A stretch of 64,000 nucleotides of DNA from Gemmatimonas aurantiaca T-27 (GTDB lineage: Bacteria; Gemmatimonadota; Gemmatimonadetes; Gemmatimonadales; Gemmatimonadaceae). Positions 1-64,000 of this stretch are shown here, piece by piece. The stretch is taken from positions 1,612,001 to 1,676,000 of the forward strand of contig NC_012489.1 of assembly GCF_000010305.1 (NCBI RefSeq). Reading direction: 5' to 3'. Position 1 is the first letter of the stretch; every line of letters starts with the position of its first letter. The translations under genes and the position numbers were made by a program. The notes beneath the pieces are model-generated. The model was not told the origin of the DNA. It saw nothing but the letters and a program-made list of their open reading frames with translations, and searched no databases.

Positions 1-974
1 ATTTCGAGAAACTGCGTGGTCACCTGCACCGCGCGAATGGTGCGCAACGTCGAGGGGAGCCGGCCCGGTCGGCTCATTTCGAGTTCCATGCGACGCAACT
101 GGGCGGTGGCGCTGTCGAGGAAAAACGCCCCGTGCACATCAGGTGAGGAGAGACGCTCCGACGCTCGCACGTCGAGACGGAACCATGTTTCATCGTCATG
201 CGTGGAGGCGCCCGCGTAATGGAAACAATGGTTCCGCAAAAATGCGGCATCCGACAGATCGAGCAGCGTAGGCAGGTGCATCCTGTACTCGTCGCGTCCG
301 CCGCTGCGATCACGCCTCACGACATTACCCGGTCGATATTGCACCGAGGACGCGCCGGACACGCGAATGCTATCCACGTGCTGGATGATCAAGCCCCGAT
401 CGATCAACTGACCGGTCGCGCGGGTTTGCACGTAGGCGAAGGGGTACTGCTTCACCAGCAGGCGATAGCGGTCGGCATTCTCCCGCAGCAGGCCCACGAG
501 CTGGGCCACTTCGGGGAAGCGCGCGCTGTCGGGAAGTCCCGGTGAGCGGCAGGGCTCGGCCGACCGCACCAGCATCGAAGACAGGCGTACCGGCACCTGC
601 GTCAGGCGCACGTCCAGCACGGTGGTTTGTGCGGTGGTGATGGTGACCGTTCTGCGGTCGGGGACAAACCCCAGGCGACGAATGACCACCTCGTGCGAAC
701 CCACCGGCACGTTGCCGAGCAGGAACGTGCCGTTCGGGCCGGAGAACCGTTCGATCGCCAAGGCCGGAATGGCGATCACGGCATAGGGCAGCGGCACATC
801 GGTGACGGCCGCCCGCACGGTGCCTTGCAGCGTACCCACGGTCGGACTCGCACCAGACGTCTGCGCCATCGCGGTCGAGCTGACCAGCGGCAACCCGGCG
901 AGCATCGTCAGGGTCAAAAGCCACATGGCGTGCCGAGCGCGATTGTGGCGCCACAGCCATTCGTAATACGTCAT
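1..974 (-). CDS. Carboxypeptidase-regulatory-like secreted protein, 3' end beyond window
   Basis: The reading frame stays open from the ATG at 974 to the window edge, giving 324 codons without a stop. It begins with a basic n-region, a hydrophobic stretch (LLTLTMLAGLPLVSSTAMAQ) and an AQ-type cleavage site, so it is exported. Next comes a carboxypeptidase-regulatory-like beta-sandwich (GTLQGTVRAAVTDVPLPYAV, then an FSGPNGTFLLGNVPVG turn). A later part contains an HCF motif that also occurs in the proteins ending at 9742 and 16315, so it belongs to the same paralogous family. A second in-frame ATG at 926 would still leave a signal peptide. No good Shine-Dalgarno is visible before either start. 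The function is unknown; a role at the outer membrane is inferred from family context. The C-terminal part lies outside the window, so the shared plug-like domain cannot be confirmed here. Confidence 0.8.
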   Translation of the reverse strand, partial: MTYYEWLWRHNRARHAMWLLTLTMLAGLPLVSSTAMAQTSGASPTVGTLQGTVRAAVTDVPLPYAVIAIPALAIERFSGPNGTFLLGNVPVGSHEVVIRRLGFVPDRRTVTITTAQTTVLDVRLTQVPVRLSSMLVRSAEPCRSPGLPDSARFPEVAQLVGLLRENADRYRLLVKQYPFAYVQTRATGQLIDRGLIIQHVDSIRVSGASSVQYRPGNVVRRDRSGGRDEYRMHLPTLLDLSDAAFLRNHCFHYAGASTHDDETWFRLDVRASERLSSPDVHGAFFLDSATAQLRRMELEMSRPGRLPSTLRTIRAVQVTTQFLE

Positions 975-1200
975 GAGGTAGATAGCTACTGTCTTTCCAG
1001 TAATTGCGCCAGACGGAATCGTGATTCAATTGTCGGGTGCGTATCGCGTATTCGCAATTTCTGGGACGGAAGGCGATGGTACTCTTGCAAATACTTCGGG
1101 GAAGGGCGGAGATAGGGAATGGATTGCGGAAAACCGTGGCAGGTGGTGACGTGATGGCTGCGACCGGTGTTCTTGTGGCACACTGTGACTTGGAGGCTTT

Positions 1201-1890
1201 ATGCCCAAGCGTCGCGTGAGACTGACCATTTTCGAGTCAACGCGTCGTGTGATGCTGTGGTTGTTGACGCCGTGGCATCTGACGGGAGTGGGGTATATCA
1301 CCACCGTGGTGGGTAGTGCGGTGGTGCTGACGGCGGTGCCGATCGAGACGCCCACACCAGGTCTCGACGCACTCGCGCGGTTCATTGCGCCGCCAAAGCG
1401 CAACGGCCCTGCGCCATCGGTCGAGCGACTGAGCTACATCGGGTTGGGTTCGCACACCCAGCGAACCGCCGGCGATTTCAAGGTACCGGAGCCCAATGGG
1501 ACGGTGCCGGTGGCGGCCAATCGCGGTGGCGATCCTGGCGTCTACGAAGAACCGACACCCGAGGTCATCTCGGAGCGCCCGCTCACCGAGATCGAAGTGG
1601 ACTCGGCCGCCGCCCTCGACCCCACGGCTGCTGGACCGGACTATCCCTCCCGTATGCTCGAAAAGAACATCGAGGGGATCGTGCTCGCACAGTTTGTGGT
1701 GGACAGCCTCGGACGTGCCGACGTTACGACCTTCAAGTTGCTCGAGCCCGCCGAACCGGACTTTGTACTCGCCGTGAAGGAAGCGTTGCCGCGCATGAAG
1801 TATCGTCCGGCGTCGCTGGGTGGACGGGCGGTGTCCCAGTTGGTCCAGCAACCATTCGGCTTCCGTATTCGCCCGCCGGGTTCCGGTTGA
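1201..1890 (+). CDS. TonB-like energy transducer with C-terminal TonB domain
   Basis: This 229-residue protein starts at an ATG with GGAGG six bases upstream. It has a basic N-terminus and one hydrophobic segment at about residues 30-48 (VGYITTVVGSAVVLTAVPI), which would anchor it in the inner membrane. A proline-rich, negatively charged linker follows, then a C-terminal TonB fold at about residues 145-229 (YPSRMLEKNIEGIVLAQFVV, then VKEALPRMKYRPASLGGRAV). The family links proton-motive-force complexes (ExbBD) to outer-membrane receptors or acts as a periplasmic structural protein. No exbB or exbD lies nearby, so the partner is unknown. It is transcribed away from the secreted regulatory-domain protein to its left, with 226 bases between the starts that must carry both promoters. 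Confidence 0.8.
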   Translation: MPKRRVRLTIFESTRRVMLWLLTPWHLTGVGYITTVVGSAVVLTAVPIETPTPGLDALARFIAPPKRNGPAPSVERLSYIGLGSHTQRTAGDFKVPEPNGTVPVAANRGGDPGVYEEPTPEVISERPLTEIEVDSAAALDPTAAGPDYPSRMLEKNIEGIVLAQFVVDSLGRADVTTFKLLEPAEPDFVLAVKEALPRMKYRPASLGGRAVSQLVQQPFGFRIRPPGSG

Positions 1891-2000
1891 TCAGCGGCCG
1901 CCAGAACAAGAACTGACACGTCTCACGCGAAGGCGTACGACGGGAGATATTGGGATCGCTTGGCGTTCCCGTCCGTCCTCTCTTCTGTTGGAGCTTTCGC

Positions 2001-3836
2001 GTGGATACCCCTCTCGATGTGTTGGCACAGGCCGAAGCCGAACTGGCGGCCATGGACTTTGACGAGACGGCATCGGGTCTCGATCGGCGCCAGTTCATGT
2101 TTCGTTCGCTCGTCGCAGCGGCGGCGAGTGCCTTTGGTGCGCCGGCCATGGCCGGTGCGCAGGGATTGCGCGCGCCGCTGATCGACATGAGTGGAGTGTG
2201 GAGCGAATTGCAGCCGCCGGCCCAGCAGCCAGCCGTGCCGCTCGGCAATGGAGAGGCGCCCGCCTTGCAGTTCATGCCGTACCCGGAAGGCACCGGCGCG
2301 CTGATGGAAAAGCTGGTGAGCCAACACGGCGCCAAGGCATTCACCCGTGCCACTTTCCCCGTGGAGAAGTGGAACGGCGCGGTGCCCACCGACCCTGAGG
2401 CCCTGGCGTTCCTGCCCGCCCATCGGATCTCCGCGCTGATCAAGGCGCGCCGCATCACATCACGGCAGATCACCGACATCTATCTCGAGCGACTCAAGCG
2501 GTTGAATCCGCAGCTCAATTGTGTGGTGACCCTGATGGAAACGTCGGCCCGTGCCGAAGCCGACGCCATGGATGCGGAACTCAAGGCTGGCAAGGACCGT
2601 GGTCCGTTGCACGGCGTGCCATACGGCATCAAGGATCTGTTTGCCACGAAGGGTGTGCCCACGTCGTGGGGGTCGCCGGACTTCAAGGATCAGGTGTTCG
2701 ACTACGACGCCGAGATCGTCACTCGTCTGCGCAATGGTGGAGCGGTGTTGCTCGCGAAATTGTCCACCGGGCTCTACGCACAGAACGATTGGTGGTATGG
2801 CGGGCGCACGAACAATCCGTGGAATCTCAACATCGGTGCCAGCGGATCGTCGGCGGGCCCAGGGTCCGCCACGGCTGCCGGTTGTGTGGCGTTTGCGATC
2901 GGCACCGAAACGCAGGGGTCGATTGTCTCGCCGTCCATTCGCAACGGCATCAGTGCACTGCGTCCGACGTATGGCCGTGTGAGCCGTCATGGCGGCATGG
3001 TGTTGTCCTGGTCACAGGACCGCGTCGGGCCCATGTGCCGCACGGCGGAAGACTGCGCCATGGTGTTCAACGTGCTGCACGGCGTGGATCCCAAGGATTC
3101 ATCGACCGTCACCACACCGTTCAATTTCGATCGCAACATCAAGTTGGCATCGTTGCGCATCGGCGTGGATGCCGCGGCGCCCAAGGAGCTGGTGGATCAA
3201 CTCAAGGCGCTTGGCATGGCACCGCGTGAGATCAGTGCACGCCCAACCGTCGGTGGTATGCAGGGTGGTGGTCTCAACGTGGAATATGCCGCTGCGTTCG
3301 ACTTTTTCGTGCAACGCAAGGCCAAGGAGTTTGGCCTCGATCTGAACAAGCTGCCCGAGCGCACCGGCAATGCGCCGTTTGGCAACACGCCGCCCGCGCG
3401 TCCGGCGGGTATTGCCGCCGATGCAACCAATCCGATGGCGGGCGCCGACTGGAATCCGCGCTTCGTGGGCGGCCGTGTCACGCCGGGCTGGGAGTTCGTG
3501 CAAAACCAGCGCCGTCGCCTGTTGCTCGTGCAGGCGTGGGGGAACTTCATGAAGGATCTCGACGGCTTCATCGCGGCACCGCAGGCCGACGTGGCGCCGA
3601 ACGCGCAGACGGGACATCCGTGCGCGGTGCTGCCGTACAAGTTCGATGTGCCCACCTTTGGGGGTGGCGGTCCGGGTGGCGCGGCGAATGCGACCACACC
3701 AGCGCCCACCTACAAGGCGCAACCGATCTGTGCGGTCATCACGGGCAACCTGTACAACGACGACATCATTCTTTCGGTGGCGCACCAGTTCCAGAAGGCC
3801 ACGGACTTCCACAGCCGTCGTCCGACGATCGGTTGA
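2001..3836 (+). CDS. Secreted amidase (amidase signature family), Tat-like leader
   Basis: This enzyme of the amidase signature family hydrolyses carboxamide C-N bonds; its substrate cannot be predicted. The catalytic triad is visible: Lys211 in YGIKDLFATKG, cis-Ser283 in GASGSSAGPG and nucleophile Ser307 in GTETQGSIVSPS, with the usual 24-residue spacing between the serines. An RRQF pair at residues 29-32 followed by a hydrophobic stretch and AMAGAQ resembles a twin-arginine leader with a long n-region, so periplasmic export is likely. I chose GTG 2001 because GGAG lies eight bases upstream; a TTG at 1950 behind GGGAG is also possible and would add 17 residues. The 611-residue length is longer than usual because of the leader and an insertion before the C-terminal part. 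The next gene begins two bases after the stop, so the two are probably co-transcribed. Confidence 0.88.
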   Translation: MDTPLDVLAQAEAELAAMDFDETASGLDRRQFMFRSLVAAAASAFGAPAMAGAQGLRAPLIDMSGVWSELQPPAQQPAVPLGNGEAPALQFMPYPEGTGALMEKLVSQHGAKAFTRATFPVEKWNGAVPTDPEALAFLPAHRISALIKARRITSRQITDIYLERLKRLNPQLNCVVTLMETSARAEADAMDAELKAGKDRGPLHGVPYGIKDLFATKGVPTSWGSPDFKDQVFDYDAEIVTRLRNGGAVLLAKLSTGLYAQNDWWYGGRTNNPWNLNIGASGSSAGPGSATAAGCVAFAIGTETQGSIVSPSIRNGISALRPTYGRVSRHGGMVLSWSQDRVGPMCRTAEDCAMVFNVLHGVDPKDSSTVTTPFNFDRNIKLASLRIGVDAAAPKELVDQLKALGMAPREISARPTVGGMQGGGLNVEYAAAFDFFVQRKAKEFGLDLNKLPERTGNAPFGNTPPARPAGIAADATNPMAGADWNPRFVGGRVTPGWEFVQNQRRRLLLVQAWGNFMKDLDGFIAAPQADVAPNAQTGHPCAVLPYKFDVPTFGGGGPGGAANATTPAPTYKAQPICAVITGNLYNDDIILSVAHQFQKATDFHSRRPTIG

Positions 3837-3838
3837 CC

Positions 3839-4498
3839 ATGAACGATTCCTACGCCCCCGTCGGTGTGCAGCCCGCCCACCGTGATCGGGTGGTGCAGTT
3901 GCTGTCGGTGGCGTTTGCCAACGACCGCCTGTCGATGGACCAACTCGATGATCGACTGGCCGCAGTGTATCGCGCGCAGTCGCTCGGCGAGTTGGAGATG
4001 TTGCTGGTCGATCCCACCGATCCGGCGCGGTCGTTGGCCATGGAAGCCGCTGTGACGCGCGTGGCGTCGCCTGCCGTCGTGCCGGAACGTGGCGTGGCCG
4101 CCGCCATCATGGGCGGTTTTCAGCGGGAGGGGCCGTGGATCGTGCCACGTCATCTCAAGGTCACGGCCATCATGGGCGGTGGTGAACTCGATTTGCGGGA
4201 AGCGCGGCTCGGGCCGGGTGTGACGGAGATCGAAATCTTCACCTTCTGGGGTGGAGTGGAGATCATCGTCCCGGACGGGGTGCGCGTAGACATCGTGGGT
4301 ATGGCGTTCATGGGAGGCTTCACCGTCAAGGGTGGAAGTGCCACCGATGATCCGCATGCTCCGGTGCTGCGTGTCAGTGGTCTTGCCGTCATGGGTGGTG
4401 TGGACGTGCGACGGAAAGACCGGGGTCGTCAGGGTGAGAAGCGCTACAAACAAGCGCTCGACCGGGCGAAACGTGTCCGTGATCGCGACGGCTACTGA
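3839..4498 (+). CDS. DUF1707 domain protein with LiaF-like C-terminal domain
   Basis: The 219-residue protein begins with a DUF1707 helical module (residues about 8-56: [17 protein letters not shown] through [20 protein letters not shown]). Its C-terminal half is a beta-rich 'cell wall-active antibiotics response' (LiaF-like) domain with four repeated turns of the type IMGG, FWGG, FMGG and VMGG. Proteins of this type are usually linked to envelope stress in Gram-positives; the role in Gram-negatives is not established. No membrane segment is evident. The start ATG lies two bases after the amidase stop, which argues for translational coupling. The C-terminus is very basic ([20 protein letters not shown]), which is unusual for the family and could contact membrane phosphate or nucleic acid. 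Confidence 0.8.
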
Positions 4499-4535
4499 CG
4501 CAGGCATTCGCCTTCCCTCCTCCTCTCCCTCCCCG

Positions 4536-6245
4536 ATGTCCTTTCCTCAGCTTCCCAGCCGGCACGCGACGTCCGGCCCTGAACGTGCGCCCCATCGTGC
4601 CTTCTACTACGCGATGGGACTCACGGCGGAAGAGATTGCGCGCCCCATCGTGGGTGTGGTGTCGAGTTGGAACGAAGCGGCGCCCTGCAACATCGCGCTC
4701 AAGCGGCAGGCCGAAGTGGCCAAGCGTGGCGTGATTGCCGGTGGCGGCACGCCGCGGGAATTCACCACCATCACGGTCACCGATGGTATCGCGATGGGAC
4801 ATGCCGGCATGAAAGCGTCGCTGGTGAGTCGTGAAACCATCGCCGACTCGGTGGAACTCACGGTGCGCGGGCACTGCTATGATGCGCTGGTGGGTATCGC
4901 GGGCTGTGACAAGTCGCTGCCGGGGCTCATGCTGGCCATGGTGCGTCTCGATGTGCCATCGATCTTTCTGTTCGGCGGTTCCATCATGCCGGGGCGCTAC
5001 AAGGACCGCGATGTCACCGTGCTCGATGTGTTCGAGGCGGTGGGATCGTATGCTGCAGGCGGCATCACGCTCGACGAACTCACCGCACTCGAAAAGGTTG
5101 CGTGCCCAGGAGCCGGAGCGTGCGGTGGACAGTACACGGCCAACAGCATGGCCTACGTGTCCGAAGCGATCGGACTCGCACTTCCAGGCTCGGCGAGCCC
5201 TCCGGCGACGTATGAGTCACGTGATGCCTTTGCCGAACGGTCGGGCCAGGTGGTGATGGATCTCGTGCGCAGTGGACTGCGTCCGCGTCAGATTGTCACG
5301 CGCAAGTCCCTCGAAAATGCCGCGGCGGTTGTCGCGGCCACGGGTGGTTCCACCAATGCCACGCTGCACTTGCCGGCGATCGCGCACGAAGCGGGCATTT
5401 CGTTCGACCTGTTCGATGTGGCCGAGGTGTTCAAGCGCACGCCGCTGATCGCCGATCTCAAGCCGGGTGGGAAATATCTGGCCAAGGATGTGCACGACAT
5501 CGGTGGTGTGAGCATCGTGCTCAAGTCGCTGCTCGATGGTGGTTTCCTGCATGGCGACTGCATCACGGTGACCGGCAAGACGTTGGCCGAGAATCTGGCC
5601 GATGTGGTGATCCCGGAAAATCAGAAGGTGGTGATGCCGGTGTCGCAGGCCATCTCGCAGACGGGCGGTCTGGTGGGATTGCGTGGCAACCTGGCGCCCG
5701 ATGGTGCCGTGGTGAAGGTGGCAGGACTCAAGCACCTCACACACAGTGGCCCGGCGCGGGTGTTCGATAGTGAAGACGACTGTTTTGCGGCCGTGATGGA
5801 ACGGCGCTATACCGCCGGTGATGTGCTGGTGATTCGCTATGAAGGACCGGTGGGTGGTCCGGGTATGCGCGAGATGTTGTCCACCACCTCGGCGATCTAC
5901 GGGCAGGGACTGGGTGAGACTGTGGCCCTCATCACCGATGGCCGGTTCTCGGGCGCGACCCGTGGCATGTGCATCGGTCACGTCGGACCCGAGGCCGCCA
6001 TGGGCGGCGCCATCGGGTTGCTGCGCGATGGCGATATCATCGACATTGATGCCAGTGCCGGCACCTTGTCGGTACGACTCACCGACGAGGAACTGGTGGC
6101 GCGCCGCGCGGAGTGGACGCCGCGCAAGACCGACTTCCAGAGTGGGGCAATCTGGCGATACGCACAAACGGTTGGCCCGGCGCGCAATGGTGCGGTGGTG
6201 CACCCCGGTGGCAAAGCCGAAACGCACGTGTACGCGGACGCGTGA
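4536..6245 (+). CDS. ilvD: Dihydroxy-acid dehydratase
   Basis: IlvD dehydrates 2,3-dihydroxy-3-methylbutanoate and its isoleucine homologue to the 2-oxo acids, the third common step of branched-chain amino acid synthesis. The 569 residues match the short IlvD form. The three expected iron-sulfur cysteines are Cys51 ([10 protein letters not shown]), Cys124 (GCDKSLPG) and Cys196 ([10 protein letters not shown]). The C-terminal part carries [19 protein letters not shown], typical of the family. The ATG at 4536 gives the usual N-terminus; a longer open frame extends back into the previous gene but is not needed. No strong Shine-Dalgarno precedes the start. No other ilv gene is in the window, so the pathway is dispersed or the rest lies elsewhere. 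Confidence 0.95.
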
Positions 6246-6322
6246 AGAAAGGCGGCCGCGGATGCCGGTATGGAGGAAATCTCCCTGCCGGCTTTCCGTG
6301 CCGGTTGGCTCACATGGCCTCG

Positions 6323-6351
6323 TTGACAAACGCGGGGGGGGGGGGTACGTT
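6323..6351 (+). promoter_or_regulatory. Candidate phase-variable promoter with 12-G spacer
   Basis: A perfect TTGACA (6323-6328) is followed by AACGC, a run of 12 consecutive G (6334-6345) and then TACGTT (6346-6351) as a poor -10 match (3 of 6). The spacer is exactly 17 bases, and 12 of them are the homopolymer. It lies 47 bases before a start codon that has AAGGAGG seven bases upstream. Slipped-strand changes in the G run would alter the -35/-10 spacing, which is how several known phase-variable promoters switch. The -35 and the tract are seen directly; promoter activity and switching are inferred. Confidence 0.5.
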
Positions 6352-6398
6352 CGCGCTTCAATGATGTTCCCATCTAACTGCGCGAAGGAGGCCCGTTT

Positions 6399-6635
6399 AT
6401 GAATGCGATGCGAAGGATGTTGTTGTTGGCTACGGCACTGATGGGTGCGAGCCTCACATGGGGAGCACCTGAGGCTGAGGCTTCAGCGCGTGCGATTTGC
6501 GGCCATGTCTGTGTCAGTAGTTGTGGTGTGGCCGAGTCAGAATGCGCCGCGATGGGCTGCCAGGTGCTGTGGTGCGGAGGTACCTCCGATACCTGCTTCG
6601 GACCCAACCAATGGGCGGGTTGCGGTCCGCTCTGA
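6399..6635 (+). CDS. Small secreted peptide with eight cysteines
   Basis: The 78-residue product starts with a classical signal peptide (MNAMRRMLLLATALMGASLT) and a likely cleavage near ASA at residue 30. The mature part of about 48 residues holds eight cysteines at 34, 38, 42, 49, 54, 59, 66 and 75, spaced x3, x3, x6, x4, x4, x6 and x8, plus four Trp/Phe residues and many Gly. Such a density suggests four disulfides or a metal-binding knot; the even number favours disulfides. AAGGAGG lies seven bases before the ATG. I do not recognise a family. Just downstream are a membrane-anchored thioredoxin-fold protein and a large envelope protein, so the peptide may be a substrate of the first and a partner of the second. 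It could instead be a bacteriocin-like or signalling peptide. Confidence 0.75.
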   Translation: MNAMRRMLLLATALMGASLTWGAPEAEASARAICGHVCVSSCGVAESECAAMGCQVLWCGGTSDTCFGPNQWAGCGPL

Positions 6636-6663
6636 GCCTGTGCGGCCACGTGCTGGCTTTCCG

Positions 6664-6692
6664 ACGGGTCGTCTGGCAGTCAGGCGACCCGT
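6664..6692 (+). other. Intercistronic hairpin between peptide and thioredoxin genes
   Basis: ACGGGTCG (6664-6671) pairs perfectly with CGACCCGT (6685-6692). Four further inner pairs, one of them G-U, give a 12-pair stem with a 5-base loop. No T-run follows, so it is not a clean terminator. Placed 28 bases after the peptide stop and 81 bases before the next start, it could protect or partly terminate the short upstream message and so set the ratio of peptide to downstream proteins. Confidence 0.5.
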
Positions 6693-6773
6693 TGGGAATC
6701 AGGAATTCGGATTGTAATTCTCATTCGCCGTCACCGATCATGCCTTTGGTACGCGGTGGCGAAGGAGCAACAT

Positions 6774-7475
6774 ATGCACGCTGAGTCAAAGCCAGCGAAC
6801 TGGCTGTCGAGAACAACAGATGCCGGTTTGATACTGTTGGTGATGCTTATGGCTGTATTGCTGTTGCGACGCGAGTTCGGAGAGAGGGGTGGACAGGCGA
6901 CATCTTCAGACACTCGCAATACACCCACATATTCCGCGCTGGTCGACAGCAATACCACAACGGGCCACCTCTCAGGCAGCGTCGACGCTGTGGCAAAGTT
7001 TGTGGTCTTCAACGATCTGGAGTGTCCATTCTGCGCCGCCTTCCACAAGACTCTCGGGGAAGCACGGGCGAGGCACCGGGGATCCGTTTCCGTGAGATTC
7101 GTTCACTTTCCTCTCAATAGCCATCGGTTCGCCAAGCCCGCTGCGCTGGCCGTCGAGTGCGCTGGGAAGGTTGGCCGTTTCGATTCAATGGTCGATGTAG
7201 TTTTCAAGAAGCAGGACTCTCTTGGGTTGGCGAGCTGGCGATCTCTGGCTGCAGAGGCAAACGTGTCTCCTCTGGATGAATTTGAACGCTGCCTCGCGGC
7301 TGGTACTGGGCAGTTTCTTGACATCGAGGCGGGAGTGAGATTGGGCCGTTCTCTGAACGCTCCGGGAACACCGACAATCTATGTCAATGGTTGGAAGCTG
7401 CTTGCTCCACCCGATTCTTCTGAGATCGACGATATGATCTCGCGCATCCACAGTGGGAAATCGCCCGTTTCGTGA
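6774..7475 (+). CDS. Membrane-anchored DsbA-like thioredoxin-fold protein
   Basis: The 233-residue protein has one N-terminal membrane segment (about residues 18-31, GLILLVMLMAVLLL), so the rest should face the periplasm. A thioredoxin_4/DsbA-type domain follows, with active-site ECPFC (Cys84 and Cys87), and near the end a cis-proline loop, APGTPTIYVNG. The family forms, reduces or isomerises disulfides in exported proteins. The ATG at 6774 has GAAGGAG seven bases upstream; the longer frame from 6756 would place the start before that Shine-Dalgarno. The stop overlaps the next gene's GTG by four bases. By eye the GC content is lower than in the flanking genes (31 of 60 in one line against 40 of 60 in ilvD), a possible sign of transfer. 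Direction of catalysis (oxidase or reductase) cannot be told. Confidence 0.85.
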   Translation: MHAESKPANWLSRTTDAGLILLVMLMAVLLLRREFGERGGQATSSDTRNTPTYSALVDSNTTTGHLSGSVDAVAKFVVFNDLECPFCAAFHKTLGEARARHRGSVSVRFVHFPLNSHRFAKPAALAVECAGKVGRFDSMVDVVFKKQDSLGLASWRSLAAEANVSPLDEFERCLAAGTGQFLDIEAGVRLGRSLNAPGTPTIYVNGWKLLAPPDSSEIDDMISRIHSGKSPVS

Positions 7476-9742
7476 CATTGTCAACGCTTGACCTGAGATC
7501 GGCGCAGCTGCGGATGCTGTTGGTGATGGCGTTCGCAAGTCTCGTTCCTCGACTTGCTGCCACGCAATCGGTGAGTGGCACGGTGGTCACGGAGAGCGAC
7601 AGCAGTCCTGTGTCAGGCGCGGTCGTCTTGCTCGTTGCGCGAGAGAGCCAAAGGGTCTTGGCCAGTTCCCGTTCCTCCCAGTCCGGAGTATTCCGGTTGC
7701 CGGTGTCTGCCTCCGGCCTCTTCGTCATTCGGGTGCTCCGAATCGGAAATCGACCGTACGATTCCGAGCCCGTCGAGCTTTCGCTTGTTGCACAGCGAGT
7801 GATGCGCATTGTGGTGCCTTCGCAACCGGTGCAACTCGCGCGCTTCGATGTACGGGAGTCCGCACGGTGTCGACAGAACCCTGACACAGCGACACTGGCT
7901 GGCCAATTGTTGGTCGAAGCGCGAACAGCCTTTCTGTCGAGCGTCGCACGAGGAGCGGACGGCGAGCAGCGAGCACTCTATCGGTTTTTCCGATATGACA
8001 GGGATCGCCGAGGCGCGTCGGTGGGAGACACCGCATCCGATGTCCGTACGCGGCAAACGTCCCGCCCTTTCGCGAGCCTGTCCCCTGACTCCATCGATCG
8101 CGTGGGATATGTCATCGCCGATGGCGACAGTGTCGTCTATCGCGGGCCGGACGCGGACATTCTGCTATCGGAAGGGTTCGCGCGAGGGCACTGTTTTCAT
8201 GTCGTGGAAGGCAATGGCGTGCGAGCCGGACTGCTGGGCGTCGGGTTTCGGCCGATCGATATGCCATCCGGCATCGTGGGTATTCGCGGTACCATCTGGA
8301 TGGTCCCGGAAAGTCGCGAACTCCGTGACGTCGAATTCTCCTATCAGCCCATTTCGCGCGATGAATCGCAGGCCGGTGTCGGTGGTGAAGTGCGTTTTCT
8401 ACGCCTGCCCGACGGGAGTTGGCTTGTCCGAAGCTGGGAGTTACGAATGCCGCGTGTGCAGATGCGCCGCATCGCCCCCGTGCTGACGGGGCGCCCCATG
8501 CCGGGGCGCACTATTCGCGAGGTGGTGGGCACGCAGGTTTTTGGCGGTGCGGTGATTCGACTTGAGGGCGCCGGGATCATGTTTGCGGACACGACGGAAC
8601 TCGAACGTGCAGCGGCGGAGCGGGCTGCGCGCGCGACGGAGCGCGTGTTCACATTGCGGCACGATGTGTGCGGCCCCATCGCCGGTGGCGGCATCGATTT
8701 GAGCATCAAATCCGTCGGCGTGGCGGAAGGGCGACTTCGCGATTCGAGTGGAACGTCATTGGTGGACGTTCTGATCCGGGCCGACTGGCAATCGGATTTT
8801 CGCGTGGGTATCGACGAACGCGTGCGATTTCAGAATCGTGGACGCGAGACACGCACCGTGGAGGATGGGCGGTTCGTGCTCTGCGAACTGCCGTTCGATG
8901 TACCGATCTCCATTCGGGCATTGGTTGCCGACCGCGCGGTGGCTCAGCAGACGATACGCCTGAATACCGCCAAACCCGTCGATACACTCGCGCTGACAGG
9001 AACCACCAATCGGGTTGTGGCAGGCGGCGTGACTGCTGCAGAAACGCAAAGTGCCACTCTGCGCTTGCGAGTACTGGGAGAGCTTGGCGAGCCGCTGGCG
9101 GATGCCGAGGTCACCATAGTCGCTTCCGGCACCCCATCGGAAGCTGCCGTACGCCACCGTACGAACACCGACGGCCATGCCACTTTCGATGGCTTGAAGG
9201 CCGGCGCGGTGGAGATCGCGGTACGCCGCATCGGGCAGGCCATGCAGACCTTGCGTCTGGATATCGGCGAAGGGCGCAACGAGGCCACGATTCGCATGTC
9301 GCGTACGGCGGTGTCCCTCGATCCGGTGCGCACGATCGGCAACCGCGTGGTGAATGCGCGCTATGCAGAAGTCGATCGACGTATCAGGGCCGGTGTCGCA
9401 AATGCGGTCGTTGGACGTGTCGATTTCGAACGGGTGCGGCCGATCACGGTCACACAGATGTTGCGGCGTGTTCAGGGCATTCGGCTCGAAGATTCTTCGG
9501 GCACGACGATCATCACATCGGGAAGAGGTGATCGTATCACGCCGGGTGGCAGCAGACTGCCGTGTATTCTGCGGGTCATGGTCGATGGTGTGCTGTCCAC
9601 GGCGAGCCAGGTCGAGCGCCTGGTGCCGACGGACATTCACGCCATCGAAGTGTTTCTCGGGCCGGCACGCATTCCGCTTGAGCTGGGGGCCCGTTCGAGC
9701 GGGTGGTGTGGGTTGTTGGCCGTCTGGACGCGAGTGGATTGA
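7472..9742 (+). CDS. Carboxypeptidase-regulatory-like protein with C-terminal plug-like domain
   Basis: The start GTG at 7472 overlaps the previous stop, so translation is coupled. The 756 residues comprise a signal peptide ending near LAATQS, a first regulatory-like beta-sandwich (VSGTVVTESDSSPVSGAVVL), and a middle domain with a C-x-H-C-F-type motif (GFARGHCFHVVEGNG) and IRGTIWMVPESRELRDVEFS. A second beta-sandwich begins near residue 525, and the C-terminal domain resembles a TonB-receptor plug (LPCILRVMVDG, HAIEVFLGPARIPLE, WCGLLAVWTR). No beta-barrel follows, so it is not a complete TonB-dependent receptor. The same layout occurs in the protein ending at 16315. Likely an exported or outer-membrane protein; its ligand is unknown. 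Its coupling to the DsbA-like gene suggests their products act together. Confidence 0.75.
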   Translation: MTLSTLDLRSAQLRMLLVMAFASLVPRLAATQSVSGTVVTESDSSPVSGAVVLLVARESQRVLASSRSSQSGVFRLPVSASGLFVIRVLRIGNRPYDSEPVELSLVAQRVMRIVVPSQPVQLARFDVRESARCRQNPDTATLAGQLLVEARTAFLSSVARGADGEQRALYRFFRYDRDRRGASVGDTASDVRTRQTSRPFASLSPDSIDRVGYVIADGDSVVYRGPDADILLSEGFARGHCFHVVEGNGVRAGLLGVGFRPIDMPSGIVGIRGTIWMVPESRELRDVEFSYQPISRDESQAGVGGEVRFLRLPDGSWLVRSWELRMPRVQMRRIAPVLTGRPMPGRTIREVVGTQVFGGAVIRLEGAGIMFADTTELERAAAERAARATERVFTLRHDVCGPIAGGGIDLSIKSVGVAEGRLRDSSGTSLVDVLIRADWQSDFRVGIDERVRFQNRGRETRTVEDGRFVLCELPFDVPISIRALVADRAVAQQTIRLNTAKPVDTLALTGTTNRVVAGGVTAAETQSATLRLRVLGELGEPLADAEVTIVASGTPSEAAVRHRTNTDGHATFDGLKAGAVEIAVRRIGQAMQTLRLDIGEGRNEATIRMSRTAVSLDPVRTIGNRVVNARYAEVDRRIRAGVANAVVGRVDFERVRPITVTQMLRRVQGIRLEDSSGTTIITSGRGDRITPGGSRLPCILRVMVDGVLSTASQVERLVPTDIHAIEVFLGPARIPLELGARSSGWCGLLAVWTRVD

Positions 9743-9782
9743 GGAACCGCACCAGACCAGCGCGCTGTCCATCACGCAGCCG

Positions 9783-10976
9783 CTATCGCGGAATACGCTC
9801 TGCCAGGGCTTTGCGCATGTCCGCCTGGAAACGCGCCTTCTGCGTTTCATCGAACCATGGCACCCGATTGGAGTGGCTGATGGCGCTTTCGATGGCCTTG
9901 CGTGCCTCGGCGTGGTTGCCGGCCGCGTCGTAGGCATCGATCAGCAACGTGTACCCGTGCATCACGTCAGGAAACCGGTTGAGGTACTCACGAGCACTGG
10001 CCACGGCACGTTCTCCATTGCGATGCCACAGCCACGCGCTCACCACACGGGCCTGTTCACCGGGTGTGGCGCCGAGGCTGGCGCCACGTTCGAGATGCAG
10101 CCGCTGATCACGCGTCGCCACGCCGCGTTCCAGAAGCGCGTCGGCGTCGCCGAGTCGCTTGGCAAGACTGTCGTCGATGGCGGCGGGGAGACGCCAAATG
10201 CTGTCGCTGAACACCGCCCATAGCCCCATCGGAATGGTGATGAGGGGAGTGCCGGTATGATCGAGGCCAGGGGCATCGACGCGGTGGATGCGCCACGACG
10301 CCGGTCGCACCGCGGTCAACGCCGTGAGCAACCGTTCGGAATTGGCGAGTGATCGTGGCTCCAGTGTGCCCGCCGAAACGACCAGCCAGCGAGGGGATGC
10401 CGATGAATCGGAGCGCACACACTGTGTGGTGACTGCGAGCGAGGAGTCCGACACCGACGGACTGATGGCCACCACGGCAGGGAACATGCGCCCCGCTCGG
10501 CACATGGCACCCAGGGCAAACCGACCTCCCAGCGAGTGCCCGATCAATGTGTGGAACGGCGCGGTGCGGAACTCCCTGTCGATCTTTGGCAGCAATTCAT
10601 CGGTGAGGAAGCGCAGGAACGCGTCCTCGCGGCGAACAAGATCACCGGCACGGTCGCCCTGTTCGATCGCCACGACGATCTGCGGTGGCATCGCGATGGG
10701 GTGCTGGTCACCGGTGAGTTCGTAGCCGGCGGCGGCGACCGCGATGTCGTTGAAGGCCTTCACCTGCCCGTCGAGCAGCACCACCACCGGGTAGCGCCGC
10801 TTCGCCAGCCCGTATCCCTCTGGCAGGTGCAGGTGCACCACCCGCGTCTCGCCAAGCGCGGCCGAAGGCACCCGCAGCACGCGCGAGCTCTGGGCGTTCA
10901 TGTGGGTCACCGGCGCCAAAGCGGCCAGAACCATGAATGCCCGAACCATGGACAGGAAGCGCGGGATGTGCGGCAT
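9783..10976 (-). CDS. Secreted alpha/beta-hydrolase, esterase D/Fes-like
   Basis: The predicted 397-residue protein has an N-terminal signal peptide (MVRAFMVLAALAPVTHMNAQ region) and a putative-esterase fold. The nucleophile elbow is GHSLGG with Ser148, and an Asp/His pair is likely in the strand near VAISPSVSDSS and in the GLDHTGTP loop. The family includes enterobactin and acyl-ester hydrolases acting on small ester substrates. A C-terminal helical part of about 110 residues (ASLGATPGEQARVVSAWLWH onward) looks like TPR-type repeats, an addition found in some secreted members. The start was set at ATG 10976; the longer open frame to 11423 runs antisense to the next gene and lacks protein-like sequence. 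It converges with the gene ending at 9742. Confidence 0.82.
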   Translation of the reverse strand: MPHIPRFLSMVRAFMVLAALAPVTHMNAQSSRVLRVPSAALGETRVVHLHLPEGYGLAKRRYPVVVLLDGQVKAFNDIAVAAAGYELTGDQHPIAMPPQIVVAIEQGDRAGDLVRREDAFLRFLTDELLPKIDREFRTAPFHTLIGHSLGGRFALGAMCRAGRMFPAVVAISPSVSDSSLAVTTQCVRSDSSASPRWLVVSAGTLEPRSLANSERLLTALTAVRPASWRIHRVDAPGLDHTGTPLITIPMGLWAVFSDSIWRLPAAIDDSLAKRLGDADALLERGVATRDQRLHLERGASLGATPGEQARVVSAWLWHRNGERAVASAREYLNRFPDVMHGYTLLIDAYDAAGNHAEARKAIESAISHSNRVPWFDETQKARFQADMRKALAERIPR

Positions 10977-11205
10977 ACGATGGCGAGGGGCTGAAAGACG
11001 GAGAATCCGATGGTGCAAATGTGTCGTCTGGGGACGAACGGCGGGATAGCGCCACCGCGCCACCCAAAGACACTCCAACGCGAAACGGGGGCTGCCGCGT
11101 TTCCCACTGGGACCATGTGTATCCCACGGCGCCGCTGCAGAATCGCGTTTCGACTGGCGGCGCCACGGCATCCCGTCCATGATGTGCCGTGCAATCACTC
11201 CTCGA

Positions 11206-11226
11206 GGATCCTGCTGCGCAGGATCC
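11206..11226. repeat. Perfect 9-bp inverted repeat in divergent promoter region
   Basis: GGATCCTGC (11206-11214) and GCAGGATCC (11218-11226) form a perfect inverted repeat around a 3-base centre. It lies 30 bases before the start of the S9 peptidase gene, between two divergent genes. It could be an operator or a hairpin in the 5' untranslated region; no further evidence separates these. Confidence 0.45.
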
Positions 11227-11256
11227 GGACCGGAATCCCGTACCGGAGGCGACCTG

Positions 11257-13548
11257 ATGACCCGTTCCCCCGTGTCCCGCGAAGCAACCTGGGGCACTCT
11301 CATGTGTGTGGCCGCACTGGCCAGTGCGACGACGGCGTCGGCGCAGGGGAAGCGTCCGATGTCCTGGCTCGACGCACAGTATGTGCGCAACGCCGGCGGC
11401 GCCGAAGTCTCGCCGGACGGCAAGCAGGTCCTCTACACGCTGTCCACGCCCGACTGGAAGGAAGCCACCAGCCAGAGTGACATCTATCTGGTGGATGTGG
11501 ATCGTGGTCTGGCCAGCACGAAGCAGCTCACCTTCACCACGGCGAAGAATGAGACGCAGCCGCGGTGGGCCCCGGGTGGTGGTTGGTTCGTGTTCAGCTC
11601 GAACCGTGAATCGGCGGCGGGGCAGGCGAACCAGCAGCAACTGTTCCTCATGCGGGCCGATGGCGGTGAAGCCCGTCGCATCACCAACGCGCGCGACGGT
11701 GTTTCGACCTTCGAATTCACCCGTGATGGTCAGTCGCTGATCTATCGGAGCGGCAAGAGCAACGAAGAACAGCTCTACGCGCTGCCCGTGGCCTCGTTGG
11801 CCAAGGGCACACCGGTGGACTCCCTCTCCCCTGCGCAGCTCACCAAACACGCGACGGGTGTCGGCACGTGGCGCATCGCGCCCGATTCCCGCCGCATCTA
11901 CTTCACCACGGCCGACAGTGTCGACGGGGACGAGAAGGCCCGCCGCGACAAGAAGTTCACCGTCGACGTGCGCAATGCCGAAACGCCCGTGGCGGCACTG
12001 TGGGCGTTCGATATCGCGTCGCGCTCGGAAACGCGTCTGACAAAAGATGCCACGCAGGCCGTGTCGGGGTTCACCATTTCCCCCGATGGTCGTTGGATCG
12101 GCTTCAACGCCACGCCCAACGACCGCTACAAGCGCAACGTCACGGAAGAAGGCATTTACGCCGACGTCTACCTGCTCGATACGCAGGACAACAGCGTCGA
12201 GCGGCTGACGAACAACGAGGAGAACTCCGAGAGCGCCCTCAGCTTCTCGCCCGATTCGAAAACGATCGCGTTTTCGGCGTCGGACGACATGACGCGCTTC
12301 AACATGAAGAACCGCCGCGTGTATCTGCGCGACGCGGCCGCCAAGGGACAGGCGTTCCGCAAGCTCGGTGACTATGACGGCGATCATTCGGTGAACTTCT
12401 GGGCCCCCGATGGCCGCACCATCTACTTCAGCACCGGCGCCAAGGCCACCACGCAGCTCTTCGCGCTCGACGTGGCATCGGGCAAGACCACGCAGCTCAC
12501 CAATGTGGACGGTGTGCTCAGCGTCTCACAGGAAGAGGACAGCAAGCGGTACCTGATCAACTATCAGGATCCGACCACGCCGCCGGCCCTGTTCACGGTG
12601 TCGTCGCTGGACGCCGTCAAGAACCGCGCCTCATGGGTGCAGCTCACCGACGCCAATCCCTGGGTGCGCGAGCAGTTGTCGCTGGGGGAGACCAGTGAAT
12701 TCACCTGGACCTCGAAGGACGGCAAGAAGGTAGGCGGGGTGCTCATCAAGCCGGTCGGCTATCAGGCCGGCAAGAAGTATCCGTTGCTGGTGGCCATTCA
12801 CGGTGGACCGGCCGCGGCGGATCTGCTGAGCTTCAATGGCGGCTACGGCGCGCAGACCTATGCCGGCAAGGGCTGGGTGGTGCTCATGCCCAACTACCGC
12901 GGTTCGACCAACTACGGCGAGGCCCACAAGGTGGGCATCGTGGGCAACTACTTCCCGCCCGGCTACAACGACATCATGACCGGTGTCGACGCGCTGATCG
13001 GGCAGGGGCTCGTGGACAGCACCAAGATGGGCGTGCTGGGCTGGAGCGCCGGCGGTCACTGGAGCAACTGGATCGTCACGCACACCAACCGGTTCAAGGC
13101 GATCTCGAGTGGTGCCGGCACGTCGAACTGGATTTCGATGTACGCGCAGAGTGACATGCAGCGCAATCGGCAGCATTATTTGGGTGACAAGTTGCCGTAT
13201 GACGATTTCGAGGCGTACTGGCGGCAGTCCCCGATCCGCTACATCCGTGCGGCCAAGACCCCCACGATGATTCACGTGGTGGAAGGGGATCCGCGAGTAC
13301 CGAGTCCGCAGAGTGTGGAGCTCCATATGGGGCTCAAGCGGGTCGGCGTGCCCACGGAGTTGTTCATGTATCCAGGCGCCTCGCACGGCATTCCCGATGC
13401 GCGGAACCGGCTACTCAAGAGCACCGCGGAGATGGCATGGATGGACTATTGGGTCTTGGGCTCGGGCAAGAAGTTCTCCTGGCGCGATGTGCTCCAGACG
13501 CTCGAAGATCCGAAGGCCGACAAGAAGGTCGAGATCAAGGGGCCCTGA
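11257..13548 (+). CDS. Secreted S9 family peptidase (prolyl oligopeptidase/DPP-like)
   Basis: A 763-residue exported serine peptidase, with a signal peptide ending at ASAQG. The N-terminal part is a WD40-like beta-propeller (repeats such as VSPDGKQVLY, ISPDGRWIGF, FSPDSKTIAF). The C-terminal hydrolase carries Ser597 in GWSAGGHW, Asp678 in EGDPRVPSP and His710 in GASHGIP. Such enzymes cut peptides after proline or small residues in the periplasm and help use proteinaceous food. The ATG at 11257 has GGAGG seven bases upstream; the longer frame from 11179 has no such support. Fifty bases downstream begins a pair of regulatory-domain envelope genes on the same strand, so a joint transcript is possible. 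Confidence 0.93.
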   Translation: MTRSPVSREATWGTLMCVAALASATTASAQGKRPMSWLDAQYVRNAGGAEVSPDGKQVLYTLSTPDWKEATSQSDIYLVDVDRGLASTKQLTFTTAKNETQPRWAPGGGWFVFSSNRESAAGQANQQQLFLMRADGGEARRITNARDGVSTFEFTRDGQSLIYRSGKSNEEQLYALPVASLAKGTPVDSLSPAQLTKHATGVGTWRIAPDSRRIYFTTADSVDGDEKARRDKKFTVDVRNAETPVAALWAFDIASRSETRLTKDATQAVSGFTISPDGRWIGFNATPNDRYKRNVTEEGIYADVYLLDTQDNSVERLTNNEENSESALSFSPDSKTIAFSASDDMTRFNMKNRRVYLRDAAAKGQAFRKLGDYDGDHSVNFWAPDGRTIYFSTGAKATTQLFALDVASGKTTQLTNVDGVLSVSQEEDSKRYLINYQDPTTPPALFTVSSLDAVKNRASWVQLTDANPWVREQLSLGETSEFTWTSKDGKKVGGVLIKPVGYQAGKKYPLLVAIHGGPAAADLLSFNGGYGAQTYAGKGWVVLMPNYRGSTNYGEAHKVGIVGNYFPPGYNDIMTGVDALIGQGLVDSTKMGVLGWSAGGHWSNWIVTHTNRFKAISSGAGTSNWISMYAQSDMQRNRQHYLGDKLPYDDFEAYWRQSPIRYIRAAKTPTMIHVVEGDPRVPSPQSVELHMGLKRVGVPTELFMYPGASHGIPDARNRLLKSTAEMAWMDYWVLGSGKKFSWRDVLQTLEDPKADKKVEIKGP

Positions 13549-13598
13549 GTCGGGCTCTTCGCTGGTGCTCGAATCCCCGGGCGCGCGCGGCATCGCGT

Positions 13599-14402
13599 GT
13601 GCCCGGGCGTACGTCCTTCAATGGCCGATGGCGTTGGTGGTTCGGCGCCGTGTCAATGATGTGGAGCGTGGCCAGCGTCGAGGCGCAAGCCAGCGGCGCG
13701 GTCACCGCTCCTGCCGACAGTGCGCGTCTCACGGTCACGGTCCGCAATGAGGCAGACGGACGGGTACCGAATGCCGAGGTGATCGTGGTCCTTCAGGATC
13801 GCGAGGTACGCAAGCGGACAGATGCGACGGGCGTGGTGCGTTTCGCTCTTGTCCCTGACACCCTGGAGCTCCTGGTGCGTGGCATCGGGTATACCGAACA
13901 GACACACGCCTTGGCCATTGGATCTGGCGAGAGTGGCGCCACGGTGAAGCTTCAGCGGCAGAGTACCACACTCGGCGCCGTGCACACGGTCGCTGAGCGC
14001 TCGATGACCGCTCGGGAAATGGAGATCGACAACCGCATTCGTTCCGGTATTCCCACCGACCACATACGTCGGGAATACATCGACAAAGTCAATCCGATCT
14101 CCTTGCTGCAGATGATCCAGCGGATGCGGGGCGTGACGATCGGAACGACCGTCGAAGGTACGCGCGTGCCAATGACACTGCGCGGCGACCGCCCAAGCTT
14201 GTTGACCCCACGGCGCCCATGTTTTCTGCGCATCATGGTGGACAACATTCTGTTGCCCGAAAAAACCGATCTTGATGCGATACCGCCGGTTGACGTGTAT
14301 GCCGTGGAGTTGTTCGCGCCCGCGCGTATTCCGCGGGAGTTCGCCGGCACGCGCAATGACCTGTGGTGCGGCCTGATTGCCGTGTGGACGAGAACGCAAT
14401 GA
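13599..14402 (+). CDS. Short paralogue: regulatory beta-sandwich plus plug-like domain
   Basis: Starting at GTG 13599, the 267-residue product has a convincing signal peptide (RWRWWFGAVSMMWSVASVEA). It keeps only the second beta-sandwich and the C-terminal plug-like domain of the family. The last 130 residues match the protein ending at 16315 almost line by line (EIDNRIRSGIPTDHIRREYI, NPISLLQMIQRMRG, CFLRIMVDN, LWCGLIAVWTRTQ). The whole N-terminal regulatory domain and HCF-containing middle domain are missing. It may be a deletion derivative that kept its own signal peptide, or the minimal form of the family. The start is uncertain, since no Shine-Dalgarno is visible and ATG 13656 is an alternative. 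The stop overlaps the next start as ATGA. Confidence 0.68.
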   Translation: MPGRTSFNGRWRWWFGAVSMMWSVASVEAQASGAVTAPADSARLTVTVRNEADGRVPNAEVIVVLQDREVRKRTDATGVVRFALVPDTLELLVRGIGYTEQTHALAIGSGESGATVKLQRQSTTLGAVHTVAERSMTAREMEIDNRIRSGIPTDHIRREYIDKVNPISLLQMIQRMRGVTIGTTVEGTRVPMTLRGDRPSLLTPRRPCFLRIMVDNILLPEKTDLDAIPPVDVYAVELFAPARIPREFAGTRNDLWCGLIAVWTRTQ

Positions 14403-16315
14403 ACCGGTGGCATGGAGGCTGGCGCACGGCTCACCGTATCGCCTGCGGGTTGGGTGTGATGCTGTTCGCGTCACCTGCTGCTGCGCAACGGATCAGCGGT
14501 ATCGTGGGCCGTGAGAGTGGGCCGCCTGTCTCAGGGGCCGTCGTCCTGTTGCTGGCTGAGACTCGGGACTCCGTCCTGGCCCGCGGTGTCACCTCAGCGA
14601 GTGGTCGATTCCTCCTGAGTGCGCCTGCTGGCGGTGTCTACCGTGTACAGGTACTGCGCATTGGCCAGCGACCGGTGGTGCAGGGGCCATGGCAGATCGG
14701 TGCCGATGAAACGCGAAACGTCGCGATCACGGTCGCCGAGGAGCCCGTGCGGTTGGCGCGTTTCGATGTGAAAGCTGATGGTGAATGCCGCAACAATCCG
14801 GCCGCGAACACACTCGTTGGCCAGTTGCTGACGGAGTCCCGGACGGCGTTCCTGGCCAGTGTGTCGGCGTTGCCTGAAGGCGCTGGGTACACGTCATATC
14901 GACTCTACGAACGCCCTGAAGATCTGAAGGGTGAGCCGCTGGCGCCGGAGATGGGGCTCATGGTGACGCGTGCCTCTGCCCGTCCCTTTGAGAGCCTACC
15001 GCCGGATTCGATCCGCAAGATCGGCTATGTGTCGATCGACGGAGACAGTGTGATCTATCGGGCACCGGATGCCGAAGTGCTGCTGTCCGACGGATTCCTC
15101 GCCACCCACTGCTTTCAGGTAGTGGAAGGTGTTGGGGGCAACACCGGCGCCATGGGCATCGCATTCCGTCCCACCGCACGCCGCCGTGGCGTGGTGGACA
15201 TTCGCGGCACCATCTGGATGCGTCCAGACACCGCTCTGCCGCGTGTGGTGGAGTTTCAGTACGATCCGGTGAGCCGCGAAGAAGAGAGAGCGTCCATCGG
15301 GGGCATGGTGGAGTTCGCGACCACCACCGCCGGGACCTGGTTCGTGCGGTCTTTTGCGTTGCGCATGCCGCGCCTGCTTCTCCATCGAGTCAATGCGGTG
15401 TTGGGGCGACGACCCATCGGCGGGCGTGTGAGCCAGGCGTTGAATGGTATCATCGTTCGTGGCGGTGACGTGCTCGAAGTGCGGGTGGGGGAGCGCGCGC
15501 TCTTCGTCGACAGCGCTGCCCTGCGCTACGCCAGGTCCGAGTCCGATGTGGCGGCGGCGCGTGACAACGCCCTACAGCAGTACTACGCCGCCGACACCAC
15601 ACGCCGCCCCGCCCAGCGTGACTCGAGCGCGGCTCAACTCACGGTGCGTGTGCGAGGCGCCAACGACAGCCTCATCGCCGAGGCAGAGGTGGTGGTGGCA
15701 TCGCGGAGCGGCGAAGTGGTCCGGCGCACGGACACCTTTGGCGCGGTGCGCTTCGAGGCGCTGCCGCCAGACACCATCGAACTGACGATCCGCCGTTTGG
15801 GGCTCGAGGCGGAAACGCATGTGTTGCTGTTGGCCACCGGCGAAAACGAACTGTCGCTGCAGATGCGCGCGACCGGCACGGTGCTGGACAAGGTGACCAC
15901 AGTGGCCGATCGGCCAATGACGGTTCGCGAAGCCGAGATCGACAACCGCATTCGAGCAGGTATTCCCAGTGACTTTGTCCGGCGGGACTACATCGACAAG
16001 GTGAACCCGATTTCGCTGCCGCAGATGCTGCAGCGCCTGCGTGGTATCTCCATCACCACCATCCCAACCGGGGAGAAGGTTGCCGTCTCCAGTCGGCAAG
16101 ACAGCCCCAGTCTGATCGCGCCAGGGAAGCCGTGCGTACTCCGGACGATGGTGGACAACATCATCATGCCCGAGAACTACAGTCTCGACAATGTCCCGCC
16201 CATGGAGGTGTACGCCATCGAATTGTTCCAGCCGTCGCGTATTCCGCCGCAGTTCTCGGGCACTCGCACGAATATCTGGTGCGGACTGATCGCCATCTGG
16301 ACGCGAAGCCAGTAG
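14399..16315 (+). CDS. Carboxypeptidase-regulatory-like protein with plug-like domain
   Basis: The ATG at 14399 overlaps the preceding stop (ATGA), so the pair is translationally coupled. The 638-residue protein has a signal peptide ending at SPAAAQ, a regulatory-like beta-sandwich (ISGIVGRESGPPVSGAVVLL), a middle domain with ATHCFQVVEG and IRGTIWMRPDTALPRVVEFQ, a second beta-sandwich (AQLTVRVRGANDSLIAEAEV) and a C-terminal plug-like domain (KPCVLRTMVDN, EVYAIELFQPSRIPP, IWCGLIAIWTRSQ). It is the closest full-length relative of the shortened neighbour just upstream and a more distant relative of the protein ending at 9742. No barrel is present. It is probably periplasmic or attached to the outer membrane; the ligand is unknown. 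Confidence 0.75.
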   Translation: MNRWHGGWRTAHRIACGLGVMLFASPAAAQRISGIVGRESGPPVSGAVVLLLAETRDSVLARGVTSASGRFLLSAPAGGVYRVQVLRIGQRPVVQGPWQIGADETRNVAITVAEEPVRLARFDVKADGECRNNPAANTLVGQLLTESRTAFLASVSALPEGAGYTSYRLYERPEDLKGEPLAPEMGLMVTRASARPFESLPPDSIRKIGYVSIDGDSVIYRAPDAEVLLSDGFLATHCFQVVEGVGGNTGAMGIAFRPTARRRGVVDIRGTIWMRPDTALPRVVEFQYDPVSREEERASIGGMVEFATTTAGTWFVRSFALRMPRLLLHRVNAVLGRRPIGGRVSQALNGIIVRGGDVLEVRVGERALFVDSAALRYARSESDVAAARDNALQQYYAADTTRRPAQRDSSAAQLTVRVRGANDSLIAEAEVVVASRSGEVVRRTDTFGAVRFEALPPDTIELTIRRLGLEAETHVLLLATGENELSLQMRATGTVLDKVTTVADRPMTVREAEIDNRIRAGIPSDFVRRDYIDKVNPISLPQMLQRLRGISITTIPTGEKVAVSSRQDSPSLIAPGKPCVLRTMVDNIIMPENYSLDNVPPMEVYAIELFQPSRIPPQFSGTRTNIWCGLIAIWTRSQ

Positions 16316-16375
16316 GGCGCCCCAGGCGGATGATCGTGTTCCGGACGGCACATGGATGGGCCAAGCAGCCCATCC

Positions 16376-16789
16376 TCAGCCCGCCAACAACCCCGGCATC
16401 GGCGACGGAACGCTGAGCGCTTCCTGAACCGCCTGGATTACCGCCTCCGGCAACGGCTCGGCGTTGGCGCGTCGAGCCGCTTCCATGACGAGCGTGAGCG
16501 CGCGCGCCTGGGCCGCGTAGGCCGCCAGCAGGGCACCACCAGCCCCGGGCGTGGCGACGATGTCCCGCGCCAATTCTTCGAGTTGCCGCACCAGGGCGGG
16601 CGATCCGGACAAAGCCCCCGGCATCGAGCCCGAGGCACCGCGGGCATCGGCGCGGCTGATCGGGGCCTTCTCCTCGGACGGGCCAAAGCCCGGAAATCCG
16701 GCCGGGGCCAACGCTTCCTGCACTCTGTTGTTACTGGCGGCCAATACGGCCAACCGACGACGGGCCACCTGCGACGACTCGAATCCCAC
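16376..16789 (-). CDS. Hypothetical protein, predicted helical, 137 aa
   Basis: I do not recognise a family. The start GTG at 16789 has CGGAG eight bases upstream, which supports a real gene. The product is rich in Ala, Leu and Arg with helical periodicity at residues 5-30 and 65-125 (VRQLEELARDIVATPGAGGA, YAAQARALTLVMEAARRANA), separated by a Gly/Pro/Ser linker. No signal peptide or membrane segment is seen. It lies opposite the next gene, with a 267-base shared upstream region. A competing frame on the other strand (16352-16795) is arginine- and glycine-rich without regular structure, so the minus strand is favoured. Confidence 0.55.
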   Translation of the reverse strand: MGFESSQVARRRLAVLAASNNRVQEALAPAGFPGFGPSEEKAPISRADARGASGSMPGALSGSPALVRQLEELARDIVATPGAGGALLAAYAAQARALTLVMEAARRANAEPLPEAVIQAVQEALSVPSPMPGLLAG

Positions 16790-16841
16790 GCCTGACTCTC
16801 CGAAAAGGGACGTCTGCCGGCGCCTCTTCAGGGCTGCCCTC

Positions 16842-16869
16842 TTGACAGATGTCGACCTGTTACATAAAT
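16842..16869 (+). promoter_or_regulatory. Weak promoter candidate upstream of the 17057 gene
   Basis: TTGACA at 16842-16847 is followed 16 bases later by ATAAAT (16864-16869) in an otherwise GC-rich region. It points toward the plus-strand gene whose start is about 190 bases away. The -35 is perfect; the -10 matches poorly, so this is only a candidate. Confidence 0.3.
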
Positions 16870-17056
16870 GCGACAGTGATCTGGATGCGGTGTGTCTGTG
16901 CTAACCGCAAGCTGTGGTGCTGCTTACTGCGTCTCCCCTTCGTCGGGGCTGCCGCACGAGTGGCGCGGCAGTGCGGGGAGTGCGGTTCTCCGCTTCTCGA
17001 TGTTCAACGCACACTCCTGCGGGACCCCGTTCGAGCCCTCCACTGGAGATGGCTGG

Positions 17057-17998
17057 ATGCACGTCCTCACTTCGGCTACTGATCGAGACCTTGCGGCGAG
17101 GGAGCTGGCCGAATTGGCCAGAACCACCCTCGACGAGCATTGGGCCGTCGCTGCTATCCCCGCGGATCGACGCGCGCTCCTGCTGGAGCGAGCCGACGCG
17201 GCGGCGCTGTTGCCCGGTGACGGACTCGGCGAACCGATCTCCGACGGCCTGGCCTTGCTGGGGACGGCGTACGAACTCGCCGCGCTCAGTCAGTTGGAAA
17301 CGGCGCTGCAGCCGGTTCCCAGTGCCGGACGCGACCTCGCCCAAGCGGTCCTGACCCTCGGCGCGGCGCGGGCCTTCCGATGTGCCGCCGCCCTGCGTCC
17401 GCCCATCGACGAGGGCGAGTCGGCCGTCACCTGGGCCCTGCGCCTTGGGGCGCTGGCCCTGGTCTCCCGACAGACGGAGAGCTACGTACGCTGGTGGGAT
17501 GCTCGCTACCACGTCAGCGAGGTGGTCAAGCGGACCGCCAGCCGTCTCGAGTCGGAGCCATGGGAACCGTACGCCCGCGGCACCCTCTGGGTGGCCTGGC
17601 TGGGCTTGCTCGGCGCTCCCGTGGCTGCCATTCCCGAGCACGCCGCAGATGAACTGCCCATGCTCACGGCCACCCGCAGTCGCCTCGCGGCGTTCCGTGA
17701 ACGCCGAGCGGAGCATGACATGCCCGGCGACGGCCCCGTGCTGAACGCTGCGGCCCTGCGTGCCCGCATGGTCGAGTTCGCCATCCGCCATCTGGCGGAC
17801 GCTACCGAACTGCTGACCGTGGCCGTTCTCAGGCGCACGCTCCCCGACGTGTCGGGCGAGTTCAAGCTCCACCTGAGTGCGGCTCGTTCCGCCATGGCTG
17901 GCGATCATGGGCAGGATATGCTGCTGGCGTGGTTGCAGGCTGCCGGCGTTACGCTGGCAGGCGGCGTGACCGCGCAGCTCGAACTCCCAGGATTCTAG
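17057..17998 (+). CDS. Hypothetical helical cytoplasmic protein, 313 aa
   Basis: The family is not recognised. The ATG at 17057 lies eight bases after GGAG; an earlier frame start at 16892 covers what looks like a promoter region and is not used. The sequence is dominated by amphipathic helices rich in Ala, Leu, Arg and Glu (DRDLAARELAELARTTLDEH, ADRRALLLERADAAALLPGD, VTWALRLGALALVSRQTESY), with conserved-looking aromatic clusters (YVRWWDARYHVSEVV, LWVAWLGLLGAP). There is no signal peptide, and hydrophobic stretches are too short for confident membrane segments. The last 50 bases overlap the end of a convergent gene. No motif points to a catalytic role. Confidence 0.6.
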   Translation: MHVLTSATDRDLAARELAELARTTLDEHWAVAAIPADRRALLLERADAAALLPGDGLGEPISDGLALLGTAYELAALSQLETALQPVPSAGRDLAQAVLTLGAARAFRCAAALRPPIDEGESAVTWALRLGALALVSRQTESYVRWWDARYHVSEVVKRTASRLESEPWEPYARGTLWVAWLGLLGAPVAAIPEHAADELPMLTATRSRLAAFRERRAEHDMPGDGPVLNAAALRARMVEFAIRHLADATELLTVAVLRRTLPDVSGEFKLHLSAARSAMAGDHGQDMLLAWLQAAGVTLAGGVTAQLELPGF

Positions 17999-18356
17999 TC
18001 CGACCAGCGCCATCGGCGCGGCCATTGGAGCGCCACACCCGGTAGGTCCGGCGACCCGTGCTGCCCACGGGGAACGCCACTCGGCTCCCACCCATCGGAA
18101 TGATGTCGGCCAGGAGGGCCCCGAGGACGCGACGCGCCTCTTCGGCCGCAAGCTGATCACCGGCGTTGGCCATGGATTCCGCCTCGATCCGGAACCATTG
18201 CACGCCCGCTTCGCTCTCCGCACGCACGACGTACTCGTCCTCAGCCGTCCAGAACGCACTGAGTCGGCTCACCTGCCAATCCATGTGGATAGCAAGACTT
18301 GTGACAGGTGCGGATTCCATCGCGCCAGTTGGAGCGTCGCAGGCAACCACGTGCAT
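17949..18356 (-). CDS. Hypothetical protein, 135 aa, convergent overlap
   Basis: No family is recognised. The product looks globular and soluble (VSRLSAFWTAEDEYVVRAES, EEARRVLGALLADIIPMGGS) with an arginine-rich tail. The ATG at 18356 was chosen; a GTG at 18392 in the same frame would add 12 residues, and neither has a clear Shine-Dalgarno. Its 3' end overlaps the plus-strand gene by 50 bases, a tail-to-tail layout also seen elsewhere in this window (nsrR and its neighbour). The gene borders the AT-rich DnaA-box region, so its promoter must lie in or near it. Confidence 0.5.
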   Translation of the reverse strand: MHVVACDAPTGAMESAPVTSLAIHMDWQVSRLSAFWTAEDEYVVRAESEAGVQWFRIEAESMANAGDQLAAEEARRVLGALLADIIPMGGSRVAFPVGSTGRRTYRVWRSNGRADGAGRTRILGVRAARSRRLPA

Positions 18357-18806
18357 AGCAATATTCCGTGAGGTTTCAGGAATGTGAGCCACTGAATTCG
18401 GAAAGGCGTTTGGCGAAACAGTGGGCGGGGATGTTATGACGATCGTCCTGCCGGCGCAATACGCGGTGAATGGCTAACTTATTGACATTGTTGTAGATAT
18501 CTGTTGAAAGTCATGTTGATAACTTGCTAAGTGTCATATTGGAACCGGGCTGGGGCTGTGGGTGTTGTGGATAAATGGTTCCGTGATGGGGTGCATAAAG
18601 CCGAACTGGCACCCTTCGTTTTCCACAATGGCTGTGGTCACAAAAGTGCTCATTGCTTGCTTAAAAACACTGCTGAAGATGCTCAACGCGGCGACCTGAG
18701 CCGTGACAGCATTCGACGCCAAAATACTCCGCTGAGCCCATGGCGGAGTCCGCGAACACAACACACTATCCCGAATTCACGAGCCACTCACGCGAGGTAG
18801 AAAGAC
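18357..18806. other. AT-rich intergenic region with DnaA-box-like cluster
   Basis: This gene-free region of about 450 bases is far richer in A and T than its surroundings; the line 18481-18540 has only 18 G or C of 60. It holds an exact DnaA-box consensus on the reverse strand (TGTGGATAA, 18566-18574), a variant TGTTGATAA (18514-18522) and TTTTCCACA (18619-18627). The three start 52 and 53 bases apart. Weaker matches are TTATTGACA (18479-18487) and GGTGCATAA (18590-18598). This is the layout of an AT-rich unwinding element beside DnaA sites, as in oriC or another DnaA-binding locus. No dnaA, dnaN or parAB gene is near, so the oriC call is tentative. Promoters for both flanking genes must also lie here. 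Confidence 0.45.
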
Positions 18807-19760
<954 letters not shown>

Positions 19761-19763
19761 CAC

Positions 19764-21128
19764 ATGTCTCCAACGGCTGTCCCGCACTTCGACACGTATC
19801 ACAATCTTTTGCTCGCCGACGCGGCACTGGCCGAAGACTCGGCCGACGTGCTCGAACAGCAACTGCGTCAGGATGGACTGTTCTTTGGAGATCGGGCGCT
19901 GTGCAGCGTATTGCGTCCGCGCTTTCTCACGCTGGACGAGTACCGGTTGATCTCCCGAGCGTGCTGCCTGGTTGGCAGTGCCTTCGATAAGGTGCGGGTG
20001 GCAGCCATGGCGGACGCCGGGCTGCGATCACAATTCGGACTGACGTCGTGGGAAGAGCAGCTTATCCACGCGGACCCCGGATTCCCGGTGGCGAGTCCGA
20101 CGTCGCGTCTCGATGCCTTTTTTGCCGCCGGCGAGGACGGGCTCAAGTTCACGGAATACAACGCCGAGACGCCGGCGGGTGCGGCGTACAACGATGCCCT
20201 GTCCTCGGCCTTTCTGGCGTTGCCGGTGATGCAGGCGTTCAACCGTTCGCATATCGCCCTGCCTATTCCGGCGGGCGCCGGCGTGGTGGACTCCCTGCTG
20301 CAGGCCTACCATGCCTGGCGGGGGCGGCGCGAAAAACCTTCGGTGGTCATTCTCGATTGGCGCGAGGTACCCACGTACAGCGAGTTCGTGCTGTTCGAGC
20401 GGGAGTTCCATGCTCGCGGGATCGATGCCTTCATTGGCGATCCGCGTGACGCGGAGTACGCCAACGGTCGGCTGACCGTGGCTGGTCGTCCGGTCACGAT
20501 GATCTACAAGCGGGTGCTGATCGACGAACTGGTAACGCGGGAAGGGCTGGATTCTCCCGTGGTACGGGCCGTGAGAGATGGTGCGGTGTGCATGGTCAAC
20601 CCATTTCGTTGCAAGCTTTTACATAAGAAAGCCTCACTTGCCGTGTTAAGTGACGAACGGCAGTCGGGGCTCTTCACGGCCGAGGAGCAGATGGCCGTTC
20701 GGCGCCATGTCCCATGGACTCGGGTGGTGGAAGAGCGCCACACGGAGCACACATCTGGGGCGGTGGATCTGGTACCATTCGTGGCAGCCAACCGTGAGCG
20801 GCTCGTGCTCAAGCCAAACGACGAATACGGCGGGAAGGGTATCGTGCTGGGCTGGACCGTGGACGATGCCACCTGGGAGGCTGCGATTCGGACGGCACTT
20901 GCAGAGCCGTATATCGTGCAGGAGCGGGTGGAGGTGCCAAGTGAGCCATGGCCGGCGATGGTGGACGGCGCGGTGCACATTGGTGACCGGATGCTGGACA
21001 CGGCGCCGTTCCTGTCAAATGGATCGACCGTGGCCGGCTGTCTGACCCGTATCGCGACGGACCCGCTCCTCAACGTGACGGCAGGCGGCGGTTCGAACGT
21101 ACCGACCTTTCTTGTTGAGGCACGTTGA
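19764..21128 (+). CDS. Glutathionylspermidine-synthase-like ATP-grasp ligase
   Basis: The 454 residues resemble the circularly permuted ATP-grasp/glutathionylspermidine synthase-like family. The N-terminal half holds GLKFTEYNAETPAGAAYNDA, a typical substrate/ATP contact. The C-terminal half has LVLKPNDEYGGKGIVLGWTV, a phosphate-binding strand-loop, and YIVQERVEVPSE. Family members form an amide between a carboxylate and a polyamine or amino compound. There is no CHAP amidase domain, unlike enterobacterial Gsp, so it could only synthesise. The start ATG follows the previous stop by three bases, and the stop overlaps the next ATG by one base. Taken with its neighbours, it probably performs the second ligation in a multi-step pathway whose product is unknown. 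Confidence 0.82.
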   Translation: MSPTAVPHFDTYHNLLLADAALAEDSADVLEQQLRQDGLFFGDRALCSVLRPRFLTLDEYRLISRACCLVGSAFDKVRVAAMADAGLRSQFGLTSWEEQLIHADPGFPVASPTSRLDAFFAAGEDGLKFTEYNAETPAGAAYNDALSSAFLALPVMQAFNRSHIALPIPAGAGVVDSLLQAYHAWRGRREKPSVVILDWREVPTYSEFVLFEREFHARGIDAFIGDPRDAEYANGRLTVAGRPVTMIYKRVLIDELVTREGLDSPVVRAVRDGAVCMVNPFRCKLLHKKASLAVLSDERQSGLFTAEEQMAVRRHVPWTRVVEERHTEHTSGAVDLVPFVAANRERLVLKPNDEYGGKGIVLGWTVDDATWEAAIRTALAEPYIVQERVEVPSEPWPAMVDGAVHIGDRMLDTAPFLSNGSTVAGCLTRIATDPLLNVTAGGGSNVPTFLVEAR

Positions 21129-21934
21129 TGTCCCAGTCGTACCATGCGTATCGCCCGACCATCGGGCTGACGACCCAGACACTGCACTCGATCGACGGCA
21201 TTCCGCCGGCGTTGCCTTCATCGTGGGTGATGAACCAGCGGTACTTCGTGGCTGCCACGATGGCGGGCGCTGTACCCTGGATGATTCCACTACTCGATGA
21301 TGATCTGCCGACACTGCGCGAGATCTACGAGCGGTTGGACGGTTTGTTGATCCCCGGCGGTGTGGATATCAACCCGGCGGAATACGGCGAAGCGGTGCGC
21401 CCGGAGTGTGGAAATCTCGATCCGGCGCGTGATCGAGTGGAGCTGCAACTGGTGCGTTGGGCCATTGAAGATGGCAAGCCGGTCCTGGGTCTCTGCCGTG
21501 GTCTGCAGATCATCAACGTGGCGCAGGGCGGCACGATGTGGCAGGATCTGGCGTCACAAAACCCGTCTTTCCACAAGCACGATTTCTTCCCAACGGCCGG
21601 CTATGAGCGCGATCATTTCGCGCATGAAGTTGATGTCGTACCGGAAACGCGCTTGTCACAACTGCTCGAATCCACACGGTGCCCGGTGAACAGCATGCAT
21701 CATCAGGGGGTCAAGGAACTCGGGCGTGACCTGGTGGTGTCGGCGCGGGCTGATGATGGACTGACGGAGGCGATCGAGGGAGTGAGCGACAGCTTTCTCG
21801 TTGGCGTGCAGTGGCATCCTGAAGTGTTCGAGATGGCGGACCCTCACACCCGGCATCTCTTTGCGGGCTTCATCCGGGCTGCCGTGGACTGGTCAACCGC
21901 CAACAACACGTCCCGCTCGGGCGTGGAGGGATGA
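21128..21934 (+). CDS. Peptidase C26/class I amidotransferase-like gamma-glutamyl hydrolase
   Basis: This 268-residue cytoplasmic protein belongs to the gamma-glutamyl-GABA hydrolase (PuuD) type of class I glutamine amidotransferase fold. The nucleophile cysteine lies in PVLGLCRGLQ, and the catalytic His-Glu pair lies in GVQWHPEVFE. The oxyanion region is LLIPGGVDINPAEYG. The family hydrolyses gamma-glutamyl amides, or supplies ammonia to a partner synthetase. Its place between an ATP-grasp ligase and a glutamate-type ligase suggests removal or transfer of a gamma-glutamyl group in the same pathway. I chose ATG 21128, which overlaps the previous TGA; a TTG one codon earlier is equally open. 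The next gene starts directly after the stop. Confidence 0.85.
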   Translation: MSQSYHAYRPTIGLTTQTLHSIDGIPPALPSSWVMNQRYFVAATMAGAVPWMIPLLDDDLPTLREIYERLDGLLIPGGVDINPAEYGEAVRPECGNLDPARDRVELQLVRWAIEDGKPVLGLCRGLQIINVAQGGTMWQDLASQNPSFHKHDFFPTAGYERDHFAHEVDVVPETRLSQLLESTRCPVNSMHHQGVKELGRDLVVSARADDGLTEAIEGVSDSFLVGVQWHPEVFEMADPHTRHLFAGFIRAAVDWSTANNTSRSGVEG

Positions 21935-23149
21935 ATGCGAACGCCAAGCCTGACGGTCGGAATCGAGGAAGAGTATCAGATCATCGATCCGGTCACCCGT
22001 GACCTGACGCCCGGCTTCGATGCGCTGGTGACGTCGGAGGACGCCCAGTTGGCGGACGTCAAGGCGGAGCTCCACCAGTGTCAGGTGGAGATCGGCACCA
22101 AGGTCTGCAGTTCCATCAGTGAGCTGCGCACCGAGCTGGTGAAGTTGCGCGGGCTGGTGATCAAGGCGGCGGCGCAACACGGACTGACCATCGCGTCGGC
22201 TGGCACGCATCCGTTTTCGAACTGGATGAATCAGGAGATGACGCCCAAGGAGCGCTATCTGGGCGTGAAGGCGGAGCTGCAGGATCTGGCCCATCGCCTG
22301 CTGATTTTTGGCACGCATGTGCATGTCGGCATTGAAGATCCGGAGTTTCGCATCGACTGCCTCAACGCGTCCCGATACATCCTGCCTCACATTTTGTGCC
22401 TGTCCACATCTTCGCCGTTCTGGTTTGGTCGTAACACGGGGCTGCATTCCTATCGCAGCATCGTGTTCAAGAACTTTCCACGTACGGGCGTACCTCGCAT
22501 CCTGAATGGCTGGGGCGACTACGCCGATCTGGTGGACACGCTACAGAAGACGCGCAGCATCCCCGACGGCTCGAAGGTGTGGTGGGATGTGCGTCCGCAT
22601 CACCACTACCCGACGCTGGAGTTCCGCGTCTGCGATGTGAACACGCGCGTGGACGAGGCGGTGTGCATTGCGGCCATCCTGCAGGCGGTGGTGGCCAAGA
22701 TGTGGAAGCTGCGGCGCGACAATCTGACGTTCCGTGTGTACGCCTCGGATCTCATCGAAGAGAACAAGTGGCGGGCGGTGCGTTGGGGGTTGGGCGGCAA
22801 GCTGATCGACTTCGGCAAGAAGGAAGAGCTGCCAGCGTCGGTGCTCATCCGCGAACTGGTCGAGTGGTTCCTGGATGACGTGCTCGACGAACTGGGCACG
22901 CGCAAGGAAGTGGAGTATGCCTACCGCATCCTGGAAGAAGGCTCGAGCGCGCAGCGGCAGTTGGCGACCTATGCTCGCACGGGCGATCTGCGGGCGGTCG
23001 TGGATCAATTGATCCGCGAAACGGCAGAGGGGGTCTGCGAACCCACACTCGGCCCGCCGCTCGAAGGGCACGCATCGCCGATTGGCGCGATGCCGCCGTC
23101 ATCGCTGGTACCGCCGTCACCGGCGGCGCGGGGGCAGACGGTTCCCTGA
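21935..23149 (+). CDS. GCS2-type carboxylate-amine ligase (YbdK-like)
   Basis: The 404-residue protein is a member of the glutamate-cysteine ligase 2 family (YbdK/EgtA-like, glutamine synthetase fold). Family marks are VGIEEEYQIID at the N-terminus, LIFGTHVHVGIED for the metal-binding region, and WWDVRPHHHYPTLEFRVCDV in the centre. Such enzymes join the gamma-carboxyl of glutamate, or a similar acid, to an amine using ATP. GGAGGG lies directly before the start at 21935, which immediately follows the previous stop. It completes a four-gene set of three amide-forming enzymes and one amidohydrolase. The C-terminal 40 residues are proline- and serine-rich and poorly structured. The acceptor amine is unknown; glutathione synthesis alone would not need this set. 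Confidence 0.88.
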   Translation: MRTPSLTVGIEEEYQIIDPVTRDLTPGFDALVTSEDAQLADVKAELHQCQVEIGTKVCSSISELRTELVKLRGLVIKAAAQHGLTIASAGTHPFSNWMNQEMTPKERYLGVKAELQDLAHRLLIFGTHVHVGIEDPEFRIDCLNASRYILPHILCLSTSSPFWFGRNTGLHSYRSIVFKNFPRTGVPRILNGWGDYADLVDTLQKTRSIPDGSKVWWDVRPHHHYPTLEFRVCDVNTRVDEAVCIAAILQAVVAKMWKLRRDNLTFRVYASDLIEENKWRAVRWGLGGKLIDFGKKEELPASVLIRELVEWFLDDVLDELGTRKEVEYAYRILEEGSSAQRQLATYARTGDLRAVVDQLIRETAEGVCEPTLGPPLEGHASPIGAMPPSSLVPPSPAARGQTVP

Positions 23150-23178
23150 GCCGATGGTGGGCTTGGCAGTGGAAGGTC

Positions 23179-23206
23179 GGGCGGTGGCGTCGACATGGCA
23201 CCGCCC
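23179..23206 (+). terminator. Hairpin after the ligase operon
   Basis: GGGCGGTG (23179-23186) pairs with CACCGCCC (23199-23206) around a 12-base loop, 29 bases after the last stop of the ligase operon. There is no T-run, so termination would have to be factor-assisted, or the hairpin may protect the 3' end. Confidence 0.35.
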
Positions 23207-23308
23207 GCAATGATCTGATGATGCCGGTGGAGGCTGGCGGACGATATTGCCATTCGTCCTCGGGAGGAAACCCTGCCAGCCTTCATCCACGCTGCCCTCA
23301 GTGAAGCC

Positions 23309-23857
23309 GTGATCCGGTGCGCTTACGACGTGCGCCGGCAGTTGCGCCCGGGGCTCGCCGAAGTGCTCTACCGTCGAGCGCTGGTCCTCGAATTGGAGGA
23401 GCAGCGCCTTTCGGTCAAAACGGAGGTCCCGTATGCCGTGTGGTACCGCGGCCAGGTGATTGGGACTTACCGCGCCGATGTCGTGGTCGACGAACGCATC
23501 ATCGTGGAAGTGAAGCACGTCGACCGGCTGGTACAGGCACACCGCGACCAGCTACACAACTACCTGCGCATTGCGGAACTCCGCGTCGGATTGCTCGTGA
23601 ACTTCGGTGTGCGAAGCGAGGTCCGTCGCGTGGAGAACTGGCAGTTCGGCGATTCGGTGCCGCCGGCTCGGCTCATGCCGATGGAAGGGGAGGGAATTGG
23701 AAGGGAATTGGAATGGATTGAAGGGTTGCCTGCCGGGCGCCGCTGCGCGGCGCGAACACAGCATGAAGGCAAGGGAAAGCAGCAGGGAACTGCCAAAATC
23801 GGGCAAAAACAAAAAATAGAAATTGAAAACAACCAACGACCGGAAGGAAATCGGTGA
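23309..23857 (+). CDS. GxxExxY family protein
   Basis: The conserved GxxExxY core is present as RPGLAEVLYRRAL, followed by the nuclease-like beta-strand pattern of this family (YRADVVVDERIIVEVKHVD, then YLRIAELRVGLLVNFG), which resembles a PD-(D/E)xK fold. No function is established for the family. The reading frame is protein-like upstream of the GTG (ALSEAVIRCAYDV matches the usual family N-terminus). It reaches a CTG at 23273 that lies five bases after GGAGG, so the real start may be that CTG, adding 12 residues. After residue 125 the sequence becomes a low-complexity Lys/Gln/Glu-rich tail that coincides with one arm of an inverted repeat; it may not be part of the ancestral protein. Confidence 0.75.
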   Translation: MIRCAYDVRRQLRPGLAEVLYRRALVLELEEQRLSVKTEVPYAVWYRGQVIGTYRADVVVDERIIVEVKHVDRLVQAHRDQLHNYLRIAELRVGLLVNFGVRSEVRRVENWQFGDSVPPARLMPMEGEGIGRELEWIEGLPAGRRCAARTQHEGKGKQQGTAKIGQKQKIEIENNQRPEGNR

Positions 23858-23950
23858 GCCGTTTCCCTTGGCTCCCTTGAATTCCTGCTGTTTTCAGCCG
23901 CGCAGCGGCAAGCAGTAACCCTTCAGCCCCTTCCCATTCCCTTTCACTCC
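23688..23950. repeat. Imperfect inverted repeat enclosing the end of the GxxExxY gene
   Basis: The left arm (about 23688-23795, inside the gene) contains GAAGGGTTGCCTGCC, then GCCGCTGCGCGGC, then ACAGCA and AAGGGAA. The right arm (about 23858-23950) read in reverse contains GAAGGGTTACTGCTTGCC, then GCTGCGCGGCTG, then ACAGCAGGAATTCAAGGGA. The arms therefore align in opposite orientation over roughly 75 bases with small gaps, and both also share a GGGAATGGGAAGG-type purine tract. The pattern suggests a mobile or REP/MITE-like repeat that has merged into the 3' end of the gene. No transposase is nearby. Confidence 0.55.
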
Positions 23951-25776
23951 CCAGCCCGGTCAGTCGACAAAGGGTCGCCGAGCAACGCGTTGTCGTCGGC
24001 CGCATGCACGAGAAGGAGCGCGCGGGCCACCTGTTCCGGCAGATCGTGCACAAAGAGCTCGACCCAGCTGCCGGGGTCGGACCCACGAATCCCTGTTCGT
24101 ACACGGAGCTCGGAGCCAGCGCCCGAGACAGCGCCAACCGCGAAGCTTCGGCGGGCTGTCCGACGATGAACGACCTCGACCTGCCACAGCGAATCCTGCG
24201 AGGTGACGCGTACGTCGAAAGCACCGATGGATGTGGCATGAAGACCCGCTGCGGTCAGGGCCATCGCTCCTGCCGCTGCTCGAAGTTCCGGCGCGACGTG
24301 GGGCATGACATCGCGCACGAACACATCCGCTGCCGAGATCGCGCCAGGTGATCCATTGGTGGCGAGAGACAGCCACCGCAGCAAGTCCGGTGTGATACGC
24401 GCTGCGGCGCCACTCAACTCGACGCAACGCGCCACGTAGCCGAGGACCTGTCGCACTTCGATGCGGTCCACCTCATCGAAAAACCACGCGCACGACGTGA
24501 AGGTGCGCAGCGATGCGCGTGAGAGCTCCAGCAGTTCTGCCGCACGCTGGCGCTCCTCTGTGCTCAGTCCACTGCGCACGTGCTGCGCAACGAACGCGCC
24601 CAGCTTTTCGCCGTCGAACGCCACTACCTCACCGTAGGCATCACGCACGGACCACGGGTCTGCGGCAAACAGCGTCGCCCCTTCGCGCTCGAACACCTCC
24701 TGGCATCGAACAGCCAACTGTTCCATCGCGTGGCGCAGTGGGCCACGCCATTGCTGCGCGGGAGGCTTTCCTCCATCGATGCGGCAACCGCAGTTGCTGC
24801 GCCATCGTTCGACACCATGCGAACAACTCCACGCCGACGGCGATACGATCGACACATCGGCGTGCGGCGCATGCTGCGCCACCAGTGCCCCGAGGTTCGT
24901 CAACCGTGAGTGCGTGCGCCGTGCCACCAGTGACAGCGCCTCGGCCAGGGTCGAATCACCACCGTGATGATGATGCCCAAACGTCTCCCCATCGGTGGCG
25001 AGCGTCGTGCAACGCGCCGACGTCAATTCCTGGCCGCGATACGGTGTGAGGCGCCCCGCCAGCGCTCCCGAGTCGCGAAGCAATCCACCAAACGCCACGT
25101 CGCCAGCCAGTGCACCGTCGTAGGGCACGATGATCAATTCACGTCCAGAGGCACCGCGCCACCGCACCGGCATACCGCTGCCATCGTGACCCTGCACCTG
25201 ATACGGCGCGAGCACGGTGTAACGAATACCCTCCGCCGCTGCTGCTTCGAGTGTCTCTTCGTTGATCGCGCACTCGGGAAACCAGAAACCTTCCGGCGCG
25301 CGTCCGAAGCGACGTGTGAAGTCGCGGATGCCCCAGCGGATTTCGGTGATTCGGTCGCGTGGTGATGCGAGCGGAAGAATCACATGATGGTACGGGGCCG
25401 CAATGGCATTGCCATGTCCCCAGCGTGCCACACTCGCAGCGTCGCCGGCTTGCATGGCATGCAACACATGCGGGGCTTCGGAATCGAGCCACTCACACAG
25501 CGTGGCCCCTACATCGAAGGAACACCAGGCGTAGAGATTGATCAGGCGTGCCAGTCCGGCCTTCGCATCCGGTTCCCCCGGTGACGGGACCGCATCACGC
25601 CCCGTGAGCCGATAGGCGGCCGCTGACGCCAGACGGGTGTAACACTCGCGCGTGATGCGCGCATTCCAGTCGTGATCGGGCGCTGCCGATCGTTCGGTGT
25701 CGACCACCTCGAACCACGGATCCTCGCGTGGCGGTTGGTACAGGTGTTGATGGATGATGACGGAATGTGTGCCCAT
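23944..25776 (-). CDS. Glycoside hydrolase family 57-type protein (DUF3536-like)
   Basis: The 610-residue cytoplasmic protein has a GH57-like N-terminal barrel: SVIIHQHLYQPPREDPW at the start and GFWFPECAINEETLEAA around a likely nucleophile Glu168, with LATDGETFGHHHHGGD as the probable acid/metal region. The C-terminal part matches the DUF3536-type extension of these proteins. Family members act on alpha-glucans, as amylase or branching-type enzymes, but many are uncharacterised. It is the last gene of a minus-strand glycogen operon and starts eight bases after the glgA stop. The 3' end overlaps one arm of the inverted repeat at 23688-23950 by a few bases. The exact reaction is inferred only from family and context. 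Confidence 0.83.
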   Translation of the reverse strand: MGTHSVIIHQHLYQPPREDPWFEVVDTERSAAPDHDWNARITRECYTRLASAAAYRLTGRDAVPSPGEPDAKAGLARLINLYAWCSFDVGATLCEWLDSEAPHVLHAMQAGDAASVARWGHGNAIAAPYHHVILPLASPRDRITEIRWGIRDFTRRFGRAPEGFWFPECAINEETLEAAAAEGIRYTVLAPYQVQGHDGSGMPVRWRGASGRELIIVPYDGALAGDVAFGGLLRDSGALAGRLTPYRGQELTSARCTTLATDGETFGHHHHGGDSTLAEALSLVARRTHSRLTNLGALVAQHAPHADVSIVSPSAWSCSHGVERWRSNCGCRIDGGKPPAQQWRGPLRHAMEQLAVRCQEVFEREGATLFAADPWSVRDAYGEVVAFDGEKLGAFVAQHVRSGLSTEERQRAAELLELSRASLRTFTSCAWFFDEVDRIEVRQVLGYVARCVELSGAAARITPDLLRWLSLATNGSPGAISAADVFVRDVMPHVAPELRAAAGAMALTAAGLHATSIGAFDVRVTSQDSLWQVEVVHRRTARRSFAVGAVSGAGSELRVRTGIRGSDPGSWVELFVHDLPEQVARALLLVHAADDNALLGDPLSTDRAGE

Positions 25777-25784
25777 GGCTGGCC

Positions 25785-27311
25785 TCAGCTCTGCGAAGCG
25801 CCGCGCTGCTGCGCCCGCTCGGTCGCCCGCTGATACACGCTGGCATACCGTTCCGCGGCCCGCTCCCAGCCAAAGTCTCGCTTCATGGCCGCACGCATGC
25901 GGGCCGCCCAGGCCGCCGGATCCGAGAAACGGGCCAGGGCGCGTGAGATGCCCTGATCGAAGCTCGTTGGCGTGAATTCGTCGAACAAAAAGCCCGTCAC
26001 ATCGTCTTCGATGGTATCGGCGATGCCACCGACACGACGACCCACCGGCAGTGCCCCATAGCGCTGTGCACGCAACTGCGTGAGACCGCAGGGTTCGTAC
26101 TGTGACGGCATCAGGAAGATGTCGACGCCAGCCATGAGACGATGCTCCATGCGGTCGGTGAAATCGAGCTGCACACCGACATGACGCGGGCGCGCCTGCG
26201 CGAGCGCCAGCAACGCCTGTTCGAATCGCGATTCACCAGCACCCAGGAAAACGAACTGCGCATCGAGTGTCCACACACGATGCGAGTTGAGCAGCAGATC
26301 GAGCCCCTTTTGCGCGACCAATCTTCCCGTGAATCCGAAGAGCGGCATCTTGCGACGCTGAGGCAAGCCAAACGAACGCTGCAACGCCGCCTTGCAGCGA
26401 GCCTTGTTGGCCGGATCGTCGATGGTGAATCGCGCCGTGATCTGATCGTCCTGCGACGGATCCCAGACCGACTGATCGATGCCGTTGGTAATGCCGGTGA
26501 AACGGGTACCGAGCCACTGAAACACTTCGTGCAACCCAAAACCGCCGCCGGCGGTGCGCAGCTCCTGCGCATGGGTCGGGCTGACCGTGACCACCATATC
26601 GGCGAATGTCAGTCCGCCCTTGAGCAGGTTCACACGACCGTACCACTCGAGATGCCGGAAATCGTACACTTCCGGCGGAATGCCACATTCGCTGAGCACC
26701 GACGACGGAAAGTGCCCCTGATACCCGGCGTTGTGCACCGACAACACCGTTGGCGTGGTGGCATACCGTTCGCGCAATTGCTCGTAGCTGCGCATGTACA
26801 TCAGTGCGAGCGACGTGTGCCAGTCGTGAGCGTGCACGAGCACGGGGCCTGCAATCAGGCGCGGGATCGCATCGAGCACGGCGCGCGAAAACAGCGCGAA
26901 TCGCCGTGCATTGTCGGTGTAGTCACGCCCGCCCTCGCCATACAACCCGCCGCGTGCGAACGCACTCGGGATATCGACGAACACGACCTTCGGTCCCTTC
27001 GGCGGATGGACCTCGCGGAAAAAACGCACTTCTTCGCTACGAAATCCGAGATCGACCACGATGGGCCGGCCGAGTGGTGCGAGATCGGGCGCATGATCCC
27101 GCACCGTGCGATACAGCGGGACAAACACCACCACATCCGCCCCACCACGCACCTGAAAATTGGCCAGTCCCATCACCGCCTCGGCCAATCCGCCGGTGCG
27201 AGCATACGGACTGTACTCGGCCGTCAGATGCACGATGGTGCGCGCCGTGCGGTCGTCGGAGGATCCCGGTGCGGATGATGACAGACTGAGTGCCGGCGTC
27301 GGCTTGCTCAT
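25785..27311 (-). CDS. glgA: Glycogen synthase (GT5)
   Basis: A 508-residue glycosyltransferase family 5 enzyme that extends alpha-1,4-glucan from ADP-glucose. Visible parts are the GT5 N-terminal Rossmann domain with VHAHDWHTSLALMY and SVHNAGYQGHFP, the central FTGITNGIDQSVWDP, and the C-terminal nucleotide-binding domain with FLMPSQYEPCGLTQLRA. The usual KTGGLAD motif reads RTGGLAE here (Arg38, Glu44), so the ADP-glucose lysine is replaced by arginine. About 25 extra residues, mostly Ser, Pro and Ala, precede the fold. It lies between the phosphorylase and the GH57 gene on the minus strand, in a compact operon. No glgC or glgB is present in the window. Confidence 0.9.
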   Translation of the reverse strand: MSKPTPALSLSSSAPGSSDDRTARTIVHLTAEYSPYARTGGLAEAVMGLANFQVRGGADVVVFVPLYRTVRDHAPDLAPLGRPIVVDLGFRSEEVRFFREVHPPKGPKVVFVDIPSAFARGGLYGEGGRDYTDNARRFALFSRAVLDAIPRLIAGPVLVHAHDWHTSLALMYMRSYEQLRERYATTPTVLSVHNAGYQGHFPSSVLSECGIPPEVYDFRHLEWYGRVNLLKGGLTFADMVVTVSPTHAQELRTAGGGFGLHEVFQWLGTRFTGITNGIDQSVWDPSQDDQITARFTIDDPANKARCKAALQRSFGLPQRRKMPLFGFTGRLVAQKGLDLLLNSHRVWTLDAQFVFLGAGESRFEQALLALAQARPRHVGVQLDFTDRMEHRLMAGVDIFLMPSQYEPCGLTQLRAQRYGALPVGRRVGGIADTIEDDVTGFLFDEFTPTSFDQGISRALARFSDPAAWAARMRAAMKRDFGWERAAERYASVYQRATERAQQRGASQS

Positions 27312-27344
27312 CGATACGTGATGGAAGTCAGAGAGGACACGACC

Positions 27345-29567
27345 TCACGCCGTTGGCGGATCGTCAGGAAGTGCATCGCCGAGAATGGAGGGCGCGTAGT
27401 AGCCGCGGGCGTACTGCTCCACCATGCGGCGTGCCGTGAACTGCTGGCCGGCCACCCGCACCGCGTGCTTCATCATGAGCAGCCAACGGCGCGGCAGCTC
27501 GCTCTTGTCGCGGTCGTAATAGCGTGGTACGACTTCCTGTTCGAGCAGTTCGTACAAGCGGCGTGCCGTGCTGGAGCCTTCATCGCTGTCCACTTCGGGT
27601 TCGATGGACCAACCGTTGTTGCCTTCGTAGCCTTCTTCCCACCAGCCATCGATGGTGGAGAGTTGGGGCACGCCGTTGAGTGCGGCCTTCATACCGCTGG
27701 TGCCCGACGCTTCGAGTGGCACACGGGGCAGGTTGAGCCACAGATCCACGCCCTGCACCAGCAGGTGAGCGAGGTGCATGCCGTAGTCTTCGATGAACGC
27801 CACGCGTCCTTCGAAACGTGGATCACGCGTGAACTGATAGACGTTCTGCAGTACCTGCTTGCCCGGATTGTCGGCCGGATGTGCCTTGCCGGCGAAGACG
27901 ATCTGCACGGGGCGCGACGAATTGGTCACGAGTGCGCGCAAACGCTCCACGTCACGGAAGATCAGATCGGCCCGCTTGTATGTGGCAAAACGGCGCGCAA
28001 AACCGATGGTGAGCACATGCGGATCGAGCAGCGTGCCGGCACCGACGAGCTGGGTCGCTTCGAGACCACCCTGCGCGAACGCGCGGCGGGCCTCTTCACG
28101 CACCCGGCGCATGAGGGTGTGCTTGAGACGCTGGTGGGTGAACCAGAGCTTCTCGTCGTCGAGCGTGAGAATCTGCTCCCACAATGCCGGGTCGTTGCTG
28201 TGTCCCCACGCCGTTCCGAGGTGCTCGTCGAGCAGCTTCATGATCGGGTTGGCCATCCAGGTGGCCAGATGCACGCCATTGGTGACATGTCCGATCGGCA
28301 CCTGCTCGGCATCACGACCGTTCCACATCGAGCGGCTCATCTCCCGCGTGACGATACCATGGCGACGGGACACGGCATTCACCCGCCGCGAGAGGCGCAT
28401 GGATGCCGATGTCATGTGGTACACACCCGAACCCGACTCGGGGTGATAGCCGATGCGGGCGAAATCTTCCTGCGCGATCCCCATGTCGGACCAGGTGGCC
28501 TCGCCTTCGGCACAGCGCAACACGTCGTTGGTGGCGAAGTGATCGTGGCCGGCCGGCACGGGGGTGTGCGTGGTGAACACACTGGCGTTGCGCACGCGCT
28601 TGACGGCATCGGCATAGGGCACGCCTTCCGCACACAGCTCGCGGACGCGCTCCACCATCATGAACGCCGCGTGGCCTTCGTTGGCGTGCCAGGCCGCCGG
28701 CGCGATGCCGAGCGCACGGAGCGCGCGCACGCCGCCCACCCCGAGCAGCCATTCCTGGCGGAGGCGCATGGCCGGACCACCCGAATACAGCTTCGAGAGC
28801 AGGGGCCGATCGTCCGGATGGTTCTCCTCGAGGTCGGAATCGAGCAGGTACACCGGCACACGACCGACCTGCATCTTCCACACGCGAATGTGAATGTCGC
28901 GGCCGAAGGTATTCACCGTGACGAGATGACGAGCCCCATCGCGTCCCGGGAGCGGCGCCAGGGGCACCGAGCGGAAATCGATGCGGGCGTCGGAGTCTTC
29001 CTGCCAGCCGTCTACCCGAATGTGCTGGTCGAAGTAGCCATTGCGGTACAGGATGCCCACCGCCACCAGCGGCACACCGAGATCGGAGGCCGTCTTGAGG
29101 TGGTCCCCGGCGAGCACGCCGAGTCCGCCCGAGTAGATCGGCACGGAGTTGTGAATGCCGAATTCGGCGCAGAAGTACGCCACCGGGCGTCCACGGAGCT
29201 CCGGGAAGGTGCGGGCATACCAGGTATGTTCGTCCGACCGTTCGGCGGCCAGCCACTGCATGGCGCGATCGTACCGGGCGCAGAACTGCGCGTCTTCGGC
29301 CAGTTCAGCCAATCGTTCGGCCGAGACGAGTTGCAGCAGGCGCAGCGGATTGTGACGCAACTGTTGCCACAGGGTGTCGTCGATCTCCTTGAAGAGCATC
29401 CGCGCATCGCGGTTCCAGCTCCACGCGAGGTTGTGCGCGAGCTGGGCAAGCCCCGTGAGGCGTGGCGGCAGCGTGGGGCGGACGGGGGACAGCGGATTCA
29501 GGGAGCCTTCAACGGACACGGTCATCTCGACGGAACGGGTGGTCAGCGGCCAGGTAGGGACTGTCAT
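27345..29567 (-). CDS. glgP: Alpha-glucan phosphorylase (glycogen phosphorylase-type, DUF3417)
   Basis: The enzyme releases glucose-1-phosphate from alpha-1,4-glucans using pyridoxal phosphate. The N-terminal DUF3417 region (TLPPRLTGLAQLAHNLAWSW) and VAYFCAEFGIHNSVPIYSGG place it in the alpha-glucan phosphorylase subfamily. The PLP lysine lies in EASGTSGMKAALNG, and the histidine-containing VTNGVHLATWM is present. I set the start at ATG 29567 (740 residues); ATG 29525 is 14 codons further in, and the open frame to 29696 adds residues that do not look conserved. It diverges from thrA with 208 bases between the two starts. It is the first gene of the operon with glgA and the GH57 gene, which together can build and degrade storage glucan. 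Confidence 0.9.
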   Translation of the reverse strand: MTVPTWPLTTRSVEMTVSVEGSLNPLSPVRPTLPPRLTGLAQLAHNLAWSWNRDARMLFKEIDDTLWQQLRHNPLRLLQLVSAERLAELAEDAQFCARYDRAMQWLAAERSDEHTWYARTFPELRGRPVAYFCAEFGIHNSVPIYSGGLGVLAGDHLKTASDLGVPLVAVGILYRNGYFDQHIRVDGWQEDSDARIDFRSVPLAPLPGRDGARHLVTVNTFGRDIHIRVWKMQVGRVPVYLLDSDLEENHPDDRPLLSKLYSGGPAMRLRQEWLLGVGGVRALRALGIAPAAWHANEGHAAFMMVERVRELCAEGVPYADAVKRVRNASVFTTHTPVPAGHDHFATNDVLRCAEGEATWSDMGIAQEDFARIGYHPESGSGVYHMTSASMRLSRRVNAVSRRHGIVTREMSRSMWNGRDAEQVPIGHVTNGVHLATWMANPIMKLLDEHLGTAWGHSNDPALWEQILTLDDEKLWFTHQRLKHTLMRRVREEARRAFAQGGLEATQLVGAGTLLDPHVLTIGFARRFATYKRADLIFRDVERLRALVTNSSRPVQIVFAGKAHPADNPGKQVLQNVYQFTRDPRFEGRVAFIEDYGMHLAHLLVQGVDLWLNLPRVPLEASGTSGMKAALNGVPQLSTIDGWWEEGYEGNNGWSIEPEVDSDEGSSTARRLYELLEQEVVPRYYDRDKSELPRRWLLMMKHAVRVAGQQFTARRMVEQYARGYYAPSILGDALPDDPPTA

Positions 29568-29775
29568 CGACGCCCCGTCCCACCGCACGCGTGCTGCGGC
29601 AGGTGGCCGCCGAAAGGTATGCAGCGGGCCGAGGGTGTGGACAGGTGAAGCGGCCCGGACTAGTCTCGGAATGGTATGGAGTGTGCCTTTTGGCACCCCC
29701 TTTCCCGGACGAGTGTCCTGCGGCCTGCGTCATGCGGCCGACAGCCCCCGCCGGCGACCCGTTTTCCAACTCATC

Positions 29776-32328
29776 ATGCCTGCGCGTTCATCCACGCGGT
29801 CAGCCGGTCGTTCGTCGACCGGTCGATCGACCGCTGTCGAGGTCTTCAAGTTCGGCGGTGCCTCGCTCGCCGATGCGGCGGCCGTCCGTCATGCCATTGA
29901 CCTGATTCTCGCGCCGCGTCCGACGCGGGTCGTGAATGTGGTGTCGGCCCTGGCCGGGGTGACCGACGCCTTGCTGGCGATCGCGACCGCAGCGCGGGAA
30001 GGCGATGTGAAGGCGGTGGATGTGGCCGTGGATCGGTTGCATGCGCGCCATGTCGCAGTGGGCAACGAGGTGCTGCCCAATATCCGCGCCCGCACGGCCT
30101 TGCAGCGGGAGCTGGACGAAGCCTTTGATGAGCTGCGGATGCTCGCGCACGGGGTGGCCAGCCTCAGGGAATTGACGCCCCGTACCCGTGATTTCCTGGT
30201 GGCCCGCGGTGAACAGCTATCGGCACGTATCGTCGTGGCTGGTCTCGTGTCGCGGAAAGCCAAAGCGCAGTACGTGGAGGCGGCCGAGATCATCCAGACC
30301 GATGGTGTGTTCGGCAACGCATTCCCCGACCTGGCGGCCACCGATCGTCTGGTGCGGGCGCGTTTGCGTCCGTTGGTACGACGCAAGGTCATTCCGGTTA
30401 TTCCGGGCTTTGTGGGCGGTGGCGAAGGGGGGGCGCTGGTCACGCTGGGCCGCGGTGGCAGTGACCTTACGGCCACCGTGTTGGGTCGCTCGCTCAAGGC
30501 CGAGCGCATCACGCTCTGGAAAGACGTGCCCGGGCTGATGACCACCGATCCCCGTCTGGTGCCCACGGCGCGCATCGTGCCGCAGCTCAATGTGCGCGAA
30601 GCGGCCGAGTTGGCGTACTACGGGGCTAAGGTCCTACACCCGCGCGCACTGATTCCGCTCACGCGCGTGCGCGTGCCGGTGTTCGTGCGTCCCTTCGCGG
30701 ACCCCGAGGCACCGGGCACCGAGATTTCGGTGCGTCACACACTGCAGCGTTATCCCGTGAAGGCGCTGAGCATCGTGCGCAGCCAGGCGCTGATCACCGT
30801 CACGGGCAACGGCATGCTGGGCGTGCCCGGCATCGCGGCACGAACGTTTGCGGCGCTGCAGCAGGCGGGGATTTCCGTCACGCTCATTTCGCAGGCGTCG
30901 TCCGAGCACTCCATCTGTCTGTGCGTGCCGTCGGAGCGCGGGCGTGATGCGAAGATCGCACTCGAGCGGGCCTTTGCGCTGGAGTTGTCGCGTCGTGAAC
31001 TGGAAGGCATGGACGCGCAGACCGGCATGGCCACGCTCGCCGTTGTGGGTCTTGGCATGGCCGGGTCGCCCGGTATTGCATCGCGCATGTTCACATCGCT
31101 CTCACGTGCGGGTGTGAACATCGTGGCCATCGCCCAGGGCTCGTCGGAGCTCAATATCTCGGTGGTGATTGCCGAGCGTGACGCGGAAGCCGCAGCGCGG
31201 GCCGTGCACGACGAGTTCCAACTCGACAAGATCGGCGGTGGCGGCGTGCGGCGCGACGACCGTCTCGATGTGGTGCTGCTGGGCGTGGGACAGATCGGTC
31301 GGGAGTTGCTGCGCATGCTGCCACGCAGCCGCCGTCGGGTGCGTCCCACCGTGGTGGGGTTGATCGATCGCAGCGGATTTGTGTTCGAGCCCGATGGGCT
31401 GTCGCCGCGTCAGTTGGCCAGTGCGGTGGCGCTCAAGTCCGCGGGCAAGCCACTCGCCTCATTGGCGCATGCGCGCAAGGCGTCGGCGTCGGAAGCGGTG
31501 CAGTGGATTGCCACGCATGCGCTGGCTCGTCCGGTGCTGGTGGATGTGACGGCCGACGACACGCTGCCCGCCATCCGCAAGGCACTGGCCGCCGACATGG
31601 ACATCGTGTTGGCCAACAAGAAGCCGTTGTCTGCGCCGCGTGCCGAGGTGGCCGCGTTGCGTGCGTTGGCCAAACAACACGGCGCACGCATTCTGCACGA
31701 AACCACCGTGGGTGCTGGTCTGCCGGTGATGGACAGCTACGCCAAGCTCGTGGAGACCGGCGACAAGGTGTTGCGTGTGGAAGGGTGCACGTCGGGCACC
31801 CTGGGCTTTCTGCTCACCGAGATCGGCAAGGGACGTCCCTTCAGCGACGCCCTGCGTGATGCGATGGCGCGTGGCTACACCGAACCCGATCCGCGCGACG
31901 ACCTGTCGGGCATGGATGTGGCGCGCAAGGCGCTGATTCTCGCACGCCTGATCGGCTTCGACGGCGACCTGACCGACGTGACGGTGGAGTCACTCGTGCC
32001 GGAGGCGTATCGCCACATGCCAGTGGCGAAGTTCAAGGCCACACTCGCTGATCAGGACAAGCTGTGGGCCAGCCGACAGGCGGCTGCCGTGAAGCAGGGC
32101 CGGGCACTGCGCTATGTGTTGCGTGCCACACCGCGCAAAGTGGTGGTGGGTCTGCAGGCTGTTCCGCTCTCACATCCGTTGGCGGGATTGCGTGGCACGG
32201 ACAACCAGATTGTGTTCACCACGAAGCGTTACAAGGAACACCCGCTGGTGATCACGGGTCCCGGAGCTGGTCCGGCCGTCACCGCCGCCGGTGTGCTCAA
32301 CGACATTCTTCAGCTGACGCCCGCATGA
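29776..32328 (+). CDS. thrA: Bifunctional aspartokinase / homoserine dehydrogenase
   Basis: The 850-residue fusion catalyses the first and third steps of the aspartate pathway toward threonine. Order: aspartokinase domain (residues about 20-310, VFKFGGASLADAAAVRHAID through the ALITVTGNG region), a pair of ACT domains for allosteric control (about 330-480, with GISVTLISQASSEHSICLCV and GVNIVAIAQGSSELNISVVI), then homoserine dehydrogenase (about 490-850, VVLLGVGQIGRELLRMLPRS, ETTVGAGLPVMDSYAKLVET, VEGCTSGTLGFLLTEIGKGR). The ATG at 29776 gives the standard kinase N-terminus after a Ser/Arg-rich lead. The stop overlaps the thrC start as ATGA. A small GTGCC-TTTT-GGCAC hairpin lies 75 bases upstream, but I see no leader peptide for attenuation. 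Confidence 0.95.
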   Translation: MPARSSTRSAGRSSTGRSTAVEVFKFGGASLADAAAVRHAIDLILAPRPTRVVNVVSALAGVTDALLAIATAAREGDVKAVDVAVDRLHARHVAVGNEVLPNIRARTALQRELDEAFDELRMLAHGVASLRELTPRTRDFLVARGEQLSARIVVAGLVSRKAKAQYVEAAEIIQTDGVFGNAFPDLAATDRLVRARLRPLVRRKVIPVIPGFVGGGEGGALVTLGRGGSDLTATVLGRSLKAERITLWKDVPGLMTTDPRLVPTARIVPQLNVREAAELAYYGAKVLHPRALIPLTRVRVPVFVRPFADPEAPGTEISVRHTLQRYPVKALSIVRSQALITVTGNGMLGVPGIAARTFAALQQAGISVTLISQASSEHSICLCVPSERGRDAKIALERAFALELSRRELEGMDAQTGMATLAVVGLGMAGSPGIASRMFTSLSRAGVNIVAIAQGSSELNISVVIAERDAEAAARAVHDEFQLDKIGGGGVRRDDRLDVVLLGVGQIGRELLRMLPRSRRRVRPTVVGLIDRSGFVFEPDGLSPRQLASAVALKSAGKPLASLAHARKASASEAVQWIATHALARPVLVDVTADDTLPAIRKALAADMDIVLANKKPLSAPRAEVAALRALAKQHGARILHETTVGAGLPVMDSYAKLVETGDKVLRVEGCTSGTLGFLLTEIGKGRPFSDALRDAMARGYTEPDPRDDLSGMDVARKALILARLIGFDGDLTDVTVESLVPEAYRHMPVAKFKATLADQDKLWASRQAAAVKQGRALRYVLRATPRKVVVGLQAVPLSHPLAGLRGTDNQIVFTTKRYKEHPLVITGPGAGPAVTAAGVLNDILQLTPA

Positions 32329-33662
32329 GTGCCAACGACGCGATCTTTCTTTCGGCGCACGAGGCGCCCGGCGCACAGAGCATTCAGCGATGTGATGCCT
32401 GTGCCCACGAGCTGACCGCACTGGACGCGGCACCGGAGTGCCCGAAGTGTGGGGGACTGTTGGCCATCATCCATCGCGCGCCGGTCGATGTCATGGGTGC
32501 GCCGCTGGTGGGATCGGCGTTGGCACAGTGCCTGAGCCCCGCCACACCCGGCGTGCATGTTTCGGGCGTGTGGCGTTTTGAATCGCTCATCATGCCCGGC
32601 GCTGGTGAGGCCATCACGAGTCATCCGGAAGGCAACACCCCATTGATGGCGCGCACGCGGGTGAATGCGTTTGCCGGTTGTGATGGGCTGTTGCTCAAGC
32701 ACGAAGGCTACAATCCCACGGGTTCGTTCAAGGACCGCGGCATGACGGTGGGCACCACCCAGGCGGTGCGCACGGGTGCCACAGCGGTGGCCTGTGCATC
32801 CACTGGCAACACGTCGGCGGCATTGGCGTCGTATGCGGCGCAGGCCGGTATTCCGGGGCTGGTGTTTGTGCCGGCCGGCAAGGTGGCCCTGGGCAAGATG
32901 GCGCAGACGCTGGCCTACGGCGCCACCACGCTGCTGGTGCGCGGGGATTTCGACGCTTGCCTCAAGCTGGTGCAGGAAGCGTCACGTGAGTTGGGCATCT
33001 ATCTGCTCAACTCCATCAATCCGTGGCGCGTGGAAGGCCAGAAGACGATCGTCTTCGAAATGCTGCAGCAGCTCGAATGGAACGCGCCCGATTTCATCGT
33101 GTTGCCGGCCGGCAATCTTGGCAACACGGCCGCCTTCGGCAAAGCACTGCGTGAAGCGCAGGCGTTGGGGCTCATCACGCGCGTGCCACGCATCGTGTCG
33201 GTGCAGGCGGCGGGCGCGGCTCCATTTGCCCACGGCTTCCGCAACGGGTTCGCCACGCGTCAGGCGGTGCAGGCCGAAACGATTGCCACGGCCATTCGCA
33301 TCGGCGATCCGGCCAGTTGGGATCGTGCGGTACGTGCCATTCGTGAGACCGATGGCCTGGTCATCACCGTGACGGACGATGAGATCATCGACGCCAAGGT
33401 GGTCATCGATGCCTCGGGCGTGGGCTGTGAGCCGGCCAGCGCGGCGAGCGTGGCCGGTGTGCGGCAGCTCGTGCAGTCTGGCGTGATCAAGGCGAGTGAT
33501 CGCGTGGTCGCCGTGCTCACCGGTCACGTGCTCAAGGACCCGGGCATTCTTGTGGAACTGCACCAGGAGCGCGCAGACTTTGCGGCAGCCAATCGTCCGG
33601 TGGAGATCGAACCGACGGTGCAGGCCGTGGCTGATATCCTGCGTCGTTCCCGCGCGAACTGA
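32325..33662 (+). CDS. thrC: Threonine synthase
   Basis: A 445-residue PLP-dependent enzyme that converts O-phosphohomoserine to threonine. The PLP lysine is Lys136 in NPTGSFKDRGM; PLP phosphate is bound by the later GNLGNTAA loop, and STGNTSAALASYAAQAG is the second binding loop. An N-terminal zinc ribbon is visible (Cys23, Cys26, Cys39, Cys42), as in the long-form ThrC. The ATG at 32325 overlaps the thrA stop by four bases, so the two are translationally coupled. No thrB is adjacent; it must lie elsewhere. The pair ends before a short gap and the SDR gene, which may continue the transcript. Confidence 0.95.
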   Translation: MSANDAIFLSAHEAPGAQSIQRCDACAHELTALDAAPECPKCGGLLAIIHRAPVDVMGAPLVGSALAQCLSPATPGVHVSGVWRFESLIMPGAGEAITSHPEGNTPLMARTRVNAFAGCDGLLLKHEGYNPTGSFKDRGMTVGTTQAVRTGATAVACASTGNTSAALASYAAQAGIPGLVFVPAGKVALGKMAQTLAYGATTLLVRGDFDACLKLVQEASRELGIYLLNSINPWRVEGQKTIVFEMLQQLEWNAPDFIVLPAGNLGNTAAFGKALREAQALGLITRVPRIVSVQAAGAAPFAHGFRNGFATRQAVQAETIATAIRIGDPASWDRAVRAIRETDGLVITVTDDEIIDAKVVIDASGVGCEPASAASVAGVRQLVQSGVIKASDRVVAVLTGHVLKDPGILVELHQERADFAAANRPVEIEPTVQAVADILRRSRAN

Positions 33663-33719
33663 ACGGGCACACCGCTCCGCTTTGCATTCGCACCGGCATT
33701 CGCTTTCACGTCCCGATTC

Positions 33720-34457
33720 ATGTCTGCTGCATCGCCGCGCCGCACGCTGATCACGGGAGCTTCGCGCCCGTTGGGTATCGAGCTGGTACGCCAGAGTCTC
33801 ATTCGAGGCGACACGGTGTATGCGGCCTGCCGCAATCCGGCGCGCGTGCCGGTGTTGGCCGATCTGCGGGCGCAGTACGGCGGGCTCGAATTCCTGGCGC
33901 TCGATCCGGCAGATCCCTCGATGGTGGCCGATGCGGTGCCGGTGCTCGAAAGCCTCACCGAGACGCTGGACCTGCTGGTGATCGCGCCGGCCGAGGCGGG
34001 CCCGCATGATCGCGCGGCGCAGGTGGCGCGTGATGAAGAGCTGTCCACGCTCTCAGGGACTGGGCTCACCGAGCACTATCGACGGCACGCAGTGGCGCCC
34101 TTGCTGCTGGTGCGCACGCTGCTGCCGTGGCTCGCCCATGGTGATGGCGCGCGTGTGTTGCTGGTCAGCACGGCGCGTGGATCGCTGTCGGCCAAACGTG
34201 ATGGCGGGGGCTACGCGACGGCGGCCAGCGCCGTAGGACTCCACATGCTCACCCGAGCCCTCGCCCACGACCTGCGCGACGAAGGCATCGTGCTCTGCCT
34301 CGGCAATCCGGGCCGGTACGCCGAGTCGCCCGACGATCATGACGCGCCGGTGCTCATGGAGGATGCCGCGCTCGGTCTGCTGGTTCAGGCCGAGCGATTG
34401 CCGCGTGATCGCAGTGGAGCCTTCATCGACTGGACGGGTGCCGAACGGGCGTGGTGA
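33720..34457 (+). CDS. SDR-fold protein lacking catalytic lysine and NNAG asparagines
   Basis: The 245 residues form a short-chain dehydrogenase/reductase Rossmann fold (LITGASRPLGIELV). Two canonical elements are altered. The glycine motif TGASRGIG has become TGASRPLG, and the active-site YxxxK is YATAA, so Tyr165 remains while the lysine at position 169 is alanine. The NNAG strand motif also reads IAPA. Ser150 (LVSTARG) persists. A catalytically dead or substrate-binding SDR, or one with an unusual mechanism, is likely. It lies 57 bases after thrC on the same strand, but no functional link is evident. Confidence 0.8.
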   Translation: MSAASPRRTLITGASRPLGIELVRQSLIRGDTVYAACRNPARVPVLADLRAQYGGLEFLALDPADPSMVADAVPVLESLTETLDLLVIAPAEAGPHDRAAQVARDEELSTLSGTGLTEHYRRHAVAPLLLVRTLLPWLAHGDGARVLLVSTARGSLSAKRDGGGYATAASAVGLHMLTRALAHDLRDEGIVLCLGNPGRYAESPDDHDAPVLMEDAALGLLVQAERLPRDRSGAFIDWTGAERAW

Positions 34458-34485
34458 GAAGACCGCGTCCGGGCTCCCGTGAGCC

Positions 34486-35145
34486 TCAACCGCGGTTCTG
34501 CATCTTCTCGCGCTGCTTTTCCAACGCCGCGTTCTGGATAGAGTCGGCCCGGACCCGCTGCGTCTCATCGAGCTTGGTGCGCGCGCGGTCGCGATAGGCA
34601 TCCTGGATATCTGCCAGACGTGAGAAGAGCGCACGCACGGCATCGGAGGCGAAGGGACCGGCGGCATCACGACCCGCGCTGTCCGAGGGCGGACGCCGAC
34701 CGTCGCGTCCACCCATGCCACCGCCCATGCCGCCACGACCGCCGCCATTGGCTGCACCACCATTGGCCGGTTCTTCCGTGGACACCTTCTGCAGATCCTT
34801 GAACACCGGCGACTGCTTCTCCTCGAGCTCCTTGCGATAGACCTTGAACGTGTCTTGCTGGGCCTTGGTCAGCGCGAGTTCTTTCTTGTGATCGAGGAGG
34901 AACGCGAGCGGGTCCGTCTGCTTCATGCGATCCCTGGCCACATCGACCGGTGTGCGACTGCCGGGCCCACCAGGACGTCCACCGGGGCCGCCGCCCATTC
35001 CACCTCGGCCTCCCATGCCGCCGCCCATCCCGCCACCGCCCATACCACCCATCTGCGCGTGCAATACGGTGGGAGCGGACAGGACCATGAGCGCGGTCGT
35101 GGGTACCAGCAGGAGGGCGCGGATGCGCGAAACGAGGACAGACAT
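34486..35145 (-). CDS. Secreted Gly/Met-rich protein with LTxxQ-like repeat region
   Basis: The 219-residue product has a signal peptide (MSVLVSRIRALLLVPTTALM to VLHAQ), then two Gly-rich tracts of MGG, GMGG and RGG units. Between them are charged helical segments, including a recognisable LTKAQQDTF (LTxxQ), the mark of Spy/CpxP-type periplasmic chaperones. The domain is interrupted by low-complexity tracts, which is unusual. It may be a periplasmic chaperone or metal-responsive protein, but this is an inference from one short motif. The gap to the divergent DUF4403 gene is only 27 bases, too small for two conventional promoters, so one or both starts may be misplaced or messages leaderless. 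Confidence 0.75.
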   Translation of the reverse strand: MSVLVSRIRALLLVPTTALMVLSAPTVLHAQMGGMGGGGMGGGMGGRGGMGGGPGGRPGGPGSRTPVDVARDRMKQTDPLAFLLDHKKELALTKAQQDTFKVYRKELEEKQSPVFKDLQKVSTEEPANGGAANGGGRGGMGGGMGGRDGRRPPSDSAGRDAAGPFASDAVRALFSRLADIQDAYRDRARTKLDETQRVRADSIQNAALEKQREKMQNRG

Positions 35146-35172
35146 GGGGGAACCGGTGAATCGAGGGGAATC

Positions 35173-36582
35173 GTGAGGTGGCCCTTCGCTGGACTCGCAG
35201 CGCCGGTGGCGTTGTTGATGTTGGCGAGTGTCAGTTGCTCGAACAACCCGTCAGCGGGTGCGCTCCCCACGCCAGGCGACACCTCTACCCCGGCATCTGC
35301 GAATGTGCCGCCGGCGCCCGGCGCGCTGGCCGTGATTCCCGTACGCGTCCCCTACGTGCTGTCGGCACTGCGTCCATCGCTCGACTCCCTGTTTCCCGAA
35401 CGGGATTCGCTGTCCGAGGCGCGCTGCGCCAATGCCGCCGGGTTGGTGTGTCACCAGTACGTCTACCGGCGGGAAGGGCTCACACTCAATGCCGTCGATA
35501 GTCGGCTGCAGATCGATACGCGGCTCACCTATCGGGCCCGTGTGGGCACCTTCGGCAGTGCCCGCGTGGCGGGGTGTGGTTATGCCCCGGAGCCAATGCG
35601 CCGGGCCGATCTGCAGATGACCACCGCACTGTTCTGGCGGCGGGATTGGCGCATCGGGGCTCGTGACACCCGCCTGGCCGCCACCCTGCGCGATCCCTGT
35701 CTCGTCACGTCCCTCGGGGTGAACGCGACCAAGACACTGCAGAACGTGGTCGACAAGCAGCTCGCGGCCTTTGCCGCCCAAGCCGACAGCGCCATCCCCG
35801 TGGCCGGAGACTTCAAGCCACTCGCCGACTCACTCTGGCGCAGCTTTCTCGAGCCCACGTCATTGGATTCGCTGGGGGCCCTCTGGCTGATGCTGGATCC
35901 GCAGGCGGTGCGGGTCACGCCGTTTGTCGGAGCGGGGCGGAATATCACCACTACGCTGGTGCTGTACGCCCGGCCCCGTGTGGTGGCGGGGAGCAAGCCC
36001 AGGGTGGCCATGCGTCCACTGCCCGCGCTCGCGTTGGGAGAGGGCAGTGCCGACTTCCGGGTGCCGGTGTCGGTGGAGCTGCCGTACGGCGAGATGCAAC
36101 GACGGGCCACCCAATTGCTGAAAGACGAGACCGCGCGGCAGAGCGTGAAGGTGGACAGTGTGCTGCTGCGCGGGGCGGGGGACAGCCTGTTCGTGGACCT
36201 CGGCGTTTCCGGCGCGCTCAACGGTCGACTGACACTGGTCTCCCGACCGACTTGGGATGCCGCCGCGCGTGAACTCCGTCTCGACGACCTCGACTGGACG
36301 CTGCAGAGTCGCGGGCGGCTCTCGCGCATCAAGGCCACCCTCGCGGCGCCACTGGTTTCCCGGGCCGTGCGACGGGCCACGTCCGGGGGGCGGGTCCCGC
36401 TGGGCGCTCAGCTCGATGCGATTCGCAGCGAACTGCTCCTCAAGCTCAATGGCACGCTGGCCCCGGGGGTGGTCATGGGCAGCAGCGTTCGCGACGTGCA
36501 GATTCTCTCCGTGCGTCCAACGGCCACGGCGATCGTCGTCCAGGCCTATCTGTCGGGCCAGAGCGGGGTCTGGGTTCAGTAG
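35173..36582 (+). CDS. DUF4403 family protein, probable lipoprotein
   Basis: The 469-residue protein begins at a GTG with GAGGGG upstream. A signal segment (LAAPVALLMLASVSC) ends at a cysteine, so it may be a lipoprotein, although the lipobox (SVSC) is imperfect. The rest matches the DUF4403 domain architecture: repeated beta-rich tandem units with VIPVRVPYVLSALRPSLDSL, LNAVDSRLQIDTRLTYRARV and LNGRLTLVSRPTWDAAAREL. The family is poorly understood and is considered to have BPI/SYLF-like folds. No catalytic residue is evident. It diverges from the Gly/Met-rich gene with a very short gap. The following M28 peptidase gene starts 32 bases after the stop. Confidence 0.82.
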   Translation: MRWPFAGLAAPVALLMLASVSCSNNPSAGALPTPGDTSTPASANVPPAPGALAVIPVRVPYVLSALRPSLDSLFPERDSLSEARCANAAGLVCHQYVYRREGLTLNAVDSRLQIDTRLTYRARVGTFGSARVAGCGYAPEPMRRADLQMTTALFWRRDWRIGARDTRLAATLRDPCLVTSLGVNATKTLQNVVDKQLAAFAAQADSAIPVAGDFKPLADSLWRSFLEPTSLDSLGALWLMLDPQAVRVTPFVGAGRNITTTLVLYARPRVVAGSKPRVAMRPLPALALGEGSADFRVPVSVELPYGEMQRRATQLLKDETARQSVKVDSVLLRGAGDSLFVDLGVSGALNGRLTLVSRPTWDAAARELRLDDLDWTLQSRGRLSRIKATLAAPLVSRAVRRATSGGRVPLGAQLDAIRSELLLKLNGTLAPGVVMGSSVRDVQILSVRPTATAIVVQAYLSGQSGVWVQ

Positions 36583-36614
36583 GTCACATTTGTTGCGTTT
36601 TTCGATGTTTCCAC

Positions 36615-37646
36615 GTGAAACACTTTCCGGTGATGCTTGTGATATCTCCGTCTGAATCAAAGGTCCGCAGCACCAAGGGACCCGCCCGTTCCTTCGCGAC
36701 CGCGTTGGTGTCAACCGCGTTGGTCACGGCGCTCACCATCGTATCCGGCGCCGGCGCCCAGCCGTTTCCTCCTCCATCCGATCCGGAAACCGCGAAGATG
36801 ATGCGGCGCCTGTCCGCCCTCTCGGCGGACTCGATGGAAGGACGGCGAGCGGGATCTCCAGGTGCTGCCCGTGCCAGAAAGTGGATAATCGGAGAATTGA
36901 ACGCCATTGGCGTGAAGCCAGCGGGCAGTGCCTTCGAATCGTCCGTCGCGCTGCGTCCGCGGGCCGGGAGCACTGATACCGTGGGGGCGAACGTGGCGGC
37001 GCGTATTCCGGGCACGAAGGGCAGTGGCCCGGTGATCGTCCTGAGCGCGCACTACGACCACTTGGGCGTACGGAACGGCGAGACCTTCAATGGCGCCGAC
37101 GATGATGCCTCTGGCTGCGTGGCACTACTGACCATAGCCGAACGGTTGGTGAAGCAACCTCCCAAGCACGACGTGATCCTGGCGTTCTTTGATGCCGAGG
37201 AGAGTGGGATGGTCGGGTCGAAGGCTTTCGCCGCCGCGCCGCCGGTGCCGCTGGAGCGCATCGGGCTCAACATCAACCTGGACATGGTGGCTCGGCAGGA
37301 TGCGGGCGCTCTCTGGGTGGCGGGCGTCTCACATACTGCGGCGCTCAAGCCGATCGCCGAGGCGGCGGCCAAGTCGGCGGCGGTCAGCATTCGCTTCGGG
37401 CACGATACGAAAGATCTCAAGCCGGGCGACGACTGGACCAACTCATCGGATCATGCGTCGTTCCACGCCAAGGGCATTCCGTTCTTCTATCTCGGCGTCG
37501 AGGACCATCCGGACTATCACAAACCCGGTGACGACGCGGACAAGATCGATCCCAAGTTCTACCGCGGCACGACCGACTTTGCGTACGCGCTGCTGCGGCA
37601 GGCGGACAAGGCATTGGAGCAGATCGCCGCGATGCGGCGCAAATGA
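36615..37646 (+). CDS. Secreted M28 family zinc aminopeptidase
   Basis: A 343-residue exported peptidase with two-zinc chemistry. Metal ligands are seen in order: His in SAHYDHLG, Asp in NGADDDASG, Glu-Glu in FDAEESGM, Asp in NLDMVARQ and His in SSDHASFHA. Together these define the M28 aminopeptidase family, which removes N-terminal residues from peptides. The signal peptide (ATALVSTALVTALTIVSGAG, then AQ) is long because the GTG at 36615 gives an N-terminal extension; ATG 36633 is an alternative with a shorter n-region. It stands between the DUF4403 gene and a gene-poor stretch that ends in a hairpin. Confidence 0.9.
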   Translation: MKHFPVMLVISPSESKVRSTKGPARSFATALVSTALVTALTIVSGAGAQPFPPPSDPETAKMMRRLSALSADSMEGRRAGSPGAARARKWIIGELNAIGVKPAGSAFESSVALRPRAGSTDTVGANVAARIPGTKGSGPVIVLSAHYDHLGVRNGETFNGADDDASGCVALLTIAERLVKQPPKHDVILAFFDAEESGMVGSKAFAAAPPVPLERIGLNINLDMVARQDAGALWVAGVSHTAALKPIAEAAAKSAAVSIRFGHDTKDLKPGDDWTNSSDHASFHAKGIPFFYLGVEDHPDYHKPGDDADKIDPKFYRGTTDFAYALLRQADKALEQIAAMRRK

Positions 37647-37705
37647 CATTCACTGCCATCGCGTCGTTGCCGTGACGCAGTGGAACTGACATTGGCGGAA
37701 TGAGG

Positions 37706-37739
37706 AAGGGGGCGCACCACTCGCGTGGTGCACCCCCTT
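37706..37739. terminator. Strong hairpin, likely bidirectional terminator
   Basis: A 15-pair arm with one mismatch runs from 37706 (AAGGGGG C GCACCAC) to 37739 (GTGGTGC A CCCCCTT) around a TCGC loop. It lies 59 bases after the M28 stop. On the minus strand it also follows a short open frame at 37788-37853. Neither side has a long T-run, so efficiency is uncertain. Confidence 0.6.
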
Positions 37740-37787
37740 GCATTCCCTGCCGGCTCGGTAGGATCACCGACCCGGGAAACCCGTGAA

Positions 37788-37853
37788 CTACCGGGCGTCG
37801 ATCAGGAGATCTGTTGCCCGATAAGAGCCGGCAGTAGGACTGACGCTAGACAA
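37788..37853 (-). CDS. Candidate 21-residue peptide with strong Shine-Dalgarno
   Basis: A TTG start at 37853 is preceded by GAGGAGG with seven bases between, the best ribosome site in this gene-poor region. The frame encodes (M)SSVSPTAGSYRATDLLIDAR and stops at TAG. A hairpin at 37706-37739 could end the transcript about 50 bases after the stop. I do not recognise the peptide. Possible roles are a regulatory leader, a small secreted or modified peptide, or a false frame beside an unannotated RNA. An alternative GTG three codons upstream in another frame has the Shine-Dalgarno overlapping the start and is less likely. Confidence is low since 66 bases carry little statistical weight. Confidence 0.3.
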   Translation of the reverse strand: MSSVSPTAGSYRATDLLIDAR

Positions 37854-38192
37854 AGAATCACCTCCTCGATGTAGGGTTGAACAACGGGCGCTGCAGCCGC
37901 TGGAACAGGTCTTGGGTCCCGCACCATCGGATCCATCCACGTCACTTGGGACTGTCACTCGGCTGGCTGCCGAGCTCGGCCTTACATGGCGGAATGCGGA
38001 CGCTCCTCCGCATCAGGCATATGGTATGACGTTTCGCGCCCGCCTGCAAGCATCAAAAGCGTGATCTGTCACACGGTGGCCCATGTGGTACTTTTCCCAG
38101 ATCCCGCCTCGCCCCTCGTCCCAACGCGCCGCGCGTTTTTCACGTAGCCCGGTTGCGACTCCCACCTGTTGCACCCTTTTCTGGATCTGCCC
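37854..38192. other. Gene-free stretch upstream of the second S9 peptidase
   Basis: These 339 bases show no convincing gene. They contain a small GCGGA/TCCGC-type hairpin near 37995-38012, the probable upstream region of the short minus-strand frame at 37788-37853, and the presumed promoter of the S9 peptidase on the plus strand (no clear -35/-10 pair seen). I see no tRNA, riboswitch core or repeat here. A small RNA cannot be excluded. Confidence 0.5.
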
Positions 38193-40451
38193 ATGCACGT
38201 GTCCGCCCAATGGCGACGCGCCCCCTATGCGCTCGCCCTTCTGGCTTGTGCGGCTCCGGCCGCGCTGATCGCTCAACCGGGACGTGGAGGCGGCGGCGGA
38301 GCTGGTGGCGCTGGAGCGGCCGCCGGCGGCGCCAGCCCGAGCAACGCCCTCCCTGCGCTCCCCAAGGGACCGCGCGCCATGATGCTGCGCGACTGGTATC
38401 GCGTGGCCAATCTCAGCAACCCGGCCGTCTCACCCGATGGCAAGCGTATCGCGGTCACGGTGACCCGCGCGGTGGAAGCTGACAACCGACGCCACAGCGA
38501 GATCTGGGTGGTGAACGCGGCCGGCGGTGAGCCGCAGCGTTGGACCTCACCGAGCACGGAAAGCAGCAATCCGCGCTGGTCGGCCGACGGTAAGTACCTG
38601 TTCTTCACTTCGCAGCGTGCCGGCGGCACCGGAAACACCTGGGCCATTCGCCTCGATCAGCCCAGTGGTGAAGCCATTCAGGTGGGCGACTATCCCAACG
38701 GCTCCATGCCGTCGGACGGCTCGTTCGCCGTGTTCACTGATGCCGGTCGTCCGGCACCGACGGCGCCAAGCCCCGATCCGTTCGGGCAGATGCAGCCGAT
38801 GGCGCGTCCGCCGTTCGAAGCCATTACCCGTCCCTCGGTGTCGGCGCGTTTCGACGGTCGCCATGTCGTGGACATGTCCTACAAGGTGAACGGTGTCGGT
38901 TTCGTGCCGGGCCGTCGTGTGGCCCGCACCTGGCGGCCCACGCAGATCGCGCGGCAGCCGATTGGGGATACGACCAAGAAGGTGATCACCAGCACTGCCT
39001 ATTCGCATCGTGGGCCGGTGGTGTCGCCGGACGGCAAGTGGATCGCCTTCACGGCCGATTCGCGGCTGCGTCCCGATTCGGTGGTTGATCGTGAGCGTGA
39101 TTCGCTCGCCACGCTGCCGTACAACAAGGTGCGTGATGAAGCCGAGCGGAACGACGCCGACATCTACATCATCGACGCCAATGGCGGCACGCCGCGCAAG
39201 TTGACGGATTGGATGGGCGCGGAATCGCAGATCACCTGGTCACCCGACGGCAAGCAGATCGCGTTCATCGGTCGTCCGGGACGCACGAAGAACTCGAACA
39301 TCTATGTGGTGGACGCAGCCGGTGGCACGCCGCGCGCACTGCTGGGCAACTGGCAGTACGAGCCGGGCAACTTTGACTGGCTGCCGGGTGGCATTCAGTT
39401 CACGGCGGAAATCGGCGGACGTTCGGCGGTACTGCGTGCCGACATGAGCGGCAAGTCGTTGCCCACTGAGCTGGTGAGCGGCCGCCGTCAGTTGCGTGGC
39501 GCGAGCTACGACGAGTCGGGCAAGACGCTGGCGTATGTGGCGACGTCCATGAACAAGCCGACGGAGTTGTTTGTTGCCAGCGGTGACGGCACCGGTGAAC
39601 GGCAGCTCACGAACTTCAACAAGGACGTCAACGCCGACGTGGTGTGGAGTGACGCCGAGCGCATCACCTACAAGAGCGTGGGCAACCTCGAGATCGAAGG
39701 CTGGCTGATGAAGCCGTATGGCTACGAAGCCGGCAAGAAGTATCCGATGGTCATCTACATTCACGGTGGTCCGCACTCGTCGTACGGCGAAGGCTGGTTC
39801 GACGAATTCCAGAACCTCGCGGCCCAGGGCATGTTCGTGCTGTTCACCAACCCGCGTGGTTCGAGCGGCTATGGTGCACCGTTCACGTACAGCACGCGCG
39901 GCCGTTGGGGCATGGAAGACTACCAGGACCTCATGAAGGCCGTGGATATCGTATCCGTGCGCGCCGATGTGGACAGCACGAAGATGGGTGCTACCGGTGG
40001 TTCGTACGGCGGTTTCATGACCACGTGGATGGCCACGAAGACCACGCGCTTCAAGGCCATCGAAACCGACCGCACGATCACGGACTGGACCTACTGGTAT
40101 GGTTCCAGCGATGCGCAGGGACTCACGGAGTTCGAGTTCTACGGCAAGCCGTGGGACAACCAGAAGCTGTACGACGAGCTCTCGCCGATCCGCTATGTGA
40201 ACAAGGTGAAGACGCCCATGCTCATCGTGCAGAGCGAAGAAGATCATCGCACGCCGATGGGCAGCGCTGAGATCTGGTTCATGTCACTCAAGAAGCAGGG
40301 CGTGCCGGTGGAGCTCATTCGGTACCCGCGCTCCAACCATGATCTGAGCCGTACCGGTGAACCGTGGCTGCTGGTCGATCGTCTCGGTCGTCTGCGGCAG
40401 TGGTTCGGCTATTGGCTCCAGGGTGTGCAGCCTGGTGCTGTGGCCAACTGA
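38193..40451 (+). CDS. Secreted S9 family peptidase with Gly/Ala-rich linker
   Basis: The 752-residue enzyme belongs to the prolyl oligopeptidase clan. The signal peptide (APYALALLACAAPAALIAQ) is followed by a 35-residue Gly/Ala-rich linker, then a beta-propeller with VSPDGKRIAVTV, VSPDGKWIAFTA and WSPDGKQIAFIG. The hydrolase domain has Ser604 in GGSYGGFM, Asp684 in SEEDHRTP and His716 in RSNHDLSR. It is an alanyl/acylaminoacyl-peptidase-like exported protease. The ATG at 38193 was chosen over a TTG at 38169 because it gives a normal signal peptide. A perfect hairpin follows the stop. It differs from the other S9 enzyme in this window in its propeller and linker, so the two are not recent copies. 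Confidence 0.93.
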   Translation: MHVSAQWRRAPYALALLACAAPAALIAQPGRGGGGGAGGAGAAAGGASPSNALPALPKGPRAMMLRDWYRVANLSNPAVSPDGKRIAVTVTRAVEADNRRHSEIWVVNAAGGEPQRWTSPSTESSNPRWSADGKYLFFTSQRAGGTGNTWAIRLDQPSGEAIQVGDYPNGSMPSDGSFAVFTDAGRPAPTAPSPDPFGQMQPMARPPFEAITRPSVSARFDGRHVVDMSYKVNGVGFVPGRRVARTWRPTQIARQPIGDTTKKVITSTAYSHRGPVVSPDGKWIAFTADSRLRPDSVVDRERDSLATLPYNKVRDEAERNDADIYIIDANGGTPRKLTDWMGAESQITWSPDGKQIAFIGRPGRTKNSNIYVVDAAGGTPRALLGNWQYEPGNFDWLPGGIQFTAEIGGRSAVLRADMSGKSLPTELVSGRRQLRGASYDESGKTLAYVATSMNKPTELFVASGDGTGERQLTNFNKDVNADVVWSDAERITYKSVGNLEIEGWLMKPYGYEAGKKYPMVIYIHGGPHSSYGEGWFDEFQNLAAQGMFVLFTNPRGSSGYGAPFTYSTRGRWGMEDYQDLMKAVDIVSVRADVDSTKMGATGGSYGGFMTTWMATKTTRFKAIETDRTITDWTYWYGSSDAQGLTEFEFYGKPWDNQKLYDELSPIRYVNKVKTPMLIVQSEEDHRTPMGSAEIWFMSLKKQGVPVELIRYPRSNHDLSRTGEPWLLVDRLGRLRQWFGYWLQGVQPGAVAN

Positions 40452-40469
40452 TCGACGGCGTTGAAAGGA

Positions 40470-40505
40470 AAACGGGGCGCGCATCTCACGATGCGCGCCC
40501 CGTTT
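40470..40505. terminator. Perfect 16-bp bidirectional terminator hairpin
   Basis: AAACGGGGCGCGCATC (40470-40485) pairs fully with GATGCGCGCCCCGTTT (40490-40505) around a TCAC loop. It sits between two convergent genes. On the plus side CCCTTT follows, and on the minus side the outer run is CCTTTC, so it is a plausible two-way terminator for both transcripts. Confidence 0.75.
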
Positions 40506-40525
40506 CCCTTTCTGCCCTCAGTGAA

Positions 40526-41188
40526 TCAGACGGCGAAACAATAGAACAGCGCGTTGCCGCCGGTGGCCTTCAAGTTGTCCTGACCACAGCCACGCGATGC
40601 ATGTGCATTGTTCCACGACGTGGGATTGGCACCGCCGCCCTGCCGATCGTGATGGCCGACCAGTGCAGCGCCGGTCGCCGCATTGCTCGTCCAGTTGTTG
40701 CACGTGGAATCACCGGCATCACCGGACACCCGTCCGTCGAGCGTGGAGCCCGTGAGAATGTCGTGCGTGTTCGGTGTGTCACCGCGGCCATTCACCAGCG
40801 CGCCCTTCTCCGTGATGCTGTTGTCCTTCGACAGCTTGTTGTTGTCGCTGTGCAGATCGTCCACACTGGTGGCCACGACGACACCCTTGGCGTTTTTCCA
40901 CGGGCCCTTGCCGATGCGATCGCGGGCATTGATGGCCTGCTTGCCACCCACAGCCTGCTGACTCAGATACGCATGCCACGTCTTGCCACGCACACCGGCG
41001 GCTTCCGCCAGCGTGGCGCAGTGTTTGTCGGCGCCTTCCACGCCGCCGAGGTTGGCGCCATCACCTAGTCCAACGCTGGTGATGAAGAACGACATGTCCG
41101 CCTGCGGGGCAGGGGTGGCAGGCGTAGCCGGCGTTCCCGTGGACAGCATCATGCTGACAACGGCAATCGGAAGATGGAGCGGGACCAT
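40526..41188 (-). CDS. Secreted lectin-like/collagen NC10-type domain protein
   Basis: The 220-residue product carries a signal peptide (LHLPIAVVSMMLSTGTPATP). The mature part has a conserved pattern (FITSVGLGDGANLGGVEGAD, KTWHAYLSQ, HDILTGSTLDGRV, CNNWTSN, VGHHDR, SWNNAHASRGCGQDN, and FYCFAV at the C-terminus). It matches the exported proteins often annotated as lectins, with a fold resembling collagen XV/XVIII NC10/endostatin. Four cysteines in the mature part probably form disulfides. The start at ATG 41188 has GAGG eight bases upstream. It lies 19 bases downstream of the penicillin acylase gene on the same strand, so the two are probably co-transcribed. Confidence 0.75.
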   Translation of the reverse strand: MVPLHLPIAVVSMMLSTGTPATPATPAPQADMSFFITSVGLGDGANLGGVEGADKHCATLAEAAGVRGKTWHAYLSQQAVGGKQAINARDRIGKGPWKNAKGVVVATSVDDLHSDNNKLSKDNSITEKGALVNGRGDTPNTHDILTGSTLDGRVSGDAGDSTCNNWTSNAATGAALVGHHDRQGGGANPTSWNNAHASRGCGQDNLKATGGNALFYCFAV

Positions 41189-41207
41189 GAGGGGACCTCG
41201 GTGTTGT

Positions 41208-43691
41208 CTACTTCTGCGGAGAGAGAAGAACGACCTCGGCGGTGCGTGCCTTGATCGCGGCGGGACTGTAGGGAAGCGGCACAAAAGTACCGCGCGCCCA
41301 CAGCGGAAAGAGATTGGCATAGAACGGGCTACGCGGATCACCGCTCTGGCCCGGTGAGTTGGTGACGCGTGCGGCGTCCCAATTGGCCAGATCGATCACC
41401 ACACGCAGGCTAGCCCCATGCGTCTGATTGTCGGTGTTGCCCGTGGCGTGCAAAGTGTTGGCGTAGCCGCCACGCGGCAATGGACCCGGAGACAGCCTGG
41501 CCCGCACCGAATCGTGCACGAGTGGATCGAGCACGTGACTGATACGCGCGTGATGGAACTTTGGGTCCCCATAACGCCAGGTCGACATGTCCGCACCAAA
41601 GCGACGTGTGACATCAGCCACAGCGTCTTCGAAGGCGCGCTTCACAATGGAATCCCGCGTGGCCGCTGGGCGTGTGCCCAACAGTGAGTCCGGGTTGGTG
41701 AGCCATTCCACGGTGCGGGCCAGTGGTACGGTCCTGATCGTGGCGCGGGCGGCTCGTGGCACGACGACCTCGGCCGAGATGCTGGCCAGTCGTCGTTCCC
41801 ACGCCGCGTACAATGCGGCGCCGCGGGACTCGGCATTCATGAAACGATTCCAACGGAGCACGGTATCGCGCGCCGAGGTCATGGCGGGCGTGCCGAAGGT
41901 GATGTTGGCGAGGAGCGGCACCAGCGCGCGGGCGGGCAGCGACGCCTCATCGAACTGCAGGGCCCCACTGCTGGCCACGGTGGCCTTGCGCGTGGTATCG
42001 AGCACTTCGAGCAGGCGATTGTGCCGGTATGGATCGGCCCATGTGCGGGCCAGCGCATCGAAGCGCGGATACGACTGTGGCACGTTGAACGCATTGGCGG
42101 TGCCTACATAGCCGCGCGCCGGAGACGATTCGTGCGGCAACTGCGGAATGGGCAGGAACCCATTCCATTCGAATCGCCCATCCCCTGGCACGGGCACGAG
42201 GCCGTCCCAGTTCGGGCGCACCGGTGCGATGGCGGCGGTTTGCCAGCCGATGGCGCCGCTGGTGTCGGCCCAGATCCAGTTGAGTGCCGGCATGTGCGCG
42301 AACGCGAGTGCCGCGCGAGCTTCAGCCCAGTTGCGCGCCTGATCGAGACGCAGGCTGGCGAGATACGGTGCCCCACCCGGTTCGAGCCAGGCGGCGCGTA
42401 AGGCGACAGCCTGATGCCGGGCGCTGTCCACGTACAGCACCGGCCCGTGTCGCGTGTAGGCGAGTGTCACCGGAACCGGTGCTGCGCCGCGTACCCGAAT
42501 GGTGTCGGTGATGATCCGCATGCGCTCAACGCTGTTGCGATAGCGATAGGCGCGCGGATTGGAGCGATCGAGCTCGTACACATAGAGATCTTCCGCGTCG
42601 ATGCCGAAGATCGTGAGTCCCCATGCCCCGTGCTGATTGTGCCCGATGGCCACCCCGGGAATCGCCGGTTCGCCACCACCGATCACATCCCACCCCGGCG
42701 CCTTGAGGTGCACCATGTATCGCAGCGACGGCACGGCGATCGTGCGGTGCGGATCATTGGCCACGATCGGCTTTCCACTGGCCGTGCGCGATCCGGCGAT
42801 AACCCAGTTGTTGCTCTCCCAGCGTTCGATTTCCGTATCACGCGGTTCCACGGGTGCACTCGTGCGCCGCCACGCGGCCGCCACTTCCTCCAATCGAAAA
42901 GACGGGGTGGAGCGGGAGCCGTCGTACTCGGCAAAGATCTGCGCGTCATTGGCCGCGCCCACCAACTGTGCGACCGCAGAGTCGATGGCGAGGCGTGCGT
43001 TTTCAGGCTCAAAACGCTTCCGACGGCGCACCGCCGCTTCCCCAATGGCCCGCACGGCGCGGGCGTTGTTGGGTTCGTCTTTGGCGTTCGACGCGAGAGC
43101 ATTGTGGCGCGAGATGACAATGGCCGGTGTCCATTTGCCGGGCGTGATACCCAGTGCCTTGAGATCGGGCGGCATCAGACTGGTGTCTTTCTGCACCCGA
43201 TCCACATAGGCATTCACCCCATCGACAAACGCCTGAATGATGGACGCACCGCGTCGATGATAGTGCGCCAGTTCGGTGGTCATGGATCCGCGATAGCGCA
43301 GTAGCCGCGACGCGCGATCACGGGCCACCCAGCGCGGCCCCAATGCTTCGGCCATGGTGCCGGTGGCTTGCCGGCGCCACAGCTCCAACTGAAACAACCG
43401 GTCGCGCGCCGAGCTGTACCCCTGCGCGAAAAACAGATCGTGCTCATTCTTGGCTTCGATGTGCACGATGCCGGCGCTATCGCGCGTCAGTGTCACCGCC
43501 GCCTGCAGTCCGCGCACATCGAGACGCTGTCCGGAAGCCGGGCGTGGTGTTGCGGTACGGGGCGGTGCGGCGGTGGCCTGCGCTCCCAACGACGTGAGGG
43601 GCGCGAGCGAAGCGACGATGAACAGGGCGCCCGGAAGCAGTGACACGAAGCCACGGGGCAGGGAACGACGCCGCAGGAGGGGGATCGGCAT
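41208..43691 (-). CDS. Penicillin acylase family protein (Ntn hydrolase)
   Basis: An 827-residue N-terminal nucleophile hydrolase that is probably exported and self-cleaves. The signal peptide ends near SLGAQA. The alpha chain runs to about residue 292. The beta chain begins at the catalytic Ser293 in ERWESNNWVIAG and continues with PIVANDPHRT and VAIGHNQHGAWGLT. The family hydrolyses amide bonds of N-acyl compounds such as penicillins, acyl-homoserine lactones or aculeacin; the substrate here is unknown. The start lacks an obvious Shine-Dalgarno. The lectin-like gene starts 19 bases after the stop, suggesting an exported pair with a role in degrading or binding surface polymers. Confidence 0.92.
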   Translation of the reverse strand: MPIPLLRRRSLPRGFVSLLPGALFIVASLAPLTSLGAQATAAPPRTATPRPASGQRLDVRGLQAAVTLTRDSAGIVHIEAKNEHDLFFAQGYSSARDRLFQLELWRRQATGTMAEALGPRWVARDRASRLLRYRGSMTTELAHYHRRGASIIQAFVDGVNAYVDRVQKDTSLMPPDLKALGITPGKWTPAIVISRHNALASNAKDEPNNARAVRAIGEAAVRRRKRFEPENARLAIDSAVAQLVGAANDAQIFAEYDGSRSTPSFRLEEVAAAWRRTSAPVEPRDTEIERWESNNWVIAGSRTASGKPIVANDPHRTIAVPSLRYMVHLKAPGWDVIGGGEPAIPGVAIGHNQHGAWGLTIFGIDAEDLYVYELDRSNPRAYRYRNSVERMRIITDTIRVRGAAPVPVTLAYTRHGPVLYVDSARHQAVALRAAWLEPGGAPYLASLRLDQARNWAEARAALAFAHMPALNWIWADTSGAIGWQTAAIAPVRPNWDGLVPVPGDGRFEWNGFLPIPQLPHESSPARGYVGTANAFNVPQSYPRFDALARTWADPYRHNRLLEVLDTTRKATVASSGALQFDEASLPARALVPLLANITFGTPAMTSARDTVLRWNRFMNAESRGAALYAAWERRLASISAEVVVPRAARATIRTVPLARTVEWLTNPDSLLGTRPAATRDSIVKRAFEDAVADVTRRFGADMSTWRYGDPKFHHARISHVLDPLVHDSVRARLSPGPLPRGGYANTLHATGNTDNQTHGASLRVVIDLANWDAARVTNSPGQSGDPRSPFYANLFPLWARGTFVPLPYSPAAIKARTAEVVLLSPQK

Positions 43692-43712
43692 CTGATGTGG
43701 CAGAAGGAGGGG

Positions 43713-44690
43713 TCAGGGTGCGGAGAATGCCGCCGCGAATGCATCAACGATTTCACCGGCCGGTCGAATGTCATGGATGGTCTCCACACTCCGTCCGGCT
43801 TGCCAATAGTCCTGCGAAACACCTTGCACACTGGAGCGTTTGAGCTGCCACAAGGACCGCAGCGCATACCAGGTACGAATCCAGTGCTTGGTCTTGCGTC
43901 CACGAAACAACATCCGTGACAACGGCCCGACGGTGGTACCCAGCTTCTCCACGTAGGGAGTGCGCAGCACGGCCACCGGCACCCCGGTGAGTCGTTCGGT
44001 CAACACCACGTCTGACGCCTTGGCGTCCACGATGGCCTGCTTGTACCGCGCATCGGAATTGCACTCGGTGGTGGCGATGAATCGTGTGCCCAGTTGGGCA
44101 CCGGCATAGCCCATGTCGAGCAAGGCACGGAACTGCGCGGGCTCCCCAACGCCACCAGCGGCCACCACTGGCAGGCCCAGATCGGCGACTTCATCGAGCA
44201 AGGCGCGCGGATCCCGTGCGCCGGCGTGTCCTCCGGCCTGATTGTTCACGGCCACCAGTCCGTCCACACCGCCATCGCGGCCTTTCAGGGCCCACTTTCG
44301 CTCCGTGATGTCGTGGTACACCACACCACCGGCCGCATGGACCCGATCAGCCACCCAGCGCGGATTGCCAAGTGACGTGAGGAAAAAGCGCACCCCTTCT
44401 TCGAGGGCGATGTCCACCCACTGCACCATGCGGTTGTGATAGGTCTTGCTCGATGCTTCGATCAGGGCATTGAAGCCAATCGGTGCACCGCCGCTCAGTG
44501 CGTGGATCTTCCGCAGGCCTTCACGAAACTCCCATCCATGCACATAGGTGAGTGAGATCGGCTGCACCACACCGAGCCCGCCGGCCTTGCTCACGGCCGC
44601 CACCAATTCGGGGTTGCTGCACGGATACATCGGGCCACAAATGAGCGGTACGCGGATACCGGTGTGCCGCATGAGTGCGGTGTCGTTCAT
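43713..44690 (-). CDS. Nitronate monooxygenase-type FMN oxidoreductase
   Basis: A 325-residue TIM-barrel flavoprotein of the nitronate monooxygenase/FabK-like enoyl reductase family. FMN/phosphate-binding elements are visible: PLICGPMYPCSNPELVAAVS, GGAPIGFNALIEASSKTYHN, the VNNQAGGHAG strand, PVVAAGGVG and YAGAQLGTRFIATTEC. Candidates are nitronate oxidation or an NAD(P)H-dependent dehydrogenase. The ATG at 44690 overlaps the stop of the upstream DUF4442 gene (ATGA), so the two are translationally coupled. Pairing with a hotdog-fold protein suggests acyl-CoA-related chemistry, but this is only an inference. Confidence 0.88.
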   Translation of the reverse strand: MNDTALMRHTGIRVPLICGPMYPCSNPELVAAVSKAGGLGVVQPISLTYVHGWEFREGLRKIHALSGGAPIGFNALIEASSKTYHNRMVQWVDIALEEGVRFFLTSLGNPRWVADRVHAAGGVVYHDITERKWALKGRDGGVDGLVAVNNQAGGHAGARDPRALLDEVADLGLPVVAAGGVGEPAQFRALLDMGYAGAQLGTRFIATTECNSDARYKQAIVDAKASDVVLTERLTGVPVAVLRTPYVEKLGTTVGPLSRMLFRGRKTKHWIRTWYALRSLWQLKRSSVQGVSQDYWQAGRSVETIHDIRPAGEIVDAFAAAFSAP

Positions 44691-45184
44691 GCTGCCGCCG
44701 AAGACGGTGGCGACAGACGCCATTGCACCGTGCACCGCGCCACCTCATCACCTGCGGCATCGCGCACGATGGCATCCACCGCCTGTACCGTGTTGGCCTG
44801 CACATCGCGGGGGGATTCGGTGTGTGTTTCACACACCAGCGTGCCGCGTGCCTTCTTGGTGTAGCTGATCGACAGCCCGGTCACGATGCCGCGCACGCCC
44901 GGGGGCAGCGCCGTGAGCAATGCCACACCACTCGTCATCTCGGCGAGATTCACCAGCGCGACGGCATGCACCGACGCCAGATGGTTGCGCACCCGCCGGC
45001 GATCGCGCAGTTCCACACGCGCATATCCCGGACGCACATCGGTATAGAGGCCGCCGATCGTGCCGGTATAGGGAGCGGTCCGCCCCACGGCCCAACTGAA
45101 CAGGCGTTTTCCAAATGGCAGACGATGCAAGCGTTCCCAATTGGCGAGCAGCGTCGCGCCGGCAGCAGGGTAGGTCGTGGACAT
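44687..45184 (-). CDS. DUF4442 hotdog-fold thioesterase-like protein
   Basis: The 165-residue protein shows a hotdog fold of the DUF4442 type (FGKRLFSWAVGRTAPYTGTI, RRRVRNHLASVHAVALVNLA, SISYTKKARGTLVCE). Proteins of this fold often hydrolyse acyl-CoA or acyl-ACP thioesters. A His in NHLASVHAVAL is the likely active-site element. The start at ATG 45184 leaves out ten residues of a longer frame that has no special support. The stop overlaps the start of the oxidoreductase gene by four bases. No further family assignment is possible from sequence alone. Confidence 0.75.
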   Translation of the reverse strand: MSTTYPAAGATLLANWERLHRLPFGKRLFSWAVGRTAPYTGTIGGLYTDVRPGYARVELRDRRRVRNHLASVHAVALVNLAEMTSGVALLTALPPGVRGIVTGLSISYTKKARGTLVCETHTESPRDVQANTVQAVDAIVRDAAGDEVARCTVQWRLSPPSSAAA

Positions 45185-45280
45185 GCAAGAGCCTACCCCC
45201 GGATCCGAAGGCACGCCACCTTCCGTACATCACGCCGGACGCCAACGCGCGGTTCTTCTGCCACCTTCACCGAGGAAGAC

Positions 45281-46480
45281 ATGATCGATGCAGTGCCGTG
45301 GTCGTCACTCGGTGTGGCGTCGTTCCTGGTCGGTCAGGCGCTGTGCCTGATGGTGTTGGTATCGCGCCTGGCGCCAGGCCGGTCCCGACGTCCGCCCGTG
45401 TCGCCGCGGCTTGCACCGCGCGATGACACCACCGTCTCGGTCATTGTGGCGACGCTGAACGAAGCCCACCGTATCGGCCCGTGTCTGGACGGCTTGCTGC
45501 AGCAGCCGGCGCCCCTGCTCGAGGTCTTGGTGGTGGACAGTCGTTCCCGTGACGGCACGCCGGAACTGGTCCAGACGTACGCGGATCGTGATCCCCGCAT
45601 TCGCCTCATCACCGATGACCCGTTGCCGCCTGGATGGGTGGGCAAGGTGTGGGCGCTCCAGACCGGCCTGCAGGCGGCGCGCGGTGCCTGGGTGCTCGGC
45701 ATCGATGCGGACACCGTTCCGGCCGCAGGTCTCGTGGGTGGCGTGATCGATGCCGCGGAACGGGACCGATTCGATGTGGTGAGTTTTTCACCACGGTTCG
45801 CCGGCCAGACCGCCGCTGAACGGTTGGTGCAACCGGCCATGCTGGTGACTCTCGTGTACCGCACCGGTGCCGCCGGCGCGGAGCAGCAGCCGGACCGCGT
45901 GCTGGCGAACGGGCAGTGTTTTCTCGCCCGACGCGCCGTGTTGGAGCAGCATGGCGGGTATGCGGTGGCGCGGGGGTCCTTCAGCGACGATGTGACGCTC
46001 GCCCGCCACCTGGCCATGCACGGGGCACGCGTGGGTTTTCTCGATGGCTCCCGCATCATCGAGGTACGCGCCTATGCCACGCTGCGCGAAATGTGGCGCG
46101 AATGGGGCCGGAGTTTCGACCTCAAGGACTCCGCATCACGCGTACAGGGGTGGCTGGATGTGGTGCTGGTGTGGCTGGTGCAGGCGTTGCCACTGCCGGT
46201 GCTGCTCGGTGGAGTGCTGCTCTGGTTCGGTGCACCGGCGGCGCTGTCCCCGTATCCGCAGTGGCTGCTCGTGGCCCTGATCGCGACGAACAGTTTCGCG
46301 GTGCTGCTGCGCATTCTGATGTTGTGGGTCCTGCGCACCAGCTACCACGAGCGTGGTGTCACGTACTGGTTGTCGTGGCTCAGTGATGCCGCCGCCGCGT
46401 GGCGCCTGACCATGAGCATGGCCCGCACACCGCGCTCATGGCGTGGGCGTCGATACGCGTCGGAGAGGGCGCCGGTCTAG
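45281..46480 (+). CDS. Membrane glycosyltransferase family 2 protein
   Basis: The 399-residue protein has an N-terminal hydrophobic anchor (about residues 7-30), then a GT2 domain (TVSVIVATLNEAHRIGPCLD, EVLVVDSRSRDGTPELVQ, DPLPPGWVGKVWALQTGL, GIDADTVP). A PPGWVGKVWA element occurs in hopanoid- and carotenoid-type GT2 enzymes (HpnB/CruC-like). Downstream SFSDDVTLARHLAMHG and two or three C-terminal membrane helices (LPLPVLLGGVLLWFGAP, WLLVALIATNSFAVLLRIL) are present. A lipid or carotenoid acceptor is thus plausible, as Gemmatimonas-type bacteria are pigmented, but no crt or hpn gene is near. GAGG lies five bases before the ATG. Confidence 0.85.
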   Translation: MIDAVPWSSLGVASFLVGQALCLMVLVSRLAPGRSRRPPVSPRLAPRDDTTVSVIVATLNEAHRIGPCLDGLLQQPAPLLEVLVVDSRSRDGTPELVQTYADRDPRIRLITDDPLPPGWVGKVWALQTGLQAARGAWVLGIDADTVPAAGLVGGVIDAAERDRFDVVSFSPRFAGQTAAERLVQPAMLVTLVYRTGAAGAEQQPDRVLANGQCFLARRAVLEQHGGYAVARGSFSDDVTLARHLAMHGARVGFLDGSRIIEVRAYATLREMWREWGRSFDLKDSASRVQGWLDVVLVWLVQALPLPVLLGGVLLWFGAPAALSPYPQWLLVALIATNSFAVLLRILMLWVLRTSYHERGVTYWLSWLSDAAAAWRLTMSMARTPRSWRGRRYASERAPV

Positions 46481-46524
46481 CCGCCCTCTCCCGATGCGCG
46501 TGCACCAACCCATGCGCGTCGTGC

Positions 46525-47007
46525 TCAGGGCTCGACGGTCACGTGACCGACCATGCCGAGCAAGGCATGCGGATCGCACTGGAAGAAGTACGTGCCCGGG
46601 CCCATGGTCACCGGGACTTCGATCGCCTGGCCCGGCAACTGCGCGAAGCCCGACATGGGCGGCAGGTTGGCGGCGTTGGCATTCGAGTCGGGGAGGAAGT
46701 GCACGTTGTGCACGCCCGTCACCAACACGAACTTGAGCACGTCGCCCGGCTTCGCGGACACCGTCTTGGGCTTGAAGTAGTTGCCGCTGTCATCGGTGAT
46801 CATCTCGATGGTGATGACATTGCCGGTGGGGGCGGGCGCCGCCGCCGGAGCTGCGGCTGGTGGCGCGGCATTCTCCGCACCCTGGTCGGCCGAACCGCCC
46901 CCGCACGCCGACAGCATCAGCGACGCGGCGAAGGGGAGGGCACCAAACAGTGTGGTCGCAGAGCGAAAGCGAACGAATGACGGCGAGTTGGAACGATATG
47001 CGCGCAT
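46525..47007 (-). CDS. Cupredoxin-type copper lipoprotein at end of nos cluster
   Basis: The 160-residue product has a lipoprotein signal with lipobox LSAC (Cys35) and a Gly/Ala/Pro-rich linker, then a plastocyanin-like beta-sandwich (about residues 65-160). Type 1 copper ligands are apparent: His in TGVHNVHFL and Cys/His/Met in FFQCDPHALLGMVGH. It probably shuttles electrons in the periplasm to NosZ or helps with copper. The stop of nosY is 59 bases upstream on the same strand, so it may be the last gene of the nos transcript. Only its position indicates its partner. Confidence 0.82.
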   Translation of the reverse strand: MRAYRSNSPSFVRFRSATTLFGALPFAASLMLSACGGGSADQGAENAAPPAAAPAAAPAPTGNVITIEMITDDSGNYFKPKTVSAKPGDVLKFVLVTGVHNVHFLPDSNANAANLPPMSGFAQLPGQAIEVPVTMGPGTYFFQCDPHALLGMVGHVTVEP

Positions 47008-47066
47008 GAGTGGATTCCTGTTGAGGGTAGGGCGGTGCAACCGTGGGACTGGCAATGCGTGATGGA

Positions 47067-47924
47067 CTAGAAATCGCGTGTTTCGAAGGCGCGGCGAGCC
47101 AGCGATGCCGGCACAACAATCCAGACCAGGAGGCCGGCCGCGGACGCCGCGATGCCGAGTGTCGTGCCGAGGAAGCGATGCAGGACCGCGCCGGTGTAGC
47201 CCATCAGGGCCGCCGTGTCGCTGTGCATGACGATGATGGTGCGCGCGAGATCGACCGGATTGCCCAGCATGAGGGCCATCATGGGGCGCTCGAGCGCGTA
47301 GTCCGCGAAGGTGGTGGATACCATCAGCACGAGCGCGTCGTAGCCCACGCTGAGCAGCAGCCAGGTCATCAGCCCGGTCACGACACTGCGCAAGCGATCA
47401 TCCACGCGAATCCCGATGAGCAGCGCGAGGCCGCCGAAGACGAAGGTCAGGGCCACGCCGCTGCCGATGGTGCTGAGCGCCAGTGGCCACACGGTACGAT
47501 CCGGGATGCCGTGCCAGAGCAAGGGCGCGCACATGGCTGCAGCGAAGCCTCCTGCGAGCGGGAGGACCTGCGCGAGATAGAGCGCCAGAAAGAGTCGCGA
47601 ACGACGCACCGGTTGCGTCAGCAACAGCTCGGTGAATTCCCGTGCTCCATGCCAACTGATGATGCCGAGCATCATGCTGACCAGCGGCACGATGAGCAGC
47701 ACGAGGTTGAGCATGGCCACCAGGGCCCGCTCGGGCGATCCGGTGAGTCGCAGAATGCTCTCGACGCAGAGGAGCGTGCCGAGCGTGAACAGGAGGACGC
47801 CTCGATTGCGGCGCAGACCGCGCCATTCACGGGCCAGTACCGTGCGTACGACCGGGGCGGCAGGTGCCACAGGGCGATCCTCCGCGGAAACTGCGGGCAT
47901 CGGCATCGTGAGTTCGGCGATCAT
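47067..47924 (-). CDS. nosY: NosY-type ABC transporter permease
   Basis: The 285-residue membrane protein has about six transmembrane segments (GVLLFTLGTLLCVESILRLT, LVLLIVPLVSMMLGIISWHG, LALYLAQVLPLAGGFAAAMC and others) and the typical NosY pattern MLGIISWHGAREFTELLLTQ. It pairs with the ATPase NosF for maturation of nitrous oxide reductase, probably supplying sulfur or a metal for CuZ assembly. The ATG at 47924 overlaps the nosF stop by four bases (ATGA), so both are made in step. The longer open frame upstream runs through nosF and is ignored. Confidence 0.85.
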   Translation of the reverse strand: MIAELTMPMPAVSAEDRPVAPAAPVVRTVLAREWRGLRRNRGVLLFTLGTLLCVESILRLTGSPERALVAMLNLVLLIVPLVSMMLGIISWHGAREFTELLLTQPVRRSRLFLALYLAQVLPLAGGFAAAMCAPLLWHGIPDRTVWPLALSTIGSGVALTFVFGGLALLIGIRVDDRLRSVVTGLMTWLLLSVGYDALVLMVSTTFADYALERPMMALMLGNPVDLARTIIVMHSDTAALMGYTGAVLHRFLGTTLGIAASAAGLLVWIVVPASLARRAFETRDF

Positions 47925-48682
47925 GCGGAGACACTCCCGTGACCAGACAGCGTGCCATGCTGCATCAGGCAGGCAATGGCTTCTTCGAGCGTGGATGCGC
48001 CGGTGGCATCGAGCAGCGCCGGTACGGCGCCCTGCCAACCGATGCGTCCTTCGTGCAGGAACACGATGGTATCGGCGAGTTCCTGCAATTCGCTCAGGAT
48101 GTGGGACGTAATGACCACGGCGCGGCCCGCATCCCGCACCCGACGAATGGCCCGTTTGAGGATGCCACTGGCTACCGGGTCGAGACCTGCCGTGGGTTCA
48201 TCCAGCAGCAGGAGTTGCGGGGCAAAGAGAAATGCAGCGGCGGCGTTGATGCGTTGGCGTTGTCCGCCACTCAGCGCGCGCGCCGGCTGATCGAGAAAAC
48301 GCTCCAGCTCGAAGGCCTCGATGAGCGATTCATCGCGCTCGGGTCCTTTGCCACGCAGCTCCGACAACAACGACAGCACATCGCGTCCGGTGAACGTCTC
48401 GGGGTACCGCGCGAGCTGGGGCATGTAGCCGATGCTGGCCCGATGATCGATGCGCCCCGCCGTATCGAGCCCATCGAACCGGATGGTGCCGGCATCGGGG
48501 CGCACCAATCCGAGGATGGCTTTGTTGAGCGTGGTCTTGCCTGCGCCGTTGGGGCCGATGATCGCCGTCACGGCGCCGCGATCGAGATCGAGCGACAGGT
48601 CGGAGAGCACCGGGCGTCCGGCAAAGCGTTTGCTGAGCCCGCGGACGGAGACGAGTGGTGTTGGCAAGGAGGGATGGGTCAT
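47921..48682 (-). CDS. nosF: NosF-type ABC ATPase
   Basis: A 253-residue ATP-binding subunit with Walker A (GPNGAGKTT), ABC signature (LSGGQRQR), Walker B (LLLLDEPTAGLDP) and the H-loop (VITSHILSEL). It drives the NosY permease during nitrous oxide reductase maturation. Its first ATG overlaps the nosD stop by four bases, and its stop overlaps the nosY start, so nosD, nosF and nosY are translationally coupled. The function rests on the cluster order, since the ATPase alone could serve other transporters. Confidence 0.9.
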   Translation of the reverse strand: MTHPSLPTPLVSVRGLSKRFAGRPVLSDLSLDLDRGAVTAIIGPNGAGKTTLNKAILGLVRPDAGTIRFDGLDTAGRIDHRASIGYMPQLARYPETFTGRDVLSLLSELRGKGPERDESLIEAFELERFLDQPARALSGGQRQRINAAAAFLFAPQLLLLDEPTAGLDPVASGILKRAIRRVRDAGRAVVITSHILSELQELADTIVFLHEGRIGWQGAVPALLDATGASTLEEAIACLMQHGTLSGHGSVSA

Positions 48683-50010
48683 GGCAGGGGCCTCGGTGCC
48701 CGCATCAGTGGAGCCTCATCGCGCAGGGCGGCGGGTGTGAGGGTCGGAACCACACGTTCCGCCACATCGAGCAGATCGACGAGCAGCGAACGCACCAGCA
48801 CCAGGGCGGCCGGAGATTGCTCCACCAGTAGCGCGAACAATCGGACCGGTGCATGGCCCACATCACCGACGCCGTTCCGATCGAGATCGTAGCCGCGATA
48901 ACGATCCCACCAGTTGTTGCGGAAGGTGCTGTAACTCCGGCGGCTGTTCGTGCCGACGTCGAACACATTGCCCTGAAAGCTGTTGCCCTCGATCATGTTG
49001 TCCTGGGCATCGGCCATCACGCGCATAGCCCAGCCGTTGCGGACAAAGTCGTTGTCGGCCACCTGGTTGCGGTTGGCCCCTTCCATGTGCAGGCCGATGG
49101 AGTTGTCGACAAAGACGTTGCGACGCACCTCGCTGTCGCTGATCTCCTTGAGCAACAAACCGTATGCGGCGCTGCCCCGATTGCGCACGAAGCGGTTGCC
49201 GGTGATGTGCACGGCCTTGGCATACATCACTGCGACCCCTGATTCGTTCTCGCGGAACTCGTTGTCCTCGTACCGACAGGAGTCGGAGAACATGAAGTGC
49301 AGGCCATACCGGCGACTGTGCGCGCTGACATTGCCACGAGCCACCCCACCGGTGGTGAACTCGAAATAAATGCCGTCGCGATGACCTTCCACCACGTTGT
49401 CTTCGAACACGACATGATGACTCGACCAACTGTGCAGGCCGTTGCCTGTCACGGTTTGTGAACCGGTCATGCCGCGCAGGTGATTGCGGCGCACCAGGCA
49501 ATTGCTGGCGCGCTGCAGATAGATGCCAAAGAGGGTGGCCTCGAATCGATTGTTTTCGATGAGGCAGCCGGCCGCTTCCACCACGCGCAGCGCCGCACGA
49601 TCGGTGGCCTGACTCGTGCCGGTGTTGCGAAGGGTCATTCCGCGCACCGTGACCGAATCGGCCGCGATGATGAGCAGTTCACGCTGGCCTTCGCCATCGA
49701 GGATGGCGCCGTCGGCGCCGATCAGTGTCAACGGCTGACGAATGACCACGGTCGGTTCGCGATACACACCCGCTTCCACGAGGACCACACCATGGCGCGC
49801 CACCTGCGCGACGGCGTCGGTCAGGCGCAGTGTGGTGCCACCTCTGGATGGTGCGGACACCACCACCGTGTCACGCGCCGTCTGCGCGCTGGCGTGTGGC
49901 GCCACCACGAACACCAGTCCAAGCGCCAGCATCACGAGAATCCCGATGCGCGCCGGCAATTGCGTGGTCCGTGACAGCAGTCGCCCCGTGGGCCTAGTGG
50001 GCGTGCGCAT
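48679..50010 (-). CDS. nosD: NosD, right-handed beta-helix periplasmic protein
   Basis: The 443-residue protein has a long signal peptide (RIGILVMLALGLVFVVAPHA, then SAQ) and a right-handed parallel beta-helix built from repeated strand units (GCLIENNRFEATLFGIYLQR, GVARGNVSAHSRRYGLHFMF, SDSEVRRNVFVDNSIGLHME and others) spanning about residues 80-370. NosD works with NosF and NosY in assembling the CuZ center of NosZ, probably by delivering sulfur or copper. A C-terminal region of about 60 residues is less regular. It overlaps nosL by 17 bases and nosF by four, which fits a single nos transcript. Confidence 0.9.
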   Translation of the reverse strand: MRTPTRPTGRLLSRTTQLPARIGILVMLALGLVFVVAPHASAQTARDTVVVSAPSRGGTTLRLTDAVAQVARHGVVLVEAGVYREPTVVIRQPLTLIGADGAILDGEGQRELLIIAADSVTVRGMTLRNTGTSQATDRAALRVVEAAGCLIENNRFEATLFGIYLQRASNCLVRRNHLRGMTGSQTVTGNGLHSWSSHHVVFEDNVVEGHRDGIYFEFTTGGVARGNVSAHSRRYGLHFMFSDSCRYEDNEFRENESGVAVMYAKAVHITGNRFVRNRGSAAYGLLLKEISDSEVRRNVFVDNSIGLHMEGANRNQVADNDFVRNGWAMRVMADAQDNMIEGNSFQGNVFDVGTNSRRSYSTFRNNWWDRYRGYDLDRNGVGDVGHAPVRLFALLVEQSPAALVLVRSLLVDLLDVAERVVPTLTPAALRDEAPLMRAPRPLP

Positions 50011-50497
50011 CGGGGCTCTCTGGCGTGTTGGGGCTGGACGCGATCGGCGCGGCGGCCATGGCTACGATTTCCTGCACCCGCAGCCAGGTGATGGCCGTGC
50101 CGCCGTGCGCACGCTGCAGCGCATCGGCATCCGCATCGGCGGCAAACGCCACCAGATCGCGCCCCATGGGGGAGCGCAGGCGGCTGCCTTGCAGATACAC
50201 GGCTTTGGTGGCATCGACCCACTGCGACGGGTCGGCGAAGTTGGCAACCCAGATGGCCCTGGGCGCATGCGCTGCGTCCTGCGCGGCGAGCCAGCTCGCC
50301 GCGCATTCAATCGCATCGAACGTTTGCAGGCGACCACGATCTGTGAGCACCAACACGCCGAAGCGGACGTCATCGATGGTCATGCGACAGTACGCGCAGC
50401 TATCCTCACCGCGCACGAGCGCACGCGGTGCGGTGTTGCCGCAGCCGGCGACACACGCCAGCGCGAAGGACAGAAGCAGGTGACGGCGCGTCATCAT
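49994..50497 (-). CDS. nosL: NosL copper chaperone lipoprotein
   Basis: The 167-residue protein has a lipoprotein signal with lipobox VAGC (Cys19) and the NosL copper motif CAYCRM (Cys34, Cys37, Met39). NosL is a periplasmic copper carrier that supports metal loading of NosZ. The C-terminus ends in an Asp/His-rich tail (PESPDAHAH) that might bind metal. The start is the first of two adjacent ATGs at 50497; the upstream membrane-protein stop overlaps here by four bases. The stop overlaps nosD by 17 bases. Confidence 0.9.
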   Translation of the reverse strand: MMTRRHLLLSFALACVAGCGNTAPRALVRGEDSCAYCRMTIDDVRFGVLVLTDRGRLQTFDAIECAASWLAAQDAAHAPRAIWVANFADPSQWVDATKAVYLQGSRLRSPMGRDLVAFAADADADALQRAHGGTAITWLRVQEIVAMAAAPIASSPNTPESPDAHAH

Positions 50498-51105
50498 ACG
50501 GCCCCCGTGCCCCTGCGCGGAGCGTCCGGATGCCGCATGGTGGTCACGGCCGCCGCGATGGCGACACCTACAGCGAGGATGGCCAACACACCACCGGTGG
50601 CGGGCCAGGAGGTCGCCGTGAAGTTGAGCAACTTCTTGCTACCGATCAGGGGCGGCTGGTAGCTCATGCCCGGCACCTGAATGGGCGCGTTCTCGAGATC
50701 GAGATTGTGGCCGTAGTCGTACTCCCAGCGATAGAAGTCGGCGAGGCCGACCACCCCCGCGAGCAGGAGGGCCGCAACCCAGAGCATCAGGAACCGGCGC
50801 GTGCCCTTCCACGCGATGAGCAGACCGAGCACGCTCATGGCCACGATGCCCGGCGGCATGATGCGCAGCTCCGGAATGCTGTCGGGCACGATCGCCTTCA
50901 TACCGATGTAGTGATTGAGCCCGTTGATATTCTGCAGGTCGTTCGGACCAATGCCGGCGACCGTATGCGCCCAGATCTGCATGCCCAGGCCTTCGGGGTA
51001 CTGCGGCGCGACGAGCGAGATGCGCCACAGCGGAAAGGCCAGGGCGAGTGCCAGCATCAGCGAGGCCATCGCGAGCAACCAGCGGGCGCGAAGTGGGACT
51101 GTCAT
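50494..51105 (-). CDS. Nos-cluster membrane protein between nosZ and nosL (NosB-like position)
   Basis: The 203-residue protein has about four to five transmembrane segments (WLLAMASLMLALALAFPLW, MPPGIVAMSVLGLLIAW, LWVAALLLAGVVGLADF, GVLAILAVGVAIAAAV). Soluble loops hold conserved-looking aromatic and glycine residues (YPEGLGMQIWAHTVAGIGPN, YRWEYDYGHNLDLENAP). Its place directly after nosZ resembles the nosB gene of clade II clusters, but length and sequence do not allow me to assert identity. GGAGG lies nine bases before the ATG at 51105, a strong signal. It probably supports nitrous oxide reductase activity, for example in electron flow or assembly. Confidence 0.78.
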   Translation of the reverse strand: MTVPLRARWLLAMASLMLALALAFPLWRISLVAPQYPEGLGMQIWAHTVAGIGPNDLQNINGLNHYIGMKAIVPDSIPELRIMPPGIVAMSVLGLLIAWKGTRRFLMLWVAALLLAGVVGLADFYRWEYDYGHNLDLENAPIQVPGMSYQPPLIGSKKLLNFTATSWPATGGVLAILAVGVAIAAAVTTMRHPDAPRRGTGAV

Positions 51106-51175
51106 GATGAAGTTCCTCCGGGCAACCTGGAGCGTGGTGTCTGGAGCACACACGCTCCGGTTGTCCCGCGATGAA

Positions 51176-53257
51176 TCAGCGCGGAGTGGGCGACGGTGCG
51201 GTGCCGTGCGCATGCGCGGCGCCCGTCACTGCGCCCGGCGGAGTTGGCAGCGTCACACCGCGTGCGGCAGCCCGTGCCGCCTGCCCCTGCGCCTTCAGCG
51301 TGTTGCCTACCAGCGGAACGTTCGAACCCACCGGGGAGACGCGCACGTAGCCGGACATTTCCTGGTGCAGCGCCGAGCAGAAGTCGGTGCAGTACATCGG
51401 ATACACGCCGATCTGCTTCGGCACCCAGCGCAACGTGCGGGTTTCACCCGGCATCACCAGCAACTCCGAAGTGGTGGCACCCTGGATCGCAAAGCCATGC
51501 GGGATGTCCCAGTCCTGCTCGAGGTTGGTGACGTGGAAGAGCACCGTGTCACCCACCTGCACTCCTTCGATGTTGTCGGGGGCGAAGTGCGAACGGATGG
51601 CTGCCATGCGCACGTGCACCACCTTGCCGTTCCGGCTCACACCCGCTTCACGTTCGGCCTTCGTCACCTGCGGATGCCGGTTCTCGGCCAGCGTGAAGAA
51701 CTTCTTCTGCAGCTTTTCGATCTTCGCGGCTTCGATCGCGTTGCCGTAGTGCGGTTCGCCCGTGGTCGGGAAGTCGAGCAGCAGCTTCATCTTGTCGCCC
51801 GAGATGTCGTAGAGCTGCGCCGACTGCGTGAGCTCCGGACCCGTGGGCAGGTACCGATCCTTCGTGATCTTGTTGAGCGCGACGACATACTTGCCCGCCG
51901 GCTTGGTGGTGGCGCCGCCGGGAATCATCAGGTGACCGATCGAGTAGTACGTCGGCACCCGATCGACGATCTCCCACGTACCCAGCTTCCACTTCACGAT
52001 CTCGCTGGAGATGAACAGCGACGTGTAGGCGTAGCCCTTGCCATCGAACTCGGTGTGCAGGGGGCCGAGGCCAGGATCCTTCACTTCGCCGGCCAGGATG
52101 GCTTCGTACTTGAGCACCGGGATGCCTTCGATGGTCGTTTCGAACGCCTGATCCTTGATGGCCTGCTGCAGCTTCGTGAACGAATGCACCGGAATGACCG
52201 TGGCCAGTTTGCCACCGGCGACGATGTATTCACCCGACGGATCCACATCGGCGCCGTGCGGCGACTTCGGGGTCGGCAGGAAGTAGATCGAGTTGGGGCA
52301 GGTGGTGGGCGTGAGCACCTTCACCGACTGCTTGCGTTCCACCTGGGCGGTGCGCGTGAACTCGTCCATCACGTTGTGCATGTAGTCGGCCGGCCAGTTT
52401 TCGGCCTTGCCGTCCTTCGCACACGTTTCGAGGGTACGCCAGTTGATCGCCGCGATGAAATCCTTGTCGGCTTTCGACGCGTTCACTTCCAGCTTCTCGT
52501 ACGCCTGCTCCGAGTTGTACGACGTGAAGAACACCCAGTCCTTCGACGGGCCCTTGCCCGCGCGGGCCAGGTCGTAGTTGTAGCCCGGCACGAGCAGTTG
52601 GAACGACACGTCCATCTTGCCCGGCTGGTCGGCCTTCACGAAGGAGATCGTGCCTTTGAACTTCTTGGCGAAATCGCTGATCGGTACATCGGCCTGCGGA
52701 ATCGGTACCGAGAAACGCGTCGACGCCAGCACGTACTCGCTGTTCGACGTGATGTAGGGCGAACCGTGATTGCCACCCGAGTTCGGGATCTGCAGGATCT
52801 CCGATGTCTCGAACGTCGAGAGGTCCACACGGGCCACGCGCGGCGTGTTGTTGGCGTTCACGAACAACCAACGCCCGTCATCTTCGCCGTTGGTCTGCGA
52901 GAGAGCGGTGTGGTGGAGGTCGTCCCACGGGATGTTGCCGAAGGTGGTCTCCAGCATCGGCTTCGTTTCTTCCGAATAGCCGTAGCCGTTTTCGGCGAAC
53001 TGGGAGAACACCGGGATGATCTTCAGCAGGCGACCGGAGGGCAGGCCGTACACACCGACCTGACCGTTGAAGCCGCCGGAGAGAAATGCGTAGAACTCGT
53101 CGTGAGCGCCTGGCGCGACGTACACCTTGCTGGCGGCATCACTCGCGCCAATGGCACCTGGCGACTTGGTGGCCGGTGTGCACGCATAGCCGTAAGCGAG
53201 TGTCGCGGCCACCGTGGCCGTCGCGATAAACCACCCGGTGCGGTGAGAAAGAGACAT
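51176..53257 (-). CDS. nosZ: Nitrous oxide reductase, atypical (clade II, Sec-type)
   Basis: NosZ reduces N2O to N2 with two electrons. The 693-residue protein has no twin-arginine leader; a Sec-type segment (WFIATATVAATLAYGYAC) ends in Cys26, perhaps a lipidation site, and this matches the clade II type. The seven-bladed propeller supplies the CuZ histidines, seen in WDDLHHTALS (His115, His116), GGNHGSPY (His164), SPHGADVDP, PLHTEFDG, SIGHLMIPGG and GEPHYGNA. The C-terminal cupredoxin domain holds the CuA motif CTDFCSALHQEM (Cys623, Cys627, His631, Met634). A C-terminal Gly/Ala-rich tail of about 40 residues follows. The ATG 53257 start has no strong Shine-Dalgarno. It is the first gene of the nos cluster and diverges from nsrR. 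Confidence 0.96.
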   Translation of the reverse strand: MSLSHRTGWFIATATVAATLAYGYACTPATKSPGAIGASDAASKVYVAPGAHDEFYAFLSGGFNGQVGVYGLPSGRLLKIIPVFSQFAENGYGYSEETKPMLETTFGNIPWDDLHHTALSQTNGEDDGRWLFVNANNTPRVARVDLSTFETSEILQIPNSGGNHGSPYITSNSEYVLASTRFSVPIPQADVPISDFAKKFKGTISFVKADQPGKMDVSFQLLVPGYNYDLARAGKGPSKDWVFFTSYNSEQAYEKLEVNASKADKDFIAAINWRTLETCAKDGKAENWPADYMHNVMDEFTRTAQVERKQSVKVLTPTTCPNSIYFLPTPKSPHGADVDPSGEYIVAGGKLATVIPVHSFTKLQQAIKDQAFETTIEGIPVLKYEAILAGEVKDPGLGPLHTEFDGKGYAYTSLFISSEIVKWKLGTWEIVDRVPTYYSIGHLMIPGGATTKPAGKYVVALNKITKDRYLPTGPELTQSAQLYDISGDKMKLLLDFPTTGEPHYGNAIEAAKIEKLQKKFFTLAENRHPQVTKAEREAGVSRNGKVVHVRMAAIRSHFAPDNIEGVQVGDTVLFHVTNLEQDWDIPHGFAIQGATTSELLVMPGETRTLRWVPKQIGVYPMYCTDFCSALHQEMSGYVRVSPVGSNVPLVGNTLKAQGQAARAAARGVTLPTPPGAVTGAAHAHGTAPSPTPR

Positions 53258-53310
53258 GGTTGCGGATCCCCGCCGGAATTGGAGGTGCATGAGGGAGCCA
53301 GATGTACCGT

Positions 53311-53320
53311 GATGATCATC
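53311..53320. promoter_or_regulatory. Perfect 10-base palindrome in the nosZ-nsrR intergenic region
   Basis: GATGATCATC is an exact palindrome at 53311-53320, 54 bases upstream of nosZ and 119 upstream of nsrR. It could be an NsrR or FNR-type operator half, since NsrR sites contain GATG-type half elements. The complete consensus is not present, so the assignment is weak. Confidence 0.25.
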
Positions 53321-53438
53321 CGGCCATGCACTATCGAATCTCGGATTTCACATACCAGATTGAAGTCGGCGATTTCCCGTACGTTTGAAGGGATCTCCTG
53401 ACACGACGCCGGGGGGAATACCGGCCACTATCCGCGAC

Positions 53439-53897
53439 ATGCGACTCACACGATTCAGTGACAACGCGCTGCGCTGTCTCATGGTGCTCGGGCTCGAGCC
53501 CGACGCACTCATTCCGGTACACTCCATTGCCGTGCGCATGAACATGTCGCACGAGCATCTCGTGAAGATCGTGCAACGGCTTGCTGAACTCGGCTACGTC
53601 GAGACCGTGCGCGGCCGCAACGGGGGCGTGCGCCTCGTCAGATCACCGCAGCACATCACCCTCGGCGCGCTGGTACGCGAGACCGAGGACAATCTCGCGC
53701 TCGTCGAGTGTTTCGAGCCCGAGTCGAACACCTGTCCGATTGCACCGGCCTGCGTGCTGGCGCGCATGCTGGACGAAGCGCTGTCGGCGTTTCTGGCGGT
53801 GCTCGACGGTTACACGCTGGCCGATGCGCTCAAGCCGGGGCGGAAACTCACGACCCTGATGCGGGCGGTACCGGCGTTGTCGTCGGGAGGCAGTTGA
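53439..53897 (+). CDS. nsrR: NsrR-type Rrf2 transcription regulator
   Basis: The 152-residue regulator belongs to the Rrf2 family and carries an N-terminal winged helix (MRLTRFSDNALRCLMVLG, MNMSHEHLVKIVQRLAELGY, VRGRNGGVRLVRSP). The iron-sulfur ligands are Cys91, Cys99 and Cys105 in VECFEPESNTCPIAPACVL, the NsrR spacing (x7, x5), which suggests a nitric oxide-sensing cluster. NsrR normally represses genes for nitric oxide defence and nitrosative stress. The ATG at 53439 is set by homology; a longer frame from 53385 is not needed. It diverges from nosZ across 181 bases, so it is a good candidate for controlling the nos cluster. Its 3' end overlaps the end of a minus-strand membrane gene by 50 bases. 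Confidence 0.88.
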   Translation: MRLTRFSDNALRCLMVLGLEPDALIPVHSIAVRMNMSHEHLVKIVQRLAELGYVETVRGRNGGVRLVRSPQHITLGALVRETEDNLALVECFEPESNTCPIAPACVLARMLDEALSAFLAVLDGYTLADALKPGRKLTTLMRAVPALSSGGS

Positions 53898-55200
53898 CGA
53901 ACAAGCGGGTGTAGTTGAGCAGCGTGGCCAAGGTGCCCAGGCTCCACGTGGCGATGCCGATGTTGGTGATCAACGCCTGCTGCGCCCACACACCAGTGGC
54001 CAGCAGCACCCACCCGGCGGAGAACCCCGTCACGCCGGCATACAACAGGCCGGGATGCAGCAGCGCGGTGGGCGTGCCGAGCGCGCGCAAATGTGGTCGC
54101 TGTGGCGCGAGGCGCACGAACGTCACGTGGGGCAGGATTTTGCCCGTCACCCCCACCACCAATGTGGTGAGCCATCCAAAGAACAAGGCGACCAATAGCG
54201 CCGCCCAATGCTGCAGCGCATGGGCGTCGGTCACGAACACGACAACGGCCATGCCAACCGATGCGACCAATGCCGTTGACGCGGACGCCACGTACCACAG
54301 CGCCGGGTCCAGCGCGCGCTGGCGCCGGAAGAACCAACGGCCGAGCAGTGTGGCGGTGAGCGCGCCGCCCACGAGCAGTGCGATGGCACCGACACGCATC
54401 ACCACCGTCTGCGTGAAGACCGCGCCGACCGCGAACAGAATCAATCCGGTCGTGGTGATCCACAGATGCGCCACCAGCCAGCGGCGATCGTCGCCTGGAG
54501 CCGCCAGAAACGTGGGGAGCATGCGACTGCCCACACCGATGGCCGAGAGGGTGCCAAAACCCACGGCCCCCATCACCGCATGCGCCGCCAGCAGATACAG
54601 GCGATCGACGTGCCACCAGCCCATCGTTTCTCCGATACGGGCCGCGGCGATGAAGAGCCCGACACCAAGGGCGGAGTGTGCGATGGTGACATAGGTGCCG
54701 ACCATGCGCCCGTTCACACTGTGTCGACGCGCGCGCAGCGTGTTGCGTGAGTGCGCGCCAACGGCGGCAAACATGAAGAGCCACCCAATGCCTTGCAGCG
54801 ATCCACGCCACCACCAGAATCCCGCCAGCAGCGCAGCCACCCCCACCTGCTGCAATACAAACCCCCAGTATCCCAGTCGCACGCTCCGCAGCGGCACGCC
54901 GAGTCCCGCGGGTACGAATTGCAGCAGAGTTCCGAAGATCGCGGTTCCCATGGTGCCCAGCATGATGGCATGCACCATCGCGAGGACCGCCGGATCAAAG
55001 ACCAGCCCGCGGACGAGCGGCGCCATGGCGGCCGGCAGCAGTGCGGTCGCGACGGCCAACCACAACAGCGCGGCAGCAAAGTGCAGGGCGGGCAGTGCGA
55101 GCGGTGGTGCGGCCACGGGCCCCCCGGCCTGCGGGAGCGCCGAACGGTTCGCCATGCGCTCGGTGTTTTCAGGAGCTGGGGACTGCAGCACAACAGCCAT
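53848..55200 (-). CDS. Heme-copper-oxidase-like/NnrS-like membrane protein
   Basis: The 450-residue protein has about twelve hydrophobic helices. His-containing patterns (LHFAAALLWLAVATALL, MVHAIMLGTMGTAIFGTLLQ, IAHSALGVGLFIAAARI, LLAAHAVMGAVGFGTLSAIG) resemble small cbb3-type subunit I-like or NnrS-like proteins that occur with nitrogen-oxide genes. The full heme-copper ligand set cannot be verified by eye, so it may not be a proton pump. The start ATG 55200 was chosen; ATG 55155 is an alternative. Tail-to-tail overlap with nsrR suggests reciprocal expression effects. Upstream sits an AT-rich candidate operator. Confidence 0.65.
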   Translation of the reverse strand: MAVVLQSPAPENTERMANRSALPQAGGPVAAPPLALPALHFAAALLWLAVATALLPAAMAPLVRGLVFDPAVLAMVHAIMLGTMGTAIFGTLLQFVPAGLGVPLRSVRLGYWGFVLQQVGVAALLAGFWWWRGSLQGIGWLFMFAAVGAHSRNTLRARRHSVNGRMVGTYVTIAHSALGVGLFIAAARIGETMGWWHVDRLYLLAAHAVMGAVGFGTLSAIGVGSRMLPTFLAAPGDDRRWLVAHLWITTTGLILFAVGAVFTQTVVMRVGAIALLVGGALTATLLGRWFFRRQRALDPALWYVASASTALVASVGMAVVVFVTDAHALQHWAALLVALFFGWLTTLVVGVTGKILPHVTFVRLAPQRPHLRALGTPTALLHPGLLYAGVTGFSAGWVLLATGVWAQQALITNIGIATWSLGTLATLLNYTRLFVNCLPTTTPVPPASGS

Positions 55201-55220
55201 CGTGTGATCCAGGCAGACGT

Positions 55221-55250
55221 CAATAAAGGTATCTAATACTCCATTTAATT
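55221..55250. promoter_or_regulatory. AT-rich imperfect palindrome, possible Rrf2/NsrR operator
   Basis: Around GGTATCTAATACTCC (55229-55243) lies a 30-base AT-rich segment with inverted AAAGGTAT and ATACTCCATTT halves, 21 bases before the start of the membrane protein gene. It resembles an NsrR-type arrangement of A/T-rich half-sites but is imperfect. Its location overlaps the expected promoter, so it could be an operator or simply the -10 region. Confidence 0.3.
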
Positions 55251-55269
55251 TGCGTGGTGCGTCCTTTGA

Positions 55270-55296
55270 CCGGTGTCGGAGTATCCCCGACACCGG
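55270..55296. terminator. Perfect 10-bp hairpin between DJ-1-like and membrane genes
   Basis: CCGGTGTCGG (55270-55279) and CCGACACCGG (55287-55296) form a perfect stem with a 7-base loop. It lies just after the stop of the DJ-1-like gene (minus strand) and upstream of the following membrane gene. No T-run is present, so it may terminate with factor help, or act as a regulatory hairpin. Confidence 0.5.
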
Positions 55297-55310
55297 GATG
55301 CGGAGTCGCC

Positions 55311-55838
55311 TCAGGTTGGTTGTGAGAGCGAGGCGAGTACGGCCTGCATGAAGGCCGGCAGGTCTTTCGGGACCCGGGCGCTGACGATGGGCCCGTCGAT
55401 CACGGCCGGTGCATCGACCCAGATGGCTCCGGCATTGATCAGGTCGTCCTTGATGCCCAGCGACCCGGTGAGTCGACGACCGCGGACAATGCCGGCCGAG
55501 ATCAGGATCCAGGGACCGTGACAGATGCTGGCGATCACACCACCCCCGTCGTGCACGGCCTTCACCAGCGCCAGCACGGCGGGGTCGCGACGCAGTTTGT
55601 CCGGAGCCCAGCCCCCCGGTGCCACCAAACCCGCGAGCGTTTCCGGGGCCAGGTCTTTCACATGGCCATCCACGGTGCAGGGGTAACCGTGTTTTCCACG
55701 ATAGCTGGTTTCACCGGTGCCGATCAACGGCGCGGCGTATCCCGCCTCTTCGAGCCGGAGCTTCGGATACCAGACCTCGAGGTCTTCGTATTCAGGGCCA
55801 ACGAGGACGGGCACGATCTGTTGTTGAGAAATAGTCAC
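55311..55838 (-). CDS. DJ-1/PfpI family protein
   Basis: The 175-residue protein has the DJ-1/PfpI fold, with the nucleophile elbow cysteine in IASICHGPWILISAG and an acidic residue in VLVGPEYEDLEVWYPK at the expected place. Family members include glyoxalase/deglycase and stress-related proteases, and their real reactions are debated. The GTG at 55838 has AGGGA eight bases upstream; a longer frame to 55925 adds a cysteine-rich stretch that does not match the family. It is the only gene on this side of the PII gene, from which it diverges. No link to nitrogen metabolism is evident. Confidence 0.88.
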   Translation of the reverse strand: MTISQQQIVPVLVGPEYEDLEVWYPKLRLEEAGYAAPLIGTGETSYRGKHGYPCTVDGHVKDLAPETLAGLVAPGGWAPDKLRRDPAVLALVKAVHDGGGVIASICHGPWILISAGIVRGRRLTGSLGIKDDLINAGAIWVDAPAVIDGPIVSARVPKDLPAFMQAVLASLSQPT

Positions 55839-56032
55839 GATTCTGTCCCTGTTATTTTCGGTATATGAACGGTTGCAGCGCTTCAGATAGACTGCTGTTC
55901 TGCATCTGGCGCAAAAAGCGCACAAAAGTCACCAGAAAATCGCGATGAATGGTGCAAAAATGATCGAATGTCTGTCAGTTTGTGCTCGAAAGGCAGATAT
56001 CGCAGGACGCACATCGATTCCCACGCGCTACC

Positions 56033-56443
56033 ATGAAACTCATCGTCGCGGTGATACGCCCCGAGAAGTTGGCAGATGTCAAACGAGCCCTGTTCCAGGT
56101 CGGTGTGACCGGAATGACCCTCTCCCGTGTCAGCGGGCATGGTGGTGAGCGGGATGTGGTGCAGCACTACCGGGGAGAGTCGGTCGTACTCGAATTCCAC
56201 GAAAAGGTGCGGATCGAAATGGCCTGCTCGGAGGAGTATGTCGAGCGCACCATTCAGGCGATCTGCGAAGGCGCCCGCACGGGAGATGTCGGTGACGGCA
56301 AGATCTTCGTCATGCCGCTCGAGCGCACGGTCCGCATTCGGACGGGGGAGCATGACAATGATGCCCTCACCGCCATCAATGCCGACGAGGTCATGCGCCA
56401 GACGCAGCTCGAGATGCGGGTCCCCAAGCTGGAGGCCCTCTGA
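56033..56443 (+). CDS. glnK: Nitrogen regulatory protein PII, variant T-loop
   Basis: The 136-residue protein has the PII fold: MKLIVAVIRPEKLADVKRAL, the T-loop HYRGESVVLEFHEKVR and the C-terminal signature TGDVGDGKIFVMPLERTVRI. In the T-loop, Tyr46 and Arg47 are conserved, but the uridylylation tyrosine at position 51 is Val51 and Glu49/Ser50 replace the usual residues, so control by GlnD-type uridylylation is unlikely. A 24-residue C-terminal extension is present. The stop overlaps the start of the ammonium transporter (TGATG), the typical glnK-amt pair, so it probably gates Amt by direct contact. The regulatory change may mean control by ADP/2-oxoglutarate only. Confidence 0.92.
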   Translation: MKLIVAVIRPEKLADVKRALFQVGVTGMTLSRVSGHGGERDVVQHYRGESVVLEFHEKVRIEMACSEEYVERTIQAICEGARTGDVGDGKIFVMPLERTVRIRTGEHDNDALTAINADEVMRQTQLEMRVPKLEAL

Positions 56444-57837
56444 TGTCCTTTGCCTTGTCGACGTTGCTGGCGGCTCAGGAGGTCGTGGCGGCTGAGGTCG
56501 CGGCACCCGCCACCTTGGCACCTGCCATCTCGGCCGGCGATACCGCGTGGGTGCTGGTGAGCACCGCGCTGGTCGCGTTCATGGTGCCTGGGCTCGCCTT
56601 CTTCTATGGCGGCTTGGTGCGCAGCAAAAGTGCGCTGAACACCATGCTCATGAGTCTGGCCGCGCTTGGCGTGGTGACCGTGCAGTGGGTGTTGTTCGGG
56701 TACAGTCTGGCATTCGGACCGGGCTCCAACTGGATTGGTGGGCTCGATTGGGTCGGGCTGCGTGGTGTGACCGCGGTGCCCAATCCCACCTATGCCGCGG
56801 CCCTGCCGCAGCTCCTCTTCACCGCCTTTCAGGGCATGTTCGCGGGCATCACCGTGGCCCTCTTTTCGGGCGCGGTGATCGATCGGATGCGGTTCTCCAG
56901 TTACCTCGTATTCGGGGTCATCTGGACCACGTTCATCTACGATCCCCTCGCGCATTGGGTGTGGGGCGACGGCGGCTGGCTGCGATCGTTGGGGGCGCTC
57001 GATTTTGCCGGCGGCACCGTGGTGCATATCAGTGCCGGCGTGACGGCGGTGGTGCTGGCCGTGGTGCTGGGGCCGCGTCGTGACTTCAAGCGGGTGCCCA
57101 CCGTGCCCCACAACGTGCCCTTTGCGCTCCTGGGGGCCGGCATGCTGTGGTTCGGCTGGTTCGGGTTCAATGCCGGTTCGGCGCTGGCGGCCGATGGCAT
57201 TGCGGCCAATGCGCTCATGAGCACCCATGCGGCGGCCGCTGCCGCGCTCGTCACCTGGGTGACGCTCGAAATCGCGCGAGGCGGCAGAGCGACGGCCGTC
57301 GGCGGCGCTACCGGCGCCGTGGTCGGGTTGGTGGCGATCACCCCCGCGGCAGGTTTTGTGTCGCCATTGGCGGGCCTCGCCATCGGCGCGCTGGCCGCAC
57401 CCTGCTCGTTCTTTGCGCTGCACTACCGTCCGAAAACCCGCCTCGACGACACCTTGGATGTGTTCGCGTGCCACGGTGTGGCTGGCATCATGGGCGCCGT
57501 ACTCACGGGTGTGTTCGCGTCGAAGGAGGTCAACCCCAACGGCGCTGATGGCCTGCTTGCCGGCAATGCGGCCCTTGTGGGAATCCAACTGCTGGCGGTC
57601 GTGGCCACCATCGTGTTCGTGGGCGTGGCCAGCGTCGTGATCCTCAAGGTCCTGGCCATGCTGATGTCCTTGCGGGTGTCGGTCGAGTCGGAAGTGCAGG
57701 GGATCGACCTGAGCGAACACGGCGAGGAGGCCTACCACGGCAGTGACCTGAGCGACCTGACGGGCCGGCGTACCTCGCTCGGCGACAGTGTGGTCATCAC
57801 GGCCAGTGAACTGGCGCGGATGCCACGTACCGCTTGA
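56443..57837 (+). CDS. amt: Ammonium transporter
   Basis: The 464-residue Amt/MEP/Rh protein has eleven or so membrane helices (AFMVPGLAFFYGGLVRSKSA is the conserved early helix). The twin pore histidines are His195 (TVVHISAG) and His344 (FACHGVAGIMG). The family imports ammonium, driven by membrane potential. An N-terminal hydrophobic segment rich in Ala may be a signal peptide. The start overlaps the PII gene stop by one base, so they are coupled. The cytoplasmic C-terminal tail (about 50 residues, SVESEVQGIDLSEHGEEAYH onward) includes the PII-contacting region. Hairpins follow the stop. Confidence 0.95.
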   Translation: MSFALSTLLAAQEVVAAEVAAPATLAPAISAGDTAWVLVSTALVAFMVPGLAFFYGGLVRSKSALNTMLMSLAALGVVTVQWVLFGYSLAFGPGSNWIGGLDWVGLRGVTAVPNPTYAAALPQLLFTAFQGMFAGITVALFSGAVIDRMRFSSYLVFGVIWTTFIYDPLAHWVWGDGGWLRSLGALDFAGGTVVHISAGVTAVVLAVVLGPRRDFKRVPTVPHNVPFALLGAGMLWFGWFGFNAGSALAADGIAANALMSTHAAAAAALVTWVTLEIARGGRATAVGGATGAVVGLVAITPAAGFVSPLAGLAIGALAAPCSFFALHYRPKTRLDDTLDVFACHGVAGIMGAVLTGVFASKEVNPNGADGLLAGNAALVGIQLLAVVATIVFVGVASVVILKVLAMLMSLRVSVESEVQGIDLSEHGEEAYHGSDLSDLTGRRTSLGDSVVITASELARMPRTA

Positions 57838-57846
57838 TGCCCCAAT

Positions 57847-57872
57847 GGCGGGTGAGGCCCACCTCACCCGCC
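57847..57872 (+). terminator. Hairpin after amt
   Basis: GGCGGGTGAGG (57847-57857) pairs with CCTCACCCGCC (57862-57872) around a CCCA loop, nine bases after the amt stop. A weak terminator without T-run; it could end the glnK-amt message. Confidence 0.55.
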
Positions 57873-57913
57873 GTTGGCCAGGACACCCCAAACACCGGCG
57901 CGACAACACAAAA

Positions 57914-57948
57914 AAACGGGCGCTCACCACGAAGGTGAGCGCCCGTTT
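57914..57948. terminator. Rho-independent terminator for the small membrane protein gene
   Basis: AAACGGGCGCTCACC (57914-57928) and GGTGAGCGCCCGTTT (57934-57948) form a perfect 15-pair stem around ACGAA. Read on the minus strand, the stem is followed by an unbroken T-run (A-run 57910-57916 on the plus strand), a textbook terminator for the minus-strand gene at 57976-58134. It also stops plus-strand readthrough. Confidence 0.85.
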
Positions 57949-57975
57949 GCACAACGCCAGACAATCGCCGGAGGC

Positions 57976-58134
57976 TTAGCGCTTCCGCGCGGCATCCTGC
58001 AACCAGGTCATCGGGATCATGAACAACGGCGTCAGGAACAGGCCGAGCAGGATGTTGATCCAGATCAGCGCCATCCAGTAGGCGGTCATGCCGAGGGATG
58101 CCCAAACAGATCCCAGCGTGCCGTGTGATTCCAC
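57976..58134 (-). CDS. Small two-helix membrane protein, 52 aa
   Basis: The GTG at 58134 follows CCGGAG seven bases upstream. The peptide has a short polar N-terminus, one long or two short hydrophobic segments (MTAYWMALIWINILLGLFLT, PLFMIPMTWL) and a basic end. No family is recognised. Its own strong terminator at 57914-57948 supports it as a real gene. The longer frame on the same strand runs through the tilS upstream region and is not protein-like. The function is unknown; small membrane proteins often regulate transporters, and an ammonium transporter is its neighbour. Confidence 0.7.
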   Translation of the reverse strand: MESHGTLGSVWASLGMTAYWMALIWINILLGLFLTPLFMIPMTWLQDAARKR

Positions 58135-58342
58135 GATCGTTCTCCGGTGACGTAAGGTGGGCGACCAGCGAGCGTGCGTTCGCCCGAGACGCTTCCGATG
58201 CGGTTCAAGAGTAGTCGACGCGCCGGTCCAAGGGAAGCACCGGACACGACACCCAATCCATCCTGGGCAGATCCGACGGATATCCGCGAAGATCCTGCGT
58301 ATGCAGTTGACGAAGCGGACGCGCCAACGCATCAGTCCGGGA

Positions 58343-59782
58343 ATGGCGCTTGTTCGAGAGGATCCCGATCCGGACATGCCGGCTGATGGAATTCCCGAGG
58401 GGATTCCGGCCGAAGATCTGTTGCGCGCGTCGATCGAGGTGGCCCTCGCCGCGGTGCGGGAACCGCTGGTGCTTGCGGTGTCCGGCGGGAGCGACTCCAT
58501 GGCGCTCCTGTTTGCGATGGAGCGTTGGGCTCCCGACCGCATCGCGGCCGTCGCCACCTTCGATCATGGCACCGGCAGTTATGCGACGGATGCGGCCTCG
58601 CTGGTGGCCGCGCACGGCCGTCGACTGGGCCTCACCGTGATTCGTGAACGGGCCCGGCGGCCGGGCGTCAACGAGGCCGCCTGGCGCGATGCGCGCTGGA
58701 GTTTCCTGCAGCGTGTGGCGCGCGGTTTTCATGCCCGGGTGGCCACCGCACATACGCGCGATGATCAGGCCGAAACCGTGGTCATGCGCTTGCTGCGTGG
58801 CAGTGGTGCTCGTGGACTGGCCGCGTTGGCGGCGCCGTCGCCAGTGGTGCGACCGTGGTTGGGTGTGTCCCGGGAAGAGCTGACCCGCTGGCTGGCCAGC
58901 GAAGGGCTGCCGTTCCTGGAAGATCCCATGAACGCGTCGCGGTACTTCCTGCGTGCTCGGGTCCGCCATGAACTGCTCCCCGCCTGCGAGGCGGCGTCGC
59001 CGGGGTTTCGCGATGCGATGCTGCTGATCGGCGAACGGGCGGCGCGGTGGCGGCGTGAGGTGGAACAGTACCTCGATCAGGCCGGTCTGGTGGTGGAGCA
59101 CGCGGGGCGTTCGGCCAGTCTGCCGGTGGAAGTGCTCGAGCAGACCACGCCGGAAGGGCAGGCGGTGCTCTGGGCCGCCCTGAGTGCCCGGGCCGGGGTC
59201 ACCCTCGATGCGCACGGAACCCGCGCTGCCGTTCGGTTTACCAGCAGCCGACGTCGTGGTGCGTATATCACCGTTGCCGGTGGAGCCGCGATCATGCGGA
59301 CGCGTCGCGCGGCCGAACAGGTGGCGAGTGACGTGGGGGCAGATCGGGGGATCAGGGCGCCGGCAGGCGTAGGAGAACGATTCGTCGTGCGGTCCCGTGC
59401 GGCGGCAAGCGAAGCGGTGGAGTGGAGCGGAGAGTCAACGACCTTGCCGAGGCGGCTGGGGCAGTGGCGATTCCGGCGACTCGCAGCAGCGCCTGCCGCC
59501 TTTGATGCATGGCACATGGGGTTGCCCGCAGGCACATCAGTCGTCGTCCGCCCGTGGAGGGAAGGCGACCGCATTCGGAGTGCCGGGGCAGCAGCAGGGC
59601 GACGTGTGACACGGTATTTTACGGAATCCCGGATTCCCGTACCCGATCGATCGCAGTGGCCGGTGGTGCTGGTCGACGATGAGGTGGCATGGGTTCCAGG
59701 AGTTTGCCGCGGTCTCGCGGCGCCGTCCCGGTCCGGTCGATCGGAGTTGATCTGGTATCGGTGTGAGCGCGAGTTTGACTGA
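58343..59782 (+). CDS. tilS: tRNA(Ile)-lysidine synthetase
   Basis: TilS modifies the wobble cytidine of tRNA-Ile to lysidine, which lets it read AUA. The PP-loop motif [10 protein letters not shown] is at about residues 47-56, followed by the domain core ([32 protein letters not shown]) and a C-terminal domain ending in [20 protein letters not shown]. Its 479 residues are longer than usual. The start is uncertain: ATG 58343 was chosen, and ATG 58301 and 58379 are possible. The stop overlaps the hpt start by 20 bases, so the genes are coupled. The cluster tilS-hpt-ftsH is widely conserved. Confidence 0.9.
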
Positions 59783-60335
59783 ACCGCAGGAGATCCAACC
59801 GGATCCCCGTCTCGATGGTCGGGCCATGAAGCGCGTCGTGTTTGATGCCGGCGCGATCGCGACGCGTGTGCAAGAGCTGGGCGCGGACATCACGGCGGCC
59901 TATCCCGACGGGGACCTGCTCGTACTCGGATTGCTCAAGGGCAGCTTCATCTTCCTGAGCGACCTGGTACGTCACGTCAACCGCCCCTTGCAGGTGGACT
60001 TCCTGGTCGCGTCGTCCTACGGCGATGCGATGGAGTCCTCAGGCGTGGTGCGGCTGTTGTACGATCCGGAAACGGAGTTGGAAGGGAAGCACATCCTGCT
60101 GGTGGAAGACATCGTCGACTCCGGTCGCACGCTCAACCGGCTGGTCGAGTTGTTGCGCGAACGCAATCCTCGCTCGTTGGAGATCTGTGCCCTGCTGCAC
60201 AAGCACATCGCCCATGAGCTTCGTCATCCCACGCGGTTCGTCGGGTTCGACGCGCCGCATGAATTTCTGGTCGGCTACGGGCTCGATCATGCCGAGAATT
60301 TCCGGCATCTCCCGTATGTCGCCAGTCTGCAGTAA
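59763..60335 (+). CDS. hpt: Hypoxanthine phosphoribosyltransferase
   Basis: The 190-residue enzyme salvages hypoxanthine (and guanine) using PRPP. The PRPP-binding motif [14 protein letters not shown] spans residues 111-124, and the fold elements [16 protein letters not shown] and [20 protein letters not shown] are typical. The GTG start at 59763 overlaps tilS by 20 bases; ATG 59826 would be a shorter alternative lacking the N-terminal 21 residues. Gene order tilS-hpt-ftsH is the common bacterial arrangement. No unusual features are seen. Confidence 0.93.
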
Positions 60336-60347
60336 GGCGGACACTCC

Positions 60348-62336
60348 ATGGCACCAAACATGACGCCCGCGCCGAAGAAGCCCAACAACTGGGGGCGGTG
60401 GTCCAAGACGCTCTCGTTCTGGATTCTCGTGATCCTGATTCCGGTGGCCTTCCTGTCGTACGGGAATGGCCGCGAGGCACAGGCTCCGGAGATCGGCTAT
60501 TCCGATTACCGCCAGCAGCTCGAGGCGGGCAACATCAAGCAGGCCACGTTCCAGTCGGACAACGTGCTGATCGGCCAGTTCAACCAGCCCGTCCGCGTGC
60601 AGAACCAGGAAGCGAAGCGCTTCACGGTGCGCATGGTGGCGGGGTCGTTGGCGGACGAACAGGACCGGCTGTATGCACGTGGTGTGCGCACCGCATCGCA
60701 GGAGCCGCGTTTCAACGCCGGCAGCTTCCTGATCACGATGCTGCCGTATCTGCTGCTCATCGGCTTCTGGATTTTCCTGTTCCGTCAGATGCAGGCCGGC
60801 GGCAACAAGGCATTCTCGTTCGGCAAGAGCAAGGCGAAGCTGCTCAGCGGCGATACGCCCAAGCTGACGTTCGCCGATGTGGCGGGCGCTGACGAAGCCA
60901 AGATCGAACTGCAGGAAATCATCGAGTTCCTCAAGGACCCGCAGAAGTTCACCCGTCTCGGCGGTCGTCTGCCGAAGGGCGCGCTGTTGGTGGGCCCGCC
61001 GGGTACCGGCAAGACGCTGCTCGCCAAGGCTGTGGCCGGCGAAGCGGGCCGTCCGTTCTTCAGCATGTCGGGCTCGGATTTTGTCGAGATGTTCGTCGGC
61101 GTCGGCGCGTCACGCGTGCGCGACCTGTTCGAACAGGGCAAGGCCCATGCGCCGTGCATCATCTTCATCGACGAAATCGATGCCGTCGGCCGTCATCGTG
61201 GCGCCGGTCTTGGTGGTGGACACGATGAGCGCGAGCAGACGCTGAACCAGCTCCTCGTGGAGATGGACGGCTTCGAGTCGAACGACGGCGTGATCCTCAT
61301 CGCGGCGACCAACCGTCCTGACGTGCTCGATCCCGCACTGCTGCGCCCGGGTCGTTTCGATCGTCAGATCGTGGTCGATGCGCCGGACCTGCGTGGCCGC
61401 GAAGGCATCCTCAAGGTGCACCTGCGCAACAAGCCGATCGCCGATGACGTGAGTGTCACCGCGCTCGCGCGTGGCACGCCGGGCATGTCGGGTGCCGATC
61501 TGGCCAACCTCGTGAACGAAGGCGCACTGCTCGCGGCGCGCAAGAATCACGAAAAGATCTTCATGAACGATCTGGAAGAAGCGAAGGATCGTGTCATGCT
61601 GGGCGCCGAGCGCAAGTCGCTGGTCATGAAGGACGAAGAGCGTCGCCTGACGGCATTCCACGAAGCGGGGCACGCGGTGTGTGCGATGATCGTCAAGGGC
61701 AACGATCCGCTGCACAAGGTGACCATCGTGCCGCGTGGTCGTGCTCTGGGCATCGCGTTCACGCTGCCCGAAGACGATCGCGTGTCTGTCACGCGTGAGC
61801 AGCTCGAGGCGCGGTTGGTGATGGCGTATGGTGGGCGTGCGGCCGAAGAGATCGTGTTTGGCCACAACCGCGTGACCACCGGTGCAGCCAGCGACATCCA
61901 GCAGGCCACGAGCATTGCGCGCCGTTATGTCACGCAGTGGGGATTGTCCGACACCATCGGTCCGATCCTGGTTGGTGACAACGAGCAGGAGCTCTTCCTC
62001 GGCCGCGAGATCCAGTCGCGCCGTGAAGTCTCCGAGCAGACGGCGCAGATGGTCGATGCGGAAGTGAAGCGGGTGGCGTTCGAAGCCCACGCCCGTGCCG
62101 TCTCCGTGTTGACCGAACACCGGGTGCTGCTCGACTCGGTGGCACACGCCCTGCTCGAACGCGAAACGCTGTCGCGCGACGACATCCTGATTCTCAAGGA
62201 TGGCCGGAGCCTGCCGCCGCGCGCCGAAGAGCCCGTGTTGACCGCGCCGTCGGCGATCGCCGGCAGCACCGCCACCTCACCGGCGCGTCCTGTGTCGCCG
62301 CCGTTGCTTGGTGGTCCTGAGGTTGCCCCTGCGTAA
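60348..62336 (+). CDS. ftsH: ATP-dependent zinc metalloprotease FtsH
   Basis: The 662-residue membrane-anchored AAA+ protease has an N-terminal membrane helix ([18 protein letters not shown]), a periplasmic domain, and a second helix ([18 protein letters not shown]). The AAA+ domain includes Walker A GPPGTGKT (about residues 216-223), Walker [10 protein letters not shown] and the SRH region [20 protein letters not shown]. The M41 peptidase motif is HEAGH (His438 to His442), with the metal Asp near [12 protein letters not shown]. It degrades membrane and regulatory proteins. Its start lies 12 bases after hpt. A Ser/Pro/Ala-rich tail of 40 residues at the C-terminus is disordered. Confidence 0.96.
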
Positions 62337-62366
62337 GGCGGCCGTGGGACGCGCCACTGGAGTGGC

Positions 62367-63188
62367 GTGACGGACCCGCTGAGCTTTGCGCTCTCGGTCA
62401 CCTGGCGCGACGGTCTCGAAATCGGGATCGTCGCGCTGGTGTTCTATCGGCTGCTCGCTTTCGTGGAAGGACGTCGCGCGCTGCAGGTGCTGGGCGGCGT
62501 GGTGGTACTGCTGACCGTGTATGGACTGGCCAACTGGCTGCGGCTCACCATGATCCGTGAGCTGCTCGGACTGTTGTTCACGTATGGCGTTTTTGCGCTG
62601 CTCATCATTTTTCAGCCAGAGCTGCGTGCGGCGTTGGCCCACATCGGGCAAGTGCCGGTGACCAAGCTGTTGCGACGCGAAGAGTCCCTGGGATCTCGCG
62701 AAGACGAGATTGCGGATGCGGTGGAACGCCTGTCCCGCAGTGGCGTGGGCGCCATCATTGCCATCGAGCGTGAGGTGTCGCTCGACGAATACCTGGAGAG
62801 CGGCTCGTCGCTCGAAGCGCGACTCACCACAGACCTGTTGGCTACCATTTTCACACCCTATTCGCCGCTGCATGATGGTGCCGTGATCGTGCGCGGCCAT
62901 CAGATCGTGGGCGCCGGGTGCATCCTGCCGTTGTCGCAGGGCAGTGTGAGCTCGCGTTCGATGGGCACGCGTCATCGTGCCGCATTGGGGCTGGCCGAAG
63001 AAACCGATGCGCTGGTGATTGTGGTGTCGGAGGAGACGGCCACGATTTCGGTGGCAGAGGGTGGTGAATTGCGCTCCGGGCTGACTCCGATGCAGATCCG
63101 CGATCTGGTGTTGGGCAACCCGGTGCGTGTCTCCGAGCGTCTGGGTGATCGCACGGGCGAGTGGCGCATGCCCAAGGGGACTGGTTGA
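62367..63188 (+). CDS. cdaA: Diadenylate cyclase CdaA
   Basis: The 273-residue protein makes the second messenger c-di-AMP from ATP. Three N-terminal membrane helices (EIGIVALVFYRLLAFVEG, ALQVLGGVVVLLTVYGLANW, LLGLLFTYGVFALLIIF) precede the DAC domain with DGA (residues 170-172) and RHR (202-204). In CdaA-type proteins the membrane part also serves regulation by CdaR and GlmM. Neither gene is visible here. GTG 62367 has GGAG about five bases upstream. The stop overlaps the next frame's TTG start as TTGA. The c-di-AMP pathway usually controls potassium and osmotic balance. Confidence 0.93.
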   Translation: MTDPLSFALSVTWRDGLEIGIVALVFYRLLAFVEGRRALQVLGGVVVLLTVYGLANWLRLTMIRELLGLLFTYGVFALLIIFQPELRAALAHIGQVPVTKLLRREESLGSREDEIADAVERLSRSGVGAIIAIEREVSLDEYLESGSSLEARLTTDLLATIFTPYSPLHDGAVIVRGHQIVGAGCILPLSQGSVSSRSMGTRHRAALGLAEETDALVIVVSEETATISVAEGGELRSGLTPMQIRDLVLGNPVRVSERLGDRTGEWRMPKGTG

Positions 63189-64000
63189 GCCCCACGGCGT
63201 CGCGGACACCGGTGCGTCGGCGCGGGGTGAAACTGCCTTCTGCGGTAGTGGCGGCCGGCGTCACGACGATGGTGCTCCTCACGGCGTACCTCGCCACGGC
63301 CGCACCGGACCTCACCTTCTGGGATGCCAGCGAACTGACTGCCGCTGCCCATACGCTGGGGATTCCGCATCCGCCCGGTACACCGCTCTGGGTACTGCTC
63401 GGCCGGGTGGCGGTGCTGGCGTTTCAGTCGGTGAATCCCGCGCGGGCGGTCACGTTGCTTTCGGTACTGGCCGCGGCGCTGACCGGCGGTGTCGGGGCCT
63501 GGATGGCCTCACGGTGGATCGGAGCCCGCGGCGCGGTCGTGTCGGCCGTCATTGCGGGCACGTTCTACACCGTGTGGAACAACGCCACCGAAACGGAGGT
63601 GTACGCCGTCTCGCTGCTCGCCAGTGTGTTGTTGCTGTGCGTCGGAGAGCGCGCGGGGCGTGGTGATATCGATGAACCGCAACGCGCCCGACTGCGTGGC
63701 TTGATGGCCTTCATCGTCGGACTGGCGGTGCCTCTTCACTTGAGCATGCTGGTCGCGCTGCCGGCCGCAGTGGCCTTTGCCTGGCGGGGGCCGCGCCCCA
63801 ACGCACGCCAGGTTGTTGGGTGGGGGATGTTGGCGCTACTCGGGTTTTCCACCGTGGCCGTGCTGCCGTTGATGGCGGCTCAAGGGCCGGCGCTGAATTC
63901 CGGCAATCCGATCACATTCGACGCCCTGCTGGCAGTACTTCGGCGCGAGCAGTACGAGGTGCCAGGACTCTGGCCTCGCAATGCCCCACTGTGGCTCCAA
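63185..64000 (+). CDS. DUF2723 membrane protein (O-mannosyltransferase-like), C-terminus beyond window
   Basis: The frame starts at TTG 63185, overlapping the cdaA stop, and stays open to the window end (272 codons). The first extracytoplasmic loop carries the family mark (FWDASELTAAAHTLGIPHPP, then GTPLWVLLGRVAVLAF), and multiple membrane helices follow (TLLSVLAAALTGGVGAWMAS, MLALLGFSTVAVLPLMAAQ). DUF2723 proteins resemble GT-C glycosyltransferases using lipid-linked sugars, so a role in glycosylating exported proteins is possible. The C-terminal part is not seen. The TTG start is supported only by the overlap. Confidence 0.82.
   Translation, partial: MSPTASRTPVRRRGVKLPSAVVAAGVTTMVLLTAYLATAAPDLTFWDASELTAAAHTLGIPHPPGTPLWVLLGRVAVLAFQSVNPARAVTLLSVLAAALTGGVGAWMASRWIGARGAVVSAVIAGTFYTVWNNATETEVYAVSLLASVLLLCVGERAGRGDIDEPQRARLRGLMAFIVGLAVPLHLSMLVALPAAVAFAWRGPRPNARQVVGWGMLALLGFSTVAVLPLMAAQGPALNSGNPITFDALLAVLRREQYEVPGLWPRNAPLWLQ

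Follow-up and report, generated by a model that had tools for sequence, protein, structure and literature searches.

A run of 12 consecutive G residues lies between the -35 and -10-like elements of a candidate promoter preceding a small secreted-peptide gene of Gemmatimonas aurantiaca T-27, and the question raised by this locus is whether such a tract tunes expression by changing its own length or merely fills the spacer of a promoter, real or apparent. Phase variation through promoter spacers is known mainly from host-adapted pathogens, and Gemmatimonadaceae, few of which have been cultured, are free-living bacteria of soil and water. Switches of this kind, if they recur on secreted Cys-rich peptide/thioredoxin modules of Gemmatimonadaceae, would mean bet-hedging of secreted products outside hosts. 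The window analyzed here is a 64-kb stretch (64,000 nucleotides) of the T-27 chromosome, covering 1612001-1676000 of its single 4,636,964-bp contig; the relevant features, in window coordinates, are as follows.

6264..6292, + strand: strong, terminator-like hairpin with a short U run only, just 3' of ilvD (stop codon 6243-6245); fold of 6246-6322, -40.3 kcal/mol, z -3.6
6323..6328, + strand: -35 element, a perfect TTGACA by sequence; sister promoters of related loci have the identical hexamer in the identical place
6334..6345, + strand: G12 tract, the putatively variable portion of the 17-bp spacer AACGC + G12 (6329-6345)
6346..6351, + strand: -10-like element TACGTT by sequence, abutting the tract end
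6385..6391, + strand: Shine-Dalgarno sequence AAGGAGG, by sequence
6399..6635, + strand: gene of a secreted 78-aa peptide (by sequence, a signal peptide followed by 8 Cys); no Pfam or NCBIfam model covers its family
6658..6698, + strand: intergenic hairpin with an 18-bp stem in the peptide/thioredoxin gap, z -4.0
6774..7475, + strand: gene of a DsbA-like thioredoxin-fold protein with an N-terminal membrane anchor (ATG 6774 with AAGGAG; Pfam Thioredoxin_4, E 8e-20; DSBA, E 7e-7)
7472..9742, + strand: gene of an exported CarboxypepD_reg protein with a plug-like C-terminal domain (Pfam CarboxypepD_reg, E 4e-20; Plug, E 0.011, below the cut-off)

The full string at 6323-6351 reads TTGACA AACGC GGGGGGGGGGGG TACGTT with a spacer of exactly 17, and re-reading the sequence found the anatomy given in an earlier sequence-only reading (TTGACA, 17 bp, 12 Gs, a weak TACGTT) to be exact. 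TTGACA occurs just four times on the + strand of the 64-kb window, whereas TACGTT agrees with TATAAT at three of six positions, and it is because of this weak -10 that a generic sigma-70 scan called no promoter at 6323-6351. The candidate sits in the 153-bp gap between the ilvD stop codon (6243-6245) and the peptide ATG at 6399. Like spacer-length phase-variable promoters of the porA/fetA kind, it combines a homopolymer of at least about 8 between recognizable -35 and -10 elements, a total spacing near the 17-bp optimum (shared with its tract-free sister promoters), at which a one-base change would matter, and surface or secreted products downstream, namely a peptide with a predicted signal peptide and 8 Cys and a membrane-anchored DsbA-like protein. 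The hairpin at 6264..6292 was not called by a strict terminator scan; its position after ilvD suggests a fresh transcription start for the peptide gene, downstream of the hairpin. With the comparison among relatives taken into account, TTGACA-AACGC-G12-TACGTT is very probably a promoter at this place.

Comparative evidence had to be gathered indirectly, T-27 being the one genome of its species in the set. The T-27 peptide matched no Pfam or NCBIfam family model, a homologue search at E 1e-3 returned nothing in 40 relatives, in wider genome contigs or in plasmids, and across the genus the region downstream of ilvD is conserved at the ilvD end only, leaving no direct orthologous tract. Relatives were therefore reached through the thioredoxin gene. 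Homologues of this gene are present in 37 of 118 Gemmatimonadaceae genomes, and 38 of 60 related loci carry, just upstream of it, a small signal-peptide protein with 6-10 Cys; peptide and thioredoxin therefore constitute a recurring two-gene module, the gene order of which is inverted in some loci. The module points to an apparently undescribed secreted peptide family paired with a dedicated oxidoreductase. Many different modules of this type occur in Gemmatimonadaceae (L111-L170), frequently followed by a CarboxypepD_reg or beta-propeller-like exported protein, and curated family models gave no match to the peptides tested. NVEALA-like modules of Bacteroidota have beta-propeller genes close to a secreted Cys-rich peptide, but as none of the models matched, a correspondence is not claimed.

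A search of 179 Gemmatimonadaceae genomes for TTGACA-N(0-9)-G9+ returned 22 distinct sites in 17 genomes, as compared with a single site for the reversed pattern (p 3e-6). By reading of the loci, 12 of these sites lie directly before peptide/thioredoxin genes and two before lipoproteins, in most cases with a -10-like hexamer where the run ends, three could not be assigned, and five look like chance (G161:C49, G129:C37, G175:C7, G096:C19 and G116:C62, being coding or too short in spacing). Examples of module promoters include TTGACA-AGTC-G13-ATACAG (G140), TTGACA-AGATGAT-G12-CAGGTT (G073), TTGACA-N9-G9-TAACGT (G068) and TTGACA-G-C9 (G112), with equivalent tracts among relatives spanning G9-G14. 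The C-tract counterpart, TTGACA + C9+, yielded seven sites, every one ahead of a gene whose product is exported, be it a peptide, a lipoprotein or, in one case, a beta-propeller-like protein; this enrichment is convincing for the full TTGACA only and weaker for TTGAC overall, with many chance sites in coding DNA. An unbiased check, with loci chosen by the thioredoxin protein alone, found runs of >=8 within the 200 bp preceding the peptide gene at 7 of 38 loci, as compared with 6 of 273 regions upstream of other long ORFs (p 2e-4). The rest of the order outside Gemmatimonadaceae showed no excess (four further forward sites vs. three control sites).

These counts bear directly on the explanation that the G run is a misread homopolymer next to a coincidental TTGACA. 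Homopolymers are indeed error-prone, TACGTT is weak and the promoter scan was negative, and the exact T-27 tract length could be off by one; but the excess of 22 sites over one reversed control and the matching gene context in independent genomes speak against chance or artefact. That the architecture exists is a point on which these comparative sequence data already contradict this explanation, which is highly improbable overall. The same results support the proposal of the sequence-only reading that a promoter with a homopolymeric spacer precedes a secreted Cys-rich peptide gene, given that this layout recurs in several genera and that tract-free sister promoters follow the form TTGACA-17-TAnnnT.

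The tract is also exceptional within its own chromosome. Pattern searches of the 4,636,964-bp genome found 101 G/C runs of >=7, 17 of >=8 and two of >=10, both of the latter exactly 12 long and intergenic, while the tail of this distribution, when extrapolated, leads one to expect 0.014 runs of >=12. Taken alone, shuffling the 64-kb window by dinucleotides is less impressive (0.88 nine-G matches expected per 64 kb); the surprise of G12 arises because the genome truly avoids such runs, an avoidance surmised earlier and borne out by the genome-wide counts. The second 12-mer (C12, 2564885-2564896) has a TACAAT on one side and, on the other, the start codon of a gene for an NtrC-type response regulator. 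Two genus relatives (G016 and G022) contain many clustered G runs of >=10, often at contig ends, which are possibly G-rich repeats or assembly noise.

Spacing offers a more specific view of what the tract may do. In 18 related sites, the hexamer that adjoins the end of the tract, or lies at it, had a mean -10-like score of 2.59 vs. 1.80 +/- 0.17 for shuffles, above all 2000 shuffles. In tract-free sister promoters, TTGACA and a 17-bp spacer are followed by TATTGT, TACAAC, TAACGT, TACACG or CACAAT, and TACGTT at 17 bp in T-27 therefore fits the module pattern. With -10 hexamers selected visually, and after exclusion of two tract-free promoters that lacked a recognizable -10, the spacing was exactly 17 bp in 5 of 5 tract-free promoters vs. 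2 of 12 tract-bearing ones, which range over 16-19 bp (p 0.003).

Such scatter bears on a second explanation, in which the promoter is real and the tract is a fixed spacer that acts through poly(dG).poly(dC) shape or twist or through factor recruitment, without switching. A scan of all phyla for TTGACA-G9+-TAnnnT found at least 116 stretches, and the architecture is therefore widespread, occurring in Clostridia, Bacilli, Spirochaetes, Saccharibacteria and others; among the matches listed (L301-L416), TATAAT is the commonest -10 and spacers of 18-19 bp are the most frequent, with a smaller maximum at 16 and none at 17. Both the breadth of this distribution and its 18-19 bp peak, which could reflect an effect of tract shape, would be compatible with a fixed spacer. 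But the Gemmatimonadaceae tract sites vary between 16 and 19 bp, C and G tracts are both in use and many sister promoters have no tract, and we regard a fixed spacer as unlikely.

Differences in tract length between homologous promoters were the other source of information. A near-identical upstream block of ~180 bp, duplicated in one genome (G001), has G9 in one promoter copy and G10 in the other, and orthologous thioredoxin promoters carry G12 (G044), G11 (G013) and G12 (G001). The comparison across relatives that the sequence-only reading had called for thus gave length differences between duplicated (G9/G10) and orthologous (G11/G12) promoters. The genus offers no orthologous tract after ilvD. 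Many of the relatives are draft genomes, and one-G differences between species may represent fixed divergence or assembly error. In G007, a C tract marks the ends of two overlapping contigs (C10 in one and C16 in the other), and a scaffold gap of G001 falls inside a C tract ahead of a thioredoxin gene; these assembly breaks may be technical. In addition, the duplicated block at L270 (G001:C55), consisting of the upstream gene end and the TTGACA-G9/G10 promoter, is joined to unrelated genes downstream, with the junction precisely at the tract, as though cassettes had been exchanged at this point.

A third explanation takes the tract as neutral: the spacer tolerates any sequence, and the G run grew by slippage without an effect on expression that matters. 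Spacers are weakly constrained, so that a tract could persist without function, and C12, the second 12-base run in this chromosome, is intergenic as well. Against neutrality, the tracts recur in several genera specifically at promoters that serve exported peptides, thioredoxins and lipoproteins, and a slip in a 12-bp spacer tract necessarily alters the spacing; this explanation appears rather improbable.

Phase variation, in which the G12 tract of T-27 would serve as a slippage-prone tuner, is accordingly graded as the probable working of this promoter, because scatter in the spacing is confined to tract-bearing promoters and the tracts of homologous promoters differ in length by a single G. 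Both the scatter and the G9/G10 and G11/G12 differences are what single-base slippage would predict. Polymerase slippage would add or remove single Gs in the G12 tract, and a slipped tract would shift the -35/-10 spacing off 17 bp or back to it; peptide expression, perhaps along with that of the thioredoxin and plug genes, would then be strong in some cells and weak in others, with the assembled 17-bp length as the strong state. The phase variation suggested earlier is thus likely, on a cross-locus comparison of sequences; for T-27 itself, we infer initiation of transcription at this promoter, the change of tract length within a culture and the effect of that change on expression.

Well-characterized pathogen systems provide close parallels for parts of this scheme. 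Neisseria meningitidis porA has a poly-G spacer (PMC7864442; van der Ende et al. 1995, as cited by PMC5320596), and its transcription drops once the spacing departs from the 17-nt optimum (PMC7864442). On that account, the G tract lies between -35 and -10 in both porA and T-27, although porA encodes an outer-membrane porin of a pathogen and the T-27 promoter precedes a secreted Cys-rich peptide gene of an environmental Gemmatimonas, where switching would be by analogy. At Neisseria gonorrhoeae fetA, a poly-C tract between -10 and -35 changes spacing and transcription, strains ranging from C10 to C14 (PMC5320596). It shares with T-27 a homopolymer in the spacer, and some Gemmatimonadaceae promoters also use C tracts, but fetA encodes an outer-membrane receptor and its strain-to-strain length variation is demonstrated, whereas variation in T-27 is putative. 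Treponema pallidum tprL and other poly-G promoters carry tracts of 7-11 that vary in length within isolates and affect activity (PMC7864442); the poly-G is inside the promoter, as in T-27, but the genes are unrelated and part of the Treponema promoters place the tract otherwise relative to the elements. At N. meningitidis opc, a one-base change in a poly-C tract of ~12 (11 to 12 C) alters expression (PMC3447861), but the opc tract is at the -35, as described in PMC7864442, whereas that of T-27 lies between -35 and -10.

The poly-G spacer architecture is therefore already known; the novelty lies in finding it repeatedly on the secreted Cys-rich peptide/thioredoxin modules that Gemmatimonadaceae carry. 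The literature searched, outside of which most subscription papers fall, contained no report of phase variation in Gemmatimonas or its phylum; it also held no expression data for the T-27 promoter, the sole paper naming both 'Gemmatimonas aurantiaca' and 'transcription start' being concerned with sigma-54. More tentatively, and with a little less than an even balance in its favor, these promoters may form a phase-variable regulon of Gemmatimonadaceae, in which many independently acquired poly-G/poly-C spacer promoters would switch some lipoproteins as well as secreted peptides rich in disulfides, each peptide having a DsbA-like partner of its own.

The earlier account of the coupling of the three T-27 genes needs a correction. 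The two genes after the peptide gene had been described as coupled to it, and this is accurate for the thioredoxin and plug genes, which overlap at 7472-7475, but the peptide gene is set apart from them by a 138-bp gap containing the 18-bp-stem hairpin. This hairpin (6658-6698) is possibly an attenuator or an mRNA stabilizer. Stems of >=15 bp recur in the peptide/thioredoxin gap of many relatives (L122, L124, L126, L135, L143, L144, L146 and L148).
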